64,000 nt of DNA from Methylobacterium radiodurans (GTDB lineage: Bacteria; Pseudomonadota; Alphaproteobacteria; Rhizobiales; Beijerinckiaceae), in the NCBI RefSeq assembly GCF_003173735.1, contig NZ_CP029551.1, forward strand, positions 2,566,001 through 2,630,000, in the 5' to 3' direction. Under the pieces are notes generated by a model. The model was not told where the DNA came from, ran no database searches, and worked only from the letters and a program-made list of their open reading frames with translations. A program made the translations under genes and the position numbers. Shown here in pieces: positions 1 through 64,000 of the stretch; the stretch's first letter is position 1, and the number at the start of each line of letters is the position of its first letter.

Positions 1-594
1 GCCACCGCCCGCCGCCTGGGCGCGGTCGTCACCGCCACCGACGTGCGTCCGGCGACGAAGGAGCAGGTCGAATCGCTCGGCGCGAAGTTCGTCGCCGTGG
101 AGGACGACGAGTTCAAGCAGGCCGAGACCGCGGGCGGCTACGCCAAGGAGATGTCGGCCGAGTACCAGCGCAAGCAGGCCGACCTCGTGAAGGGCCACAT
201 CGCCAAGCAGGACATCGTCATCACCACGGCGCTGATCCCGGGCCGCCCCGCGCCGAAGCTCGTCTCCGAGGAGATGGTCGCCTCGATGAAGCCGGGGTCG
301 GTGCTGGTCGATCTCGCGGTCGAGCGCGGCGGCAACGTTGCGGGCGCCAAGGCGGGTGAGATCGTCACCACGGCGAACGGCGCGAAGATCGTCGGGCACC
401 TCAACGTGCCGGGCCGCCTCGCGGCGACCGCCTCCGCCCTCTACGCGCGCAACCTCTACGCCTTCCTCGAGACGCTGATCGACAAGGAATCGAAGGCGCT
501 CGCGATCAAGTGGGACGACGAGCTGGTCAAGGCCACGAACCTCACCCGCGACGGTCAGGTCGTCCACCCGTCCTTCCAGCCCAAAGCGGCCTGA
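1..594 (+). CDS. pntAA: NAD(P) transhydrogenase subunit alpha, part 1 (PntAA), 3' portion
   Basis: The frame is open from the first base, so this is the C-terminal ~197 residues of a gene that starts outside the window. The product is the soluble NAD(H)-binding domain I of the proton-translocating transhydrogenase, which exchanges hydride between NADH and NADP+ at the cytoplasmic face. Visible family features are the segment ending in [15 protein letters not shown] and the loop [14 protein letters not shown], both typical of PntA. It stops 18 bases before pntAB and shares its operon with pntAB and pntB. The split alpha subunit (two genes) is usual in alphaproteobacteria. Confidence 0.95.
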
Positions 595-612
595 TTCCGC
601 GGAGATCCCCGA

Positions 613-1062
613 ATGGCTACCATCCCCCCCGATCAGGCGGCGGACCAGACGCGCATCCTGGCCGACACCGCCCGGGCCGCCGCCGCGGCCGCCCGCAACG
701 CCGCCGACCAAGCCCAGGCGATCGCCGATGGGCTCGGCCACGGCCTCAGCGCCGCCACGCACGGCGCCGTCGACCCCACCGTGTTCCGCCTTGCGATCTT
801 CGTGCTGGCGATCTTCGTCGGCTACTATGTGGTCTGGTCGGTGACCCCGGCCCTCCACACCCCGCTCATGTCCGTCACCAACGCGATTTCGTCGGTGATC
901 ATCGTCGGCGCGCTGCTCGCCGTGGGCGTGCCCTACATCGAGAAAGGCAGCGGCTGGGCCCGCTTCTTCGGCTTCATCGGCATCGTGCTGGCCTCCGTGA
1001 ACATCTTCGGCGGCTTCCTCGTCACGCAGCGCATGCTCGCCATGTACAAGAAGAAAGCCTGA
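613..1062 (+). CDS. pntAB: NAD(P) transhydrogenase subunit alpha, part 2 (PntAB)
   Basis: This encodes the 149-aa membrane part of the alpha subunit. An Ala-rich N-terminal tail of about 55 residues precedes hydrophobic segments near residues 57-77, 88-106 and 114-135, ending in a basic KKKA tail. It contributes to the proton channel (domain II) together with PntB. The start ATG has GGAG about 9 bases upstream. It lies between pntAA and pntB, with only 4 bases before the pntB start, so translation is probably coupled. Confidence 0.93.
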
Positions 1063-1066
1063 GCCG

Positions 1067-2467
1067 ATGTCCGAGAACATCTCCTCCCTTCTCTACATCG
1101 TCGCCGGCGTCCTGTTCATCATGGCGCTGCGGGGGCTCTCGCACCCCACGACCTCCCGCCAGGGCAACCTCTACGGCATGGTGGGCATGGGGCTCGCCGT
1201 GCTCACCACGCTGATCGGCCATCCGCCGGCCGGCGCCGCCGCGTGGTTCATCGTGCTGCTCGGCCTCGCCATCGGCGGCGGCGCGGGCGCGGTGATCGCC
1301 AAGCGCGTGCCGATGACGGCGATGCCGCAGCTCGTCGCCGCCTTCCACTCGCTCGTCGGCCTCGCGGCCGTCGCCGTGGCGGCCGGCGCGCTCTACGCGC
1401 CGCAAGCCTTCGGCATCATCGAGAACGGGCACTTCCACAAGCAGTCGCTGTTTGAGATGGGCCTTGGCGTGGCAATCGGCGCGATCACCTTCACGGGTTC
1501 GGTCATCGCCTTCGCCAAGCTCGACGGCCGCATGTCCGGCAAGCCGATCATGCTGCCGCAGCGCCACCTCATCAACGCGCTGCTCGCCGGCGCGCTGGTG
1601 GTCCTGCTCGCGCTGTTCATCGGCACCGAGTCGAAGTTCCTGTTCTGGCTGATCGTGATCCTGTCGCTGGTGCTCGGCGGCCTGATCATCATCCCGATCG
1701 GCGGCGCCGACATGCCCGTCGTCGTCTCGATGCTGAACTCGTACTCGGGCTGGGCGGCGGCCGGCATCGGCTTCACCCTGGGCAACCTCGCGCTCATCAT
1801 CACGGGCGCGCTGGTCGGCTCCTCGGGCGCGATCCTGTCCTACATCATGTGCCACGCGATGAACCGCTCGTTCATCTCGGTCATCCTCGGCGGCTTCGGC
1901 GGCGATGCCGCCGCAGCGGCCGGCGGCGGACAGGTCGAGACCCGGCCCGTGAAGCAGGGCTCGGCGGACGACGCGGCCTACATCATGAAGAACGCCGAGC
2001 GCGTGATCATCGTGCCGGGCTACGGCATGGCGGTGGCGCAGGCCCAACACTCGCTTCGCGAGATGGCCGACCTTCTCAAGAAGGAGGGCGTGGACGTGAA
2101 GTACGCGATCCACCCCGTCGCGGGCCGCATGCCGGGCCACATGAACGTGCTGCTGGCGGAAGCCAACGTGCCCTACGACGAGGTGTTCGAGCTGGAGGAC
2201 ATCAACGGCGAGTTCCCGCAGGCGGACGTCGCCTTCGTGATCGGCGCCAACGACGTCACCAACCCGGCCGCCAAGACCGACAAGGCCTCGCCGATCTACG
2301 GCATGCCGATCCTCGACGTGGAGAAGGCCAAGACCGTGCTCTTCATCAAGCGCGGCATGGGCTCCGGCTACGCCGGCGTCGAGAACGAGGTCTTCTTCCG
2401 CGACAACACCATGATGCTGTTCGGCGACGCCAAGAAGGTCGTCGATTCGATCCTCAAGAACCTCTGA
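1067..2467 (+). CDS. pntB: NAD(P) transhydrogenase subunit beta (PntB)
   Basis: The 466-aa beta subunit has eight or nine hydrophobic segments in the first ~260 residues (proton-translocating domain II) and a C-terminal NADP(H)-binding domain III. Domain III shows the fingerprint VIIVPGYGMAVAQAQ at about residue 315 and the later GANDVTNPAA and KRGMGSGYAGVEN motifs. The enzyme couples NADPH formation to the proton gradient. It is the last gene of the pnt operon and is followed by a palindromic region that could terminate transcription. Confidence 0.96.
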   Translation: MSENISSLLYIVAGVLFIMALRGLSHPTTSRQGNLYGMVGMGLAVLTTLIGHPPAGAAAWFIVLLGLAIGGGAGAVIAKRVPMTAMPQLVAAFHSLVGLAAVAVAAGALYAPQAFGIIENGHFHKQSLFEMGLGVAIGAITFTGSVIAFAKLDGRMSGKPIMLPQRHLINALLAGALVVLLALFIGTESKFLFWLIVILSLVLGGLIIIPIGGADMPVVVSMLNSYSGWAAAGIGFTLGNLALIITGALVGSSGAILSYIMCHAMNRSFISVILGGFGGDAAAAAGGGQVETRPVKQGSADDAAYIMKNAERVIIVPGYGMAVAQAQHSLREMADLLKKEGVDVKYAIHPVAGRMPGHMNVLLAEANVPYDEVFELEDINGEFPQADVAFVIGANDVTNPAAKTDKASPIYGMPILDVEKAKTVLFIKRGMGSGYAGVENEVFFRDNTMMLFGDAKKVVDSILKNL

Positions 2468-2477
2468 TCCGGAGGAT

Positions 2478-2655
2478 CCCAAGGGCCTCGGGCCCTTGGG
2501 CGGGGTCCCGGGGCGGAGCCTCAGGTTGGAACTGCCGTCCCGGCTCCGCCGGGTCGGTGGTTCCAAATGCAGGGTTCCACCCTGCACCCGCCGAAGGTCT
2601 CGACCTTTGGAATCCATGACCTTCCCGGCGGGGCGGCCAACGATGGCCGCCCCGC
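2478..2655. repeat. Nested palindromic intergenic element, possible terminator
   Basis: Several perfect inverted repeats sit in the 239 bases between pntB and recJ. CCCAAGGGCC/GGCCCTTGGG (2478-2500) is followed by an outer pair GGTTCCAAA/TTTGGAATCC (2559-2567 and 2606-2615). That pair encloses TGCAGGGT-TCC-ACCCTGCA (2568-2586) and an AAGGT/ACCTT stem. Last comes a 12-bp stem GCGGGGCGGCCA/TGGCCGCCCCGC with an ACGA loop (2628-2655). The structure resembles dispersed REP-like intergenic repeats of methylobacteria and could also end the pnt transcript, although no long T run follows. Confidence 0.6.
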
Positions 2656-2706
2656 TGTCGTTTCCGGGCGGCAGCATGGCGGCCGGCTCCGCGCTATGAT
2701 CCCGCC

Positions 2707-4515
2707 GTGCTCGCCCAAACGCCTCCGCCCCGTCCCTTCCTCGGCGTCGCCGCCTCGATCCAGGGGCGGGCCTGGCGCGAGCGCTGCGCCGACCCGTCCG
2801 CGCAGGCCGATGCGGCCCTGATGGTCCAGGCCTACGGGCTGCCCGAGCTGCTGGCCCGCGTGCTCGCCGGCCGCGGCATCCGCCCCGACCGCGCCGAGGC
2901 GTATCTGCATCCGCGCCTGCGGGAGCTGATGCCGGACCCGGACAGCCTGCTCGACATGGAGATCGCCGCCAAGCGCATCGCCCGCGCGGTCCGTCGCGGC
3001 GAGGTCGTGGCGGTATTCGGCGACTACGACGTGGACGGCGCCGCGAGCGCGGCCCTGCTCGCCGGCTACCTGCAAGGCCTCGGCGTCACCGCCCGCATCC
3101 ACATCCCGGACCGGATCACCGAGGGCTACGGGCCGAATGTCGGCGCCGTGCGGGCGCTCGCCGCGGAGGGCGCGAGCCTCCTTGTCTGCGTCGATTGCGG
3201 CACCAGCGGCCACGGCCCCCTGGAGGAGGCGGAGAAGCTCGGCCTCGACGTCGTCGTGCTCGACCACCACGCCGCCTCCGAGATGCTGCCGCCCGTGCGC
3301 GCGGTGGTGAACCCGAACCGCCTCGACGACCTCTCCGGCCTCGGCCATCTCTGCGCGGCCGGTGTGGTCTTCCTGACGCTGGTGGCGGTGAACCGCGTGC
3401 TGCGGCGCGAGGGATTCTTCGGCGGCAGCCTGACCGAGCCGAAGCTCACCGACGCCCTCGACCTCGTGGCTCTGGCGACCGTCGCCGACGTGGTCCCGCT
3501 GACGGGGCTCAACCGCGCCTTCGTGGTCCAGGGCCTCACCGTGATGCGCGGCCGCGGGCGCACCGGCCTCGCCGCCCTGTTCGATGCCGCCTCCCTCGAC
3601 GGGCCGCCGGAGGCCTGGCATCTCGGCTACCTGCTCGGTCCCCGCATCAACGCGGGCGGCCGCATCGGCGACGCGAGCCTCGGCGCGCGGCTTCTCCTCA
3701 GCGCCGACAGTCTGGAGGCGGTGCGGATCGCCGCCGAGCTGGACCGGCTCAACCGCGAGCGCCAGCTCATCGAGGCGCAGGCGGTGGCCGACGCCGAGGC
3801 CGCGATGGACCGGGTCCTCAGCCTCGACCCGGACCGCCCGGTGCTCGTCGCGGGCAGCGCCGACTGGCATCCCGGCGTAGTCGGGCTGATCGCCGCCCGC
3901 CTGAAGGAGCGCTTCGGCCGCCCGGCCTTCGCCTTCGCCCTGCGTCCGGACGGGACGAGCACGGGCTCCGGCCGCTCGGTCGCGGGCGCCGATCTGGGCG
4001 CGGCGGTGCGGGCCTGCGTCGATGCCGGGCTCGCCGCCAAGGGCGGCGGCCACGCCATGGCGGCGGGCGTGACGCTCCAGGGGCAGGACCTCACCCGCTT
4101 CGAGGCCCACTTGACCGAGTGCCTTGCGGCGGCCGTCGCCGAGGCGCGTGCGGCGGACGTGCTCCTGATCGACGGGACGCTCAGCGCGGGCGGGGCGACC
4201 GCCGAGACCGTGCGGCTGATCCAGCGGGCCGGTCCCTTCGGCCAGGGCGCGCCGGAGCCCGTCTTCGCGTTGGCCAACCACCGCATCGTCGATGCGGGGG
4301 TGGTGGGCACGAGCCATGTCCGGGCGCGGCTCCGCAGCCGCGACGGTCAGCTCATCGGCGCGATCAGCTTCCGCACAGCCCAGGGCCCGCTCGGCCGCGC
4401 GCTCCTCGGCGCGATCGGCCGGGAATGCCACGTCGCCGGCACGCTCTCTTGCGACCGCTGGCGCGGGGCGGAACGGGCGCAGCTGCGCATCTGCGACCTC
4501 GCGCCTGCCGATTGA
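2707..4515 (+). CDS. recJ: Single-stranded-DNA-specific exonuclease RecJ
   Basis: A 602-aa DHH-family 5'-3' single-strand exonuclease acting in RecF-pathway recombination and repair. Motif I FGDYDVDGAASAALL lies near residue 100, DHH in VVLDHHAAS near residue 185, and the DHHA1 motif KGGGHAMAAGVTL near residue 445, with a C-terminal OB-like region. GTG is taken as start because the protein then begins with the usual RecJ N-terminus (PFLGVAASIQGRAW). No neighbour suggests a specialised role. Confidence 0.95.
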   Translation: MLAQTPPPRPFLGVAASIQGRAWRERCADPSAQADAALMVQAYGLPELLARVLAGRGIRPDRAEAYLHPRLRELMPDPDSLLDMEIAAKRIARAVRRGEVVAVFGDYDVDGAASAALLAGYLQGLGVTARIHIPDRITEGYGPNVGAVRALAAEGASLLVCVDCGTSGHGPLEEAEKLGLDVVVLDHHAASEMLPPVRAVVNPNRLDDLSGLGHLCAAGVVFLTLVAVNRVLRREGFFGGSLTEPKLTDALDLVALATVADVVPLTGLNRAFVVQGLTVMRGRGRTGLAALFDAASLDGPPEAWHLGYLLGPRINAGGRIGDASLGARLLLSADSLEAVRIAAELDRLNRERQLIEAQAVADAEAAMDRVLSLDPDRPVLVAGSADWHPGVVGLIAARLKERFGRPAFAFALRPDGTSTGSGRSVAGADLGAAVRACVDAGLAAKGGGHAMAAGVTLQGQDLTRFEAHLTECLAAAVAEARAADVLLIDGTLSAGGATAETVRLIQRAGPFGQGAPEPVFALANHRIVDAGVVGTSHVRARLRSRDGQLIGAISFRTAQGPLGRALLGAIGRECHVAGTLSCDRWRGAERAQLRICDLAPAD

Positions 4516-4596
4516 GTGCGGGCGCAACGAGGCTGTTGACTCCGCGGCGGCCCCCAACCATAAGACCCCGGCGCGGCCCGGACGGGCCGCTCGTTT

Positions 4597-4680
4597 GGGG
4601 GAATGTCCCGAGCGGCAAAGGGGGCGGACTGTAAATCCGCTGCGTAAGCTTCGAAGGTTCGAGTCCTTCTTCCCCCACCA
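4597..4680 (+). tRNA. tRNA-Tyr (anticodon GTA)
   Basis: An 84-nt class II tRNA. The acceptor stem GGGGGAA pairs with TTCCCCC and is followed by A and an encoded CCA. The anticodon stem GCGGA/TCCGC carries GTA at 4631-4633, a long variable arm follows, and the T arm is GAAGG-TTCGAGT-CCTTC. It precedes tRNA-Gly by 76 bases. Confidence 0.97.
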
Positions 4681-4756
4681 AACGATCCTACGAATTGTCG
4701 GACAGCCTAGCGGTTCGCTTCTCAAGCGTCCCGCTTCATGCTATCCGGCAGGGCGT

Positions 4757-4830
4757 GCGGGTGTAGCTCAATGGTAGAGCAGCAGCCTTCCAAGCTGAAT
4801 ACGAGGGTTCGATTCCCTTCACCCGCTCCA
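4757..4830 (+). tRNA. tRNA-Gly (anticodon TCC)
   Basis: A 74-nt tRNA with acceptor stem GCGGGTG/CACCCGC, discriminator T and encoded CCA. The anticodon TCC lies at 4789-4791 in the loop CTTCCAA and the T arm is GAGGG-TTCGATT-CCCTT. It probably shares a transcript with the upstream tRNA-Tyr. The 205 bases after it, up to the P-type ATPase stop, hold no recognisable gene. Confidence 0.97.
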
Positions 4831-5035
4831 AAATTCCGGGGCGAAAAGATCAGCCCGCGCGGGGGTTTTAGCCCTCAGGTCTTTCGCCCGGCCCTCATAA
4901 CCGCACCCGCCTGATAGCCGTGTCAGCTCTCATGGGGTGATGTCGCCAGGCGCGGCACAGGCCACCGTTCTGCCGACAGGCTCCGCCGCCGCTCCGTGTT
5001 TGTGCCGCATCGTCCACGACGCGCCAGCATCGACG

Positions 5036-7900
5036 TCAATGGACGTCGCGCTCAGCGTGCGGAACCTCAGGCCGCATCGCTCGGGCCACCACCTTCCTCA
5101 CCTCCTCTAGGATCAGCACGAGGCTGGCGACGGCGGTGCAGAACAGCCAGTCCCCGGCACTCAAGGCCACCGTGGAGAAGCCCTGCTGCAGCAGGGGCGT
5201 GTAGACGACGGCAGCCTGGAGCAGGAGCGTGACGATGATCGCGCCCCAGAGCCAACGGTTCCGGAACAAGCCCACAAACGCGCTCGCCCGTCCGGAGCGG
5301 GCGTTGAGGGCGTTGAAGAGCTGGCTCAGCACGAGCGTCGTGAAGGTCATGGTCTGCGCGTAGGCGAGGGTGCCTTGAGCCGGGAGATCTCGGCCCTCGA
5401 CCAGCCCGCCGGGCAGGCAGGCATCGAGCACGAACAGGCAGCAGCCCGCGGTTACGAGCCCGATGAAGCCGATATTCCACGCCATCGCGCCGGTCAGCAC
5501 GCCCTCGGCCCGGGGGCGCGGCGGTCGCGTCATCGCGGCCGGATCCGCCGGGTCGACAGCGAGGGCGAGCGCCGGCGCGCCGTCGGACACGAGATTGACC
5601 CATAGGATCTGCGTCGCCAGCAGCGGCAGCACCAACTCGCCGGCCGTGAAGGACAGGCCGAGGACGGAGGCGAGCAGCACGCCGAAAGCCATCGTCGCCA
5701 CCTCGCCGAAATTCGATGACAGCAGGTAGCGCAGGACCTTGCGGATGTTGGCGAAGATCGACCGGCCCTCCTCGACCGCCGCCACGATGGTGGCGAAGTT
5801 GTCGTCGGCGAGCACGATGTCGGCCGCCTCCCGGGACACGTCGGTGCCGGTCACCCCCATGGCGATGCCGATCTCCGCCGCCTTCAGGGCGGGCGCGTCG
5901 TTCACGCCGTCGCCGGTCATGGCGACGATGAGGCCGTTGCGCTGGAGCGCTCGGACGATCCGAAGCTTGTGCGCGGGCGCGACGCGGGCATAGACCGAGA
6001 TGGTGCGCACGGCCGCGTCGAGGCCCTGCGGCGACAACGCTTCGAGGTCCGCCCCCGAGAGGACGGTCCCGTCGCCGGGAATGCCGATCTCGGCCGCGAT
6101 CGCGGCAGCGGTGCGCGGATCGTCGCCCGTCAGCATCATCGGCCGGATGCCGGCGGCCCGGGCGCGGGCCACCGCCTCGCGCGCCTCCGGGCGGGGCGGG
6201 TCGCTCATGCCGACCAGGCCGAGGAAGACCAGATCCCGCTCGACGCTGTCGTCCGGCGGCGCGGCCTCGCCCGCCGGCAGGGATCGTTCGGCCACGCCCA
6301 GGGTGCGCAGGCCCCGCCCGGCGAGCGCCGCATTGGCGGCCAGGATGGCGTCGCGGCGCTCACCTGTGAGCGGCCGGTCCTGCGCACCGGCGCGCTCGCG
6401 CGTGCAGCGCGACAGGACCGTGTCGGGGGCGCCCTTCGCGGCGACGAGCCGCCGACCGTCGTCGCGGTGGACCGTGCTCATCCGGCGACGCTCCGAGGAG
6501 AACGGGATCTCAGCGACGCGGGCGAGGCGGCGGGAGAGGACGTCGAGGTCTAGCCCGGCATTCCGTGCGGCGAGGAGCAGGGCGCCCTCTGTCGGATCGC
6601 CCTGTACGGTCCAGCCGCCGTCGCGCCGCTGCAGCACGGCGTCGTTGGCGAGCGCGCCCGCGCGGAGCGCCGCCTCCACCTCGGCGCGGCGCTCCGCGTC
6701 CCGGTCGAGGCCCGCGGGGGCGGGATCGAAATCGATGGCACCGCCCGCCGTCACGACCGTCCGGACCATCATCTCGTTGCGGGTAAGGGTGCCGGTCTTG
6801 TCGGAGGCGATCACGTCGGCCGAGCCCAGGGTCTCCACCGCCGCGAGGCGACGCACGATCGCGTGCCGACGCGCCATCCGCAGCACGCCGAGGGAGAGGG
6901 CCGCCGTGACGATCGCCGGCAGGCCCTCCGGGACCGCCGCCACCGCGAGCGCGACGGCGAGGATCAGGGTATCGAGCAGGGCCGGGACGGTGCGGACACC
7001 TTCGGCGAAGATAATCGTCGCCGCCATGGCGGCCGCGATCACGAGGACCGCCAACCCGAGGCGCCGGCCGAGCCGGGCGAGGGCGGCCTGGAGAGGCGTG
7101 GTTTCCTCCGGCGTCGCGTTGAGCAGGCCGGCGATGTGCCCGAGTTCGGTCCGCATCCCGGTCGCCGTCACCACGCCGAGGCCCCTCCCGGCGCTGACCG
7201 TGGTGCCGCTGAACACCATGTTGCGCCGCTCCGCCAGGGCCGCGCCGGTGGCGAGGGCGGCGGTGTCCTTCGGCACCGGGACGCTCTCGCCGGTCAGGGC
7301 GGCCTCGTTCGTGCGCAGGGCATTCGCCTCGATCAGCCGTGCGTCGGCGGGGATCGCGTCACCCTCCTCGAGCCGGACGATGTCGCCGGGCACCAGCTCG
7401 GTGGCTGGGATCTCCCGCCGCACTCCGTCGCGGATCACCCGGGCCCGGGCCGCCGACATCCGCCGCAACGCCGCGATGGCCTGGGCGGCCCGCGCCTCCT
7501 GCACGTAGCCCATCGTGCCGTTGAGGAGCACGATGGCGAGGATCGCGAGGGCTTCGAAGGGCAGACCCGCTCGGTCGTCCCGCAAGGATTCCTCGACCCA
7601 GACACCCGCCGAGACAAAGGCGGCGACGACGAGAAGCAGGACCAGCGGGTCGGCGAATTGGGCGAGCAGCCGGCGCCAGGCCGGAACTGGCGGCCCGGCG
7701 CGCAGGGCGTTCGGGCCGGATCGCGCCGCCCGGGCGCGCACGGCCTCGCCGCCGAGCCCAGAGGCGGCGTCGGTCCCGAGGGCAGCCAGCACCGCCTCGA
7801 CGCGCAGGGTCTCGGGGCGAGCCGCGACGCGATCCGGCTCGTCTTCGGCCGCGCGGGGGAGGGACGCTCTCGTCTGCTCGCTCACCGGATCTCCCTCCAT
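5036..7900 (-). CDS. Cation-transporting P-type ATPase (Ca2+-type, PMR1/PacL-like)
   Basis: A 954-aa P2-type ATPase. The N-terminal cation-ATPase domain is followed by actuator motif ALTGESVPV, the TM4 motif PEGLP (type II), the phosphorylation site SDKTGTLT, hinge MTGDGVNDAPALK and the TM6 motif NLVSDGAPALALAVDP. It probably exports Ca2+ or a similar cation; the ion cannot be fixed by eye. ATG at 7900 has GAGAGG 8 bases upstream, but a GTG five codons later also has a good AGGGAG site. It is divergent from the universal stress gene. Bacterial Ca-type ATPases often sit in low-oxygen/stress clusters with Usp proteins, which fits here. Confidence 0.9.
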   Translation of the reverse strand: MEGDPVSEQTRASLPRAAEDEPDRVAARPETLRVEAVLAALGTDAASGLGGEAVRARAARSGPNALRAGPPVPAWRRLLAQFADPLVLLLVVAAFVSAGVWVEESLRDDRAGLPFEALAILAIVLLNGTMGYVQEARAAQAIAALRRMSAARARVIRDGVRREIPATELVPGDIVRLEEGDAIPADARLIEANALRTNEAALTGESVPVPKDTAALATGAALAERRNMVFSGTTVSAGRGLGVVTATGMRTELGHIAGLLNATPEETTPLQAALARLGRRLGLAVLVIAAAMAATIIFAEGVRTVPALLDTLILAVALAVAAVPEGLPAIVTAALSLGVLRMARRHAIVRRLAAVETLGSADVIASDKTGTLTRNEMMVRTVVTAGGAIDFDPAPAGLDRDAERRAEVEAALRAGALANDAVLQRRDGGWTVQGDPTEGALLLAARNAGLDLDVLSRRLARVAEIPFSSERRRMSTVHRDDGRRLVAAKGAPDTVLSRCTRERAGAQDRPLTGERRDAILAANAALAGRGLRTLGVAERSLPAGEAAPPDDSVERDLVFLGLVGMSDPPRPEAREAVARARAAGIRPMMLTGDDPRTAAAIAAEIGIPGDGTVLSGADLEALSPQGLDAAVRTISVYARVAPAHKLRIVRALQRNGLIVAMTGDGVNDAPALKAAEIGIAMGVTGTDVSREAADIVLADDNFATIVAAVEEGRSIFANIRKVLRYLLSSNFGEVATMAFGVLLASVLGLSFTAGELVLPLLATQILWVNLVSDGAPALALAVDPADPAAMTRPPRPRAEGVLTGAMAWNIGFIGLVTAGCCLFVLDACLPGGLVEGRDLPAQGTLAYAQTMTFTTLVLSQLFNALNARSGRASAFVGLFRNRWLWGAIIVTLLLQAAVVYTPLLQQGFSTVALSAGDWLFCTAVASLVLILEEVRKVVARAMRPEVPHAERDVH

Positions 7901-8028
7901 TGGCTGGCCTCTCAGCGGTGGCGTCCGCTTCGATCATCAATTGAGGAGGCGGCTCGGCCTCGATCCGGTGCACCGTGTGCGCGTGTCCGGGCGGCCGGAT
8001 CTCACCCTCTCACCGTGCGGGGATAGTC

Positions 8029-8871
8029 ATGATCGAGAACCTGCGGAACATCCTCGTCGCGCTGACCGAGCGGCTCGGCGACGAGACGCCCTCCAGCGCG
8101 CTCGCCTACGGCCTTTCTCTGGCGGAGGGTGCGCAGGCGCGCGTGACCGTCCAGGCGGTCTCGCTGCGGCTGGTCCTGCCGCATCCCTGGATCAGCCGCT
8201 TCGTCGCCATGGTGGTCGCCGCCGAGAACCGGCGGCTGCAGAGCCTGGCTCAGGAGGTGGTCGAGCGGGCTCGGGGCGATGCGAGCGCCGCCGGGATCCT
8301 GTGCACGCCGCTGGCCGAGCACCTGACCTACGACGACCTGCTGGCGAGCGTCACCGGTCAGGCGCGGATCCACGACCTCGCCGTGGTCGATGCCGAGCCG
8401 GAGGTGCTGGCGGGCAGCCGCGGCGTGATCGAGACCCTGCTCTTCGAGAGCGGTCGTCCGGTGATCGTCGTCCCGCGCGGCTGCGAGGCGGCCGCGCGGC
8501 GCCGGATCCTGGTGGCCTGGGACGGGAGCGCCCAGGCCGCCCGCGCGCTGCACGACGCCCTGCCGCTCCTCGTTCGCGCCGAGCACGTCGAGATCGTGGC
8601 GGTAGCCGGCGAGAAGGACCTGTCGCGGTCGGTGCCGGGCGCCGAGGTGGCGCCGGGCCTCGCGCATCATGGGGTGCCGGTGACCGTCACCAATCTGCCG
8701 GTCGGGGACGGGGACGTCGCCGGGACCCTGCGCCGGCACGTGACGGCGATGGGGGCCGACCTGATCGTGATGGGCGGCTACGTGCACTCGCCCCTGCGCG
8801 AGATGGTGCTCGGCGGGACGACGCGGGAGATGCTGCGTTCCTCCCCGGTCCCGCTCCTGATGGCGCATTGA
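8029..8871 (+). CDS. Universal stress protein, tandem UspA domains
   Basis: A 280-aa protein with two Usp folds. The first begins NILVALTERLG and lacks an obvious nucleotide loop. The second begins RRILVAWDGSAQAARALHD near residue 155 and ends with the ATP-binding pattern GGYVHSPLREMVLGG and PVPLLMAH. Such proteins help survival under energy or oxygen limitation. The ATG at 8029 follows GGGGAT; upstream extension would add a non-Usp-like, Arg-rich stretch. It lies between the divergent P-type ATPase and the convergent xfp operon. Confidence 0.9.
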   Translation: MIENLRNILVALTERLGDETPSSALAYGLSLAEGAQARVTVQAVSLRLVLPHPWISRFVAMVVAAENRRLQSLAQEVVERARGDASAAGILCTPLAEHLTYDDLLASVTGQARIHDLAVVDAEPEVLAGSRGVIETLLFESGRPVIVVPRGCEAAARRRILVAWDGSAQAARALHDALPLLVRAEHVEIVAVAGEKDLSRSVPGAEVAPGLAHHGVPVTVTNLPVGDGDVAGTLRRHVTAMGADLIVMGGYVHSPLREMVLGGTTREMLRSSPVPLLMAH

Positions 8872-8975
8872 CGGGCGCCCATTCTCGCGGGCCTGTCGGG
8901 GGGAGGGGTCGCGCGGGCCGTCTCCTGTCCCCGCAGGCGGGGAGAAGCCCAAGCTGCGCGTCGCGAACCGGCGCC

Positions 8976-11429
8976 TCATCGGTCCCCGGCCGGCTTCCCT
9001 TCCCCGCCCCGCGTCTCGTAGGGCCATTTCCAGCCCAGGATCTCGGGCAGGTCCTCGCCGTGTTCGCGGATGTGGAGCTTGTGGGCTGTCAGGCGATCGC
9101 GAAAATCCTGCTTGGCCTGCGCCGCCCGCGTGACCAGTCCCGGCACCCGGTCGATCGCCTCGATGGCGAGATGAAACCGATCGAGTTCGTTGAGCACCAC
9201 CATGTCGAAGGGCGTCGTGGTGGTGCCCTCCTCGATGAAGCCGCGTACGTGCAGGTTGGCGTGGTTGGCCCGGCTGTAGGTCAGGCGGTGTATCAGGTAG
9301 GGATAGCCGTGATAGGCGAAGATCACCGGCTTGTCCCGCGTGAACAGGCTGTCGAACTCAGCCTCGCTCAGCCCGTGCGGATGGTTCTTGCTCGATTGCA
9401 GGGTCATCAGGTCGACCACGTTGACGACGCGGATGCGCAGGCCAGGGACCGCCCGCTTCAGGAGGTCGACGGCGGCCAGGGTCTCGAGGGTCGGCACGTC
9501 GCCGGCGCAGGCCATCACCACGTCGGGCTCCAGGCCGATCTCGTCGGTGCCGGCCCAGCGCCAGATGCCGATGCCGGCCTCGCAATGGAGGCCCGCCTCC
9601 TCGGCCGTGAGCCATTGCGGCTGCGGCTGCTTGCCGGCCACGATCACGTTGATGCGGTCGTAGGTCCTGAGGCAGTGGTCGCCGACCCAGAGCAGCGTGT
9701 TGGCGTCCGGCGGCAGGTAGACGCGGACGATGTCGGATTTCTTGTTGGCGACGAGGTCGATGAAGCCGGGATCCTGGTGGCTGAAGCCGTTATGGTCCTG
9801 GCGCCAGACGTGTGAGGTCAGGAGATAGTTCAGCGACGAGATCGGGCGGCGCCATCCAAGCTCCCGCGAGACCTTCAGCCACTTGGCGTGCTGGTTGAAC
9901 ATCGAATCGACGATGTGGATGAAGGCCTCGTAGCACGAGAACAGGCCGTGGCGGCCGGTCAGCAGGTAGCCTTCGAGCCAGCCCTGGCAGAGATGCTCGC
10001 TCAAGACCTCCATCACCCGTCCCTCGCGGGCGAGGCCGACGTCGTAGGGCTCGATCTCCTCCATCCAGACCCGGTCGGTCACCTCGAACACGGCGTCGAG
10101 CCGATTGGAGGCGGTCTCGTCCGGGCCCATGATGCGGAAGTTGCGCGCCTCGGCGTTGAGCGCGGTCACATCGCGCAGGTAGCGCCCGAGCACCCGCGTC
10201 GCCTCGGCGGTGACGGCGCCGGGCGCGGGCACATCCACGGCGTGGTCCTGCCAGCGGGGCAGCTTCAGTTCCCGGCGCAGGAGGCCGCCGTTGGCGTGCG
10301 GGTTGGCGCCCATGCGCCTGTGGCCCGCGGGCGCTAGGGCGGCGAGCTCGGGCCGCAGGCGCCCGGTCTCGTCGAACAGGGTCTCGGGCGCGTAGGACCG
10401 CATCCAGTCCTCCAGGATGCGGCGATGGTCCGCGTCGGTCCGGGCGGTGCCGACCGGGACCTGGTGGGAGCGCCAGAACCCCTCCACCTTCTTGCCGTCG
10501 ACGGTCTTTGGCCCCGTCCAGCCCTTGGGGCTGCGCAGCACGATCATCGGCCAGCGCGGGCGGTTGCCGTCCGCTTGCCCGGCCCGCGCCGCGTCCTGGA
10601 TCGCCCGGATGCGGTCCACGGCCCGGTCGAGCGTCGCGGCCATCGTTCGGTGCATCGCCTCGGGCTCGTCGCCGACGACGAAGAAGGGCTCGTAGCCGAG
10701 GCCCGTGAACAGCGTCCGGAGCGCTTCGTCCGGCATTCGGCCGAGCACGGTCGGGTTGGCGATCTTGTAGCCGTTGAGGTGCAGGATCGGCAGCACCGCG
10801 CCGTCTGTCACCGGGCTCAGGAAGGCGGCCGATTGCCAGGAGGCGGCAAGCGGCCCGGTCTCGGCCTCGCCGTCGCCGACCACGCAGGCGGCGATCAGGC
10901 CGGGATTGTCGAGGACCGCCCCGAAGGCGTGGACGAGGGCGTAACCGAGTTCGCCGCCCTCGTGGATCGAGCCCGGCGTCTCCGGCGCGACGTGGCTCGG
11001 GATGCCGCCGGGAAACGAGAATTGCCGGAACAGCCGGCGCATCCCGTCCGCGTCCTGCGCGATGTCGGGATAGACCTCGCTGTAGGTGCCCTCCAGGTAG
11101 GTGTTGGCGACGATGCCGGGGCCGCCATGACCCGGGCCGCAGATGTAGATCACGTCGAGGTCGCGCGCGCGGATCAGCCGGTTGAGGTGGACATAGATGA
11201 AGTTGAGGCCCGGCGTGGTGCCCCAGTGGCCGAGCAGCCGCGCCTTGATGTGCTGCGGTTGCAGGGGCTCGCGCAGGAGCGGGTTGTCGAGCAGGTAGAT
11301 CTGTCCGACCGAGAGGTAGTTCGCCGCCCGCCAGTAGCGGTCGATGAGGGCGAGGTCCTCGCCCTCGAGCGGGGTGGAACGCGGGGCCTGTCCCTGCGGG
11401 TCGGTCGGCCGGGTCGCTGGCTCGGTCAC
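8976..11429 (-). CDS. xfp: Phosphoketolase (xylulose-5-phosphate/fructose-6-phosphate)
   Basis: An 817-aa thiamine-diphosphate enzyme that splits xylulose-5-P or fructose-6-P with phosphate to give acetyl phosphate plus an aldose phosphate. The family signature [14 protein letters not shown] lies near residue 150 and the ThDP-binding segment [18 protein letters not shown] shortly after. The length matches the family. The start is the GTG at 11429, which has a strong AGGAGGAG site; the open frame continues upstream but with shadow-like sequence. It is the last gene of the ackA-exporter-xfp operon, 68 bases after the ABC permease. AckA at the other end would convert its acetyl phosphate into ATP and acetate. 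Confidence 0.95.
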
Positions 11430-11497
11430 TGGAACTCTCCTCCTGGCAGGCAGGGCAGGGACGGCGCCTCGCGGGAGACGCCGGAGCTCGGCGGGGC

Positions 11498-12670
11498 TCA
11501 CGCCCCGAAGATCACGCGGCGGAAGCGGACGAGGGCGACGGCGAAATAGACGCTGCCGAGGGCTGCGAGGGCGAGGAGCTGCGGCCAGACGATCGAGAGG
11601 CCGGCGCCGCGATAGAGCACTGCTTGCGCGAGGGCGACGAAGTGCGGCGTCGGGCTCACCACCTGGACGAAGACCTGCAGCCAGCCCGGCATGCTCTCCA
11701 TCGGCGTGCTGCTGCCCGAGAGCAGCTGCATCAGCAGCAGGATCGGGATCACGAGGAGGCCGAACTGCCCCATGGAGGTCGCGACGGTGCCGAGCAGGAT
11801 GCCGAGCGCCGCCACCGCCAGCGCGTAGAGCCCAGCCCCGAGCAGGAACAGGGCGATGGATCCGGCGATCGGCACGCCGAGCCACCCCTCCACCACGAAG
11901 ACCAGGGAGAGCCCCGCCGCCACCAGGATCACGAGCCCGTTGGCCAGGACCTTGGCGAGCATGATCTCGACGGGCACCAGCGGCATCACCAGGAGGTGCT
12001 CCACCGTGCCCTGCTCGCGCTCGCGGATCAGCGCGGCGCCGGTGAGGATCACCGTGAGCAGGGTGATGTTGTTGATCACCTGCATCACCGAGGTGAACCA
12101 GCTGGTCTGGAGGTTCGGGTTGAACTTCGCCCGGGTCACCACCCGCACAGGCGCGGTCGCCGAGAGGTCGCTGCGGGCCGCGAAGCGGGCGACCTCGTCC
12201 GCGATGATGGTCTGGATGTAGACCGAGCCGTTGCCGGCCTGGGTCATGGCGGTGGCGTCCACGTTGACCTGGACCGAGGTCGGGTGGGCCGAGAGCACGT
12301 CCTGCTGGAGGCGCGGCGGCAGGTCGATGACGAAGACCAGCCGGCCGCTATCCATGGCAGGGTCGATCTCGGCCGGCGTGATCGGCACGACCTTCTTGAA
12401 GAGCGGCGGAACGAGGGCGCTCACGATCTGCCGCGAGAGGTCGGAACGGTCCTCGTCGACCACCCCGATGGTCAGGTCGCGCACCTCGGTCGAGGCGCCG
12501 GCGGCGACCGTGTAGACGGCGAACGAGAAGGCGTAGACGACCAGGAACAGCATGACCGGGTCGGCGCGGATACTGTAGAGTTCTTTGACGACGAGGCGCA
12601 GGACGTTGGCCGCGTGCGTGGCGAGGCTTGACGGCGGGGCGGTGGTGAGGCCCTGCGGGGTCGCGTCCAT
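11498..12670 (-). CDS. ABC-2 type transporter permease (YhhJ/YbhR-like)
   Basis: A 390-aa membrane protein. A first transmembrane segment (residues ~38-58) is followed by a large periplasmic domain to ~residue 175, then five hydrophobic segments containing the ABC-2 motif [16 protein letters not shown] near residue 215. It is the second permease of an exporter whose ATPase/permease fusion and HlyD-type adaptor are encoded immediately upstream, matching the E. coli yhiI-rbbA-yhhJ arrangement. It begins one base after the upstream gene's stop codon. The substrate is unknown. Confidence 0.9.
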
Positions 12671-12671
12671 C

Positions 12672-15470
12672 TCAGGCCTCCTGCTTGCGCAGGAAGAGCT
12701 GCGACAGGACCAGGAACAGCAGGGCGAAGCCCGCCAGCACCGCGAGGTTGAGCTCGAGTTCCCGGAAGGGCAGGCCCTTGGTGAAGGTGCCGGCCGTCAC
12801 CGGCTGGTACCAGGCCGGCGGCAGCGAGAGGCCGATCACCCGCGCGCTGCCGGTGAGCGACGAGATCGGCACGATCAGCCCGGAGAAGTTGACCGCCGGG
12901 ATGACCGACAGGAGCGCGGTGGCGAAGACCGCCGCCACCTGCGTCTTCATGAAGGTGGAGATAAGCTGGCCAAACCCTGTGGTGGCCACGACGTAGAGCA
13001 GCGTACCGAGGGTGAGGGCGGTAAACGACCCCTTCACCGGCACGTCGAAGACGAGCCGCGCGACGACGACCAGGAGCCCGAAGGCGATCATGGCGATCAC
13101 CACGTAGGGCAGCTGCTTGCCGACCAGGAACTCGAACTTGGTGACGGGCGTCGATCGGAAGTTGGCGATCGACCCGGTCTCCTTCTCGCGGACCACCGCG
13201 ATGGCCGACATGATCGCCGGGATCAGGATCAGGAGCAGCATCATGACGCTCGGCACCATGGCGTTCACGCTGCGGAAGGCCTGGTTGTAGAGGAAGCGCG
13301 TCTCGACGCTCACGGTCTGGCCCGAGGCGGCGACCCCCCGGCGCTCGACGACCAGTTCCTGGCCGTACCGGCTCGCCAGCCGGGTCACGTAGCCCCGGCT
13401 GGTCTCGGCGCGGAACGGCATCGCCCCGTCGAGCCAGACGGCGACCTCGGGCACCCGGGCGGCCTGGAGGTCGAGGCCGAAGCGGGGCGGGATCTCGAGG
13501 GCGACCTGGACCTGGCCGCTGCGGAAGCGCTCGTCCAGCTCGGCGGCCGAGCGGATCGGCGCCTGCGCGCTGAAGTAGCGCGAGCTGGTGAAGGCCTCGA
13601 CGAGCTGCCGGCTTTCCGGGCTGTCGTCCTGGTCCAAGGCCGCGAAGCGCAGCCGCTCGACGTCGAACGAGATCCCGTAGCCGAAGGCGATCATCAGGAG
13701 GATCGGCCCGGCGAAGGCGAAGGCGATGCGGATCGGATCGCGCAGAAGCTCCATCGACTCGCGCCGCGCATAGGCCCAGAGGCGGCGCGGATCGAAGCGG
13801 CGGCTCGGCAGGGCGCCGGTTAGCGGGACACGGGGCGGCGGGATGCGGCTCGGTGGACCGGCAGGGGTAGGGGCCTCCATCCCGGGGGATCGCGGCGCGA
13901 GGCCGGCGGCCTCCGCGAGATAGCCGATGAAGCAGTCTTCGAGGGAAGCGCTGCCGCGCTCGCGCACGAGGTCGGTCGGCGTGCCGACAGCCAGCACCTT
14001 GCCGGCATGCATGAGCGAGATGCGGTCGCAGCGCTCCGCCTCGTTCATGAAATGGGTGGAGAGGAAGATGGTGACGCCCTCGTCGCGCGAGAGGGCGATC
14101 AGGGTGCGCCAGAAGGCGTCGCGGGCGATCGGGTCGACGCCCGAGGTCGGCTCGTCGAGGATGAGCAGGGACGGCCGGTGCAGCACGGCCACCGCCAGTT
14201 GCAGCCGCTGCTTGATGCCGAGGGGAAGGCTGTCGGGTCGCGCGTCCTTGACGGGCTCCAGCTCGTAGCGCGCCAGCAACTCCGCGATCCGCACCGGGCG
14301 GTCCTGCGGCGGCAGGTGGTAGAGCTCGGCGTGCAGCCGGAGGTTCTGCAGCACCGTCAGCTCGCCGTAGAGCGAGAAGGCCTGCGACATGTAGCCGACG
14401 TTGCGGCGCGTCTGCATGTCGTCGCCGCTGACCGGCCGGCCAAACAGCTGCGCGGACCCCTCCGTCGCCGGCAGGAGCCCGGTGAGCATCTTCATCGTGG
14501 TGGACTTGCCGCAGCCGTTCGAGCCGAGGAAGCCGAAGATCTCGCCGCGGGCGATGCGGAAGCTGACGTCGTCGACCGCCGTGAAGTCGCCGAAGCGCCG
14601 GGTCAGATGCTCGGCCTCGATCGCCGGCACCGCGCCGTGCTCGATCGGGCGGGGCCGCAGCACTACGGGCTGGTGCCGGGCCTGCTTCTCGGGCGGCAGG
14701 AGCGCGATGAAGGCCGCTTCCATGTCCGGCCGGCCCGTCCGGGCGAGCAGGTCGGCCGGCGTGCCGGCGGCGATGACCCTGCCGCCGTCCATGGCGACCA
14801 GCCACTCGAAGCGCGAGGCCTCGTCCATGTAGGCGGTCGCCACGACGACGCTCATGCCGGGCCGGCGCGCCCGGATCGACCCGATCAGGTCCCAGAACTG
14901 CCCGCGCGAGAGCGGATCGACGCCGGTGGTCGGCTCGTCGAGGATCAGGAGGTCGGGATCGTGGATCAGCGCGCAGCACAGGCTGAGCTTCTGCTTCATG
15001 CCACCCGACAGCTTGCCGGCCGGCCGAGCCTCGAACGGGTCGAGGCCGGTGGCGGTCAGGAGATCGGTGATGCGCGCCCGCCGCTCGGCCCGGCCCTGAC
15101 CGAACAGCCGGCCGTGGAAGTCGATGTTCTCGAACACGCTGAGCGTCGGGTAAAGGTTTCGGCCGAGCCCCTGGGGCATGTAGGCGATGCGCGCGCCCTG
15201 CCGCGCGCGGTGGCGCCGCTCCGCCATGTCGCCGCCCAGGACCTCGACGCGGCCCGCCTGGATCCGGCGCACCCCAGCCACCACGGCGAGCAGGGTCGAC
15301 TTCCCGACCCCGTCGGGACCGATCACCCCGACCATTCGTCCGGAGGGTAGCGCCAGGGACACGTCGTCGAGGGCTATCGTCCCACCGTAGCGGTGCGCGA
15401 CGTGATCGAGCCGGACGACCGCGTCTGCACCGAGCCCGGTCGCGGGCACTCGTCCGGGCGGCCCCGTCAT
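12672..15470 (-). CDS. RbbA/YhiH-type fusion: two ABC ATPase domains plus ABC-2 permease
   Basis: A 932-aa fusion. ATPase domain 1 has Walker A GPDGVGKST (~residue 37), signature LSGGMKQKL and Walker B LLILDEPTTGVDP. Domain 2 has Walker A GSNGCGKST (~residue 320), Walker B LLILDEPTSGVDP and a degenerate signature, LPLGIKQRL. A transmembrane ABC-2 permease occupies roughly residues 560-932 with motif REKETGSIANFRSTP. Length and order match E. coli RbbA (YhiH), whose proposed ribosome role is debated; an exporter role fits the neighbours better. Its start overlaps the HlyD gene stop (ATGA). Confidence 0.88.
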   Translation of the reverse strand: MTGPPGRVPATGLGADAVVRLDHVAHRYGGTIALDDVSLALPSGRMVGVIGPDGVGKSTLLAVVAGVRRIQAGRVEVLGGDMAERRHRARQGARIAYMPQGLGRNLYPTLSVFENIDFHGRLFGQGRAERRARITDLLTATGLDPFEARPAGKLSGGMKQKLSLCCALIHDPDLLILDEPTTGVDPLSRGQFWDLIGSIRARRPGMSVVVATAYMDEASRFEWLVAMDGGRVIAAGTPADLLARTGRPDMEAAFIALLPPEKQARHQPVVLRPRPIEHGAVPAIEAEHLTRRFGDFTAVDDVSFRIARGEIFGFLGSNGCGKSTTMKMLTGLLPATEGSAQLFGRPVSGDDMQTRRNVGYMSQAFSLYGELTVLQNLRLHAELYHLPPQDRPVRIAELLARYELEPVKDARPDSLPLGIKQRLQLAVAVLHRPSLLILDEPTSGVDPIARDAFWRTLIALSRDEGVTIFLSTHFMNEAERCDRISLMHAGKVLAVGTPTDLVRERGSASLEDCFIGYLAEAAGLAPRSPGMEAPTPAGPPSRIPPPRVPLTGALPSRRFDPRRLWAYARRESMELLRDPIRIAFAFAGPILLMIAFGYGISFDVERLRFAALDQDDSPESRQLVEAFTSSRYFSAQAPIRSAAELDERFRSGQVQVALEIPPRFGLDLQAARVPEVAVWLDGAMPFRAETSRGYVTRLASRYGQELVVERRGVAASGQTVSVETRFLYNQAFRSVNAMVPSVMMLLLILIPAIMSAIAVVREKETGSIANFRSTPVTKFEFLVGKQLPYVVIAMIAFGLLVVVARLVFDVPVKGSFTALTLGTLLYVVATTGFGQLISTFMKTQVAAVFATALLSVIPAVNFSGLIVPISSLTGSARVIGLSLPPAWYQPVTAGTFTKGLPFRELELNLAVLAGFALLFLVLSQLFLRKQEA

Positions 15471-16501
15471 GGCAGCCTCACCGCGAGGTCGGCGGGCCAG
15501 GCGACGTCGGGCTTCGTGCGCACGAAGCCGAGGCCCCGCACGCCGGTCTTCACCCGTTTGCGGTAGGTCTTGAGGACCTGCGGATCGATCTGGAGCTTGA
15601 TCCGGAAGGTCAGCTTCTCGCGCTCCTCCGCCGTCTCGACGCTCTTCGGAGTGAATTGTGCGTCGGCGGCGACGAAGCTGATCGTCGCCGGCACCACGTA
15701 TTGCGGCACCGGATCGAGGATGATGCGGGCCTCGTCGTTCAGCGCGAGGGGGCCGGCCTGGGCCGCCGGCAGGTAGATCGTCATGTAGACGTCGGCGAGG
15801 TCGAGGAGCGTGAGGACCCGGGTGCCGGCGCCCACCACCTCCCCCTCCCGCGCCAGCCGGTACTGCACCCGCCCGTCGCGGGGCGCTCGCAGCACGAGAT
15901 CGACCAGCATCGCCTCGAGCCGCTGGACGTCGGCCTCCGCGCTTTGGACGGCGAACTTCGCCTGATCCTCCTGCGCCACGGCGGCGTCGAGCGCGGCCCT
16001 GGCGGCGTCCGCCGCGGCCTTGCGCTGGTCGAAGACCTGCTTGGTCATGTAGCCCTTGCCGACCAGCTCCTTGCCACGATTGAAGTCGGTCTCCGCGAAG
16101 GTGAGCACGCTTCGGCGCTGGGCGATCAGGGCCACGGCCTCCGCCAGGGCCTTCTTGGCGCGCAGGACCTGGGCCTGGGCGCCGCGCAACTGCGCCTCGG
16201 TCTCGGGCGAGGAGATCGTGGCGACGACTTGGCCGGCGCTCACGTCGTCGCCCTCCTTGACCGAGAGCTTGGCGATCCGGCCCGGATACTTCGCCGCGAC
16301 GTCGATCTGGGTCGCCTCGATGCGGCCGTTGGACTTGGCGATGCCCTCCGGCATGGTCGCGCCGCGCAGCCGGTTGATCAGGCTCATCAGGCGCGATCTC
16401 GCGCCCGCGGCCGGCTCCGCGCCGGCCGGCTGGGGCGCCAGGACGATGCCGGCGGCGAGGAGGATCGCGCAGAGCGGGACGCGGCGGAGGGACCAGTTCA
16501 T
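15467..16501 (-). CDS. HlyD-family membrane fusion protein (YhiI-like)
   Basis: A 344-aa periplasmic adaptor with an N-terminal signal/anchor segment (residues ~8-28), a lipoyl-like first half IDVAAKYPGRIAKLSVKEGD, a coiled coil at about residues 105-200, a second lipoyl half LRAPRDGRVQYRLAREGE, and a beta-barrel domain. It should link the RbbA/YhhJ-type inner-membrane pump to an outer-membrane channel. The ATG at 16501 overlaps the ackA stop codon; upstream sequence in this frame is ackA shadow. The C-terminus overlaps the next gene by 4 bases, so translation of the three genes is probably coupled. Confidence 0.9.
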   Translation of the reverse strand: MNWSLRRVPLCAILLAAGIVLAPQPAGAEPAAGARSRLMSLINRLRGATMPEGIAKSNGRIEATQIDVAAKYPGRIAKLSVKEGDDVSAGQVVATISSPETEAQLRGAQAQVLRAKKALAEAVALIAQRRSVLTFAETDFNRGKELVGKGYMTKQVFDQRKAAADAARAALDAAVAQEDQAKFAVQSAEADVQRLEAMLVDLVLRAPRDGRVQYRLAREGEVVGAGTRVLTLLDLADVYMTIYLPAAQAGPLALNDEARIILDPVPQYVVPATISFVAADAQFTPKSVETAEEREKLTFRIKLQIDPQVLKTYRKRVKTGVRGLGFVRTKPDVAWPADLAVRLP

Positions 16502-17700
16502 GCGGTCGCCACCGGTGCGGTCCGGGCGAGCAGACGCACCGTGTGGCGCACGATCGTCAGCTCCTCGTCGGTCGGGACGATCCGGATCTCTGCCCGGCTC
16601 TCCGGCGCGTCGATCCGCTCGGCGCCGGCGCGGTTCGCCTCCGCGTCGAGCCTCAAGCCCGTCCAGCCCAGAGCCGCCACGATCCGCTCGCGGATCGGCG
16701 GCGCGTTCTCGCCGATGCCGGCCGTGAACACGAGCGCGTCGAGGCCGCCGAGCGTCACCGCGAGCGCCGCCACCGCCTGCGCCACCCGCCGGCAGAAGAC
16801 GTCGAGGGCGAGTCCCGCCTCCGGCCGGTTGCTCGCGAGCAGCGCGCGCACGTCGCCGCTGAGGCCGGACAGGCCGAGGAGCCCGCTCTCGTGATAGAGC
16901 ATGTGCCCGACCTCGGACGGGCTCATGCCCTTGTGCTCGATAAGGTGGAGCACCGCCCCGGGATCGAGGCTCCCGGAGCGCGTCCCCATCGGCACCCCGT
17001 CCAGCGCGGTGAAGCTCATGGTGGTCTCGCGCGGATGTCCGTCGTGCAGAGCGCAGAGCGAGGCGCCGGAGCCGAGATGGGCGATCACGACCCGACCGGT
17101 CGCGACCTCGGGGGCGATCGCGCGCAGGCGTCCGGAAACATACTCGTAGGACAGGCCATGGAAGCCGTAGCGCCGCACCCCTTCGTCGTAGAGGGCGCGC
17201 GGCAGCGCGAAGCGGTCGGACGCCTCCGGCTGGCCGCGGTGGAAGGCCGTGTCGAAGCAGGCGACCTGCGGCAGGTCGGGTCGGCGCTGCCGCAGGACGC
17301 GGATCGGGTCTAAGTTGCGGAGCTGGTGGAGCGGGGCCAGAGGAATGAAGCCCTCGAGCTGGCGCAGCACCGCATCGTTGATCAGGACCGGCTCCGCGTA
17401 GGTCGGCCCGCCATGGACGACGCGGTGGCCGACCGCCGTGATCGTGGCCTCGCCGACGAGGTGCTGGAGCCGGTCGGCGAGGACGTGCTGGGCCGCCGCG
17501 GCGTCGGGGACCTCCTTGGTCGAGAAGCTGCACTGCTCCACGACCCTGCCGGCCCCGTCCTTCACGTCGAGCGCCGGACGGCTGCCGATGCCGCTCATCG
17601 CGCCCGAGAGAAGAGCGGCGGGCGCGCCGTCCGCGACGCGGTACAGCTTGAACCTGATGGACGAGCTGCCGGCATTCACGACCAGGACGACGCCGATCAT
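16498..17700 (-). CDS. ackA: Acetate kinase
   Basis: A 400-aa ASKHA-fold kinase that interconverts acetyl phosphate + ADP and acetate + ATP. Motifs: phosphate-1 VNAGSSSIRFKLY at the N-terminus, GHRVVHGGP near residue 85, catalytic-region HLGSGASLCA near residue 200 and adenosine motif FTAGIGENAP near residue 320. An in-frame GTG at 17760, with AAGGA 7 bases upstream, is a credible alternative start adding 20 residues. It is first in a minus-strand operon with the exporter and xfp. The pairing with phosphoketolase points to substrate-level ATP synthesis. Confidence 0.93.
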   Translation of the reverse strand: MIGVVLVVNAGSSSIRFKLYRVADGAPAALLSGAMSGIGSRPALDVKDGAGRVVEQCSFSTKEVPDAAAAQHVLADRLQHLVGEATITAVGHRVVHGGPTYAEPVLINDAVLRQLEGFIPLAPLHQLRNLDPIRVLRQRRPDLPQVACFDTAFHRGQPEASDRFALPRALYDEGVRRYGFHGLSYEYVSGRLRAIAPEVATGRVVIAHLGSGASLCALHDGHPRETTMSFTALDGVPMGTRSGSLDPGAVLHLIEHKGMSPSEVGHMLYHESGLLGLSGLSGDVRALLASNRPEAGLALDVFCRRVAQAVAALAVTLGGLDALVFTAGIGENAPPIRERIVAALGWTGLRLDAEANRAGAERIDAPESRAEIRIVPTDEELTIVRHTVRLLARTAPVATA

Positions 17701-17760
17701 CGCGCTCGTCCGCTGACGAAGCGGGAGGACGGCACCGGGGCAGGGGGCGACACGCGACAC

Positions 17761-18315
17761 GACATCGTCCTTGCTCCTCGTTGCGGTCGAAGAATCAATC
17801 CTGGGGGGCGGGGCTCGCAGGGCGCGCCCGCCCCGCGCGGGGGGCGCGACTCGCGGCGAACCCGGCGGGCGCCACAGGGCCCGACTGTCTCGGATCCATC
17901 AGCCGGGCGTGCGCCACCAATCGTCACGCTTCGAACAGCGGTGACGATGACGCCTTCTCACGACGTCGATGCCAGCAAAACACCGCCCATGATGCGATAG
18001 CTCGGCTCTAACATATGACATTCTGTCCCCGAAATCTGCTGCTAAGCAGGCGGAGTTGCGCTGTCGACCTACGATAACACCGTATGGTTGTGTGTCGTCA
18101 ATGGGATTTGCGTCGGAAATATTTGGAGATACCTTCATCACCTGGAACTCAACCGGTAGGATTGCGTTCCCTGGTTGTCGTGGCTTCGGCTGCACCATCC
18201 TCGTCGGGCCCCGCATCGACCGAGGTGCTCTCTCCGCGCCGCCCGGCTCGACCAACCGCCGAGGCCGCAGACGCGAGAACCGCGGGATCCCGAGACCGGA
18301 GAGAACGGACGACCG
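17761..18315. other. Divergent intergenic region, ackA / GH65 phosphorylase
   Basis: About 555 bases without a supported gene. The part next to ackA is GC-rich, while 17930-18160 is conspicuously AT-richer than the flanks and probably holds the promoters of both divergent operons. I searched by eye for an FNR/FixK dyad (TTGAT-N4-ATCAA) and did not find a clean one. Confidence 0.5.
18074..18101 (-). promoter_or_regulatory. Candidate promoter for the ackA-exporter-xfp operon
   Basis: On the minus strand a TTGACG box (18096-18101) is separated by 16 bases from TGTTAT (18074-18079). It lies in an AT-richer stretch of the divergent region between ackA and the GH65 gene. This would give a leader of roughly 310-370 bases before ackA. 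The spacing and boxes are reasonable but this is a by-eye match only. Confidence 0.3.
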
Positions 18316-20694
18316 ATGCTGCGCCCGCGCCTGATCCCGCCCGACGACGTCTTTCCGCCGAACCCCTGGGCGATCGAGGCCGTGCGCTTCGACGCCCGTC
18401 TGGCGCACGATCTCACCGGCCAGGCCGAGACGATGTTCGCCCTCTCGAACGGGCATCTCGGACTGCGCGGGATCGCCGACGAGGGCAGGCCGGTGGCCGA
18501 GCCCGGGACCTACCTCAACGGCTTCTACGAGCACCGCCCCATCGTGTACGGTGAGCGGGCCTACGGCTTCCCGTCCCGCGGCCAGAGCATCCTGAACTGT
18601 CCCGACGGCATCGCGATGGGGTTGACCGTCGACGGCGAGCCCTTTGCCTTGCCCGAGGCCGAGATCCTCTCCTACCGGCGGGTCCTGGACTTCCGGACCG
18701 GCACACTCGACCGCGACGTGCGCTGGGTGACGGCGGCGGGCAAGTCGCTGCGTCTTCGGACCTGCCGCCTCGTCTCCCTGGCGCAGCGCGACCTCGCGGC
18801 GATCGAGTACGTGCTAACCGTCGAAGCCGGGGAGGCGGAGGTCGCGATCACCTCCGAGTTGCGCAACGACCAGCCGCTTGCCACCGACACCTCCGATCCG
18901 CGCCTGGCAGAGGGCTTCGTCGGGCGGGTACTGCACCCGGCCGGCACGCGCTCCGAGGCGCTGCGGGCGATCCTGTCCTATCGCACCCGCAGCTCGGAGC
19001 TCGTGCTCGGCTGCGGCATGGACCACGCGGTCGCCGCCGAGTGCCCCCTGACGACGCGGGTGAGCTGCACCGACGACCTCGCGGCCCTCGTCTTCCGGGG
19101 CGTCCTCCCACCGGGCGGGTCGATCCGTATTCACAAGTTCCTGAGCTATCACTACTGCGCCACGGCGAGCCCCGAGCAGATCCGCGCGCAGGTGGGACGG
19201 GGGCTCGACGGCGCGATCCAGAGCGGCTTTCCGGCAATCCTCGCCCGCCAGCGCCAAGACGTCGACCGCTTCTGGGAGCGGGCTGACGTGACCGTGGAGG
19301 CCCCGACTCCGCGCACGCAGCAGGCGCTACGCTGGAACCTGTTCCAGCTGATGCAGGCCACCGAACGGGCGGAGGGGCATGGCATTCCGGCCCGCGGCCT
19401 GACCGGGCGGACCTACGAGGGGCACTACTTCTGGGACACGGAGATCTACATCCTGCCGTTCCTGGTCTACACGAACCCGCTTATGGCTCGGAGCCTGCTC
19501 AAGGTTCGCTACGCCATGCTGGACAAGGCCCGCGCCCGAGCCCGCGAACTCGGCCATCGCGGTGCAACCTTCCCGTGGCGGACCATCAACGGCGAGGAGG
19601 CTTCGGCCTACTACGCCGCCGGGACGGCCCAGTATCACATCAATGCCGACATCGCCTACGCACTGCGCAAATACGTCGAGATCTCGGGCGACCTCGAGTT
19701 TCTCCACGATTACGGCGCCGAGATGCTGGTCGAGACCGCCAGGCTGTGGTGCGATCTCGGCTTCTTCTCGGAGCGGATGGACGGCCGCTTCTGCATCAAC
19801 GGCGTGACCGGCCCGGACGAGTACACGGCGCTCGTCAACAACAACTGCTTCACCAACCTGATGGCGCGGGACAACCTGCGCTACGCGGCCCGGACCGTGC
19901 GGGCCCTGGAGCACGACAACCCCGAGGGCTACGTCTCTCTCCTGCGCCGCACCGGCCTCGACCCGGCCGAGCCGGACGCCTGGGAGACCGCCGCCGACCG
20001 GATGTACCTTCCCTATGATGAGCGGATGAGGATCCACCCGCAGGACGACAGCTTCCTCGACTTGGAGACCTGGGACTTCGCGGCGACGCCGGAGGAGAAT
20101 TACCCGCTGCTACTGCACTACCACCCGCTGAACCTTTACCGCGCCCAGGTAATCAAGCAGGCCGACGTGGTGCTGGCCATGTTCCTGCTGAGCGACCAGT
20201 TCAGTCCGGAGGCTAAGCAACGCAACTTCGCCTATTATGACCCGCTGACCACCCACGATTCCTCGCTCTCCGTCTGCATCCAGAGCATCGTGGCGAATGA
20301 GATCGGCTTGGCGGAGAAGGCGCTCCACTATTTCGACTTCGCTTTGGCGATGGACCTGTCCGACATCGGCGGGAACATGATGCACGGGGTGCATATCGCG
20401 GCGATCGGCGGCACTTGGCTGGCGCTGGTCTACGGCTTCGCGGGCCTGCGCGACGCCGGGGGCCGCCTGACCTTCGATCCCTGCCTGCCCGAGAGCTGGG
20501 CTCGGCTGCGCTTCACTTTGGCGGTGCGCGGACGGAGGATCGGCGTCGACATCGACCGCGCCACCGCGACGTACCGGCTCATCGCGGGCGAGGAGCTGAT
20601 CGTCTGGCACGGCGACGCGTGCGTGCGCCTCACGCCGCAGGAACCGGTCGTCGCCAAGGCCTTGCGCAGGCCGCCGCGCGCCGAGAGCGAGTGA
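18316..20694 (+). CDS. Glycoside hydrolase family 65 disaccharide phosphorylase (trehalose/maltose/kojibiose type)
   Basis: A 792-aa GH65 protein. It shows the N-terminal beta-sandwich motif LSNGHLGLRG, the (alpha/alpha)6 motif YFWDTEIYILPFLVYTNP near residue 375, the catalytic general-acid motif GVTGPDEYTALVNNN near residue 500 and GNMMHGVHIAAIGGTW near residue 690. Family members phosphorolyse alpha-glucobioses with inversion, releasing beta-glucose 1-phosphate. The substrate cannot be assigned from motifs. The start ATG at 18316 gives the normal N-terminus. A beta-phosphoglucomutase-like gene follows within 11 bases, which supports a phosphorylase rather than a hydrolase. Confidence 0.9.
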   Translation: MLRPRLIPPDDVFPPNPWAIEAVRFDARLAHDLTGQAETMFALSNGHLGLRGIADEGRPVAEPGTYLNGFYEHRPIVYGERAYGFPSRGQSILNCPDGIAMGLTVDGEPFALPEAEILSYRRVLDFRTGTLDRDVRWVTAAGKSLRLRTCRLVSLAQRDLAAIEYVLTVEAGEAEVAITSELRNDQPLATDTSDPRLAEGFVGRVLHPAGTRSEALRAILSYRTRSSELVLGCGMDHAVAAECPLTTRVSCTDDLAALVFRGVLPPGGSIRIHKFLSYHYCATASPEQIRAQVGRGLDGAIQSGFPAILARQRQDVDRFWERADVTVEAPTPRTQQALRWNLFQLMQATERAEGHGIPARGLTGRTYEGHYFWDTEIYILPFLVYTNPLMARSLLKVRYAMLDKARARARELGHRGATFPWRTINGEEASAYYAAGTAQYHINADIAYALRKYVEISGDLEFLHDYGAEMLVETARLWCDLGFFSERMDGRFCINGVTGPDEYTALVNNNCFTNLMARDNLRYAARTVRALEHDNPEGYVSLLRRTGLDPAEPDAWETAADRMYLPYDERMRIHPQDDSFLDLETWDFAATPEENYPLLLHYHPLNLYRAQVIKQADVVLAMFLLSDQFSPEAKQRNFAYYDPLTTHDSSLSVCIQSIVANEIGLAEKALHYFDFALAMDLSDIGGNMMHGVHIAAIGGTWLALVYGFAGLRDAGGRLTFDPCLPESWARLRFTLAVRGRRIGVDIDRATATYRLIAGEELIVWHGDACVRLTPQEPVVAKALRRPPRAESE

Positions 20695-20705
20695 GCGCAA
20701 TCGCC

Positions 20706-21431
20706 ATGACTCGAACGCTCCGCGCAGTGATCTTCGACGTCGACGGTGTGCTGGTGGATTCGCCGCACGAGCAGGCCTGGCGCGAGGCGCTGGCGGGGTT
20801 CGCCGATCCGGCAGGCTTCACCACCGCTTTCTACCAGGCCCATGTCGCCGGAAAGCCCCGCCTGGAGGGCGCGCGGGCCACCCTGGAGCGACTCGGCGGC
20901 CCAGGGGCTGCGGCCTCGGCTGCCCTCTACGCGGACCGGAAGCAGGCAGCGATCGAGCGCCTCATCGCGGAAGGGGATTTCGCGGCCTTCCCGGACGCGG
21001 TTCGCTTGGCGCTGGGGCTGGAGCGGACGGGGATGCGCCGGGTGCTGGCCTCCTCCTCGAAGAACGCCGACGCGATGCTGGCGCGCGTGGACCTGCCCGA
21101 CGGGCGACAGCTGCTGTCGCTGTTCGACGCGGATGTAAGCGGGCGCGACCTGCCCCGCGGCAAGCCCGATCCGGCCCTGTTCCTGCTCGCGGCCGACACC
21201 GCTGGCGCCGAGCCGGCCCAGTGCGTCGTCGTCGAGGACGCCCCGGCGGGCATCGCGGCGGCCGTGGCCGGCGGCATGGCCGCCCTCGGCATCGCCCGGC
21301 TCGGCGACGCGGCCGGGTTGAGTGCGGCCGGCGCCGACCTCGTCGTGACATCCCTCGATGATCTCGACGTCGCCGCCCTCGCGGTCGGGATCCTGCGCGC
21401 CCATCCGCCCGCAGGGCCCCACACGGCGTGA
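20706..21431 (+). CDS. HAD-superfamily phosphatase/beta-phosphoglucomutase-like
   Basis: A 241-aa HAD protein with all four motifs: DVDGVLVDS (nucleophile and acid Asp, residues ~10-18), SSSKN (motif II), the Lys in RGKPDPALF (motif III) and VVEDAPAGI (motif IV), plus a helical cap. It lies directly after the GH65 gene, an arrangement typical of beta-phosphoglucomutase, which would turn beta-glucose 1-phosphate into glucose 6-phosphate. A simple phosphatase role is possible. A GTG five codons upstream overlaps the GH65 stop and is an alternative start. Confidence 0.85.
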   Translation: MTRTLRAVIFDVDGVLVDSPHEQAWREALAGFADPAGFTTAFYQAHVAGKPRLEGARATLERLGGPGAAASAALYADRKQAAIERLIAEGDFAAFPDAVRLALGLERTGMRRVLASSSKNADAMLARVDLPDGRQLLSLFDADVSGRDLPRGKPDPALFLLAADTAGAEPAQCVVVEDAPAGIAAAVAGGMAALGIARLGDAAGLSAAGADLVVTSLDDLDVAALAVGILRAHPPAGPHTA

Positions 21432-21859
21432 ACGCCGGTCCACCGCCGCGATCATCGGCTCCGTGGCCATTGACGATAGATGATAATCGTAATATTAAAT
21501 GATCGCACGGTTGAAGTCCGAGCGGCCATCGCGGAGTCGGCCGCAGAGGCGAGATTGCTGATTGGTCACAACGGCTCGTCCGTTGCGGCCTGCCTACCTG
21601 CGAAGACGGCCGCGGCCCGTGGCGCGGCAGAACGCCATAGATGTCCCGTCCGAGGGGCGTCCCGAGATCGCGCGTTTGTCCTCCGAACGCGCGGTGCATC
21701 GACCGGCCCGCGCTCTGCCCCCTCGCGCAGGTCGGTCGATTGCCGTGTGCGGATAGCCTGGGATGACACGCCCGCATCGAGCGACCCGGCACCGATGAGC
21801 CCTTCAATATATGATTTCTTGCATCTATATGAATCTCTGCAACCGCGAAGGACGATAGG
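21432..21859. other. Intergenic region upstream of tetR
   Basis: 428 bases without a supported gene. It holds the promoter-like pair at 21470-21498 and, just before tetR, an AT-rich imperfect dyad around 21806-21831 (TATAT arms flanking TGAT-TTCTTG-CATC). That dyad may be an autoregulatory TetR site, related in composition to the perfect palindrome upstream of the MATE gene. Confidence 0.4.
21470..21498 (+). promoter_or_regulatory. Sigma70-like promoter upstream of tetR
   Basis: TTGACG (21470-21475) and TATTAA (21493-21498) are separated by exactly 17 bases, in an unusually AT-rich patch after the HAD gene. It points toward the TetR gene 360 bases downstream. No convincing gene lies between, so either the leader is long or a small RNA is made. 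Confidence 0.4.
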
Positions 21860-22402
21860 ATGCCGAGGGTTTCGCAGGAGCAGGCCAAGCTCAACCGCCA
21901 GCGGGTCGTGGAGGTCGCATCCTCCCTGTTCCGGGAGCGGGGCCTCAACGGCATCGGCGTCGTGGACATCATGGCGGCCGCCGGCCTGACCCACGGTGGG
22001 TTCTACGGACAGTTCGCCAACAAGGATGCCCTCGCGGCGGAGGCGTTCGATGTCGCGATCCGCGCCGAGTACGAGGCGAACCTCAATGCCTTCATCGAGA
22101 ACTACTTGTCGATCGGCCACGTGCACACGCCCGGCCGGGGATGCCCGGTCGCCGCACTGGTGAACGATATCGGGCGCGAGCCGTCCGGGAGCGCCTTGCG
22201 GGCTCGTTTCACCCATGCCGTCAAAGGGCTCGCGGGCCTCATCGCGGACAGGCTGCCGAAGATGTCGAAGGAGCGTCGCCGGCAACGGTCCCTGGTCGCG
22301 CTCTCAACCATGGTCGGGGCAGTTGTCCTGGCGCGCGGGGTCGACGACGAAGCGTTGGCCGACGAACTGCTCAAGGCGGCCCGCAGCACCATCACCGGCT
22401 GA
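21860..22402 (+). CDS. TetR/AcrR-family transcriptional regulator
   Basis: A 180-aa one-domain repressor. The N-terminal helix-turn-helix spans about residues 10-57 (ASSLFRERGLNGIGVVDIMAAAGLTHGGFYGQFANKDAL). The C-terminal ligand domain contains RGCPVAALVND, as in repressors that respond to electrophiles or small aromatic compounds. It probably controls the adjacent MATE transporter; a perfect AT-rich palindrome lies between the two genes. Confidence 0.9.
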   Translation: MPRVSQEQAKLNRQRVVEVASSLFRERGLNGIGVVDIMAAAGLTHGGFYGQFANKDALAAEAFDVAIRAEYEANLNAFIENYLSIGHVHTPGRGCPVAALVNDIGREPSGSALRARFTHAVKGLAGLIADRLPKMSKERRRQRSLVALSTMVGAVVLARGVDDEALADELLKAARSTITG

Positions 22403-22481
22403 GGCATTGCGAAACCGCGCCCTTCCAAGGGGACCTCATCACCGGAGGGTGAGTTACGCCGCCTGGCGTCATGCATCACGA

Positions 22482-22501
22482 TATATTATGACTATAATAT
22501 A
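22482..22501. promoter_or_regulatory. Perfect palindrome, candidate TetR operator
   Basis: TATATTAT-GACT-ATAATATA is an 8-bp perfect inverted repeat with a 4-base spacer. It lies 70 bases upstream of the MATE gene and 80 bases after tetR. The spacing and dyad are typical of TetR-type operators, and its AT content stands out strongly in this GC-rich genome. Confidence 0.55.
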
Positions 22502-22571
22502 AGCACCCTCTTCGGCGGCAGACCTGCCGGGCACCCGGAAGGCGTGCTGAGGACTGTGACGCGGGGACCTC

Positions 22572-23984
22572 ATGGACATCAGGACGCGTCGACTGCTCAC
22601 GGCCCCGCTCGTGCCGACCCTGGCCCGGATGGCCCTGCCCAACATCCTGGTGATGTCGGTCCAGACCTGCGTCGGATTGATCGAGACGTACTACGTGTCG
22701 ACGCTCGGGACCGACGCGTTGGCCGGGATGGCCCTGGTCTTCCCGGTGGTGATGCTGGTTCAGATGCTCTCGGCCGGCGGGATGGGGGGCGCCATCCAAT
22801 CGGCGGTTTCGCGCACGCTGGGTGCGGACCGGCCGGCGGAGGCCGCGCTCCTGGCCTGGCACGCGACGATGCTCGGACTCGCGCTCGGCATCGCGACGAG
22901 CCTCGTCGCCCTTCCGTTCGGGCCGACCCTCTACGCGGCGATGGGCGGGGCCGGAGGCTCTCTCCAGGCCGCGACCACCTATGCGGGCATCGTCCTCGGC
23001 AGTGCGGTCCTGATCTGGCTGTTCAACGCGCTGGCGGCGGTGATCCGCGGCACCGGCAACATGGCGTTCCCGGCCGCAGTCACATGCGTCGGGGCGGTCG
23101 TACTGGTCCCGCTCTCACCCGCGCTCATCTTCGGCTGGGGACCGTTTCCCGGGCTCGGTGTCGCGGGCGGCGGCGTGGCGTTCGCGCTCTATTACGCCGC
23201 GGGCTCCGCGCTCTTCGCGGCCTATATCTGGTCCGGCCGCGGCGTGCTGCGCCCGAGCCGGCGCCTGCCGAAACTGACCTGGGGCCCGTCCCGGGAGATC
23301 CTGCGCATCGGATTGCTCTCGGGGATCGCCAGCGTGACCTCCAACGTCACGGTGATCGCCGCCACCGCCTTCGTCGGTGCGGATGGACCGGCGGCCGTGG
23401 CCGGATACGGGACCGGCGCGCGCCTCGAATACCTTCTGGTTCCCCTGGTCTTCGGTCTCGGCTCACCCATCGCGGCGGTCGTCGGCACCGCGCTTGGCGC
23501 CGGCGATTATGCCCGCGCCCGTCAGGCCGCACTGACGGGCGCCGTCGTCGCAGGTATCCTCACGGAGGCTATCGGGATCGCGGGCGCCCTGCATCCGGTC
23601 GCTTGGCTCGGCTTGTTCGGTGACGAGCCGGCTATGCTCGCCACAGGCTCGCTCTACCTCTGGATTGTCGGCCCGTTCTACGGGTTCTTCGGTGCCGGCC
23701 TGGCCCTCTATTTTGCCGCCCAGGGCGCGGGCCGCGTCGGCTGGCCGCTCACCGCCAGCCTGCTTCGCCTGGGGGTGGCGCTCGGCGGCGCCTGGGTCGC
23801 CTCGGCACTCGGGTTCGGTTTGGGCGGGACCTTCCTCGCTTTGTCGGCCGGGTTCGTCACCATGGGACTCATCAACGCGGCAGCCTTCGCGACGGGCAGG
23901 ATGATTCCGCGCGGCCCGACCGACCAAACGTCCTCGACGCCCTTGCGGCTCGCGCCTGCCGCGGGTGCGGTCGCGAGGCGCTGA
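22572..23984 (+). CDS. MATE-family multidrug/cation efflux transporter
   Basis: A 470-aa protein with about 12 hydrophobic segments in two homologous halves, as expected for MATE transporters (Na+ or H+ antiport of organic cations). The MatE fold is suggested by PTLARMALPNILVMSVQT at the N-terminus and the repeated pattern near residue 240 (EILRIGLLSGIASVTSNVTV). The likely regulator is the upstream TetR. The DoxX-like gene follows after 26 bases and is probably cotranscribed. Confidence 0.9.
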   Translation: MDIRTRRLLTAPLVPTLARMALPNILVMSVQTCVGLIETYYVSTLGTDALAGMALVFPVVMLVQMLSAGGMGGAIQSAVSRTLGADRPAEAALLAWHATMLGLALGIATSLVALPFGPTLYAAMGGAGGSLQAATTYAGIVLGSAVLIWLFNALAAVIRGTGNMAFPAAVTCVGAVVLVPLSPALIFGWGPFPGLGVAGGGVAFALYYAAGSALFAAYIWSGRGVLRPSRRLPKLTWGPSREILRIGLLSGIASVTSNVTVIAATAFVGADGPAAVAGYGTGARLEYLLVPLVFGLGSPIAAVVGTALGAGDYARARQAALTGAVVAGILTEAIGIAGALHPVAWLGLFGDEPAMLATGSLYLWIVGPFYGFFGAGLALYFAAQGAGRVGWPLTASLLRLGVALGGAWVASALGFGLGGTFLALSAGFVTMGLINAAAFATGRMIPRGPTDQTSSTPLRLAPAAGAVARR

Positions 23985-24010
23985 CCATCCTGCTGGAGGA
24001 AACGCCGTCG

Positions 24011-24388
24011 ATGCCTGCCACATCCACCCGGCGCGGTCTCGGCGACCGAGCGCTCCGGCTCTTGCTCGCGACGGTCTTCGTCGTCGCGGCCGGGATGAAG
24101 CTCACGGCCTCCGACTTCGAGGTCCAGAACTTCGCGCGCTTCGGCTACGCATCCTGGTTCATGTACGCGGTGGGATTCACCCAGCTGCTCGGCGCCGGCC
24201 TGCTTTGGATCCGGGGCTACGTCGCCTACGGGGCGATCGTCCTGGCCGCCCTGATGGCCGGCGGCGTCGCGAGTCACCTGCGTGCCGGCGACCCGGTCGT
24301 GATGGCCGCTCCGGCGCTCGGATTGCTGGTGCTCCTGGTCGGCCTCGCGGTCAACCGGCGCGACGAGCTCTCATCCCGACGCGGCTGA
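24011..24388 (+). CDS. DoxX-like small membrane protein
   Basis: A 125-aa protein with four hydrophobic segments (about residues 13-31, 47-66, 70-88, 95-113) and the DoxX-like start LRLLLATVFVVAAGMKL. The biochemical role of such proteins is poorly defined; some partner with redox or thiol enzymes. It is probably cotranscribed with the MATE gene and convergent with marR. Confidence 0.75.
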   Translation: MPATSTRRGLGDRALRLLLATVFVVAAGMKLTASDFEVQNFARFGYASWFMYAVGFTQLLGAGLLWIRGYVAYGAIVLAALMAGGVASHLRAGDPVVMAAPALGLLVLLVGLAVNRRDELSSRRG

Positions 24389-24412
24389 ACGACAGGAACG
24401 ATCGAGCCGTAC

Positions 24413-24862
24413 TCAACCCGCGAGGGCCGTGGCGGCAGCCCGAAAGGCATTCTGATCGACTGAGCCGAGTTGCCGGGTAACCGCCTCCTGAGCCTGCTGC
24501 CAGAGGGGATATGCCTCGGTCAGGAGCGTGCGGCCTGCGTCGCTGAGGGCGACCCGCCGGACGCGACGATCCTCCGCATCGCCCTGGACGGTCACCAGAC
24601 CGCGGCGCTCCAAGGGCTTCAAGTTGGCCGTGATGGTCGTACGGTCCGTCGCCAGGTGCTGAGCCAGGGCGCTGATGGTTGGCGGTTCCTCGCGCACCAG
24701 CATCATCAGCAGCGTGAATTGCCAATTCGACAGGCCGGTGGGTCGAAGGGCGGCATCATACCGGCGCCCGAGGGCCCGCGCGGCCTTCTGCGCCGCGAAG
24801 CTGTAGCAGCTCCGTTCGACGGATGCGGCCAGTGTCGCGGTGAGGGCGGGATCAGTCGACAT
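24413..24862 (-). CDS. MarR-family transcriptional regulator
   Basis: A 149-aa winged-helix regulator. The DNA-binding part is TISALAQHLATDRTTITANLKPLERRGLV followed by the wing DAEDRRVRRVALSDAG. The ATG at 24862 is chosen because the 14 residues available upstream are unlike the family and read through the operator-like repeat. It is divergent from the small secreted protein gene, with two or three copies of a GGTTGATACCAAC motif in between that are likely its binding sites. Confidence 0.88.
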   Translation of the reverse strand: MSTDPALTATLAASVERSCYSFAAQKAARALGRRYDAALRPTGLSNWQFTLLMMLVREEPPTISALAQHLATDRTTITANLKPLERRGLVTVQGDAEDRRVRRVALSDAGRTLLTEAYPLWQQAQEAVTRQLGSVDQNAFRAAATALAG

Positions 24863-24878
24863 CACAAGTCCATTCGAC

Positions 24879-25017
24879 GGTTGATACCAACCATATAGGT
24901 GCACATGCGGTCCGCCCAGCTTCGACGCAGGTGTAGGAAACAGGGATCTATAAGGTTGATACCAACTATGTGTGCCGTCGCACGGCGACCTGCCGAATAG
25001 GGTTATATCAACTCTAT
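24879..25017. promoter_or_regulatory. Repeated operator-like motif GGTTGATACCAAC (MarR sites)
   Basis: GGTTGATACCAAC followed by CAT or TAT occurs at 24879-24894 and 24954-24969. A degraded copy, GGTTATATCAACTCTAT, lies at 25001-25017. The core GGTTG-ATAC-CAACC is an inverted repeat. The copies lie 17-155 bases upstream of the marR start and before the divergent secreted-protein gene, which suggests autoregulation and control of both genes. Confidence 0.5.
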
Positions 25018-25086
25018 CACGGCCAGGCCGCCGCGGCTCCCCGGGGAGAACCAGGGCCGAACGCTCGGTCGATAGGGAGAACTTCG

Positions 25087-25386
25087 ATGAGCACGCGTTC
25101 CATCATCGTCACCGCCGCGATCGCCACCGGTGTCACCGCTTCGGCCAGCGCTCAGGATGGTCGAACCTTCCAGACATGGGGCCATACGTTCAGCGTCCCC
25201 GGTTCGAGCACGGATCCGGGCGCGGTCGCGAACCCGGTACAGGATGCGGACCGTTCGGACGCCCCCCGGCGCACCTACGTTTCCGGCCAGGTCGATCCCG
25301 CAGACGCGCGCAAGAACCTCGCGCCCGCCACGACCTCTCAGGTGATCAATGTGTGGGGCGCGCGCGTCGAGGTGCCGGCTCGCTGA
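25087..25386 (+). CDS. Small secreted protein of unknown function
   Basis: A 99-aa protein with a signal peptide (residues 1-22, cleavage likely after ASA in TASASAQDG). The mature part is Pro/Asp/Ser-rich, without Cys, and carries two similar motifs, FQTWGHTFSVPG near its start and INVWGARVEVPAR at its end. The twin W-G-x-x-(F/V)-x-V-P pattern suggests an internal repeat. The ATG has AGGGAG 7 bases upstream. Its promoter region carries the MarR-type repeats and a strong terminator follows. I do not recognise the family. Confidence 0.7.
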   Translation: MSTRSIIVTAAIATGVTASASAQDGRTFQTWGHTFSVPGSSTDPGAVANPVQDADRSDAPRRTYVSGQVDPADARKNLAPATTSQVINVWGARVEVPAR

Positions 25387-25422
25387 ACGGCGGTCGTGAA
25401 GGCCCTGCGCTTCGACCGGCGC

Positions 25423-25461
25423 GGCAAGCCGCCTCGACGAACCGCCGCGGCTTGCCTTTTT
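25423..25461 (+). terminator. Rho-independent terminator after the small secreted protein gene
   Basis: The stem GGCAAGCCGC/GCGGCTTGCC (10 bp) with a 14-base loop is followed directly by TTTTT. It lies 37 bases after the stop codon at 25386. Confidence 0.75.
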
Positions 25462-25526
25462 AAAATGACGTATGTAATTTATTTCGACGTTCGACGGGCA
25501 GCCCGTCGCGACAATGGGAGGGCATC

Positions 25527-26348
25527 GTGGCTCAGGGAAGCATCAAGACCGCAATCGTTACCGGGGCCGCCTCCGGCATCGGATTGGCGACCGCCAAGGC
25601 GCTACAGGCCGCCGGCTACCGCGTGTTCGGGACGAGCCGGAAGCTCGCCCCAGACAAGAGCAACGGAATCAGGATGCTGGTCTGCGATGTCACGGACGAG
25701 GCATCCGTCGCCGTCATGGTCGAGACGGTCTTCGGCGAGACCGGCCGTATCGACCTTCTGGTGAACAACGCCGGCTTCGGCATCAGCGGCCCGGCCGAGG
25801 AGACCTCGGTCACGCAGGCCCAGGCCATGTTCGACGTGAACCTCTTCGGCGTCATCCGGACGACGCAGGCGGTTCTCCCGCTGATGCGGGCGCAACGAGG
25901 CGGCCGCATCGTCAACGTCAGCTCGGTGCAGGGCCTGATACCGGCCCCCTTCATGGCGCTGTACGGCGCCAGCAAGCACGCGGTCGAGGGCTACTCGGAG
26001 TCGCTCGACCACGAGGTGCGCGGCCAGGGCATCCGGATCGTGCTCGTCGAGCCCGCCTTCACGCGCACCGCCTTCGACCAGAACCTGGTCCGGCCCGACA
26101 AGCCCCTCGACATCTACGCGGCGGACCGCGCCGGGCGCGGCAAGTTCTTGAGCGAGGTCATGAAGACCGCCGACGCGCCCGAGGTCGTGGCGAAGGTCGT
26201 CGTGAAGGCGGCTACCGCGGAGGTGCCGAAGCGCCGCTACGCCGCGGGACCGAAGGCGCGGCAGGTCAGCCTCCTGCGCCGCTTCGTTCCGGCGAGCGCC
26301 TTCGACAAGGCTCTCCGGAAGGAGATGCAGCTTCCGCCGCTGGCGTGA
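25527..26348 (+). CDS. Short-chain dehydrogenase/reductase (SDR) family oxidoreductase
   Basis: A 273-aa classical SDR with nucleotide motif TGAASGIG (residues ~11-18), NNAG (~residue 84), catalytic Ser in NVSSVQG and YGASK (Tyr/Lys ~residues 152-156). The substrate is unknown. The GTG start has GGGAGGG 6 bases upstream. It forms a single-gene unit followed by a hairpin. Confidence 0.88.
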   Translation: MAQGSIKTAIVTGAASGIGLATAKALQAAGYRVFGTSRKLAPDKSNGIRMLVCDVTDEASVAVMVETVFGETGRIDLLVNNAGFGISGPAEETSVTQAQAMFDVNLFGVIRTTQAVLPLMRAQRGGRIVNVSSVQGLIPAPFMALYGASKHAVEGYSESLDHEVRGQGIRIVLVEPAFTRTAFDQNLVRPDKPLDIYAADRAGRGKFLSEVMKTADAPEVVAKVVVKAATAEVPKRRYAAGPKARQVSLLRRFVPASAFDKALRKEMQLPPLA

Positions 26349-26357
26349 CGACCTGCC

Positions 26358-26386
26358 GCCGGCTGTCCTCGTCTCGGACGGCCGGC
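26358..26386 (+). terminator. Hairpin after the SDR gene
   Basis: GCCGGCTGTCC/GGACGGCCGGC forms an 11-bp stem with one G-T pair and a 7-base loop, 10 bases after the SDR stop. No T run follows, so terminator function is likely but not certain. It also lies 115 bases beyond the stop of the convergent Crp/Fnr gene. Confidence 0.45.
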
Positions 26387-26500
26387 GAGGAGAACCGCGA
26401 CCGGCGCGTCCGGGTGGCCCGCACAGTACCCGCCACCCGCTCGGTCATCCGGCGACGCATCGGGTCCTGCCGCGCGCCCCAACGCCGTCGGGCGGTTTCC

Positions 26501-27238
26501 CTAGGCGTTGGCGTTGAGATAGGCGCCCTCGTGGTCGAGGTGCAGGTAGTTCGGATTGAACAGGGCCACCTTGCGCAAGGCGAGGAAGTCCGGAACCGTG
26601 AACTGGCGTCCCTTGAAGACGATCAGCCCCGAGGCCCGCATCTCCCGAAGCGTGCGGTTCACGTGCACGCTGGTCAGGCCCGTCGCGTCCGCGAGCTCGA
26701 CCTGAGTCACCGGGAACGGGCAGGTGTTACCCTCCGTCAGGCCGACGGCGCGCAGGCGGAGGAACACCTCGCAGAACAGGTGCGCCAGCCGCTCCAGCGC
26801 CGTGCGGCGTCCGAGGTTGAAGGTCCATTCCCGCTGGATCGCCGCGTTGACCAGGGTTTCCCACCACAGCGCCCGCGTCACGCGGGGATGCCGGTCCATC
26901 AGATTGAGCAGATGCTCGCGCGGGATCACGGCGAGCCGCACGGGGGTGATCGCCGCGATGGCGTGGTCCATCTCCCGGAACACGAAGACATGCAGGTCGC
27001 AGAGGTCGCCCGGCACGAAGAAGGCGACGATCTGCCGGCGGCCGTCCTCCAGCTGCTTGTAGCGGTAGGCCCAGCCGTCGAGGAACAGGTTGACGTTCTC
27101 CGGGGTGTCGCCCTCGCGGATGATGTCGGTGCCCGCCTCGCACAGGCGCACCTTCCTGCCCAGCCCGTTCAGGGCGTCCTTGTCCGCGTCCGAGAGGCGC
27201 GTGAAGTGCTCGAGCTTCCTGATGAGACGCTGCGGCAT
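26501..27238 (-). CDS. Crp/Fnr-family transcriptional regulator
   Basis: A 245-aa regulator. The N-terminal cyclic-nucleotide-binding-like domain covers residues ~15-130 (IIREGDTPENVNLFLDGWAYRYKQLEDGRRQIVAFFVPGDLCD). The C-terminal winged helix has the recognition region VELADATGLTSVHVNRTLREMR. It lacks the N-terminal Cys cluster of FNR, so it is not a classical Fe-S oxygen sensor. Start ATG 27238 has GGAG 6 bases upstream. It resembles the Crp-like regulators that are numerous in methylobacteria. Its targets are unknown. Confidence 0.88.
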   Translation of the reverse strand: MPQRLIRKLEHFTRLSDADKDALNGLGRKVRLCEAGTDIIREGDTPENVNLFLDGWAYRYKQLEDGRRQIVAFFVPGDLCDLHVFVFREMDHAIAAITPVRLAVIPREHLLNLMDRHPRVTRALWWETLVNAAIQREWTFNLGRRTALERLAHLFCEVFLRLRAVGLTEGNTCPFPVTQVELADATGLTSVHVNRTLREMRASGLIVFKGRQFTVPDFLALRKVALFNPNYLHLDHEGAYLNANA

Positions 27239-27318
27239 GCTCGCTCCGCGCGCCCTGCCCGCGCGCATCGTCACGATAGCCGGGCGGGGCAGAACGGAAT
27301 TTCACATAGGTGATTGCC

Positions 27319-28530
27319 CTACCGTCGCGCCGTCAGGTGCTCCAGCACGCCCGGCGTCGCGTAGCCGTCGGCGGTGAGACCCTCGCGGATCTGGTAGCGG
27401 CGCAGGGCCTCGCGCAGCTTCGGGCCGGCGCGCCCGTCGGCCTCGCCCTCGTACAGGCCCTCCGCCTTGAGGCCGGTCTGGAGCGCCTTCAGGCCGGCCG
27501 AATCGAGCCGCGTCGCCGCACTCGGCCAGGGTGCCGCGAGGGCCGGGCCGCCGGCGAGCCGATCCGCGAGGTGTCCGACCGCGAGCGCGTAGGAATCCGA
27601 GGTGTTGTAGGCCCGGACCACCTCGAAGTTGTCGGTGATCAGGAAGGCCGGCGCCCCGAGGCCGCCCGGCAGGAACAGGCTGGCCCGGCCCGAGGCGGGA
27701 AGGGGCGCGCCGTCCGTGCGCCGCACGCCGGCCCGGGCGAAGTCGGCGAGATCGCCGGCGTAGCGTGTGAGGTCGTAGCCCGGCGGGAGCGCGACCGCGT
27801 AGCCCCAGGAGATGTCGGGCTTCCAGCCGAGATTATGAAGGTAGGCGGCGATCGAGGCGAGCGCGTCCGCCTCGCTCGTCCAGATGTTCCGGTGGCCGTC
27901 GCCGTCGAAATCGACCGCGTGGCGCAGATAGGTCGAGGGCAGGAACTGGACCTGCCCCATGGCGCCGGCCCAGCTTCCCTTCATCCGGTCCGGCGCGATG
28001 TCGCCGCGCTCGAGGATGGCCAGCGCGTCGAGCAGCTCGTTGCGGAAGAGGTCGCCCCGGTGCCGGGCCTGGGCCAGCGTGGCGAGGGCGCGGATCGTCG
28101 GCACGCTGCCGCCGCTCGCGCCGAAATCCGATTCCACGCCCCAGAAGGCCAGCACGATCCAGCGCGGCACGCGGTAGCGCGCCTCGATCGCCGCGAGCGT
28201 GGCGTCGAGCGCCCGCGCGCGGGCCTGGCCCCGGGCGATCCGCCCGGCCGAGACGGCGCCGACGAGGTAGTCCCAGACCGGGCGGCCGAACTCGCCCTGG
28301 CGGCGCGTGCGCGCCAGGATCGCGGGATCGGGGCCGGGGATGTCGGCGAAGGCGGCCGTGAAGGTCTTCGGCGAGATGCCGCGCGCCGCAGCGTCCGGCC
28401 GCAGCGCCGCCAGGAATGCGGAGAAGCCGGCGTCACGGGCGGCGGCGGGGCCCGGTCCGGTGCCCTGCGCGGCGGCCGGGCCCGCGAGCGCGAGCCCGAG
28501 CACGAGGCAGGCGAGAATCCGCCGCGGCAC
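27319..28530 (-). CDS. Lytic murein transglycosylase, MltB type
   Basis: A 403-aa periplasmic enzyme that cleaves peptidoglycan glycan strands to 1,6-anhydromuropeptides. An N-terminal signal peptide (LACLVLGLALAGPAAA) precedes the SLT_2 catalytic domain with general-acid Glu in FWGVESDFG (~residue 118) and GAMGQVQFLPSTY. A C-terminal peptidoglycan-binding domain covers about residues 345-403. The start is the GTG at 28530, four bases after the galE stop, which leaves a normal signal peptide; translational coupling to galE is possible. Confidence 0.9.
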   Translation of the reverse strand: MPRRILACLVLGLALAGPAAAQGTGPGPAAARDAGFSAFLAALRPDAAARGISPKTFTAAFADIPGPDPAILARTRRQGEFGRPVWDYLVGAVSAGRIARGQARARALDATLAAIEARYRVPRWIVLAFWGVESDFGASGGSVPTIRALATLAQARHRGDLFRNELLDALAILERGDIAPDRMKGSWAGAMGQVQFLPSTYLRHAVDFDGDGHRNIWTSEADALASIAAYLHNLGWKPDISWGYAVALPPGYDLTRYAGDLADFARAGVRRTDGAPLPASGRASLFLPGGLGAPAFLITDNFEVVRAYNTSDSYALAVGHLADRLAGGPALAAPWPSAATRLDSAGLKALQTGLKAEGLYEGEADGRAGPKLREALRRYQIREGLTADGYATPGVLEHLTARR

Positions 28531-28534
28531 CGGC

Positions 28535-29524
28535 TCAGATCCGGTTGCGCTTGGCGAGCTGGTCTTCCCAGTCGAGGGCCTGACGCACGATGCCCTCCAG
28601 GTCGTCGTGGCGCGGCACCCAGCCGAGTTCAGCCCGGATCCGGTCCGAGCCGGCCACGATCCGGGCCGGATCGCCCGGCCGGCGCGGGCTGAGGCGCACC
28701 TCGAAATCCCGGCCCGAGACGCGCTTGACCACGTCCACAACCTCCAGCACCGAGTAGCCGCGCCCGTAGCCGCAATTCAGCGTCAGACTGGCCCCACCGG
28801 CCCGCAGGTGCTCCAGCGCGACGCGGTGCGCCTCGGCGAGGTCGGAGACCTGTATGTAGTCGCGCAGGCAGGACCCGTCCGGCGTCGGGTAATCGGTGCC
28901 GAACACGTCCATGTGGCCGCGCCGGCCGAGCGCGGCCTGGGTCGCCACCTTGATCAGGTGCGTGGCATTCGGCGTCGACTGGCCCGAACGGCCGCGCGGA
29001 TCGGCGCCCGCCACGTTGAAGTAGCGCAGGACCACGTAGCTGAAGCCGTGCGCGCGCGCCGCGTCCTCGATCATCCACTCGCTCATCAGCTTCGAGCGGC
29101 CGTAGGGATTGATCGGGTTGGTCTCCAGGGTCTCCGGTACCGGCACGGTCGCGGGCTCGCCGTAGACGGCGGCCGTCGATGAGAAGATCACGTGCCGGAT
29201 GCCGCTCCGCACAGCGGTCTCGATCAGAGCACGCGTCTTCACGGTGTTGGCGAGGTAGTAACCCAGTGGGTCGGCGACCGAGTCCGGCACCACGATGCGC
29301 GCGGCGAAGTGGGCGAGCGCGTCGCAGCCGTGCTCGCGGATCGTGCGGGCCACGAGATCCGCGTCGGCCACGTCACCGCGGACGAGCGTCACCTCTGGCG
29401 GCAGCAGCCAGTCGAAGCCGGTGGAGAGGTCGTCGAGCACGACGACGTCCTGCCCCGCATCGACGAGCGCCAGCACCATGTGGCTGCCGATATAGCCGGC
29501 GCCACCCGTGACCAGAACCGTCAT
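28535..29524 (-). CDS. galE: UDP-glucose 4-epimerase
   Basis: A 329-aa extended SDR that interconverts UDP-glucose and UDP-galactose. Rossmann motif VTGGAGYIGSHM is at the N-terminus, active-site Ser/Thr in FSSTAAVYG and YGRSK (Tyr ~residue 145), followed by RYFNVAGADPRGRSGQ and SCLRDYIQVSDLAEAH, both hallmarks of GalE. The ATG at 29524 is preferred over one 24 bases upstream since the Rossmann strand then begins at residue 2. It is divergent from galU, so UDP-sugar synthesis genes are adjacent. Confidence 0.94.
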   Translation of the reverse strand: MTVLVTGGAGYIGSHMVLALVDAGQDVVVLDDLSTGFDWLLPPEVTLVRGDVADADLVARTIREHGCDALAHFAARIVVPDSVADPLGYYLANTVKTRALIETAVRSGIRHVIFSSTAAVYGEPATVPVPETLETNPINPYGRSKLMSEWMIEDAARAHGFSYVVLRYFNVAGADPRGRSGQSTPNATHLIKVATQAALGRRGHMDVFGTDYPTPDGSCLRDYIQVSDLAEAHRVALEHLRAGGASLTLNCGYGRGYSVLEVVDVVKRVSGRDFEVRLSPRRPGDPARIVAGSDRIRAELGWVPRHDDLEGIVRQALDWEDQLAKRNRI

Positions 29525-29691
29525 CCTCGCGCACTCCCGCCGAACCATCCGGGATCCCCAACCCTTTCGGGGTCAAGCTTCGCCGTCGAGGTCTCAATAG
29601 ACCTTGATAGGGCAAAAGTCGTGCTATCTCTGCGGACGCATCACCGCGTTCGCGCGGGCCGCGCCGTCCCGTCCACGATCAGGTTCCGACG

Positions 29692-30558
29692 ATGAAACCC
29701 ATCCGCAAGGCCGTCCTCCCCGTCGCCGGACTCGGCACGCGCTTCCTGCCGGCGACCAAGGCCGTGCCGAAGGAGATGCTCACGGTGGTGGACCGCCCCG
29801 TGGTGCAGCACGTGGTCGACGAGGCGCGGGAGGCCGGCATCGAGCACTTCATCTTCGTCACCGGGCGCGGCAAGGCGGTGATCGAGGACCATTTCGACAT
29901 CGCGTACGAACTCGATCGGACGCTGCAGGAGCGCGGCAAGCAGGCGGCCTACGAGGAGCTGAAGCGGGACCTGCCGAAGGCCGGCCAGACCAGCTTCACC
30001 CGCCAGCAAGCGCCGCTCGGCCTCGGCCACGCGGTCTGGTGCGCCCGCGAGATCGTCGGCGACGAGCCCTTCGCCGTGCTGCTGCCGGACATGCTCAGCC
30101 GCGGCTGCATGGGGCAGATGCTGGAGGCCTACGACCGCCATGGCGGCAACGTCATCGCGGTCGAGGAGGTGAAGCCCGAAGAGACCCACCAGTACGGCAT
30201 CGTCAACGTCGGCGAGACCTTCGGCCAGACCTTCGAGATCACCGGCATGGTCGAGAAGCCGAAGCAGGGGACGGCGCCCTCGAACTACATCATCTCAGGC
30301 CGCTACATCCTCCAGCCCGAGATCTTCGCGATCCTGGAGAAGGGCGAGACCGGGGCCGGCGGCGAGATTCAGCTCACCGACGCGATGATCAAGCTGATGG
30401 CCGATCAGAGCTTCCACGGCATGCGCTACGAGGGCCGGACCTACGATACCGGCTCGAAGATCGGCTTCCTCACCGCCAACCTCGCCTATGCCCTGGAGCG
30501 GTCCGACCTCGCTGGACCGCTCAAGGCGGAGATCGAGCGGCTCCTCGGCGAGGCCTGA
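29692..30558 (+). CDS. galU: UTP-glucose-1-phosphate uridylyltransferase
   Basis: A 288-aa nucleotidyltransferase that makes UDP-glucose from glucose 1-phosphate and UTP. Signature [23 protein letters not shown] is at the N-terminus, with [12 protein letters not shown] and [10 protein letters not shown] in the second half and [11 protein letters not shown] near the end. The length matches GalU. It is divergent from galE and upstream of a predicted small RNA unit. Confidence 0.95.
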
Positions 30559-30677
30559 GGGGTCGGTCAAAAGGCAACGAGCAAGATGATCGCGCGCGAT
30601 CGATAAGCGTCCGGGCGCATTTGCATCGCAAGCGATCGAGCCATGCGCGACAGGCAGGGTTCCGGCATCGGTAAAGG

Positions 30678-30706
30678 CTTGCGTTTTGTGCGGCGCACTT
30701 TAAATT
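30678..30706 (+). promoter_or_regulatory. Promoter for the small RNA downstream of galU
   Basis: CTTGCG (30678-30683) and TAAATT (30701-30706) are separated by 17 bases. The -35 resembles the alphaproteobacterial CTTG- consensus. The predicted start is a G near 30714, which leaves a compact transcript ending at the strong terminator at 30776-30808. Confidence 0.5.
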
Positions 30707-30713
30707 TTGCATT

Positions 30714-30808
30714 GCGAGATCGCGATGGCGTCGCGGTCCCGCAGCCCTTCTTGGGCGTTTCCTCCCTAGACTTCGGGCCGCTCCTTCGGGAGTGGCCTTT
30801 TTTCTTTT
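30714..30808 (+). ncRNA. Candidate trans-acting small RNA (about 95 nt)
   Basis: A self-contained unit lies between galU and the convergent amidohydrolase gene. After the promoter come two small hairpins (GCGA-TGGCG-TCGC at about 30721-30734 and GCCC-TTCTT-GGGC near 30744-30756). A single-stranded GTTTCCTCCCTAGAC stretch follows, then a GC-rich terminator with a TTCG loop and a T run. An unpaired CCTCCC (anti-Shine-Dalgarno) ahead of the terminator is characteristic of rhizobial alpha-r type sRNAs, which act on mRNA start regions. No open frame fits here. Confidence 0.55.
30776..30808 (+). terminator. Strong intrinsic terminator
   Basis: GGCCGCTCC-TTCG-GGAGTGGCC is a 9-bp stem with one G-T pair and a stable TTCG tetraloop, followed by TTTTTTCTTTT. 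It lies 217 bases after galU, which is far for a galU terminator and fits the predicted small RNA. Confidence 0.85.
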
Positions 30809-30819
30809 CCGGATGCCCG

Positions 30820-31722
30820 CTACTCGGCGGCGATGCGCTGCGGCGAGAGATCGCCGATTCCGCGCGCCACCTCCGCGACGATGTCCTGCAATGCATCGGC
30901 GAGTGCGCCGAAGCCCGGCGTCACCGCAAGGCTGGCCTCGTTCATGTAGAGGCCGCGGTTGATCTCAATCTGGAGCGCGTGACGGGCCAGGTTCGGCTCG
31001 CCGTAGTGCTCGGTGATGAAGCCGCCCGCGTAGGGCTTGTTGCGCACCACCACGAAGCCGCGGGACCGGAAGGCGGCCTCGACCCGCTCGGTCAGCGCGG
31101 GCGCGCAGGCCGTGCCGAAGCGGTCGCCCAGCACGATGTCGGCCTTCGGGTCCGCCTCGCGCCCGAGGCTCGACGACGGCATTGAATGGCAATCGATCAG
31201 GATGCACTGGCCGAAGGTCCGGGCCGTGCGCTGGATCAGGGCGCGCAGGGCTCGGTGATAGGGCTTGTAGAGCCGCTCGATGCGCTCGACCGCCTCCTCG
31301 ACGTCGAGCCGTCCGCCGTAGATCTCCTGCCCGTCCGCCACCACGCGCGGCACTGTGCCGAGGCCGCCGGCGACCCGCATCGAGCGCGTGTTGGCAAACG
31401 GCGGCAGGCGGCCCGAGAACATGCGCGGGTCGAGCTCGTAGGGCTCGCGGTTCACGTCGAGATAGGCGCGGGGGAAGTTGGCCCGCAGCAGCGGCGCGCC
31501 CATCGCGACGACCGAGGCGAACAGGCGATCGACATAGGCGTCCTCCGAGCGGCGCAGCGCCAGAGGCTGCAGCCGGGAGGCGGCGAGGAAGCCGGGCGGG
31601 TAGACCGCGCCCGAATGGCCGGTGTTGAAGACGAAGGGCAGGCTGTGGCGCGCCGGCTCATCGACCGCGAAGGGGGGCGCGAAGCCCAGAACGTCGGCAG
31701 GGTCCGGGGAGGACGGTATCAT
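30820..31722 (-). CDS. N-formylglutamate amidohydrolase family protein
   Basis: A 300-aa FGase-family hydrolase. Motifs include PFVFNTGHSGAVYP near residue 27, DAYVDRLF, RAYLDVNREPYELDPRMF near residue 85, ILIDCHSMPSS (metal-binding His region) near residue 175, and LQIEINRGLYMNE. The family releases formate from N-formylglutamate in histidine breakdown, but no hut genes are nearby and the true substrate may differ. The ATG at 31722 gives the normal family N-terminus; the open frame extends further upstream in atypical sequence. Confidence 0.85.
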   Translation of the reverse strand: MIPSSPDPADVLGFAPPFAVDEPARHSLPFVFNTGHSGAVYPPGFLAASRLQPLALRRSEDAYVDRLFASVVAMGAPLLRANFPRAYLDVNREPYELDPRMFSGRLPPFANTRSMRVAGGLGTVPRVVADGQEIYGGRLDVEEAVERIERLYKPYHRALRALIQRTARTFGQCILIDCHSMPSSSLGREADPKADIVLGDRFGTACAPALTERVEAAFRSRGFVVVRNKPYAGGFITEHYGEPNLARHALQIEINRGLYMNEASLAVTPGFGALADALQDIVAEVARGIGDLSPQRIAAE

Positions 31723-31938
31723 CGCGGCGGATTTGCCCCAGCAGGTCGGCCAGTCGGCATGCCCACACTGTGGGGCGGGCGGGACGCCCTGTCCACTGCG
31801 GCGCGGGTCGGACGCTGTGGCACACGCGCGGCGGTGCGCCACGTCACGCGGGCGGCCCGCCAGATCCTAACGCCTTGTTTACCACCGGCTCCCTTTATGG
31901 AATGAACGCGTGCGACTCGAAGGGTTCGGAACCGTCCG

Positions 31939-32295
31939 ATGAAGATCCTGCTGGCGGAAGACGACAACGACATGCGGCGCTTCCTGGCCAAGGCGTTGCA
32001 GAACGCCGGCTACGACGTGCTGTCCTTCGACAACGGTCTCTCGGCATACAACCGCCTGCGCGAGGAGCCGTTCGAACTGCTTCTCACCGACATCGTGATG
32101 CCGGAGATGGATGGGATCGAGCTGGCCCGCCGCGCCACCGAGCTCGACCCGGACATCAAGGTGATGTTCATCACCGGCTTCGCCGCGGTGGCGCTCAACC
32201 CGGACTCGAAGGCCCCTAAGGACGCCAAGGTCCTGTCGAAGCCCTTCCATCTGCGGGACCTCGTCAACGAGGTGGAGAAGCTGCTGGCCGCCTGA
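31939..32295 (+). CDS. cpdR: Cell-cycle response regulator CpdR
   Basis: A 118-aa stand-alone receiver domain with phosphoacceptor Asp in LLTDIVMPEMDGIELARRA (~residue 51), acidic pocket AEDDNDMRRFL, conserved Thr in FITGFAAVALNPDS and Lys in VLSKPFHLRDLV. The sequence is near-identical in these segments to Caulobacter CpdR, which delivers substrates such as CtrA and McpA to the ClpXP protease and is switched off by CckA/ChpT phosphorylation. It stands alone, as usual in this group. Confidence 0.94.
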   Translation: MKILLAEDDNDMRRFLAKALQNAGYDVLSFDNGLSAYNRLREEPFELLLTDIVMPEMDGIELARRATELDPDIKVMFITGFAAVALNPDSKAPKDAKVLSKPFHLRDLVNEVEKLLAA

Positions 32296-32370
32296 GGCGT
32301 TGCCGGCGCACCATAGGCAGGCCGCTCGCGCCTGCCCTATATGGACGTGTTCCAAGCTCAGGACACGCCC

Positions 32371-32640
32371 ATGCAGCCGGTCACGATCTACACCACGGCG
32401 TGGTGCCCCTACTGCTCGGCGGCCAAGAGCCTGCTGAAGGAGAAGGGCGTCGCCTTCCAGGAAATCGACGTCGAGAAGACCGCCGGCGCCCGGGCCACGA
32501 TGGTGCAGCGGGCCGGTGGCCGCACCAGCGTGCCGCAGATCTTCGTCGGCGAGACCCACGTCGGCGGCTGCGACGACCTCTACGCGCTGGAGCGCGGCGG
32601 CCGCCTCGACCCGCTCCTGAAGGACCCGGCCGATGCCTGA
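32371..32640 (+). CDS. grxC: Glutaredoxin 3
   Basis: An 89-aa dithiol glutaredoxin with active site WCPYCSAAK (~residues 10-18), the TSVPQIF cis-Pro motif and VGGCDDL glutathione-binding motif. It reduces disulfides with glutathione. The ATG at 32371 is preferred over one 30 bases upstream since it has AGGA 9 bases before and gives the typical N-terminus. It overlaps the nitrilase gene by 8 bases in the conserved alphaproteobacterial grxC-nitrilase-DUF1178 operon. Confidence 0.93.
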   Translation: MQPVTIYTTAWCPYCSAAKSLLKEKGVAFQEIDVEKTAGARATMVQRAGGRTSVPQIFVGETHVGGCDDLYALERGGRLDPLLKDPADA

Positions 32641-33481
32641 GCCCGGACGCTTCGTCGCCGCCTGCGTGCAGATGCGCTCGGGCCGCGACCCGCTCGTGAA
32701 CCGCGACGCCGCGGTGGCCGGCGTGCGCGAGGCGGCAGAGGCCGGCGCGCTGTACATCCAGACGCCCGAGATGACCTCGCTGGTCGAGCGCAGCCGCGAG
32801 CGCCTGTTCGCGGCCGTGACCGAGCAGGAGGCCGACCCGACGCTCAGCGCGCTCCGGGAGGCCGCCCGCGAGACCGGCGCAGTGATCCAGATCGGGTCGC
32901 TGGCGGTCCGCAACGGCGACAAGGTCGCCAATCGCGCCTTCCTGATCGGGCCCGACGGCGCGATTCTGGCAGCCTACGACAAGCTCCACCTCTACGACGT
33001 CGACCTGCCGAACGGTGAGCGCTGGCGCGAATCCGCGACCTATACGGGCGGGGCCTGCGCGGTGGTGGCGGGGACGGCGCTCGCGACGATCGGGCTCGGC
33101 ATCTGCTACGATATCCGCTTCCCGGCCCTGTACCGGGCGCTGGCCGAGGCGGGCGCCGACGTGATGACAGCGCCCGCCTGCTTCACCCAGCAGACCGGCG
33201 AGGCGCACTGGCACGTGCTGCACCGCGCACGCGCGATCGAGACCGGCTCCTTCATGATCTCGGCCGCGCAAGGCGGGCATCACGAGGACGGGCGCGACAC
33301 CTACGGCCACTCGATCATCGTCGATCCCTGGGGCCGCGTGCTGGCGGATGCCGGCGGGGCGGAGCCCGGCGTGATCCTGGCCGAGATCGACCTCGCGCGC
33401 GTGGCCGACGCGCGGGCACGGATCCCGACGCTGCAGCACGCCAAGCCATTTCGGGTGGAACGGGTGGGCGCCGCGGACTGA
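32633..33481 (+). CDS. Carbon-nitrogen hydrolase (Nit1-type, deaminated glutathione amidase-like)
   Basis: A 282-aa nitrilase-superfamily amidase. The catalytic triad is visible: Glu in IQTPEMTSL (~residue 46), Lys in YDKLHLYDVDLP (~residue 120) and Cys in GICYDIRFP (~residue 162). Close relatives hydrolyse deaminated glutathione as metabolite repair, consistent with its overlap with grxC. The exact substrate is inferred. Confidence 0.9.
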   Translation: MPEPGRFVAACVQMRSGRDPLVNRDAAVAGVREAAEAGALYIQTPEMTSLVERSRERLFAAVTEQEADPTLSALREAARETGAVIQIGSLAVRNGDKVANRAFLIGPDGAILAAYDKLHLYDVDLPNGERWRESATYTGGACAVVAGTALATIGLGICYDIRFPALYRALAEAGADVMTAPACFTQQTGEAHWHVLHRARAIETGSFMISAAQGGHHEDGRDTYGHSIIVDPWGRVLADAGGAEPGVILAEIDLARVADARARIPTLQHAKPFRVERVGAAD

Positions 33482-33638
33482 GAACGCTGGATCTCTTCTC
33501 CACGCGCGTTGGGGGAGGGGTCTGTCTCCTCCGACGCGCTAATCACGATCGGTACGCGGTCCGACCGAACGCCGCACCCATTGCGCCCGCCCGCCCGAAC
33601 AGCCACGTCCGGCACTGTCCCCGTCACGACCCACGATC

Positions 33639-34091
33639 ATGATCCGCTACGCCCTCGTCTGCGAGGCCGGCCACGAATTCGAGAGCTGGTTCCCGTCCTC
33701 CGACTCCTACGACGACCAGGCCGCCCGCGGCCTCGTCGCCTGTCCGGTCTGCGACACGACGAAGGTCGGGAAAGCTCTGATGGCGCCGCGGCTCGCGCGC
33801 ACCGATCAGCTTCCCGCACCCGTCCCGCAGCCTACGTCTACGGCGACCGTGCCATTGATCTCGGAGCCCGAACGGCAGGTGCGCGCGATGCTGAGGGCCT
33901 TCCGCGCCCACGTCGTCGCGAATTCGGAAGCCGTGGGCCCGCGCTTCGCCGAGGAAGCGCGCAAGATCCACTACGGCGAGAGCGAGGAGCGCTCGATCCA
34001 CGGGCAGGCGAGCCCCGAGGAGGCCCGCGCCCTGATCGAGGAAGGGATCAGCGTCGCGGCGCTGCCGATCGTGCCCGACGACCGGAACTGA
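33639..34091 (+). CDS. DUF1178 family protein
   Basis: A 150-aa protein starting MIRYALVCEAGHEFESWF, with C8-x3-H12 and a C35-x2-C38 pair (VACPVCDTTK) that could form a zinc ribbon, then a conserved C-terminal region KIHYGESEERSIHGQAS. The function is unknown; it is regularly encoded after grxC and the nitrilase in alphaproteobacteria. Its 3' end overlaps the convergent dsbB-like gene by 44 bases. Confidence 0.85.
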   Translation: MIRYALVCEAGHEFESWFPSSDSYDDQAARGLVACPVCDTTKVGKALMAPRLARTDQLPAPVPQPTSTATVPLISEPERQVRAMLRAFRAHVVANSEAVGPRFAEEARKIHYGESEERSIHGQASPEEARALIEEGISVAALPIVPDDRN

Positions 34092-34569
34092 GCGCGGCTG
34101 TCCCCGCGACCGAGGCGAGCGCGAAGGCGATCACCGCGTTCCAGCCGGCGAGCGACAGCCCGACGATGCGCAGCGCCGCCGTCGAGCAATCGGTCACGCG
34201 CGTGTTCGCGAGGGCGTCGCGGAAGCTGCCGAGATCGGCCGGGTTGGCGCTGCCGCCGCCGCAATCGGTCGGGCCCGGCCAGAAGCCCCACTCGGCGCCC
34301 GCGTGGTAGACGCCGAGGCCCGCGCCGTAGAGCAGGCCCGCCGCCGCGAGCCCCAGCGCCAGACGGGCGAGGCGCTCGGGAAGGAACAGGCCCGCCACCG
34401 CGAGCGGAATCGCCGCGTAGTAGGGCAGGCGCTCGGTCAGGCAGAGCTTGCACGGGCTGTAGCCGTAACCGTGCTCCAGCACGAGGGCGCCGCCGACGGT
34501 GAGGACGGAACCGATCAGGACGGCGAGCGCCGCCCGCTTCAGACGCAACAGCGCGATCTCGTCGATCAC
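34048..34569 (-). CDS. Disulfide bond formation protein B (DsbB) family
   Basis: A 173-aa inner-membrane protein with four transmembrane segments and two Cys pairs: CKLC in YGYSPCKLCLTERLPYY (periplasmic loop 1) and Cys in PTDCGGG and VTDCSTA (loop 2). DsbB reoxidises DsbA and passes electrons to quinone. The GTG at 34569 overlaps the upstream YqaA gene stop by 4 bases (GTGA). No DsbA gene is in view. Confidence 0.88.
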   Translation of the reverse strand: MIDEIALLRLKRAALAVLIGSVLTVGGALVLEHGYGYSPCKLCLTERLPYYAAIPLAVAGLFLPERLARLALGLAAAGLLYGAGLGVYHAGAEWGFWPGPTDCGGGSANPADLGSFRDALANTRVTDCSTAALRIVGLSLAGWNAVIAFALASVAGTAALSSGRRARSAAPRR

Positions 34570-35147
34570 AGGATCACCTTGAACAGGACGAAGCCGAGGA
34601 CGATCACGGCGACGGAGATCGCCGCGACCGCGTTGAGGTGCCGGTCGAGTACGCCGCGGATCTGCACGCCGTAGCGGCCGAGAAGGGCCGCCAGCAGGAA
34701 GAAGCGCGCCCCGCGGGTGACGACCGACAGGACCGTGAACCAGAACAGGCTGTAATGAGCGAAGCCCGAGGTGATGGTCACGAGCTTGTAGGGGATCGGC
34801 GTCAGGCCCTTCAGCAGGATCACCCAGTGCCCGTAGGAGGCGTAGGATTCCTGGAAGGTCGCGGCCGAGTTCTGCAGGCCGTAGATCTTGATCAGCCACT
34901 GCCCGAGCGAGTCGAAGAGCAGCGCGCCGATGGCGTAGCCGACGAGGCCGCCGAGCACGGAGGCCACGGTGGTGATCGTCGCGTAGAACCAGACCCGGTC
35001 CGGACGGCTCACCGCCATCGGAACCAGCATCACGTCGGGCGGGACGGGGAAGAACGAGCTCTCGGCGAAGGCGACGGCGCCGAGTGCCCAGGGCGCGGAC
35101 GGCTTTCCGCTGAGCGCGAGTATCCACTCGTAGAGGCGGCGGATCAT
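34566..35147 (-). CDS. YqaA/DedA (VTT-domain) family membrane protein
   Basis: A 193-aa protein of the SNARE-associated/VTT fold, with AFAESSFFPVPPDVMLVPMA near residue 28 and KGLTPIPYKLVTITSGFA near residue 115, both diagnostic of this family, which includes lipid scramblase-like transporters. It has four or five hydrophobic segments. It forms a translationally coupled pair with the DsbB-like gene. Confidence 0.88.
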   Translation of the reverse strand: MIRRLYEWILALSGKPSAPWALGAVAFAESSFFPVPPDVMLVPMAVSRPDRVWFYATITTVASVLGGLVGYAIGALLFDSLGQWLIKIYGLQNSAATFQESYASYGHWVILLKGLTPIPYKLVTITSGFAHYSLFWFTVLSVVTRGARFFLLAALLGRYGVQIRGVLDRHLNAVAAISVAVIVLGFVLFKVIL

Positions 35148-35324
35148 GCGGGTCCGGGGTCGTACGGTCGGGAGAGCGCGGCCCTTTGAGCACAGCCGTG
35201 CGGCGGATGCCAGCGGGCATCCGCGCTATCTCCGGCGGGAGATGCGGCAGGTTTCCGTCCGCTCGCATGGAGGGCCAACGATCCCCTCTCCCCGCGCATG
35301 GGAAGAGGGGCAGGAGGCGCGGGA

Positions 35325-37544
35325 TCAGGCCGCGTCCGGCATCCGGTCGAGGAGCTTGTCCAGCGTGATCGGGTAGTTCCGCACGCGGATGCCGGTGGCG
35401 TTGTAGATCGCGTTCGCGACCGCGGCGCCGACGCCGCAGATGCCGAGTTCGCCCACGCCCTTCGCCTTCATCGGCGAGGACATCGGATCGACCTCGTCGA
35501 GGAAGATCACCTCTTGGTGCGGGATGTCGGCATGGACCGGCACCTCGTAGCCCGCCAGATCGTGGTTCACGAAGAAGCCGCGGCGCGTGTCGACCTCAAG
35601 CTTCTCCATCAAGGCCGCGCCGGTTCCCATCACCATCCCGCCGATGACCTGGCTGCGGGCGGATTTCGGGTTGAGAATGCGCCCGGCCGCGCAGACGCAG
35701 AGCATTCGCCGCACCCGGACCTCGGCGGTGTCCGCATCGACTCCGACCTCGACGAAATGCGCGCCGAAGGTCGATTGCTGCTGCTGCTCGGTGAGCTTGC
35801 CGAACTCGATCGTGTCCTCGGCCGCGATCTCGCCGTCCCGCACCGCCTCGGTGAGCCGCACGGCGCGGTTGCCGGAGCGGACCTCGCCGTCCTCGAAAAC
35901 CGCGTCGGTGGCGTTGAAGCCGAGGCGCTGCGCAACGCTCTCGCGCAACTTCACGCAGGCGGCGTAGACGCCCGCGGTCGAGGAATTGGCGCCGAACTGG
36001 CCGCCGGACCCGGACGAGACCGGGAAGTCCGAATCGCCCAGCCGGACGACCACCCGCTCCAGCGGCACGCCCATCATCTCGGCCGCGGTCTGGGCGATGA
36101 TCGTGTAGCTGCCGGTGCCGATGTCGGTCATGTCGGTCTCGACGGTGACCGTGCCGGCCCCGTCGAGGCGCACCCGCGCGCCCGACTTCATCACGAGGTT
36201 GTTGCGGAAGGCCGAGGCCATCCCCATCCCGACGAGCCAGCGCCCGTCCCGGACCGCGCCCGGCCGCGCGTCGCGCTTCTCCCAGCCGAAGCGCTCCGCC
36301 CCGAGGCGCAGGCAGCCCACGAGGTCGCGGTGCGAGAAGCGCCGGTCCGGCTTGTTCGGATCGACCTGGGTGTCGTTGCGGATGCGGAACGCCACCGGGT
36401 CGAGCCCGAGCTTCTCCGCCATCTCGTCCATGGCCACTTCGAGGACCATCAGCCCCGGCGCCTCGCCGGGCGCCCGCATGGCGTTGCCCTCGGGCAGGTC
36501 CAGTTCGGCGAGCTTCATCGCGGTGAGCCGGTTCGCGCCCGCGTAGAGGAGCTTGGTCTGGCTGACCGCGGTCTCGGGGCTGCCCTCGGGCAGGTTGCCC
36601 GAGGTGCTCTCGTGCGCGATCGCGGTGATCGTCCCATCCTGTCGGGCGCCGATGCGCACCCGCTGGATCGTGGCCGGCCGGTGCGTGGTGTTGTTGGCGA
36701 TGAGCGGGCGCGTCAGCGCGACCTTGACCGGGCGCCCAGCGGCCCTGGCGCCGAGTGCCGCCAGGATCGCGTCGGCGCGCACGAACAGCTTTCCGCCGAA
36801 CCCGCCGCCCACGTAGGGCGAATCGAGCCGGACCTTCTCCTTCGGCAGCCCCAGGATCTTGGCGATGCTGCCGTGGCCCCAGCCGATCATCTGGTTGGCG
36901 GTCCAGAGCGTCAGACGGTCGCCCTCCCAGGCCGCGACGGTCGCGTGCGGCTCCATCATGGCGTGGCTCTCGTCGGCGGTCGTGTAGCTCTGGTCGAGCG
37001 TCACGGGTGCCTCGGCGAAGGCCGTCTCGAAATCGCCGACCCGCTCCTCGCCGTCGGCGCCGCTGCCCTCGCCGCTGTCGGCCGGCACGGGTTCCGCCGA
37101 TCCGGCCGCCTCCGCGAGATCGAAGCGGCCCGCCTCAGGCGCGTAGTCGACATGCACCAGGAAGGCCGCCGCGCGGGCCTGCTCGAAGGTCTCCGCCACC
37201 ACGACGGCGAGCGCCTGGTGGTAGTGCTGGATGACGTCGCCGCCGAAGAGGTAGGCCGTGTTCATCACGCCGCGCTTGAGGCGGGGCGTGTCGAGAGTCG
37301 TCACCACCGCCAGCACGCCGGGGGCCTTCAGCGCCGCTGCCGTGTCGATGCCGGTGACGCGGCCCTTGGCGATGGCGGAGCCGAGCACGTAGCCGTAGGC
37401 CGCGTTCGGCGCCGCGTCGTGGCGCTCGTAGGCGTAGGGGGCGGTGCCCGTGGTCTTGTACTTGCCGTCGATGCGGTCGGTCGGCTGGCCCACGACCTTG
37501 AGGCGGTCGATCGGGTTCTGGCCCGCGGGGGAGTCGAACTTCAT
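35325..37544 (-). CDS. Aldehyde oxidoreductase molybdenum-binding subunit (PaoC/YagR-like)
   Basis: A 739-aa xanthine-oxidase-family large subunit. It begins with KFDSPAGQNPIDRLKVVGQPTDR, has molybdopterin-binding motifs YVGGGFGGKLFVRADA near residue 245, GQFGANSSTAGVYA near residue 515 and the catalytic Glu in MKAKGVGELGICGVG close to the C-terminus. With the FAD and 2Fe-2S subunits it should oxidise aldehydes in a PaoABC-type complex. It follows the FAD gene by 3 bases. No dedicated cofactor maturase (PaoD/XdhC) is adjacent. Confidence 0.92.
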   Translation of the reverse strand: MKFDSPAGQNPIDRLKVVGQPTDRIDGKYKTTGTAPYAYERHDAAPNAAYGYVLGSAIAKGRVTGIDTAAALKAPGVLAVVTTLDTPRLKRGVMNTAYLFGGDVIQHYHQALAVVVAETFEQARAAAFLVHVDYAPEAGRFDLAEAAGSAEPVPADSGEGSGADGEERVGDFETAFAEAPVTLDQSYTTADESHAMMEPHATVAAWEGDRLTLWTANQMIGWGHGSIAKILGLPKEKVRLDSPYVGGGFGGKLFVRADAILAALGARAAGRPVKVALTRPLIANNTTHRPATIQRVRIGARQDGTITAIAHESTSGNLPEGSPETAVSQTKLLYAGANRLTAMKLAELDLPEGNAMRAPGEAPGLMVLEVAMDEMAEKLGLDPVAFRIRNDTQVDPNKPDRRFSHRDLVGCLRLGAERFGWEKRDARPGAVRDGRWLVGMGMASAFRNNLVMKSGARVRLDGAGTVTVETDMTDIGTGSYTIIAQTAAEMMGVPLERVVVRLGDSDFPVSSGSGGQFGANSSTAGVYAACVKLRESVAQRLGFNATDAVFEDGEVRSGNRAVRLTEAVRDGEIAAEDTIEFGKLTEQQQQSTFGAHFVEVGVDADTAEVRVRRMLCVCAAGRILNPKSARSQVIGGMVMGTGAALMEKLEVDTRRGFFVNHDLAGYEVPVHADIPHQEVIFLDEVDPMSSPMKAKGVGELGICGVGAAVANAIYNATGIRVRNYPITLDKLLDRMPDAA

Positions 37545-37547
37545 GGC

Positions 37548-38498
37548 TCAGGCCCTCGCTTGATTGAGCGCCGCGCCGAGGATGCGCTCGGCGAGCTTCA
37601 GCTTGAACGCGTTCTCGTGGGTGGGCCGGGCCTTGGCGAAGACCTGATCGGTCACGGCCTTGGCGCCCTTGGGCAGGTCGGCCTCGGCCGCCTCGACGCG
37701 CCACGGCTTGTGGGCGACGCCGCCGAAGGCGACGCGCCCCGTCCCGTCCGGGCCGATGACGGCCGCCGCCGAGACCAGCGCGTAGGCGTAGGAGGCCCGG
37801 TCGCGGACCTTGCGGTAGATGTGCGTGCCGGGGACCGGCTTCGGCAGGGTGACCGCGGTGATCAGCTCGCCGGGCCGCAGGGTGGTGTCCACCTCCGGCC
37901 TGTCCTCGGGCAGCCGGTGGAACTCGGCGATGGGGATCCGGCGCTCCGCGCCCGCCGCATCGACCGTCTCGACGGTCGCGTCGAGCACGCGCATGGCCAC
38001 CGCCATGTCGCCCGGATGCGTGGCGATGCAGGCCTCGCTGGAGCCGATCACGGCGAGCGTCCGGTTCACCCCGTCGAGAGCCGAGCAGCCCGAGCCCGGC
38101 CGGCGTTTGTTGCAGGCCTGGGCGGTGTCGTAGAAGTACGGGCAGCGCGTGCGCTGGAGCAGGTTGCCGGCCGTGGTCGCCCGGTTGCGCAGCTGGCCCG
38201 AGGCGCCCGCCAGCAGGGCGCGGGAGAGCACCCCGTAATCCTTTCGCACGCGGGCGTCGGCCGCGAGGTCCGTGTTGCGCACGAGAGCGCCGATGCGCAG
38301 GCCGCCCTCCGGCGTCTCCTCGATCCCGTCGAGCCCGAGCCCATTCACGTCCACGAGATGGGTCGGCGTCTCGATCTGGAGCTTCATCAGGTCGAGCAGG
38401 TTGGTGCCGCCGGCGATGAACTTCGCGTGCGGGTTGCTCGCGACGGCTGCCGCTGCCTCGGCGGGGCTCGCCGGGCGCTCGTAGCTGAAGGCCTTCAT
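37548..38498 (-). CDS. Aldehyde oxidoreductase FAD-binding subunit (PaoB/YagS-like)
   Basis: A 316-aa FAD subunit with FAD motif [14 protein letters not shown] (~residues 26-39) and [17 protein letters not shown] near residue 110. The Cys pattern in [19 protein letters not shown] corresponds to the extra 4Fe-4S cluster known in E. coli PaoB, so this belongs to that subtype. Start ATG 38498 overlaps the 2Fe-2S subunit stop by 4 bases. Confidence 0.9.
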
Positions 38499-39058
38499 GC
38501 GCGCCTCCCGGCGACCTCGGTCATCGCCTCGACGATGTTGGAATAGGCGCCGCAGCGGCAGATGTTGCCGCTCATGCGCTCGCGGATCTCGGCCTCGGTG
38601 ATCTCCGGCGCCGCCTCGAGGTCGGCGGTGACGTGGCTGGGGATGCCGGCCCGGATCTCCTCCAGCACCGCGACGCCCGAGCAGATCTGGCCCGGCGTGC
38701 AGTATCCACACTGGTAGCCGTCGTGGCGCACGAAGGCGGCCTGCATCGGGTGCAGGGCGTCAGGCTGCCCGAGCCCCTCGATCGTCACGATCTGCGCGCC
38801 CTGGTTCATCACCGCGAGCGTGAGGCAGGCGTTGATGCGCCGCCCGTCCACGATCACCGTGCAGGCGCCGCACTGGCCGTGGTCGCAGCCCTTCTTCGAT
38901 CCCGTCAGGTGCAGGTGCTCGCGCAGGGCGTCGAGCAGACTGGTGCGGGTATCCAGTTCGAGATCGCGCCTCTGGCCGTTCACCGTGAAGGCCACGGAGG
39001 CCATGACAGGCCTGTCGCTGCCGGCGGCCGGCGCCGCTGCGGCGGATGCATCCACCAT
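38495..39058 (-). CDS. Aldehyde oxidoreductase 2Fe-2S subunit (PaoA/YagT-like)
   Basis: A 187-aa subunit with the plant-type ferredoxin cluster [11 protein letters not shown]...C (~residues 58-80) and the helical second 2Fe-2S domain [14 protein letters not shown] and [12 protein letters not shown]. It transfers electrons from the molybdenum site to FAD. An extra 18-residue Ala-rich leader precedes [11 protein letters not shown], where a second possible start lies. No twin-arginine signal is seen, unlike E. coli PaoA, so the complex may be cytoplasmic. First gene of the three-gene operon. Confidence 0.92.
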
Positions 39059-39206
39059 CGAGTCCCTCCGGTTCAGAGCGTGTCGTCCGGCGACCGGCCC
39101 GAGCGGGCCGGCGGCAGCGCGGACACTTCAGATCGGCTCCAAACTAGGGTGCTGGCGGGCGTCGATCAGGGGGCCGGACGCAGCGGCATGTGGTCCGAGC
39201 GGAGCC

Positions 39207-40142
39207 CTACCGGGCGGCCGGCGACGCGGCGCCGCGCCAGAGCCGCGTCAGGTCGAAGCCCGCCGGATTGCCCCCGGGCTCCACCGCGACCGTGGCCGTG
39301 CGGCCGGAGACGAGGCGGACGCCCTCGGGCGCCGGATCGAGGGCGATCCGGACCGGCACGCGCTGGGCGAGGCGGACCCAGGCGAAGGTCGGGTTCACGC
39401 TGGCTAGGAGATTCGAGCCCGCCGTGCGCTCCCGGTCCTCAATGCCGCCCGCGAAGCTCTGGACCCGCCCCGTGAGCGTCGCCGTCTCTCCCATCAGACG
39501 GACCCGGGCCCGGTCGCCGACGTGGATGCGCGGCAGCTTCGTCTCCTCGAAATAGCCCTCGACCCGCAGGGTGTCGCTGTCGATCAGCGCCATCACGCCG
39601 CGACCGGTGCTGACATAGGCGCCGGGGCGCAGCTCCATGTTGGTGATCCGCCCGTTGACGGAGGCCTTCACGGCGGAGCGCTCGAGATTCAGCTTGGCGA
39701 GATCCCGGTCCGCCATCGCCTGATCGTAGGCCGCCTTCGCCTCCAGGTCGGCGGCGCGGGCGGCCTCGACCCGCTGCTGCGACACGGCGGCGTCGCTGAG
39801 CTTGGCGTAGCGGGCATAGTCGGCCGCCGCCTGCTCGGCGCTCGCGCGCTTGCCCTCAACCACCGCCTCCGCCTGGCGCAGCGCCAGGGCGAAGCGGTCC
39901 GGATCGATCCGGAACAGGACGTCGCCCCGCTTCACCACCTGGTTGTCCTCGACCAGCACCTCGGTGACGAGGCCGGAGACGTCGGGTGCGACCGCCACCA
40001 CGTCGGCGCGCACGCGCCCGTCCCGGGTCCAGGGCGCCTCCATGTAGTAGTCCCAGAGGGCAAGGCCGACGACGAGGGCGGCGGCGACCATCCCGAGCGT
40101 GACGAGGAGACGGACGGCGAGGGCGAGGAACCGGGGCATCAC
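39207..40142 (-). CDS. HlyD-family efflux adaptor (AaeA-like)
   Basis: A 311-aa membrane fusion protein. A transmembrane anchor at residues ~8-30 is followed by DYYMEAPWTRDGRVRADVVAVAPDVSG, typical of AaeA/EmrA-type adaptors, a coiled coil at residues ~85-150 and lipoyl and beta-barrel parts. It should pair with the FUSC pump encoded upstream to expel aromatic acids or similar compounds. Last gene of the marR-aaeB-aaeX-aaeA-like operon. Confidence 0.88.
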   Translation of the reverse strand: MMPRFLALAVRLLVTLGMVAAALVVGLALWDYYMEAPWTRDGRVRADVVAVAPDVSGLVTEVLVEDNQVVKRGDVLFRIDPDRFALALRQAEAVVEGKRASAEQAAADYARYAKLSDAAVSQQRVEAARAADLEAKAAYDQAMADRDLAKLNLERSAVKASVNGRITNMELRPGAYVSTGRGVMALIDSDTLRVEGYFEETKLPRIHVGDRARVRLMGETATLTGRVQSFAGGIEDRERTAGSNLLASVNPTFAWVRLAQRVPVRIALDPAPEGVRLVSGRTATVAVEPGGNPAGFDLTRLWRGAASPAAR

Positions 40143-40181
40143 GATTGTCCAGGGGCAGGGCGGCGGGATCGGGCGGCGCGC

Positions 40182-40391
40182 TCACGAGATGAGCGGCACC
40201 GCGGCGGACACGACGGCGCCGAGGAGCAGGACGTAAAGGGCGAGGTCGAAGAGCGGCCGGTGCCAGACCAGGCGGTAGAACCCGGCTCGCGCCAGGATCC
40301 ACCGGAGCGGCAGCACGATCACGAAGGCGAGCAGCATCCAGGCCGCGAGGCTCGGCACGAACACGCCGTAGAGGTCGAGTTCGCCCTTCAT
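40182..40391 (-). CDS. DUF1656 (AaeX-like) small membrane protein
   Basis: A 69-aa protein with two transmembrane segments (residues ~12-32 and ~47-67) and the start GELDLYGVFVPSL typical of DUF1656. It overlaps the FUSC gene by 4 bases (ATGA), and sits between the pump and adaptor genes exactly as aaeX does in E. coli. Its role in the efflux complex is unclear. Confidence 0.88.
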   Translation of the reverse strand: MKGELDLYGVFVPSLAAWMLLAFVIVLPLRWILARAGFYRLVWHRPLFDLALYVLLLGAVVSAAVPLIS

Positions 40392-42454
40392 GCCGCAAGC
40401 TCCGGTCGCGCCGCCGAGGGATGGGGATGCCGGTAGGCGGCCGCGTCCGGGAAGAGCCCGCGGCGGATCCCGACGAGCCCCATCAGCGCGGCCCGGCCGG
40501 CGCTCCGGTCCGTCATCCGGCCCTTGTCCTGGCCGGCATCGCGGCAGACTGCGTCGAGCGCCCCGTCGATCGTGTCGAGAAGGGCCGCCGGCGCCGCCGC
40601 GGTGCCGCCCTGGAAATGGCGGGCAAGGGCGGCGAGAAGCCGCTCGACGGCGGCCCGCCCCTCGGCCGAGAGCTGTCGGCGGTCCCGCCGCAGCTCGACC
40701 ACGTTGATGCCGACGCGGACCTCGGCGAGGAGGTCGGCGGTCCATTCCGTGTCCTCGGGCGGCAGGGCGGCGAGGCGCGGCGCGATCAGGCCCACGCGGT
40801 CGAGCATGAGCGCGGCGAGTTCGAGCCCGTTCTGGGCGCCGCGGCGCTCGGCGGCCCGGGCGAGGCTGCGCCGGTTGACCCGCCGCAGGCGCCGGGCCGC
40901 CCAGCCGGCGCCGACCGACCGCACGAGGCGCGTGACGAGCGCCGCGGTCCACATGCCGAGGATCACCGCGATGGCGGAGTTGGTGAAAGCGGCGAAATCC
41001 GCGCTGTAGCTGCTCTGGAGCGCGATCATGGTCGAGCCGTTGACCGCCGCGCCCATTGCCAGCGGCGCCGTCCGCGGCTGCGTCATGAAGACCCCGCAGA
41101 GCAGCAGGCCCGGGGCGAGCGCCAGCGCCAGCATCTCGAAGCTGGTGGCGAGCGGCAGGACCGCGAACAGGTAGGCCCCGGCCCCGAGCGCGCCGACGAT
41201 CGCCGAGTTGGCGAAGCCGAGGATGAAGGGGGCGGGGTCGTCCTGGGCCGCGAAGAAGCTACAGGCGACCGCGGCCATCATCGGCGCGCCGGCGCCGTCC
41301 GGCCAGCCCGTGGCGATCCAGATCGAGGCGGCGATCACGATCGAGAGGAACACGCCGATCGCGGACAGGACGGCCATGCCGTGATCGCGGTGGCGGATCG
41401 TACGGGCCGCGGCCGTGTAGCGGAACGCGAGGTCCTCGGTCACGGGTGTGCCGTCCGCGATGTGACGCTGCAGGAGCCGCGCGTCCTGGCGCAGGTCGAT
41501 GAAGTCCACGAGGCGCGCCAGGAGGCTCGCCAGCACGAGGTCGTGCCAGCCGGGAAGCGGGCCGAGGTCCGGCGCGAGCGCCTCCGCCTCGCGCCGCAGC
41601 CGCGCGGCCTCGGCCGGATCCGTGATACCGGCCTCGATCCAGACGGCCATCGCGTCGAGGAGGTCGCGGACGCGCCTTGGCAGCGCCTCCTCGCGCTCAA
41701 GGGTCTCGATCCGGTCGGCGATCGCCGAGACGATGGGCAGGAACATCAGCATGTGCTGGCGCAGGATCGCCATGGCCTCCGCCGAGCGCTCGGCGCCCGT
41801 CATGTCGTAGCGCAGGGGCGTCGCCAGGGCATCGAACGCGACGGCGTCCGCCGCCAGCCGCAGCCGCTTGGCCTGGCTATCGGCGTCCGAGGGCCCGCGG
41901 CCCAGCACGTCCCGCACCCAGCCGCGCGCGTCGCGCAGCCAGAGCTCCAGCCGCCCCGCGATCGTGGGGGCAACCGATTGGGGCAGGACCACCGAGGACA
42001 TCAGGCTGGCGCAGAGGATGCCGAGCGTGATCTCCTGCGCCCGGGCCACGGCGGTGTCGAAGACGGCCCCGGGCTCGCCGACCGACGGGAAGCCGATCAG
42101 CGCCGCCGTGTAGCCCCCGAGCATCATCAGGTAGCTGCGGGGCGTCCGGTCGAGCAGCGAGACGTAGAGGCAGAGCGCGACCCAGAGTGCGATCGCCAGA
42201 ACCAGCAGCTCCGGCGCGTTGACGAGGTTCGGCACCAGGATGACCGTGACGATGGCGCCGAGCAGCGTGCCGCCCACCCGGTAAACCGCCTTCGAGCGGG
42301 TGGCACCGGCCAGGACCTGGCTCGTGATGTAGACCGTGCCGACCGCCCAGTAGGGCTTGGGCAGGTCGATCCACAACGCCAGGAACAGCGCCAGCATCGC
42401 CGCGGCAAACGTCTTGATCGCGAAGGCCCAGTCGCGCCAGCCTGGAACGGTCAT
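40388..42454 (-). CDS. FUSC-family efflux pump (AaeB-like)
   Basis: A 688-aa transporter with an N-terminal membrane block (AFAIKTFAAAMLALFLALWIDL onward, about six segments), a cytoplasmic domain at ~residues 170-350, a second membrane block at ~360-520 and a C-terminal cytoplasmic domain. This is the FUSC/AaeB architecture of aromatic carboxylic acid efflux. It is cotranscribed with the upstream MarR gene and the downstream DUF1656 and HlyD genes. Confidence 0.88.
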   Translation of the reverse strand: MTVPGWRDWAFAIKTFAAAMLALFLALWIDLPKPYWAVGTVYITSQVLAGATRSKAVYRVGGTLLGAIVTVILVPNLVNAPELLVLAIALWVALCLYVSLLDRTPRSYLMMLGGYTAALIGFPSVGEPGAVFDTAVARAQEITLGILCASLMSSVVLPQSVAPTIAGRLELWLRDARGWVRDVLGRGPSDADSQAKRLRLAADAVAFDALATPLRYDMTGAERSAEAMAILRQHMLMFLPIVSAIADRIETLEREEALPRRVRDLLDAMAVWIEAGITDPAEAARLRREAEALAPDLGPLPGWHDLVLASLLARLVDFIDLRQDARLLQRHIADGTPVTEDLAFRYTAAARTIRHRDHGMAVLSAIGVFLSIVIAASIWIATGWPDGAGAPMMAAVACSFFAAQDDPAPFILGFANSAIVGALGAGAYLFAVLPLATSFEMLALALAPGLLLCGVFMTQPRTAPLAMGAAVNGSTMIALQSSYSADFAAFTNSAIAVILGMWTAALVTRLVRSVGAGWAARRLRRVNRRSLARAAERRGAQNGLELAALMLDRVGLIAPRLAALPPEDTEWTADLLAEVRVGINVVELRRDRRQLSAEGRAAVERLLAALARHFQGGTAAAPAALLDTIDGALDAVCRDAGQDKGRMTDRSAGRAALMGLVGIRRGLFPDAAAYRHPHPSAARPELAA

Positions 42455-42927
42455 CGGGCGGGTGCCTCCCCGTCCTCCGCTGCGCCCGCGCGAAGCGGCG
42501 CCTGCACGGCCTCGAACACCCTGAGGCTCGCCTCAAGTTCGGCCGCGCTCACCCCACCGAAGACCGTCTCGCGCAACCGGTCGAGGTCGGTCTCGATCGC
42601 CGCGACCAGGGCCGTTCCGGAGGGTGTCAGGCTGAGCATCTTGGCGCGCCGGTCGGTCGCGTCCTCCCGGCGCTCGACCAGTCCCGCCGCGCAGAGCTGA
42701 TCGAGGAGGCGCACCAGCGAGGGGCCCTCGATGCCGAGGGCCTCGGCGAGCGCGTTCTGCCGGGGCTCTCCTCCCATCCGGGCGATCAGCACCAGGGGCA
42801 ACGCCTTCGCCTCCGAGATCCCGTGCGCCTCGGCGGCCTTGTCCGCGAGGCGCCGCCACTGCCGCCCCGCCAGGAGGAGCGTCTGGGTGTAAGCCTGCCG
42901 AAGCCGGCGCAGATCCTTTGTCGTCAC
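42451..42927 (-). CDS. MarR-family regulator of the efflux operon
   Basis: A 158-aa winged-helix regulator with DNA-binding segment QNALAEALGIEGPSLVRLLDQLCAAGLVERREDATDRRAK. The GTG start is supported by GGGAAC about 8 bases upstream. It is the first gene of the operon, its stop overlapping the pump start by 4 bases, so it probably represses its own operon until an aromatic ligand binds. Confidence 0.88.
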   Translation of the reverse strand: MTTKDLRRLRQAYTQTLLLAGRQWRRLADKAAEAHGISEAKALPLVLIARMGGEPRQNALAEALGIEGPSLVRLLDQLCAAGLVERREDATDRRAKMLSLTPSGTALVAAIETDLDRLRETVFGGVSAAELEASLRVFEAVQAPLRAGAAEDGEAPAR

Positions 42928-43124
42928 CGCGCCGTTCCCGGGAGCCCGCGCCGGGGAACACTCGCCCGGGACACATCGAAACCGATAGGAAGCTATCTAT
43001 CGCGGCGGCGTCCGGCAAGGTCCCGGGGCACCGCCGCCGTGCATGGCTGTCTAGCGCTCCGCTTCGGCCTGCGATAAGGGAGGCCTGCCCGACTCTGGAT
43101 GGCTCATGCAGGGTTCGCGCGCGT

Positions 43125-43208
43125 GCGGGCGTGGCGAAACGGTAGACGCAGCGGACTCAAAATCCGCCGTAGCAATACGTGTCGGTTCGAATCCGACCGC
43201 CCGCACCA
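43125..43208 (+). tRNA. tRNA-Leu (anticodon CAA)
   Basis: An 84-nt class II tRNA: acceptor GCGGGCG/CGCCCGC, discriminator A and encoded CCA. The anticodon stem GCGGA/TCCGC carries CAA at 43158-43160, with a long variable arm and T arm GTCGG-TTCGAAT-CCGAC. It marks the left side of the accessory region. Confidence 0.96.
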
Positions 43209-43265
43209 CTCTTTCATGACATTCCACGCAGATCCGAGTTCGCCGGGCGCGGTCTGCGAGACGCG

Positions 43266-43298
43266 CGCGGCCCGGACATGCGCGATGTCCGGGCCGCG
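43266..43298 (+). terminator. Long hairpin after tRNA-Leu
   Basis: GCGGCCCGGACAT/ATGTCCGGGCCGC is a perfect 13-bp stem (14 with the flanking C-G) around a GCGCG loop, 58 bases after the tRNA. No T run follows; it may end transcripts from tRNA-Leu and from the convergent 36-codon gene. Confidence 0.5.
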
Positions 43299-43351
43299 TC
43301 GTTCAACCCGCCGGATCTCGTCGGCGCGGGTGCCGCGCCTCCGGCGTGCCG

Positions 43352-43462
43352 TCAGACGAAGTGCATCGGCAGCGCCAGGGTCTGGGCATAGGCCGCCAGG
43401 GCGACGGCGGCGGTGAGGCTCGCGACGGCGGCGACGGTCAGGCGGGTCTTCAGGCTGGTCAT
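43352..43462 (-). CDS. 36-aa peptide with signal-like N-terminus
   Basis: A 36-codon frame reading MTSLKTRLTVAAVASL, then an Ala-rich hydrophobic stretch ending LAAYAQ and a short tail TLALPMHFV. It has an excellent AAGGAGG site 7 bases before the ATG, high third-position GC and a positively charged N-terminus, so it looks genuinely translated. It could be a signal-peptide-bearing secreted peptide with AYA-Q cleavage, leaving about 10 residues, or a one-pass membrane peptide. Function unknown. Confidence 0.6.
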   Translation of the reverse strand: MTSLKTRLTVAAVASLTAAVALAAYAQTLALPMHFV

Positions 43463-43750
43463 GGTCGGCCTCCTTGGCTCGAGTGGCTGTGTTGGGCAGT
43501 TAACGTCTGTTTACGGCCAAGGTTTCGCCACATTCGTGCGCGGGCGCACCCGCGAAGCTGAACGCTCGCGCGCGCAACGGTGCGTCGTCCCCGTGCTGGC
43601 ATGCCAAAGAGCGGGTCCAGAGCGCCGGGCGGGTTGCCTTCTCCCGGACCGGCTGCCATCCCTCGATCGCGCGCGAGGAGCGATGGGCCCGAGGGCTCAG
43701 CGCCCGGCAGCGAACAACAAGCCGTACAACGAACGCCGGGGAGTAGAGAC

Positions 43751-44800
43751 GTGCCGAGAAACATCCTGATCCTGGGAGCCTCCTACGGCTCCCTGCTCGC
43801 GACCAAGCTGCTGATGGCCGGTCACAACGTGACCCTGGTCTGCCGGCGCAAGACGGCGGACCTGATCAACCGCGAGGGCACCGAGGTGCGGATCAAGCTG
43901 CGCGACGAGCCGGAGCACCGCGCGATCCACTCGCACGACCTGCCCGGCAAGCTCGACGCCACGCCGCCGGAGGACGTCGACGTCTCCCGCTACGACCTCG
44001 TCGGTCTCGCCATGCAGGAGCCGCAGTACAACAACCACACGATCCGCGTGCTGATGATCAAGATCGCGGCGGCGAAGCTGCCCTGCCTCTCGATCATGAA
44101 CATGCCGCCCCTGCCGTACCTGAAGCGGATCCCGGGGCTGGCGGGCATGGACCTCGAGGAGGCCTACACCAATGCGGGCGTCTGGGACCGGTTCGAGCCG
44201 GGCCTCGTCTCGCTGTGCTCGCCCGACCCGCAGGCCTTCCGCCCGCCGGAGGAGGGGGCGAACGTGCTGCATGTCGGCCTGCCGACTAACTTCAAGGCGG
44301 CGACCTTTGCGGACGAAACACACAACCGGCTCCTGCGCGAGCTGGAGGCGGATATCGACGCGGTGCGCCTGGACGGCCAGGACGTGCCGGTCAAGCTCAA
44401 GGTGTTCGACTCGCTGTTCGTGCCGCTGGCGAAATGGTCGATGCTGCTGACCGGCAACTATCGTTGCATCACGCCCGACGAGCCGCGCTCGATCCGCGAC
44501 GCGGTGCACGGCGACCTCGCCCAGTCCCGCGCGATCTACGAGCACGTGGACGCGCTCGCCCGGCGACTCGGCGCCGATCCGGCCGATCAGGTGCCCTTCG
44601 AGAAGTACGCCAAGGCGGCCGAGAGCCTGCTCAAGCCCTCCTCGGCGGCCCGCGCGGTAGCGAACGGCGCGCCCTTTATCGAGCGGGTCGATCTCCTGGT
44701 GAAGCTGATCGCGCACCAGCTCGGCGAGCCCGACGCCGAGATCGACCGTACGGTGGCCACCGTCGACCGGAAGCTCGGTGAGCGGATCATCGAGGGCTGA
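43751..44800 (+). CDS. Ketopantoate reductase-like NAD(P)-binding protein
   Basis: A 349-aa protein with an N-terminal Rossmann motif NILILGASYGSLLATKLLMAGHNV and later helical domain, resembling ApbA/PanE-type 2-dehydropantoate reductases or opine dehydrogenase relatives. The canonical GxGxxG is changed to GASYGS, and catalytic residues cannot be matched by eye, so the reaction is open. The GTG start has GGGGAG 9 bases upstream; the open frame extends further up but with non-coding character. Confidence 0.65.
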   Translation: MPRNILILGASYGSLLATKLLMAGHNVTLVCRRKTADLINREGTEVRIKLRDEPEHRAIHSHDLPGKLDATPPEDVDVSRYDLVGLAMQEPQYNNHTIRVLMIKIAAAKLPCLSIMNMPPLPYLKRIPGLAGMDLEEAYTNAGVWDRFEPGLVSLCSPDPQAFRPPEEGANVLHVGLPTNFKAATFADETHNRLLRELEADIDAVRLDGQDVPVKLKVFDSLFVPLAKWSMLLTGNYRCITPDEPRSIRDAVHGDLAQSRAIYEHVDALARRLGADPADQVPFEKYAKAAESLLKPSSAARAVANGAPFIERVDLLVKLIAHQLGEPDAEIDRTVATVDRKLGERIIEG

Positions 44801-45279
44801 GGCACCTTAAGCGTGGGCTGCAACCTCCGCAGTCCGCGCGACCGCCCGGCAGGGAGGCACGTCGCTCTGGCGGGCGATTTGCGCCTCCTTGCCGGGCCCG
44901 CTTCTCCGGCGCCCGTAACGCTGCAGCCCGGGCCGGTCTGCAGGGGAGCGACCGTGACGTGACCGGATCCGTCGACAGACTTGGCGCCCTCGCCAGGTAG
45001 CGCTTGAGCGTGGCGCGGTGTTGGACCGGACGGCTGAAGCAGCATCCGAGAGAGAAGCGGAACCGTGTTCGCGTCCATCAGGTGGCGGATGCTGCCGTTT
45101 CGCGTGCATCTCGCCTGAGCCACCTGGCCGACGGTGTGGTGGCAGTCCCGACCTCCGCGCACATCGTCCGGCGCTGGCGCGTCGAGGGTCTGAGCCCGGC
45201 GGAGGCGCCCAGCTTACACCCAGCCATCCCGTGCCGTCCGGCTTAACAGGTTTCCGGGCCTCGCGTATGGAGCTACGTC
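44801..45279. other. Intergenic region with no supported gene
   Basis: 479 bases between the reductase and the FkbM gene. A minus-strand stretch near 44960-45030 translates to a helix-turn-helix-like fragment (ATLKRYLARAP) reminiscent of transposase N-termini, but it is too short and broken to call. Confidence 0.4.
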
Positions 45280-46311
45280 ATGCGCGGCCAATCGCTCGGT
45301 TCGGGATCGGCACGCCGAATCAGGGCATCCATGACAGCGTCCATCCCAACTGCGCCCGCAGATTTCGCCAAGTCGGTTTCAGCCGTCTATCGCGTCCTCC
45401 TCGGACGTGAGCCAGAGGAGGCAGGGCTCGCCTACCACATCGGTCTGCTCAAGCAATCGCACGATCTCATGGACGTTGTCGGGACGCTGACGCGGAGCCC
45501 TGAATTCGCAGCGCGGATGTCGGCCCTGATCTCCGATCCGGCACGCGGGCCGGCACCTGCCCCCGCGGATCTTGCTGAGCCGATCACCATCGTGGACATC
45601 GGCGCGCAACGGTTGAGCGACGAATCCCACGCCTATGCGCCACTCGAAGCGGCCGGCTACCGGACACGGGTGATCGGGTTCGAACCCTTGGCGGAGCGTC
45701 TTCAGGATCGGAAAACGGCGGAGGCAGACGAGGCGCTCGAGATGCTCCCGTACTTTATCGGCGACGGCTCGCGGCGAACATTCTACATCAACAACTACGA
45801 CGCAACGTCGTCCCTCTTGCCCTTGAACGAGCGCCTGACAAGCCAATTCGTGGAGCTCGCGTACCTCGACACGGTTCGGACCGAGGACGCCTCCACGCGG
45901 AAGCTGGACGACGTTCTGCCGGCGCATCAGCGCATCGACTTCCTCAAACTCGACATCCAGGGATTCGAGCTTGAGGCACTGAAAGGCGCCGAGGCAGCCC
46001 TTGCCCGCACCCTCGTCGTCCACTGCGAGGCGTCGTTCGCCGAGATCTACAAGGGGCAGTGCTTCTTCTCGGACGTCGAGATCTTCCTGCGTGCGCGGGG
46101 GTTTGCCTTCATCGATATCGTGCACGCCCATCGCGCCGGCTATGTTGTCCCGTCAGGCACCGTCCGCGGTGATCGCCTGCTCTGGGCGGACGCCGTCTTC
46201 TTCAAGGAGCCGGAAGGCCTGACCCCATCCGAGCGGGCAGTCCAGGCCGTCATCGCCCAATTCGTCTACGGCAAACATGCCTTGGCGGAGAAGCTCAACG
46301 CATTCACGTGA
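45280..46311 (+). CDS. FkbM-family methyltransferase with DUF4214-like N-terminus
   Basis: A 343-aa protein. Residues ~30-75 (SVYRVLLGREPEEAGLAYHI) resemble the DUF4214 repeat found in phycobilisome-linker-like and surface proteins. The rest is an FkbM SAM-dependent methyltransferase with TIVDIGAQRLS near residue 105, and FLKLDIQGFELEALKGAE near residue 225. FkbM enzymes usually methylate sugars or polyketides; here a glycan or flagellar modification is possible. The ATG at 45280 has GGAGC 7 bases upstream; a second in-frame ATG at 45331 is an alternative. Confidence 0.8.
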   Translation: MRGQSLGSGSARRIRASMTASIPTAPADFAKSVSAVYRVLLGREPEEAGLAYHIGLLKQSHDLMDVVGTLTRSPEFAARMSALISDPARGPAPAPADLAEPITIVDIGAQRLSDESHAYAPLEAAGYRTRVIGFEPLAERLQDRKTAEADEALEMLPYFIGDGSRRTFYINNYDATSSLLPLNERLTSQFVELAYLDTVRTEDASTRKLDDVLPAHQRIDFLKLDIQGFELEALKGAEAALARTLVVHCEASFAEIYKGQCFFSDVEIFLRARGFAFIDIVHAHRAGYVVPSGTVRGDRLLWADAVFFKEPEGLTPSERAVQAVIAQFVYGKHALAEKLNAFT

Positions 46312-46528
46312 TCCCCCTGCGAACGTCAGAATGCTGATCATGGTCGGCTGGATCGGCGGGCTTCGCAGAGCCCGACCAGTCGAACTCCGCGAGCGGCTCT
46401 GCTGAGAGCGCAGGCCGGAGCGGTCGTGCCCGCGGCTTGGCTCGACTTTGACCACTCATGCTGCTTGGCAGAGGGCATAGGCCCAGGCCGACGCGGCGCG
46501 TCGCGGCAGGTCAGCGAAAGACCAGGCG

Positions 46529-46792
46529 ATGGCCGAGCTCTTCCTGGCCACGCACTCGAAGCTCGCCGCGCTTATTGCGGATCCGATCAAGGACGTCTCC
46601 TATATCGGCATCGAGACTTTGCGCGTTCGCCTGCAGGAGATCCTGCCGCCGGACGAGATCAAGGCAATCTCCCAGCGCGCGATGATGCGCCTTGCGGCGG
46701 AAGCCGAATTGGAAGTGCCGCCAGCCCGACGGCTTCAACGAGATGGCGCATGCTTGCGGGGAGCCGCGTCGTTCCTGCGGACGCGGCTTTGA
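46529..46792 (+). CDS. Hypothetical small protein, possibly truncated
   Basis: An 87-codon frame. The first ~65 residues (AELFLATHSKLAALIADPIK..., VSYIGIETLRVRLQEIL) look helical and coding-like. The last 20 become Arg-rich, while coding-like sequence appears to continue in another frame (PDGFNEMAHACGEP), which suggests a frameshift near 46725. No recognised family and no clear ribosome site. Confidence 0.35.
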   Translation: MAELFLATHSKLAALIADPIKDVSYIGIETLRVRLQEILPPDEIKAISQRAMMRLAAEAELEVPPARRLQRDGACLRGAASFLRTRL

Positions 46793-47104
46793 ACGCTGCT
46801 CAGACCCGTCCGGCGATCGGACGAAGATCGGCGATCGCTCCTGCACCTATGCGGCATTCCGCTCTCAGTGTTCGAGCGCCGATCCTGCGGCGCTCCGGTC
46901 CGGAGGCTTCGGGCCGGGACCGCTGCTATCACCCTGCTGCGGGCTCCGGGAAGGTCTACTTTCGAGCGGTCGATGTGACGGGGAGAGGCGAAACGGTCGA
47001 GTGGTTTCCCGCCGATCCGCTTCCGGTCGTTGGGTGTGTCGAAATCGACATCACTCTCTCGGCCGCTCACGACCCCTTGCTGAGCCTCCGCATGCCCGCC
47101 CTCA
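46793..47104. other. Intergenic region with no supported gene
   Basis: 312 bases between the small hypothetical gene and the end of the chemoreceptor gene. One plus-strand stretch (GKVYFRAVDVTGRGETVEWF at about 46956-47015) looks coding-like but has no start or family match. Confidence 0.35.
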
Positions 47105-48565
47105 TCAGCTGGCCTGCAGAAACTTCTGCATCGTCGAGCTCAACCCAGCCGAGTGGGCAGCAAGCTGCTCCGAGATCGAGCGCACGCTCTCGGCCAACTG
47201 GCCCGTCTCACCCGCCGCGCTGGACACCCCAGTGATGTTGCCTGACATCTCGTGGGTTGAGGCGGCCTGCTCTTCGACGGCGCTTGCCATGGCCAGGGTC
47301 AGCTTCGACAGCTCGCCCACGGCAGAGGTGATCATCTCAATGGCCGCCACGGCTTCCCCGGTCGCGCCTTGAATCGCCTGGACCTGATGCGTGATGTCGT
47401 CGGTCGCCTTGGCGGTCTGTGCGGCAAGTTCTTTGACCTCGGCGGCCACCACCGCGAAGCCGCGGCCGGCAGCGCCGGCACGAGCCGCTTCAATGGTGGC
47501 GTTGAGAGCCAGGAGGTTCGTCTGGTCAGCGATCGACTTGATCATGCCAACCACCGTGTCGACCTTGCCGGCGTTCTCGGCGAGGAGACGCACCGTGTTG
47601 TCGGTCGTGGCAGCCTGCGTGGCGATCTGCTGCGCCCGCTCCGAGACACGGCCGACCTGTCCCGAGATCTCGCGGATCGAACTTGTCATCTGCTCGGATC
47701 CGGCGGCCACCGAGGATGCGCGCGCACTCGCCTCGTCGGCGGAGCGATTCAGACCCTTGGCCGATTTCTGCATCTCACCGATGGCTGTCCCCAGCGCCTC
47801 CACCACGCGTGAGACCTCGGCAGCCATGGCAACTTGCGCGGTCACCACGGCCCAGGTCAGCATCGGACCAATGTAGTTGCCCTCTGGGTCCTTGATGGCG
47901 GACACTTGCAGGTCCAGCGTCTCGGGCCCGACCCTGATTTTGGCCCGATGCGGCAGTCGGCTCGCATCAGCCAGCATGTTGCGCTGATGATGCGGGTTCT
48001 TGTGAAATACGTCGAAGGAGGTACCCATCATCTGGGACACCTTGATCGGCAGGTGCTCCTCGATAGAACCAAGCGTTCTGCGGGAGGTGGCGTTCAAGTA
48101 GTTGATCTTGAACTCGTTCTTCGGATCGGCAGTCATGACCGCGACGGGCATGTCGTCGATCATGGTGAGCAGACGGCTGGTCTCGTTCTTCTTGGCGGTG
48201 ATGTCCGAGGCGAACTTCACAACCTTCTCCGGCTTGCCGTCAGCACCTCGGACCGGGTTGTAGCTAGCTTCCAGCCAGACGCGCCGCTTAGCCTTGTCCA
48301 GGCGCATGAACTCGCCGGAGACGAAGTCGCCACCACGGAGCTTGGTCCAGAAAGCTCCATAGTCAGGAGTCCTCGCGACACTCTCCTCAACGAAGATGCT
48401 GTGGTGCTTGCCTCGGATTTCGTCGAGCGAGTAGCCAACGACAGCGAGGAAGTTCTGATTTGCGTACTGGATGATGCCGTCCAGTGAGAATTCGATGATG
48501 GCCAGCGAGCGGTCGAGCGCTTCGAGCTTGGCTTGTGCTTCGTTGTATGCAGGTCTGCGGAACAT
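47105..48565 (-). CDS. Soluble methyl-accepting chemotaxis protein with two PAS domains
   Basis: A 486-aa chemoreceptor without transmembrane segments. PAS 1 spans about residues 15-125 ([24 protein letters not shown], with the PAC segment [13 protein letters not shown]) and PAS 2 about 130-240. The signalling domain has hairpin tip [21 protein letters not shown] and adaptation-helix sequence. PAS 1 resembles aerotaxis/energy sensors, possibly heme- or flavin-binding. No CheA/CheW genes are adjacent; only a flagellin gene lies 1 kb away. Confidence 0.92.
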
Positions 48566-49003
48566 CAGAATCTCGGCGTCGTTTGCAACTTTCGATTGCT
48601 TTTATCAGAATGAATTGGTTAAAAAATTCCCAATAGGCGGCGCCATCAGATTACGATACTGCAAACTCTCCCCTTTCCTCAGACGAGCGATACATCTCGC
48701 TGCCGCATCTGCAAAAAGGTGCGCCTTGCGGCTCGAGGTATCGGCAGATGCCGACTGAGCGCTGACGGCTACAGGGACTGAGAAATTTGGACCGCTCCCG
48801 AGATACCAGTGCGGTGCTGTCATCTAGCGTGGGCGGCAAGACGATTGCCGACGCCGTATTTCAAGCTTCCTATCGAAGCCGAGACGGCGGTATCACCATG
48901 AAGCATCAGGGTGCGATCGGGTGCGGCGGGAACGCCGGGCCCGCCCGGCTGCCACGTTTTGGATGGACGTGGAACGTCCGCCTATGGTCGCCGCGCCGCC
49001 ACG
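48566..49003. other. Intergenic region upstream of the chemoreceptor gene
   Basis: About 440 bases. The part close to the receptor start (48590-48640) is AT-rich with several A and T runs and probably contains its promoter. No gene could be supported. Confidence 0.4.
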
Positions 49004-49213
49004 GTGGCCGATCAGACGACCACGGGCGAGTTCCGCAAGCCCGCCGAGATCGCGGACGACGAGATCAAAGCCGCGGTCGGTGCTGTACTGGCGAAGCCGG
49101 AGACGGGCGAGTACTCGATCAGTGGCAGCTACCTGCTCGACCTCGCCGCGGCGGTCCAGTCGTGTAAGCCCGCTGCGGAGGCACTGGCCAATCCTGACGC
49201 CAAGCCAAGTTAG
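49004..49213 (+). CDS. Hypothetical small protein
   Basis: A 69-codon frame starting at GTG, reading ADQTTTGEFRKPAEIADDEIKAAVG and later SGSYLLDLAAAVQSCK, with balanced composition and strongly GC third positions, so it is probably coding. There is no good Shine-Dalgarno site and the frame is open upstream, so the true start is uncertain. It ends in TAG, and the same frame then contains another small reading frame (next entry). No known family. Confidence 0.4.
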   Translation: MADQTTTGEFRKPAEIADDEIKAAVGAVLAKPETGEYSISGSYLLDLAAAVQSCKPAAEALANPDAKPS

Positions 49214-49222
49214 GGGCGGGCC

Positions 49223-49405
49223 ATGGTGAAGGCAAAGTAGGACGAGACCGCCAACGAGATGACACCATCACCGGGCCTGCCGCGGTGGTTCATGTTCGCG
49301 ATCGGCGAGCGCGTGTCCGCCCCCGGCACCGTGGGGGAGGTGGTCAATCAGGACGGACCGTCGACCGTCCACCCTTCGGCATACCCGCCGTGGGCGGGGA
49401 TCGCA
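49223..49405 (+). pseudogene. Small reading frame interrupted by TAG after five codons
   Basis: ATG at 49223 follows an AGGGGCGGG stretch. The frame reads MVKAK, then TAG (49238-49240), then continues coding-like: DETANEMTPSPGLPRWF, MFAIGERVSAPGTVGEVVNQD. The segment after the stop resembles an SH3-like 'GERV...GTVG' fold. Sequence after about 49380 seems to shift frame. It most likely is a decayed gene; initiation at the ATG at 49259 with an intact shorter product is also possible. Confidence 0.3.
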
Positions 49406-49560
49406 GCGGCCGTCATGCTGCTGAACAATACGTGGCTCCGCCCAGGCGCTACGAGCCAACGCCGGCTGGCCTGTCGGACGCTCGGCTGCGCGAAGCTGAT
49501 GCGCTGGACGCGCCGCGCCCGCTGCACGTGGCTGCTCCGAGCCGAGTCCCCGCAATGCGC

Positions 49561-49593
49561 GAGGGCCGCGCTCCCTGTGGAAGCGCGGCCCTC
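49561..49593 (-). terminator. Hairpin terminator of the flagellin gene
   Basis: A perfect 12-bp stem GAGGGCCGCGCT/AGCGCGGCCCTC with a 9-base loop lies 33 bases past the flagellin stop (minus strand). No T run follows on that strand. Confidence 0.55.
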
Positions 49594-49625
49594 TGATCGT
49601 CAGCTCTGTTGCGATTCCGGCCGGC

Positions 49626-50675
49626 TTACCGGAACAGCGCGAGGACGTTCTGCGAGCTGGAATTGGCGATCGACAGCGACTGGATGCCGAGCTGCTGCTG
49701 CGTCTGCAGGGCCTTCAGCTTGGTCGACTCCTCCTCGATGTTGGCATCGACCAGCGAGCCGATCGACGAGGTGTTGATGTCCATCAGCTGCTGCGTGAAC
49801 TCCTGCTGCGACTTGAGCAGGGTGGACATCGAGCCGAGCTTGGAGGCGCCGGTGAGGAGCTGCTGGACCGTCGCGTCGACGATCTTCAGGTAGCCGGTGA
49901 TCTTCGACTGGTCCGCATCCGACGCGCCGAGCGACTTGATGTCGAAGTCCGCGATCGACTCGGTGGCCGTGGAGCCGCCGTACATCGTGATCTCGTACTT
50001 CGTGTCCATGAAGCCGCCCACGGCGCCGGTCGCGCTGCCCACCGCGACCGTCACGCCCGGGCCGGTGCTCGGCGCTACGGAGGCGTTCGAGGCGACCGCC
50101 GCGAAGGCGGCCGTCAGGGTCGTGTTGGTGGCGCTGGTCGTGGCGGCATCGTAGAGCACGAAGCTGCCGGTCTCCAGCGTCGTGGTCGAGATCGAGACCG
50201 ACTTGTCCTTGCGCGAGAAGGCCGAGACCAGGTCCTTGTCGTAGGCGAAGCCGGTGGCGTCGGACTTGACCGAGAGCCAGTTCGAGCCGTTCATCACGGT
50301 GTTGTCAGAGTAGTTCTTGATCGCGTCGAGAGCGACCTTGATGTCGTTCTGCAGCTTGGCGCGGTCGGTGTTGGTCGTCGAGGCCGAGACGAGCGCGTTG
50401 TTGATCGTCTTGAGCTGGTCGATCACCTTGTTGAGACCGGCCGAGGCGGCATCGACCGAGTTCTTGTCGAGGCTCATCGCGTCCTTGAGGGCGCTGAGCG
50501 AGCCGTTGTCGGTCTTCAGGGTCGAGGCGATGGCCCAGTAGGCGGCGCCGTCCGCGGCCGAGCTGATGCGCTGGCCGGTCGAGACGCGGTTGCTGGTCGT
50601 GTCGAGCTGGGTGTTGATCGAGCGCAGGGTCTGGAGCGCGATCGTGGCCGAGTTGTTGGTCAGGATGCTGGTCAT
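49626..50675 (-). CDS. Flagellin
   Basis: A 349-aa flagellin. The N-terminal D0/D1 region SILTNNSATIALQTLRSINTQ, TSNRVSTGQRISSAADGAAY and the C-terminal LKALQTQQQLGIQSLSIANS, QNVLALFR are typical of rhizobial-type flagellins; the central domain (residues ~150-240) is Thr/Ala/Ser-rich and variable. The ATG at 50675 is chosen over one three codons upstream because MTSILTN is the usual start. A long GC-rich leader precedes it. No flagellar assembly genes are adjacent. Confidence 0.93.
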   Translation of the reverse strand: MTSILTNNSATIALQTLRSINTQLDTTSNRVSTGQRISSAADGAAYWAIASTLKTDNGSLSALKDAMSLDKNSVDAASAGLNKVIDQLKTINNALVSASTTNTDRAKLQNDIKVALDAIKNYSDNTVMNGSNWLSVKSDATGFAYDKDLVSAFSRKDKSVSISTTTLETGSFVLYDAATTSATNTTLTAAFAAVASNASVAPSTGPGVTVAVGSATGAVGGFMDTKYEITMYGGSTATESIADFDIKSLGASDADQSKITGYLKIVDATVQQLLTGASKLGSMSTLLKSQQEFTQQLMDINTSSIGSLVDANIEEESTKLKALQTQQQLGIQSLSIANSSSQNVLALFR

Positions 50676-51432
50676 GGTACGCACGAACCTCGTGGCGAGC
50701 GGTCTGGGAACCTATCGGACATCCGGGCTCGCACCGGGGCTCGCGGAACGGCATCATGCCTTTGCCCCCGGGAGGGCAATCCACGGCGCTTCCAGACCCT
50801 GGCGGGTCTGACGGGCGCGTGCCCGGCCCTTTCGGCCCGCGCAGCGACGACGATAAAGAAAATGGCGCTGGTCTCACTACGGAAAGATTAAGACCGATCC
50901 GCATTCGCCGAGCCGCTGTGAGGACGGTGATCGTATCCGGCAAAAAGCCTGAGTTGGCGAGGGTCAGCACCGTGTCGAGCGCCGCGGCGGCGATTGAGAT
51001 GGTACGCGTTCAGACCCTTGCCTGAGACTTCACTGCATTCCGCTGAAACGAAAAGTCCATCCGAGACTGGAACCGGTCATCCCGGCGGCATGCCCCTGCC
51101 CAGGAACCGACGAGAACGGCGCCCCGGCCCGAGCCAGGGCCCGCGCGAGCGTGAACAGATGTTGACGGCGGTCATCAACGCTTCGGCCTGCTCTCCAACC
51201 GCTCAACACGTGTGATCGGCCGATCCTCGACGCGGGCAACCGGGGCGCGTACCGCGTCGACCTCCCGCTCGACATGATCGAAGCGCGCAGGCGCCCCTGG
51301 GCCCGGCCTGGTGCACTGGGCCGTCATCCTCGCCGCGCTGTCTCGGCAGAGATTTGGTTGGCGATGAGCCGGCCTCAAGTCACCGCAACGGGTCGATCGC
51401 CCAGAGAGGTGGTGTTGCGCGGCGCCCGAGTC
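50676..51432. other. Long intergenic region upstream of flagellin
   Basis: 757 bases. The first ~200 likely form the flagellin leader and promoter; it includes a GC-rich hairpin near 50817-50844 (GCGCGTGCCCGGCC...GGCCCGCGC) and an AT-richer stretch at 50850-50900. Beyond it, a minus-strand coiled-coil-like fragment (VEREVDAVRAPVARVEDR, around 51182-51280) is too short to call. Nothing else is supported. Confidence 0.4.
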
Positions 51433-52527
51433 TCAGTAGGGCCGCTTCAGGCCGCCCAGAAGATTGACGAGCTCGGCCTGTCGCCCGGTCCCGGTCTTGG
51501 CGAAGACGCGTTTCAGCTGGGTGCGCAGCGTCTCCCGCGACAGGCCCAGCTCTGCCGCCGTACCGTCGATCGTGGAGCCCGCGCACAGGGCCGCGGCGAG
51601 CTTCGCCTCGGATGGTGTCAGATCGAACAGGCCCTCGAGCAGCGATATCTCGGGCAGCGGCGCGTTGGTTAGGCGCGTCAGAACCATCAGCAGGGCGCCC
51701 CCCGCGAAGAGGTCTTGCGCAGAACGCCGGAGCGGCAGGAGGTGCAGGATCGCCGGACCGTGGCCCTCGCGGGCCGCCAGCGGTATCGAGCGGGCGGCCT
51801 CGCTGCCGCGGCTCGCAGCCACGGCGGATTGGAACAGGGCCTGCGCGCGGGATGACGGAAGGCCGATCCGGCCATGAGCGCGAGCCACAACGTACGCAGT
51901 TGCTTCGTCGAGCTGCGCGTTGGCGAGTAGGACGCGGCCGTCGGCGTGAAGGAGAGCCGCGGGTAGGCTGAGACGGTCGAGGATGGCCATTGCGGTGCGG
52001 GCACGCTCGAGGCCCATCCGGGCCGCCATCAGGGCCGAGCGTGCCAAGTGGGGGCGGATGGCATCGAGCCGCGCGACCTCGCCGCGGCTCATCGGCCCGG
52101 CCTCCAGGCGCCGCTCGACGCTGAACACAGCCGCACCTCCGCTCGGCAAGGGGACGAAGGCGCCCGCTCCCCATCCCATGCCGCGCGGGCGGAGGAAATC
52201 GGTGTAGCTTGGATCCGCGTCGAGTTCGTCGTCGCGGTAGAGATCGTGCTCCGTCACGAAACCGGGGTGGCGCAGGCCGATCATGCGAGGGACGCGCTGC
52301 GATCGGGCGCCCCAGCCCCCGCCGACCCAGGCCTCCATGACGCTCACGAAGCAGGCGGAAGCTGTCCAGCGGCTGATCTGAGACTGATCGGTCACGAACA
52401 GGATCGTGCCTGCCGCACCACCCAGCGCCGCGACGGCATCGAGCGCGCGGGGCCACGCCTCGGGCATGAGCGCCGCCTCGTAGATGCCGTCGAGCACCGC
52501 CTCGTCGATCATGCTTCCCATCCCCAT
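51433..52527 (-). CDS. LuxR-type HTH transcriptional regulator (paralogue 1)
   Basis: A ~364-aa regulator. The N-terminal sensory region (IDEAVLDGIYEAALMPEAWP..., ELDADPSYTDFLRPRGMGWG) is followed by a PAS-like middle part and a C-terminal LuxR helix-turn-helix: LFDLTPSEAKLAAALCAG..., AAELGLSRETLRTQLKRVFAKTGT. ATG 52527 has GGAGAG upstream; the frame can begin at an ATG at 52581. It shares domain order and many residues with the regulator at 54809. It is divergent from the acyltransferase-like gene, which it may control. No receiver domain or AHL-binding motif is evident. Confidence 0.85.
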   Translation of the reverse strand: MGMGSMIDEAVLDGIYEAALMPEAWPRALDAVAALGGAAGTILFVTDQSQISRWTASACFVSVMEAWVGGGWGARSQRVPRMIGLRHPGFVTEHDLYRDDELDADPSYTDFLRPRGMGWGAGAFVPLPSGGAAVFSVERRLEAGPMSRGEVARLDAIRPHLARSALMAARMGLERARTAMAILDRLSLPAALLHADGRVLLANAQLDEATAYVVARAHGRIGLPSSRAQALFQSAVAASRGSEAARSIPLAAREGHGPAILHLLPLRRSAQDLFAGGALLMVLTRLTNAPLPEISLLEGLFDLTPSEAKLAAALCAGSTIDGTAAELGLSRETLRTQLKRVFAKTGTGRQAELVNLLGGLKRPY

Positions 52528-52589
52528 CGCGCGGACGCTCTCCGCTCTCGCCTGCAGCGACACTCGGAGGAGGCGCCGCATGCAACATC

Positions 52590-52601
52590 ACCCGTTCGGG
52601 T
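52590..52601. promoter_or_regulatory. Short inverted repeat in the divergent promoter
   Basis: ACCCG-TT-CGGGT lies in the region between the LuxR-type regulator and the divergent acyltransferase-like gene. It may be a regulator site, but it is short and GC-rich, so chance is not excluded. Confidence 0.25.
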
Positions 52602-52661
52602 CACGCCACTCAATTCGCGCCGTCTAAAAGACCGGAAAACCCTCTTTCGGCAGATCCTCCG

Positions 52662-53333
52662 ATGGACAATCTCGCAATCGATCGGTTTCACCATGTTGGG
52701 CCCGAATGTGGCGAGGTTTTTGCCAGGGGATACGCCCATAGACATCTCACCGATGCCGGAAGGTGGCAGATCGCAGAGTCAAGCAGTCGGCGTGATTCGG
52801 CCTTCGTTGCCGCGGAAGGATTGACCAACATCGAATGCATCGGGTCTTTGCGATATCAGTATTACATTGAGCGAGATCGAAAAAATTATGCCTTCGCGAA
52901 TGCCGAGCGTAAAACTCTGATTGAGCCGGTCGATGCGGTAAGTCTGCATCTGCACCTCACAAGAGGCGACAGGTGCATTCTGGCCGTCCGCCTGACGCGA
53001 GCCTCCGATGCGCAGGCCGACGTTCACCTCAACGCACTGTTGGAGCAATCGCGACTACCCCCCGATGCGTTGGATCACACCATCCTGATCTCTCGCCTCG
53101 TCATGAGCAGAGGCATGCCGGCGATCGCCCGCTTGAGGTCCCTGTTTCAGGCGATCGATGCAGTCGGCAAAATCAACAGAAAATCACTAGCCATTTTGGC
53201 GGCCCGGTCGGAATTGGTCCCTCTCTTTACACGATTCGGTGCCTATCGCCCGTTCCCCGGATCATATTTCGACTCGGTTGCCGGCGAACTGCGGATTGTA
53301 TTTTGGCAGTCCTATACTGCGCAGCGTCTCTGA
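52662..53333 (+). CDS. N-acyl transferase-like protein (FeeM / LuxI-like GNAT fold)
   Basis: A 223-aa protein. The central segment SLRYQYYIERDRKNY (Arg64, Glu70), then EPVDAVSLHLHL (Asp91) and CILAVRLTRAS (Arg110), reproduce the order of conserved residues in N-acyl amino acid synthases (FeeM) and autoinducer synthases: R-x-x-(Y/F), an acidic pair, then a strand with R. The C-terminal half is GNAT-like. It could make an N-acyl amino acid or homoserine-lactone-like signal from acyl-ACP. It is followed after 33 bases by the diiron-enzyme gene. AT content and some codons are less biased than in core genes, which hints at transfer. Confidence 0.6.
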   Translation: MDNLAIDRFHHVGPECGEVFARGYAHRHLTDAGRWQIAESSSRRDSAFVAAEGLTNIECIGSLRYQYYIERDRKNYAFANAERKTLIEPVDAVSLHLHLTRGDRCILAVRLTRASDAQADVHLNALLEQSRLPPDALDHTILISRLVMSRGMPAIARLRSLFQAIDAVGKINRKSLAILAARSELVPLFTRFGAYRPFPGSYFDSVAGELRIVFWQSYTAQRL

Positions 53334-53366
53334 ACCTGAAGACATAGACCTTAAGCGATAGCCGTT

Positions 53367-54110
53367 TTGCGGAGAGACACGATGAATGCCATGCCTCCCA
53401 TTCGCTACTCGGAAGCCGCGCAGGCGACGTTCTGCGAACTCGACCGACGTGTCACCGAAATCTACGAACAGGTCCGTGAGTGGCGTGGTTGGCGCCTGAT
53501 CTCCGATCCACAGACGCCGCGCGAGACGATTCTTGGATTGGTGCGCGAGATCATCCGCTCGGTGGCGTGGTATCAAGCCCACACGACCGAGGCCGGATTT
53601 CACATGTTCGGGCGGCTGCCAAAATCGGATGTCAGACTGATTCAGGCACTCTGCGGCCACAAGGCTGAGGAGGCCGAGCACGGGCTTTGGGCGCACGAGG
53701 ATCACGCGAAGCTCGGCGGCTCACCCGCGGCTGTGGCTGCTCCACCCTTGCCCGCCACCTTCGCGGTCGCTGCCGTGTGGTGGAGAATGGCTCAGGTCGA
53801 GGATCCGCTCGGCTATCTCGGCGCTGAGTACCTGTTCGAGCAACTGACCGCACTGGTCACGCAGGCCGCGCTGCCGATCATCGCTGGGCGCAACCTCCCG
53901 CGCGATGGGCTGCGCTTCGTGATCGAGCACGCGACGGAGGACGCGAAGCACGCGACCTTCCTCAAGCACACGATCATGGATGTCGTAACACGGTATCCAG
54001 AAAGTCCCGAAGCCATGTTTCGCTGCTTCGACTACTTCCATCACGTCTATCCGCTCCCGGTTTGGGACGAGGCTTTGCAGCGTATGGAGGCCGGTGCGGC
54101 CAATCCGTGA
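53367..54110 (+). CDS. Heme-oxygenase-like diiron oxidase/oxygenase (HDO) family protein
   Basis: A 247-aa all-helical protein. Candidate metal ligands in the HDO order: Glu/His in HTTEAGFHMFG (~68-74), EEAEHGLW (Glu96-His100), EYLFEQLT (Glu149/153), and the C-terminal HATEDAKHATFLKH (His183, Asp187, His190). HDO enzymes use a diiron centre for C-C or N-C cleavage and oxidation of amino and fatty acids. The gene follows the acyltransferase-like gene closely, so it may modify the acylated product. The alternative is a TenA/PqqC-like cofactor enzyme. Confidence 0.7.
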   Translation: MRRDTMNAMPPIRYSEAAQATFCELDRRVTEIYEQVREWRGWRLISDPQTPRETILGLVREIIRSVAWYQAHTTEAGFHMFGRLPKSDVRLIQALCGHKAEEAEHGLWAHEDHAKLGGSPAAVAAPPLPATFAVAAVWWRMAQVEDPLGYLGAEYLFEQLTALVTQAALPIIAGRNLPRDGLRFVIEHATEDAKHATFLKHTIMDVVTRYPESPEAMFRCFDYFHHVYPLPVWDEALQRMEAGAANP

Positions 54111-54124
54111 TTGGATTGGGCATT

Positions 54125-54388
54125 TCACCGGCGGCTTTGTTTGAGGCCCGTGCCGATGGCGTGGGCCAGCGCCTGCTCGAAGCTCTCGCCGACGATGCTG
54201 GCCTTAAGCCCGGCGGCACATAGAGGTGCAAAGGCCGCGCATAGGTCCACCGCGCCCGTCTCGGAGGCGGGCGGGGCGGTGGCGTGCGATGCAAGAGCCC
54301 CCTATCCGCCGCCCCGGCAGCTCGGCAGCGCCGGTCCGCCGCGCTGCCGGATCAGCTCCTTCCACCGCCTCTCGACGGCGGCGCTGAT
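54125..54388 (-). pseudogene. Small reading frame with internal TAG
   Basis: Reading minus from the codon at 54386-54388, preceded by a perfect AGGAGG at 54394-54399, the frame gives SAAVERRWKELIRQRGG, PALPSCRGGG, then TAG (54302-54304), then GALASHATAPPASETG, AVDLCAAFAPLCAAGLKAS and EQALAHAIGTGLKQSRR to TGA. Both halves look like real protein, but there is no ATG/GTG at the expected start and a TAG in the middle. It directly follows the hypothetical gene at 54408 in a different frame, so a decayed or frameshifted gene is likely. Confidence 0.35.
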
Positions 54389-54407
54389 GCCCCCCTCCTG
54401 AAAGTCC

Positions 54408-54791
54408 TCAGTCCCGGGAAGTGCCGTTGGCGGCGAGTGCGATGAGCCGGGTCGCAGCCAATACCAGGAAGCACTCGCTCCAGCTTCCCTCGCTCATCCA
54501 CGTCGCCACCACGGTCATGTCAGGCGAGGCGGCGAACATCGGCACGGCCGTGAACCGGCTCGTCGTGCCACGGCCATCACGGTAGCCTGATGCGTCGATC
54601 GCGCTGCGGACCTCCGGCCGGAAGAGGAAGTAGCAATTTGCGAAACTTGCGTAGTGGAAACCAAGTGCTGAGCGTTTGATCCGACCAAGGGATCTGTCAC
54701 GCATTTGCATCGACAGCTCGAATTGAAGCGTCGATACGCGAAAATCTCTTGAAGCGTGGTGTGCGATACAAGAGTCTAGGAAGGCTCTCAT
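54408..54791 (-). CDS. Hypothetical protein
   Basis: A 127-aa frame with balanced, non-Arg-rich composition, e.g. ALGFHYASFANCYFLFRPEV near residue 42 and a hydrophobic Cys-containing end ECFLVLAATRLIALAANG. Internal Met at residue 29 (MQMRDRSLGR) is a possible real start, since the upstream part overlaps the promoter of the divergent LuxR-type gene. No recognised family; location suggests it could belong with the regulator/acyltransferase locus. Confidence 0.45.
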   Translation of the reverse strand: MRAFLDSCIAHHASRDFRVSTLQFELSMQMRDRSLGRIKRSALGFHYASFANCYFLFRPEVRSAIDASGYRDGRGTTSRFTAVPMFAASPDMTVVATWMSEGSWSECFLVLAATRLIALAANGTSRD

Positions 54792-54808
54792 CTTCCCGCA
54801 TCCGCGTT

Positions 54809-55903
54809 ATGCAACGACCGAACGAAGATCTCATCGACGCCATCTACGAGACGGCGCACATCCCGGAGCGCTGGCCGGCGCTGCTCGACCGCTTGTCGGG
54901 GATGGCGCAGGCCTGGGGTGGCATGCTGTTCACCGCAACGTCCGAGGCGACGCGCTGGACCGCCTCGCCGCAGACGGCGAACTTCTTCGAGCAGTTCCTG
55001 GCGAGCGGCTGGATGGCCAAAAACCCGCTCGTCGAACGCGGCGTCCGGCGCGACCATGCCGGCTTTCTCACCGATCTCGACCTGTTCACGCACGACGAGC
55101 TCGATGCCGAACCGATGTACGACTACATGCGCCGGTCCGGCGGCGGTTGGCACCTCGGCACAGCCATCGCCGTGCCGAACGGCGACACGCTCGTCATCAA
55201 CATCGAGCGGCGCCACAGCCAGGGCGCCTTCCTGCGAGAGCAGGCCGAGAATCTAGACCTCTACCGACCCCACCTCGCCCGCGCCGCCCTGCTTGCCGCG
55301 CGCTATACGCAGAGCCGCTACGAAGCGACCGTGAGCGACCTTGAAGCCCTCGGGCTCGCTGCAGCCGCGGTCTCACTCACGGGCGGCCTGCTCGCCTGCA
55401 ACGCCGGCTTCGCGGCGCTGATGCCCACGTTGATCCAGGACGCTCCCGGTCGCTTCGTCGTGATGCACCGGTCGGCGCAGGCGCAGGTACAGGATTATCT
55501 CGCGCGTACGCGGGCGGCCCCCGCAGCGGCCGCGGGAGCCTCGATCCCTGTCCCAGCCGGGGCCGAGCGTCCGCCGGCGATCCTGCACCTCGTCCCCGTG
55601 GCAGGCTGTGCGCGCGATGTCTTCGCGCGCACAGCCTGCCTCGTCGTCATCACAACCGCCGGGACGGATCGCCTGCCGGCCGCTGCACTCGTCCAGGGGC
55701 TGTTCGATCTGACGCCGGCCGAGGCGCGCGTGGCCCAGAGCATCGCGCAGGGGCTCGGCGTCCCGGGAGCCGCGGCACGGCTCGGCGTCGCGGAGAACAC
55801 GGTCCGCAGCCAATTGAAGCCCGTCTTTGCCAAGACTGGTACATCGGGGCAGGCCGAACTTGCCGCTCTCCTCAACGGATTGGGCACACCGAAGCTTCCA
55901 TAG
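54809..55903 (+). CDS. LuxR-type HTH transcriptional regulator (paralogue 2)
   Basis: A 364-aa regulator with the same layout as the gene at 51433: sensory region DLIDAIYETAHIPERWPALL, DELDAEPMYDYMRRSGGGWH, RPHLARAALLAAR; C-terminal LFDLTPAEARVAQSIAQGLG and AAARLGVAENTVRSQLKPVFAKTGT. ATG 54809 is preferred over a TTG 60 bases upstream. The two paralogues flank the acyltransferase and diiron genes and face in opposite outward directions. The frame stays open for 114 codons after its TAG stop. Confidence 0.85.
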   Translation: MQRPNEDLIDAIYETAHIPERWPALLDRLSGMAQAWGGMLFTATSEATRWTASPQTANFFEQFLASGWMAKNPLVERGVRRDHAGFLTDLDLFTHDELDAEPMYDYMRRSGGGWHLGTAIAVPNGDTLVINIERRHSQGAFLREQAENLDLYRPHLARAALLAARYTQSRYEATVSDLEALGLAAAAVSLTGGLLACNAGFAALMPTLIQDAPGRFVVMHRSAQAQVQDYLARTRAAPAAAAGASIPVPAGAERPPAILHLVPVAGCARDVFARTACLVVITTAGTDRLPAAALVQGLFDLTPAEARVAQSIAQGLGVPGAAARLGVAENTVRSQLKPVFAKTGTSGQAELAALLNGLGTPKLP

Positions 55904-56248
55904 CGAGGGGTTTGCCGCTCGATCCGGCGGCGTTGGCGGCCGGGCGAGGGCCGCTACGCCGCCGCCGTAGCGGCTGGTTGCGCCGGCAAAAGCGACCGCA
56001 TTCGCATTGCCGTAATCGAGGGCGCGCCGGGCCTGTGCGCTCGCCAAGACCAGCGGTCGGAGGGCAACCTCATCCTGCCGGCCACGGCCGAGCGCCGGAA
56101 GCGGCGCGGGCTCGGCTTCGTCACGCCGCAACGCCCCATGGTCGGCTTCATGGCCTCCGGCTTCGACCGCCTGGACGGTCTTACCCGCGTGCGGCGCACC
56201 GACCGCACCCTCTCCCGCACAACTGTGATCGACGTGAGATCGCTGTGA
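55904..56248 (+). pseudogene. Coding-like frame without a start codon, in frame after a TAG
   Basis: From just after the LuxR-type gene's TAG to TGA at 56246-56248 the same frame stays open. From about 55950 its translation is protein-like with GC-biased third positions: AAAVAAGCAGKSDRIRIAVI, EGNLILPATAERRKRRGLGF, VTPQRPMVGFMASGFDRLDG. No ATG, GTG or TTG precedes the coding-like part. It may be the 3' remnant of a gene or a long random open frame, which GC-rich DNA favours. Confidence 0.25.
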
Positions 56249-56262
56249 GTGCGCGCCTTGGC

Positions 56263-56571
56263 TCAAGCTATGGAGCCGTGTTCGCGGCTGAGCGCCTCCA
56301 GAATGGCGCACACGCGGCCTTCGGCCCCCCTCACCACGCCCTTACGCGCCCAATCCGGCCGGACCTGCTCGATCTGTCGCGCAGCGGTACTGATCTCTCG
56401 ATCGAGCATCTGGAGGATATCTCGTCCCTCAGCGGGCATCGCGTCGAGCATGACGGCGGCGACCGATTGGAACACGGCGTTCAGGAAGTCGAACGCTATC
56501 TCAGCTTCGGCAGCATCTGCAATGATGTCTGCAGACAACTTCGTGATATCACGTTGACCGATTCCAGCCAC
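56263..56571 (-). CDS. Hypothetical small protein A (paralogue of 56682-56954)
   Basis: A 102-aa protein, start GTG with GGGG 9 bases upstream. The C-terminal half DREISTAARQIEQVRPDW then RKGVVRGAEGRVCAILEAL matches its neighbour's DEIAAAARQVEADHPDL, RAGVVEGATHRVCTVLQSA. Helical, acidic N-terminal half. No recognised family. The pair lies between the regulator locus and the recombinase remnant, so it may be cargo of an integrated element. Confidence 0.55.
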   Translation of the reverse strand: MAGIGQRDITKLSADIIADAAEAEIAFDFLNAVFQSVAAVMLDAMPAEGRDILQMLDREISTAARQIEQVRPDWARKGVVRGAEGRVCAILEALSREHGSIA

Positions 56572-56681
56572 TGGCGTCGCCCCATTTTGTTGAGCGAAGC
56601 CTAGCCGGTTCGCAGGCGAACTCCAGCGTTGCGACTGCAACCAATGCGCGCACCCACCGCGATGCCGGGGCGGGCGCGCCC

Positions 56682-56954
56682 TCAGCCGAACGTCCGCGGC
56701 CACGCGCCGGCCGACTGCAGAACCGTACAGACCCGATGCGTCGCGCCCTCGACGACACCTGCCCGCATCAGGTCCGGATGGTCCGCCTCTACCTGACGCG
56801 CCGCTGCGGCAATCTCGTCGTGCAGGCGCTGCAGCCGCCGCAGGCCGCCGACCGGATCGGCACGCACCAGTTCCGCGCCGAGCGTGCGCACCACCTCGCT
56901 CAGCATCCGAACCGTCAGCCGGTCGAGGGCTGCGTCCGCTCCGTCTTGGCCCAT
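56682..56954 (-). CDS. Hypothetical small protein B (paralogue of 56263-56571)
   Basis: A 90-aa protein beginning MGQDGADAALDRLTVRMLSE. It shares the pattern D-E/R-I-x-x-AARQ-(I/V)-E...PD...GVV.GA..RVC.(I/V)L with protein A. ATG 56954 is preferred since upstream residues are Gly/Trp-rich and shadow-like. The two are same-strand and 110 bases apart, pointing to tandem duplication and divergence. Confidence 0.55.
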   Translation of the reverse strand: MGQDGADAALDRLTVRMLSEVVRTLGAELVRADPVGGLRRLQRLHDEIAAAARQVEADHPDLMRAGVVEGATHRVCTVLQSAGAWPRTFG

Positions 56955-57019
56955 CGCGTGCCCTGCACCGCTATGCCCCCATCCCCGTGTCCAGCCCCCT
57001 ACACCGCGGAGAATCACGC

Positions 57020-57295
57020 GTGAACAGCGTCCGTCACTGCCTCGTGCGCGTGCCCGACCTCGCCCCGGTCACATCCGCTACCATCCTGGCCGCGCACGTG
57101 GTCACCGAGGCCCACGGCCCTGGCCTCGCTCTCGACCTCCTGTCGTATGGCGCGACGCGCTTCGTGCCTCGGCCCGAAGCCCTCTAGGCCGAGGCCGAGG
57201 CGCTGCAGGCCCCTCAGCTCAACCACGCGGTGGCTGAAATGGCGCTGCGCCTCACACTCGTCGCGGGCGCCATTCTGGCCCCCAAAAAGGGACGA
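57020..57295 (+). pseudogene. Phage/island-type small gene interrupted by TAG
   Basis: GTG at 57020 has GGAGA about 9 bases upstream. The frame reads NSVRHCLVRVPDLAPVTSAT, ILAAHVVTEAHGPGLALDLL, GATRFVPRPEAL, then TAG (57185-57187), then AEAEALQAPQLNHAVAEMAL, RLTLVAGAILAP to about 57285, where it meets the antisense recombinase remnant. The sequence on both sides is coding-like. Either a truncated 55-aa product is made or the gene is dead. Confidence 0.4.
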
Positions 57296-57327
57296 CGGCT
57301 CCGGCGATCTTCGCCGAGACGGACTGC

Positions 57328-57601
57328 GCAGCACCTGCGCCTTCGCCTCGCCGGGCGTTCGGCGCGACTCGGCAACGTAGCGGTCGATCACCGCACCGAG
57401 CGCCGGATCCCCGATCTTGGCTCGGGTGAGCGCTCCCGATCCCTCCAGCTCGGCCTCGCGCCTCTTGATCCAGGCGGCAGCTGCCGGGCGGCGGTCGAAG
57501 GTCTTGGTCTCCCGATGCGCCTGCCCATCTGTTTGGACGGCCACCTGGGCGTGGTATCCGAGCGAGTCATCCTTGCGCTTGCGCACGATGATGGTGCCCA
57601 C
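57328..57601 (-). pseudogene. Tyrosine recombinase (integrase), N-terminal remnant
   Basis: The first ~91 residues from GTG at 57601 match the arm-binding N-terminus of phage-type integrases: GTIIVRKRKDDSLGYHAQVA, HRETKTFDRRPAAAAWIKRR, PALGAVIDRYVAESRRTPGE. It breaks off before the catalytic domain; the frame stays open to 57014 but only as the antisense of another coding-like frame. It lies with its start against dusA, whose 5' end is a known attachment site for a family of integrases, so it marks the edge of an old integrated element. Confidence 0.7.
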
Positions 57602-57615
57602 GAGGTCCCCGCGGT

Positions 57616-57658
57616 AGCTACAGCATGGAGGCTAGAGCTACAGCATGGGACTACAGCA
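57616..57658. repeat. Direct repeats upstream of the integrase remnant
   Basis: AGCTACAGCATGG occurs at 57616-57628 and 57636-57648 (20 bases apart), with a partial copy CTACAGCA at 57651-57658. They sit between the integrase start and dusA, where integrase arm-type binding sites would be expected. Confidence 0.5.
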
Positions 57659-57723
57659 CGCACCGATCGAGGGCGTTTGAGCCCGCCTGAGCCCGACCGA
57701 GCGCATGAGCCAGAGGAATCCAA

Positions 57724-58740
57724 GTGACTGGTGCCGTTGAGAAACTGAATGCCCTCAGCGGCTGGCGGTTCAGTGTGGCGCCGATGATGGACTGGACGGA
57801 CCGGCACTGCCGCGCCTTCCACCGCACGCTCTCGCGCCGCGCCCGGCTCTACACGGAGATGGTCACCACCGGCGCCGTCCTGCACGGGCCGCGCGAGCGG
57901 CTGCTCGGCTTCTCCGCGATGGAGCACCCGGTGGCGCTGCAGCTCGGCGGCTCCGACCCGGAGGCGCTCGCCGCCTCGGCGCGCATCGCCGCCGATCTCG
58001 GCTACGACGAGGTGAACCTCAACGTCGGTTGCCCGTCCGACCGGGTGCAGGAGGGACGCTTCGGTGCCTGCCTGATGCGCGAGCCCGCCCTCGTGGCGGC
58101 GTGCGTCGCCGCCATGAAGGCGGCCGTGCGGGTGCCTGTGACGGTGAAGTGCCGCATCGGCGTCGACGATCAGGACCCCGAAGTCGCCCTCGACACACTG
58201 GCTGAGGCCGTGACCGCGGCGGGCGTAGACGGGCTCGTGGTGCACGCCCGCAAGGCCTGGCTCCAGGGCCTCTCGCCGAAGGAGAACCGGGACGTTCCGC
58301 CTCTCGATTACGGCCGCGTCGCCCGGCTGAAGCGGGCGTATCCAGACATGCCGATGGCCGTCAACGGCGGGATCGCCACCTTGGCTGAGGCGCAAGACAG
58401 GCTTGCGGAGGTCGACGGGGTGATGGTCGGCCGCGCCGCCTATACCGAGCCGGCGCTCCTCCTAGCAGTCGATCCGGAGATCTTCGGCGAGCCGGCGCCG
58501 CATGCCGACGCCTTCGCGGCGATCGAGGCCTTCGAGCCCTACATCGCGGACGTGGTCGCCCGCGGCGAACGGCTGCACGCGGTGACGCGGCACATGCTCG
58601 GCCTGTTCAACGGGCGCCCCGGCGCGCGCGCCTTCCGGCGCCACCTCTCGACCGTCGGGATGCGTCCAGAGGCCGATCTTGGGACGCTGCGCGAGGCGAT
58701 AGCCCACGTCGCCCGAGCCGAGGAACGGCGGGCGGCGTAG
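57724..58740 (+). CDS. dusA: tRNA-dihydrouridine synthase A
   Basis: A 338-aa flavoenzyme that reduces U20/U20a in tRNA D-loops. N-terminal FSVAPMMDWTDRHCR, ALQLGGSDPEALA, NLNVGCPSDRVQEGRFGACLM (catalytic Cys in this region) and VHARKAWLQGLSPKENR are diagnostic for DusA. The GTG start has AGAGGAA 5 bases upstream and the gene is intact. The neighbouring integrase remnant indicates its 5' end has served as an integration site and was regenerated. Confidence 0.95.
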   Translation: MTGAVEKLNALSGWRFSVAPMMDWTDRHCRAFHRTLSRRARLYTEMVTTGAVLHGPRERLLGFSAMEHPVALQLGGSDPEALAASARIAADLGYDEVNLNVGCPSDRVQEGRFGACLMREPALVAACVAAMKAAVRVPVTVKCRIGVDDQDPEVALDTLAEAVTAAGVDGLVVHARKAWLQGLSPKENRDVPPLDYGRVARLKRAYPDMPMAVNGGIATLAEAQDRLAEVDGVMVGRAAYTEPALLLAVDPEIFGEPAPHADAFAAIEAFEPYIADVVARGERLHAVTRHMLGLFNGRPGARAFRRHLSTVGMRPEADLGTLREAIAHVARAEERRAA

Positions 58741-58754
58741 CGTCCGACCCTCAC

Positions 58755-59336
58755 CTAACGCTCGGGCTCCGGGGACACGGCAGCCCAGGCCGGGTCAGGC
58801 TTCGCCACTGCAGTCTCGCGGTCGTCCTGCCAGCCCTCGACCCCTTCCGGGAACCAGTAGACCTTGGTGTAGCCGGCGAGCACGAGGCGGCGGCCTGCGT
58901 TCCAGCTGCCCCAGCATTCCGGCCGGCAGAAGGTGACCACCGCCCGGCCCTTGTCTCCGCCGGTCAACGCCTCGACCCGCCGAAGGAACGCGGCCTCGCG
59001 CTCCGGGCTCAGGGGAGCGACACCGGCCCCGGGCATCCAGACGGCGCCGGGCAGCGAGCGATGAGTCGGCAGCCAGGGGCGGTCCGCCGGGAAGTTCGCG
59101 GGCTTGCGGTCGGCCACCACCACGTCGAGCAGCACCGGCTTGTCCGGCAGCATCGCGGCGAGCCGGTCCGCGTCGATCACGGCGGCGCCGGTCAGGGTGG
59201 CGGGCGTGTAACCGCGCTGAGGCCCGGTCCAGAGCCCGTCGGGTTCCGGGACGTTCACCGGCGAGTCGGCGGGCGCGGCCGCGGCGAGGAGCACCAGCGC
59301 GGCGATCGCCGCCGCGCCTCTCGGGCCGATCCGCAT
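58755..59336 (-). CDS. PQQ-dependent catabolism-associated CXXCW-motif (rhodanese-like) protein
   Basis: A 193-aa periplasmic protein with a signal peptide (residues 1-23) and a rhodanese-like fold. It carries TFCRPECWGSWNAGRR near residue 138, the C-x3-C-W hallmark of this family, and the ending YWFPEGVEGWQD. It occurs with PQQ-dependent alcohol dehydrogenases and may help in electron relay or maturation. It forms a likely operon with the SoxYZ-like and metallohydrolase genes upstream; the spacing is 4 bases to the former. Confidence 0.88.
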   Translation of the reverse strand: MRIGPRGAAAIAALVLLAAAAPADSPVNVPEPDGLWTGPQRGYTPATLTGAAVIDADRLAAMLPDKPVLLDVVVADRKPANFPADRPWLPTHRSLPGAVWMPGAGVAPLSPEREAAFLRRVEALTGGDKGRAVVTFCRPECWGSWNAGRRLVLAGYTKVYWFPEGVEGWQDDRETAVAKPDPAWAAVSPEPER

Positions 59337-59340
59337 CGGC

Positions 59341-60159
59341 TCAGTTGCTCGCGCTCGGCACGGTGAAGCTGTGCTCCCAGCGACCGCCCTGGTTGTCGGT
59401 CGCCGTCACCTTCACCGGGCCGGCCGGCAGGAAGGCGAAGTTGATCACCGGATTCGAGGCGATCGAGATGTCGCCGTCCATGACGAAGACGTTCTTCGTG
59501 CCGGTGTCGACCGTGACCTTGTTGACGTAGCGCGCGGGCGTGTAGTCGCGGGTGACCTGATTCATCTGCATGCCCGAGAAGTTCGGGTGGCGGATCATCA
59601 GCGTCGCCTCGACCGGCTTGCCCGCCTGCGCCTCGCCCGCGAACTTCATCCGCATCTCGCCCATGCCCTTCATGGCCTCCTCGTCGCTCATCCCCATCGG
59701 GGCGGAGCAACCGCCGGAGGCCTTGACGAACTTCGTCGTCTCGTAGAGCGCGCCGTCCTTGGTCTCGGCGACCGCGTGGACGTTCGTGTAGTTGTTGACG
59801 CGAACGCGAAGCTTCAGCTCGCTCGGATCGGCGGCCGGGCCGAAGCGGAAATGGGCGGCGTAGGGCGAGGGGTTGTCGTCGATCACGAGGTGCACCGCCT
59901 GCACCTTGTCCTTCTCGGGCATGGTCAGGGTGATCGGCACCAGGGCGGCATCCTCGGCGCGCTTCGGCGCCTCGACCTTCACGAGCGTGTCGGTCGGCTG
60001 GATCTGGCGATCCTTGAAGATCGAGGCGGCGACGTCGCGCCAGCGCGCCTCCCGCTCGGCATCGCTGTCGGAGGAGCCGGCGGCGGAGACGGCGCCCGAC
60101 AGTCCGGTGGCGAGCAGGACGCCGAAGGCGAGGGGGGCGAGCTTCGTTGCGAGCGTCAT
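59341..60159 (-). CDS. Quinoprotein dehydrogenase-associated SoxYZ-like carrier
   Basis: A 272-aa periplasmic protein with a signal peptide (residues 1-26). The N-terminal SoxY-like part includes VKASGGCSAPMG (conserved Cys ~residue 152), and the C-terminal SoxZ-like part begins near residue 175 with GKPVEATLMIRHPNFSGMQMNQ. Fused SoxYZ carriers of this type accompany PQQ alcohol dehydrogenases. Middle gene of the three-gene set. Confidence 0.9.
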   Translation of the reverse strand: MTLATKLAPLAFGVLLATGLSGAVSAAGSSDSDAEREARWRDVAASIFKDRQIQPTDTLVKVEAPKRAEDAALVPITLTMPEKDKVQAVHLVIDDNPSPYAAHFRFGPAADPSELKLRVRVNNYTNVHAVAETKDGALYETTKFVKASGGCSAPMGMSDEEAMKGMGEMRMKFAGEAQAGKPVEATLMIRHPNFSGMQMNQVTRDYTPARYVNKVTVDTGTKNVFVMDGDISIASNPVINFAFLPAGPVKVTATDNQGGRWEHSFTVPSASN

Positions 60160-60199
60160 GGCGTTCCTCCTGGATAGATTTATGTAAGGTCCGCGCCGG

Positions 60200-61171
60200 C
60201 TATTCCCACTCGAGTTCCTTGTAGGCGACGGTCACGTTCCTGGCATTGTAGTCGTCGAACAGGTCCCACTTGCCCCGCTCGGACTGCGCGACGGTGGCGA
60301 CGGCCTTCTCGATCGAAAGGTCCGCGGCGATCGCCTTGCGGGTCTCCTCGCGCAATGTGCCGAGATAGCGGGCGAGATCGGCGAGCGCCGGCACGAGATC
60401 GACGCGCACCGGGCCGTGGCCGGGCACGGCCTGCGCCGCCCCGGAGGCCTTCAGCCGCTCGATCTCCTTCAGCCAGCCGTTCAGGTTACCGTCGAGGGAG
60501 GGGATGCGCCCGACCGAGAGCAGATCGCCCGTGAACAGGAGTCCGCTGCCCGTGTCGGTCATCGAGAGGTCGCAGGTCGTGTGCGCGGTCGGATGGGCTG
60601 TGACGCGCAGGGTGCGGTCGCCAAGATCGATCTGCGCGGAGTCGGTCACGGCAAGGGTCGGGTAGACCACGGTGCCGGCTTTGTCGGCCCCGAGCACCTC
60701 CTCCAGGCGCTTGCGGTAGTACTCGCCGCGGGCCTCCAGGGCCGCCCGCAGGGCGTGGTGGCCGATGAAGGACGGCTTGTCCTCGGTGAAGGCCGCCGCA
60801 CCGAAGCAATGGTCCGGGTGGACGTGGGTCATCACGACGTGGCGGATCGGCTTGTCGGTGCGCTTGCGGATCTCGCCGCGCAGCCACTGCCCGTCGGCGA
60901 GGCTGCCGCCCGATTCCGTCACCAGGACGCCGTCGCGGCCGATGATGAAGCCCGTGTTGGCGATCGCGTCGGCGTTGCCGGGCGCGGCCTCGGTGTTGGG
61001 TCCGCGCCGCACGAAGACGCCGGGCCCCACCTCTTCCAGGACCAGCGCCTCGGCCCGCACGCGGCCGGGCAGGCAGCAGAGGCAGAACCCGCCGAAGGCC
61101 GTCGCGAGCGCCTCCCGGCGCGAGAGCGCGGCACGCGCGCCGTTTCCCGACGCGGCAGCAGGTGCCCGCAT
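60200..61171 (-). CDS. Quinoprotein relay system zinc metallohydrolase (MBL fold)
   Basis: A 323-aa metallo-beta-lactamase-fold protein exported by a signal sequence (SRREALATAFGGFCLCCLPG). The zinc motif THVHPDH lies near residue 125, the later His in AHPTAHTTCD and Asp in LLFTGDLLSVG, and the final His in AVPGHGPV. The ATG at 61171 has AGGGAGG upstream. It is the first gene of the PQQ-associated set; the dehydrogenase itself is not in the window. Confidence 0.9.
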   Translation of the reverse strand: MRAPAAASGNGARAALSRREALATAFGGFCLCCLPGRVRAEALVLEEVGPGVFVRRGPNTEAAPGNADAIANTGFIIGRDGVLVTESGGSLADGQWLRGEIRKRTDKPIRHVVMTHVHPDHCFGAAAFTEDKPSFIGHHALRAALEARGEYYRKRLEEVLGADKAGTVVYPTLAVTDSAQIDLGDRTLRVTAHPTAHTTCDLSMTDTGSGLLFTGDLLSVGRIPSLDGNLNGWLKEIERLKASGAAQAVPGHGPVRVDLVPALADLARYLGTLREETRKAIAADLSIEKAVATVAQSERGKWDLFDDYNARNVTVAYKELEWE

Positions 61172-61266
61172 GTCTCGCCTCCCTGATCGTTGCCGACCAT
61201 TGAGGCGCATGCATCCGCGGCGTCAAGCGAGCCGCGCCGGTCCTGTCGGGACCGGGTCCAAGTGCC

Positions 61267-61992
61267 TCAGCCCGGCTGGCCGATCTCGGCCGCGAGGAAG
61301 CGGGCATGGCCCTCGGCCCGCAGCCGGCAGGCCGGGCATGTGCCGCAGCCGTAGCCCCAGGCGTGGCGACTCCCACGCTCGCCGAGGTAGCAGGTGTGGC
61401 TGTCCTCCACGATCAGGTCGACGAGGCCTTGGCCGCCGAGGTCGTGCGCGAGCGACCAGGTCCGCGCCTTGTCGATCCACATCAGCGGGGTGTGCAGCAC
61501 GAAGCGGCGGTCCATGCCGAGGTTCAGCGCCACCTGCATCGCCTTGATCGCGTCGTCGCGGCAATCGGGATAGCCAGAGAAGTCGGTCTCGCACATGCCG
61601 CCGACGATGTGGCGGATCCCCCGCCGGTAGGCGAGCGCCGCCGCAAAGGTGAGGAAGACGAGGTTGCGGCCCGGCACGAAGGTGTTGGGCAGGCCGGAGG
61701 CCGCGTAGCCGATCTCGGCCTCGCGGGTCAGCGCCGTGTCGGAGACTTGGCCCAGCGCGTCGAGGGCCAGCGTGTGGTCGTCCCCGAGGCGCCGGCCCCA
61801 GGCGGGCACGAGGCGCGCGAGGCCGGTGCGGAGCCGCGCGCGGGCCTCGAGCTCGATCCGGTGGCGCTGGCCGTAGTCGAAGCCGAGCGTCTCGACGCGG
61901 GCGTAGCGGTCGAGCGCCCAGGCGAGGCAAGTGGCCGAGTCCTGCCCCCCTGAGAACAGCACCAGCGCGCGGTCGTCGCCGATCTCACTCAC
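61267..61992 (-). CDS. queC: 7-cyano-7-deazaguanine synthase
   Basis: A 241-aa PP-loop ATPase converting 7-carboxy-7-deazaguanine to preQ0 in queuosine synthesis. The P-loop is [16 protein letters not shown] (residues ~10-25), and the C-terminal zinc site is formed by Cys in DSHTCYLGE and [13 protein letters not shown]. The start overlaps the queD stop by 8 bases, so the two genes are coupled. Confidence 0.95.
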
Positions 61993-62341
61993 CCGCGTAC
62001 TCCGCCCAGGACATCGGGGTCTCGTAGACCCGCACCGACGCGAGGCCCGGCAGGCCCGCCTTGGCCCGATGCCAGATCCAGGCCGCGATGTGCTCGGCGG
62101 TGGGGTTCTCGAGCCCCTCGATGTCGTTGAGCGTGTGGTGGTCGAGGCGCTCCAGCAGGGGCCGGAAGATCTCCTCGATGTCGTAGAAGTCGATCACCCA
62201 GCCGGTCCGGGGATCGACCGCGCCCGCTACCGTCAGCTCGACCCGGTAGGAATGGCCGTGCATCCGGTGGCAGCGATGCGTCGCGGGCACGTTCGGCAGA
62301 CGGTGCGCCGCCTCGAAGGTGAAGGCCTGGGTGATCTTCAT
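61985..62341 (-). CDS. queD: 6-carboxy-5,6,7,8-tetrahydropterin synthase
   Basis: A 118-aa T-fold enzyme for the second step of queuosine synthesis. It begins [20 protein letters not shown] and has the zinc His pair in [26 protein letters not shown] and [20 protein letters not shown]. Upstream of queC; queE is not in the window. Confidence 0.95.
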
Positions 62342-62434
62342 GGCTTACGTCTTGGTCAGCGATGCGGCTCGTGTGCCGGCATCCGGTCGGGCCACCCCAT
62401 AGCGTGTTCAAGCCCTTCCGGGCAAAGCGCGTTC

Positions 62435-63466
62435 TCAGGTCTGGGCCCTGCCCGAGACGCCGGCCTGCGCGAAGGTGGCCATGTCCCGGTGGCAGGCGAG
62501 TGCCCCCTTCAGCAGGCCGATCGCCAGGGCGGCGCCGGAGCCCTCGCCGAGGCGCATGCCGAGCGCCAGCAGGGGCTTGAGGCCGAGCCGCTCCAAGACC
62601 TCGGCGTGCGCGCCCTCCGCCGATACGTGGCCGGCGAGGCAATGGTCGAGGGCGCGCGGGTCAAGGGCGTGCAGCACGGCCGCCGCCGCGGTCGAGACAT
62701 AGCCGTCGATCACCACCGGTACCCGCTGCAGGCGGGCTGCCAGGATCGCGCCCGCCATCGCGGCGATCTCGCGCCCGCCGAGCCGGCGCAGCACCTCCAG
62801 CGGGTCGTCGAGATGGCCGGCGTGGTGGGCGAGCGCCGCCTCGACGGCCGCGACCTTGCGGGCATACCCCGCCGCGTCGACCCCGGTGCCGCGGCCGACC
62901 CAGTGCGCGGCGTCACCGCCGAACAGGGCGGCGTAGATCGCCGCCGCGATCGTGGTGTTGCCGATGCCCATCTCGCCGAGCCCCAGGCAGTCGGTGCCGG
63001 CCGCGATCGATTCCATGCCGAAGGCCATGGTGGCGACGCAGCCGCGCTCGTCCAGCGCCGGGCCCTCGCAGATGTCGCCGGTCGGCACGTCGAGGGCGAG
63101 GTCGAACACCTTGAAGCCGAGGCCGTAGGTGGCGCAGATCTGGTTGATCGCAGCCCCCCCGGCGGCGAAGTTGTCGAGCATCTGCCGGTTGACCGCGTCG
63201 GGGAAGGCCGAGACGCCGCGCCGCGTCACGCCGTGGCTCGCCGCGAAGACGCAGACCAGCGGCCGGTCAAGCGAGGGCGGCGCCTTGCCCTGCCAGGCGG
63301 CGAGCCACGCGACCAGCTCCTCCATGCGGCCGAGCGCGCCCGCGGGCTTCGTCAGCTGCGCCTCGCGCGCCGCGACCGCGCCCACGGCCTCCGCGTCGGC
63401 CTCGGGCATGGTGGCGACGAGGCGGCGGATGTCGGCGAAGGGGCTCTCGGGGCGGCTCTCGGTCAT
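62435..63466 (-). CDS. cobT: Nicotinate-nucleotide-dimethylbenzimidazole phosphoribosyltransferase
   Basis: A 343-aa enzyme making alpha-ribazole phosphate for the lower ligand of cobalamin. Visible are LTKPAGALGRMEELVAWLA, FAASHGVTRRGVSAFP, GEMGIGNTTIAAAIYAAL and the catalytic-Glu region near GMRLGEGSGAALAIGLL. It is divergent from cobS, with 128 bases in between that show no obvious cobalamin riboswitch. Confidence 0.95.
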   Translation of the reverse strand: MTESRPESPFADIRRLVATMPEADAEAVGAVAAREAQLTKPAGALGRMEELVAWLAAWQGKAPPSLDRPLVCVFAASHGVTRRGVSAFPDAVNRQMLDNFAAGGAAINQICATYGLGFKVFDLALDVPTGDICEGPALDERGCVATMAFGMESIAAGTDCLGLGEMGIGNTTIAAAIYAALFGGDAAHWVGRGTGVDAAGYARKVAAVEAALAHHAGHLDDPLEVLRRLGGREIAAMAGAILAARLQRVPVVIDGYVSTAAAAVLHALDPRALDHCLAGHVSAEGAHAEVLERLGLKPLLALGMRLGEGSGAALAIGLLKGALACHRDMATFAQAGVSGRAQT

Positions 63467-63594
63467 GTGCGCAATCCTGTGGGCGGCCGGCGCGGCGGCT
63501 GCGGCGGGGCCCGGCGAGCACGCTATAGTGCCGCCGGGCCGGGGGGTGAAGGCGCCGGCCGCCCAGGGCTCGGGCGGCGGAGGGAGCGCGGGCG

Positions 63595-64000
63595 ATGGGC
63601 GAGCGATCCTCGGGCGGGGAGGCCGACTGGCCGGGCCGCTTCCTCCTGCACGATCTGGCCGCCTGCCTGCGCTTCTACTCGCGCCTGCCGGTGCCGCATC
63701 TCGGGCCCGGCGACCCGTACGCGGCGCCCGACTTCACGACGGTGCCCCGGATGCTGCCGGTCGCGGGCCTGATCCTGGCCCTGCCGGCGGCCGGCGCGCT
63801 GCTGGCGGCCTGGGCGCTCGGCCTCGGGCCTTTCCTCGCGGCGGTGCTGGCGCTCGCGGTCTCCGTCGTCGTGACCGGCGCCCTGCACGAGGACGGGCTC
63901 GCCGATGTCGCGGACGGGTTCGGCGGCGCGACGCGGGAGCGGCGCCTGGAGATCATGCGCGACAGCCGGATCGGCGCCTACGGGGCGACGACTCTCGTCC
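63595..64000 (+). CDS. cobS: Adenosylcobinamide-GDP ribazoletransferase (CobS), 5' portion
   Basis: The first 135 residues of a membrane enzyme that joins alpha-ribazole to adenosylcobinamide-[22 protein letters not shown] near the N-terminus and [17 protein letters not shown] followed by [14 protein letters not shown] are diagnostic. The ATG has GGAGGGAG about 8 bases upstream. The gene runs off the right edge. Confidence 0.93.

What the first reader, a model, noticed from the sequence alone, without database searches (positions are those of the whole stretch)
51433..55903. Acyltransferase plus diiron enzyme flanked by two paralogous LuxR-type regulators: candidate signal-synthesis locus
A FeeM/LuxI-like acyltransferase (52662-53333) and a heme-oxygenase-like diiron protein (53367-54110) are only 33 bases apart and probably cotranscribed. 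They are bracketed by two regulators that share a sensory N-terminus and LuxR HTH C-terminus. Known: FeeM-type enzymes make N-acyl amino acids, LuxI makes acyl-homoserine lactones, and HDO enzymes oxidise or cleave amino and fatty acids. Inference: the pair makes an oxidatively tailored acyl-amide that the regulators sense. The regulators lack a recognisable AHL-binding domain, so the signal would be non-canonical. The codon use of the acyltransferase differs from core genes.
Basis: partly seen in the sequence, partly recalled or inferred. Interest (0 to 1): 0.72.

Follow-up and report, generated by a model that had tools for sequence, protein, structure and literature searches.

The report
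Acyltransferase–diiron oxidase cassette with LuxR regulators
A small group of genes that probably makes an oxidised fatty acyl-amide, together with the gene switches that seem to control it, was found as a unit in three bacteria of one order and may be an undescribed kind of bacterial chemical signal system.

Summary
The four genes are real and correctly placed. The acyltransferase (AT) has no family hit alone, but a profile of it and one relative joins it to the FeeM/LuxI superfamily. The second enzyme is a haem-oxygenase-like diiron oxidase (HDO) with a full 3His/3carboxylate set. The regulators look like PAS + LuxR-HTH proteins.

The unit recurs. A Rhizobium plasmid carries regulator–AT–HDO–regulator (HDO 76%, AT 37% identical). 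A third genome carries regulator–HDO–AT, enzyme order swapped, with a flavodoxin gene behind. All three have the palindrome TCACCC-N4-GGGTGA (at most one mismatch) in the divergent regulator/enzyme gap and nowhere else in the 111 kb scanned. Two HDO relatives outside such a unit have lost most metal ligands.

Against a signal reading: the regulator family is common in the genus without these enzymes, and the cassette regulators do not form one clade.

So the cassette is well supported and its control by the palindrome likely. An oxidised acyl-amide product is likely. That the regulators sense it (a signal) is plausible but not shown. The cassette is rare and lies in a low-GC stretch beside dusA and an integrase remnant.

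The parts
51433..52581 (-). R1: PAS-like + LuxR-HTH regulator, divergent from the enzymes; probable true start near 52512
   Evidence: GerE match under cut-off alone, supported by the family alignment
52588..52603 (+). Candidate operator TCACCCGTTCGGGTCA (11 of 12 fixed letters of TCACCC-N4-GGGTGA); only site with at most one mismatch in the 64 kb window
52662..53333 (+). AT: FeeM/LuxI-superfamily (GNAT-like) N-acyltransferase, 223 aa, atypical codon use
   Evidence: no hit to a curated family by itself
53382..54110 (+). HDO: haem-oxygenase-like diiron oxidase/oxygenase (PF14518), 242 aa from ATG 53382; probable metal set E97 (or E96), H100, E153, H183, D187, H190
   Evidence: 3His/3carboxylate description from PMC13108848
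54749..55903 (+). R2: paralogous PAS-like + LuxR-HTH regulator (probable start 54809); no operator-like site in front of it
57014..57601 (-). Frame whose N-terminal 95 aa are an integrase remnant beside dusA: context suggesting past mobility
   Evidence: 45.7% and 40.9% identity to two annotated plasmid site-specific integrases; no Pfam or PHROG integrase hit
57724..58740 (+). tRNA-dihydrouridine synthase gene (called dusA from recall), a known type of integration site (recalled); right of the low-GC stretch
   Evidence: PF01207, 6.4e-81; composition

Best explanation
A compact synthesis-and-control cassette. Shown by sequence: AT, HDO and at least one regulator of one family recur together, with a shared palindrome in the divergent promoter. 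Inferred mechanism: (1) the AT transfers a fatty acyl chain to an amino group, more likely of an amino acid (FeeM-like) than of S-adenosylmethionine (LuxI-like); (2) the HDO, reduced by a flavodoxin-type donor, uses O2 to desaturate, decarboxylate or hydroxylate the product or one of its building blocks; (3) the divergent regulator binds TCACCC-N4-GGGTGA and controls itself and the enzymes; (4) the oxidised acyl-amide is the ligand of the regulator's PAS or N-terminal domain, closing an autoregulatory signal loop. Steps 1 and 3 are fairly well supported, step 2 is likely in outline, step 4 is conjecture.
Confidence: 0.45

Rival explanations
1. A small biosynthetic cluster: AT and HDO make an oxidised N-acyl amino acid (surfactant, antimicrobial or metal-binding lipid), and the flanking regulators are ordinary pathway regulators that sense something else (redox, light, a host metabolite).
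For: The regulator family is general in the genus: 10 of 12 congeners have 1-3 members, and 25 of 25 other loci examined lack AT and HDO. FeeM-fold acyltransferase plus oxidase clusters that make acyl-oxazolones exist (tyz/oxz; abstract and passages of PMC10404671). The best structural match of the regulator model is the light sensor EL222.
Against: Two regulators flank the pair in 2 of 3 loci; no transporter, resistance or carrier-protein gene was recognised directly beside the pair in the annotated Rhizobium neighbourhood, though neighbours were not all annotated in the other two.
Confidence: 0.37
2. A canonical acyl-homoserine lactone circuit with a tailoring enzyme, like the R1-I1-crotonase three-gene circuit of Mesorhizobium.
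For: Superfamily similarity (hhalign 28.9% to a set of seven LuxI-like or weak-FeeM proteins); a precedent of synthase, linked tailoring enzyme and LuxR-type receptor (abstract and sections 11, 12 of PMC10470506).
Against: Four proteins confirmed as PF00765 autoinducer synthases all have a Glu three residues before a conserved Arg; the three cassette ATs have Leu, Leu and Ile there, and in L081 the Arg is Lys. LasI Glu101 and Arg104 are listed as active-site residues in PMC9654057 (passages). No AHL-binding domain is detectable in the regulators.
Confidence: 0.08
3. Not exclusive with the above: the HDO acts first on a free amino acid or fatty acid, and the AT caps or consumes the modified building block.
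For: Characterised HDOs act predominantly on fatty or amino acids (section 4 of PMC13108848); the HDO gene comes first in L081.
Against: The AT gene comes first in the window and in Rhizobium; nothing in the sequence decides.
Confidence: 0.3
4. A decayed island in which unrelated genes lie together by chance.
For: Low GC, atypical codon use and an integrase remnant; AT absent from 148 relatives.
Against: Intact frames with kept metal ligands; the same gene combination and operator in two other genomes.
Confidence: 0.03

Closest known systems
FeeM-type N-acyl amino acid synthases (PF21926), nearest to cNMP-domain fusions of that family
   Same: AT shares the superfamily; the L081 AT passes the FeeM cut-off; two arginines (AT R64, R110) are shared by all 12 aligned AT, FeeM and LuxI proteins
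   Different: The window AT has no FeeM hit itself, lacks the cNMP domain, and stands with an HDO and PAS-LuxR-type regulators
tyz / oxz acyl-oxazolone clusters (PMC10404671: abstract and passages seen)
   Same: FeeM-fold acyltransferase with an O2-dependent oxidative tailoring enzyme
   Different: There the oxidase is of the flavin nitroreductase superfamily, with a ThiF-type cyclase; here it is a diiron-type HDO and no cyclase was recognised
Mesorhizobium R1-I1-crotonase three-component quorum-sensing circuit (PMC10470506: abstract and sections 11, 12 read)
   Same: Linked LuxR-type regulator, acyl-transferring synthase and tailoring enzyme in alphaproteobacteria
   Different: That is a true LuxI/LuxR AHL pair with a crotonase; here neither an AHL-binding domain nor the LuxI-type Glu was found
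HDO superfamily: UndA, BesC, SznF, AetD, FlcD (review PMC13108848: passages and section 4 read)
   Same: PF14518 and a 3His/3carboxylate set
   Different: In the parts read, no characterised HDO is named as partner of a FeeM-type acyltransferase
VqmA (PAS + LuxR-HTH receptor of the autoinducer DPO)
   Same: PAS followed by LuxR-type HTH; among the top structural matches
   Different: Window regulators have an extra N-terminal part of about 150 residues, and by profile only the HTH matches VqmA

Membership tests
FeeM / LuxI-superfamily N-acyltransferase | Profile match to PF21926 over the curated cut-off | tested here: inconclusive
   Window AT: none. L081 AT: 32.6 bits against 27. Pair profile to FeeM-family proteins E 1.9e-5 and 0.0021 (AT alone 0.28 and 2). 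hhalign 96.6% with the L081+cNMP set, 0.2% with five classical FeeM proteins
FeeM / LuxI-superfamily N-acyltransferase | GNAT-like acyltransferase fold | tested here: inconclusive
   Single-sequence model failed (mean pLDDT 34.9); weak profile match to the GNAT serotonin N-acetyltransferase, E 0.029
LuxI AHL synthase | Glu three residues before the conserved Arg (LasI Glu101/Arg104) | tested here: not met
   Present in 4 of 4 PF00765 proteins, absent in 3 of 3 cassette ATs
HDO superfamily | PF14518 match and 3His/3carboxylate ligand set | tested here: met
   Three cassette HDOs over the cut-off; E97, H100, E/D153, H183, D187, H190 in 3 of 3. Which residues are ligands is my assignment by motif, not from a structure
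HDO superfamily | Dimetal cluster and O2-dependent activity | not testable with these tools
   Needs protein
LuxR-type quorum-sensing receptor (AHL type) | Autoinducer-binding domain (PF03472) | tested here: not met
   No PF03472 among matches of 12 members at E<=0.1; hhalign of 26 N-terminal parts to the N-terminal parts of four LuxR proteins, all four PF03472, gives 0.3%. Distant structural kinship not excluded
PAS + LuxR-HTH regulator | GerE HTH at the C-terminus and PAS before it | tested here: met
Quorum-sensing / autoregulatory signal circuit | Product of the synthase is the ligand of the regulator | not testable with these tools
   Needs chemistry and reporters

The most novel reading that the evidence does not exclude
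A mobile three-part signalling cassette, not seen described in the searches made here: a FeeM-branch acyltransferase and a diiron HDO together make an oxidatively tailored N-acyl amino acid signal, which PAS-LuxR-type regulators sense and act on through a TCACCC-N4-GGGTGA operator, outside the AHL/LuxI-LuxR world.
Probability: 0.35. Interest if true: 0.85.

Novelty: new variant of a known kind. Interest (0 to 1): 0.7.

Why it matters
Many LuxR-type regulators of alphaproteobacteria have no known ligand (general knowledge; LuxR solos are the subject of PMC10134790, seen only as a listing). This cassette ties one subgroup (PAS-like + LuxR HTH) to a minimal, expressible two-enzyme pathway and a short candidate operator, so the ligand question becomes directly testable. 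It would also add a signal or lipid role to HDO enzymes, of which about a dozen have been functionally validated (PMC13108848, section 4).

Tried and rejected
Scans of genome contigs with the AT and the HDO pair and of viral contigs with the HDO pair confirmed no relative; they used 6, 2 and 2 short peptide patterns and can miss diverged loci. The single-sequence AT model was useless. No PHROG hits for the enzymes. PF21926 has no match in the own genome.

Rejected: the G294 match to the AT (E 9.6e-4, 71 residues), whose frame reads like a SET-domain protein (my reading, not tested). G741 and G094 HDO matches (E about 1e-11 to 1e-10) lie in frames of 677 and 726 aa and were not counted as subfamily members. 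A genome-wide regulon: the own genome has 19 operator-like sites at <=1 mismatch against 3 for the backward control, which could be read as an excess; but 14 of the 18 others read GGGCGA at one end and none has GTTC in the middle, so I take them for background; their places relative to genes were not examined. Family-wide autoregulation through this motif is not supported but not excluded: before 26 non-cassette regulators the best site is 10/12 in one (L013), 9/12 in eight, 7-8/12 in the rest (which replaced for this because some called starts lay too far upstream); three of these sites near a start (L013, L072, and L073 of the own genome) are palindrome-like, which I left as a lead.

Dropped or partial: two plasmid regulators with broken frames (L009, L011) were left out and of both trees. 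Three of 25 FeeM-hit proteins (L024, L028, L038) were left out of the search set; the L028 protein was later matched by the AT pair profile in its wider locus L044 (20.7 bits). Of the regulator hits, 15 of 17 rows other than R1 and R2 (14 regions) and 11 of 42 plasmid records other than the cassette record were fetched and examined for AT/HDO (0 of 25 loci). A fold search that does not list a family does not exclude it. Literature: searches returned no paper holding all their terms; 94 and 95 timed out, narrower ones followed. Only open-licence PMC papers are covered.
Full report
WHAT IS THERE. The window is part of an unnamed 5.54 Mb single-contig genome; high GC and relatives suggest a Methylobacterium-like organism (inference, not tested). 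Four genes lie at the stated places: R1 (51433-52581, -), AT (52662-53333, +), HDO (ATG 53382-54110, +) and R2 (54749-55903, +). R1 and R2 are 40-42% identical. HDO matches PF14518 (1.5e-11). AT matches nothing in Pfam, NCBIfam or PHROGs. AT has GC3 0.61 and HDO 0.75, against 0.89-0.96 in eight genes taken as core (three more nearby genes have 0.97, 0.80 and 0.78). The stretch of about 44-57 kb has lower GC than most of the window.

THE UNIT RECURS. Of 72,556 plasmid records one matches the AT (37.2% identity, 82% covered), and the same single record matches the HDO (76.1%): Rhizobium sp. CB3171 pCB3171_5. It reads regulator(-) AT(+) HDO(+) regulator(-), and both regulators are of the window's family. 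A search of 394 genomes of one family of the order with the HDO pair found one more, G1022 (E 1.6e-44). Its locus L081 has HDO then AT on one strand and a regulator of the same family divergent from HDO (regulator profile E 1.3e-109; AT by pair profile 3.5e-8 and by a FeeM/LuxI profile 2.4e-13). The enzyme order is swapped while the partners stay; no second regulator was found there. Directly behind the AT in L081 lies a flavodoxin gene (PF00258, 2.6e-9), a plausible electron donor (inference). Beyond the regulator lies a convergent membrane-acyltransferase-type gene (PF01757, 4.9e-33), which I take as unrelated.

RARITY. The AT was found in 0 of 148 relatives. Among 396 other genomes of the order there was one weak match, judged spurious. 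HDO searches at E<=1e-10 gave 1 of 384 other class genomes, in a 677-aa frame; 1 of 394 (G1022); and 3 of 396 other order genomes (G292, G377 and a 726-aa frame in G094). At E<=1e-15 they gave 2 of 12 in the genus of G292 (the same two) and 1 of 161 relatives of G1022 (itself). These samples overlap and are not additive.

THE HDO. The 3His/3carboxylate set described for HDOs (PMC13108848, passages and section 4) can be placed in the three cassette HDOs as E97 (or E96), H100, E153 (Asp in L081), H183, D187 and H190. Two relatives at 44-47% identity (G292, G377) lie alone, without AT or regulator. Both have lost E97, H183, D187 and H190, and one also H100; both keep E153. So of five subfamily members found, 3 of 3 in cassettes keep the set and 2 of 2 outside have lost most of it.

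CONTROL. TCACCC-N4-GGGTGA with at most one mismatch occurs once in the 64 kb window (52588), twice in the 30.6 kb Rhizobium locus (14704, 14899) and once, perfectly, in the 16.5 kb L081 locus (8588); all four lie in the divergent regulator/enzyme gap. Shuffles of whole sources reach these counts in 22 of 100, 0 of 100 and 9 of 200, so the position, not the bare count, is telling. The window and L081 gaps share the 14-mer TCACCCGTTCGGGT (2 of 2000 dinucleotide shuffles reach 14); two sites in the Rhizobium gap were reached in 0 of 2000. The motif was first seen by eye, so these figures are partly post hoc. It is not in front of R2 or the second Rhizobium regulator (8/12 each). Before 26 other regulators of the family the best site is 10/12 once, 9/12 in eight and 7-8/12 in the rest.

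INTERPRETATION. Shown: an enzyme pair with family-typical residues in three genomes, one regulator family beside it each time, and a palindrome in the shared gap. Inferred: an N-acyl amide that is oxidised by the HDO, and regulation through the palindrome. Conjecture: the regulators sense the product. Linked synthase-tailoring-regulator circuits exist in alphaproteobacteria (Mesorhizobium R1-I1-crotonase; abstract and sections 11, 12 of PMC10470506), and FeeM-fold acyltransferase plus oxidase clusters exist elsewhere (tyz/oxz; abstract and passages of PMC10404671). A FeeM-branch enzyme with an HDO and such regulators was not found in print by searches.

MOBILITY. To the right lies a tRNA-dihydrouridine synthase gene, and directly upstream of it a frame whose first 95 residues match site-specific integrases (45.7% to a Sinorhizobium plasmid protein). 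The Rhizobium copy is on a plasmid with IS66 and IS110 transposase genes within 15 kb. With the rarity and codon use this suggests horizontal spread (inference).

Noticed in passing
window 57014-57601 and 57724-58740: Integrase N-terminal remnant abutting the 5' side of a dihydrouridine synthase gene, suggesting an old integration there; low-GC stretch of about 44-57 kb to its left.
   Followed up: partly
window 56263-56703 and 56682-57017: Two neighbouring minus-strand frames share a motif by eye (AAARQ(I/V)E ... GVV.GA..RVC) and look like duplicated small genes. The second weakly matches PHROG 38685 (unknown function, 6.2e-4).
   Followed up: partly
L086:7676-8401 and L087:7916-8635: Solitary HDO relatives that have lost four or five of the six probable metal ligands (E153 kept) yet keep the C-terminal VYPLPVWDEA motif: possible pseudoenzymes.
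   Followed up: partly
L005:10-2028 and L088:4214-6316: Frames of about 670-700 aa that match the HDO profile in their C-terminal part; L005 begins like an AMP-binding ligase by reading, suggesting ligase-HDO fusions.
   Followed up: no
L066:4944-11500 and L070:4843-13501: Regulators of the same family lie beside a long repetitive protein in two congeners; others lie near an annotated calcium-binding protein (L008) or an M10 metallopeptidase (L013): a possible target class.
   Followed up: no
L013:4914-4929: The best non-cassette operator-like site (TCCCCCTTTTGGGGGA, 10/12) stands about 70 bp before the annotated start of a Shinella plasmid regulator whose neighbours are annotated as a lauroyl acyltransferase and a cytochrome P450: perhaps an analogous acyl plus oxidase set. 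Similar palindromes stand near the starts of L072 (7282-7297) and L073 (7300-7315) regulators.
   Followed up: no
window 54408-54791: 127-aa minus-strand frame overlapping the start of R2; no Pfam hit or plasmid match.
   Followed up: partly
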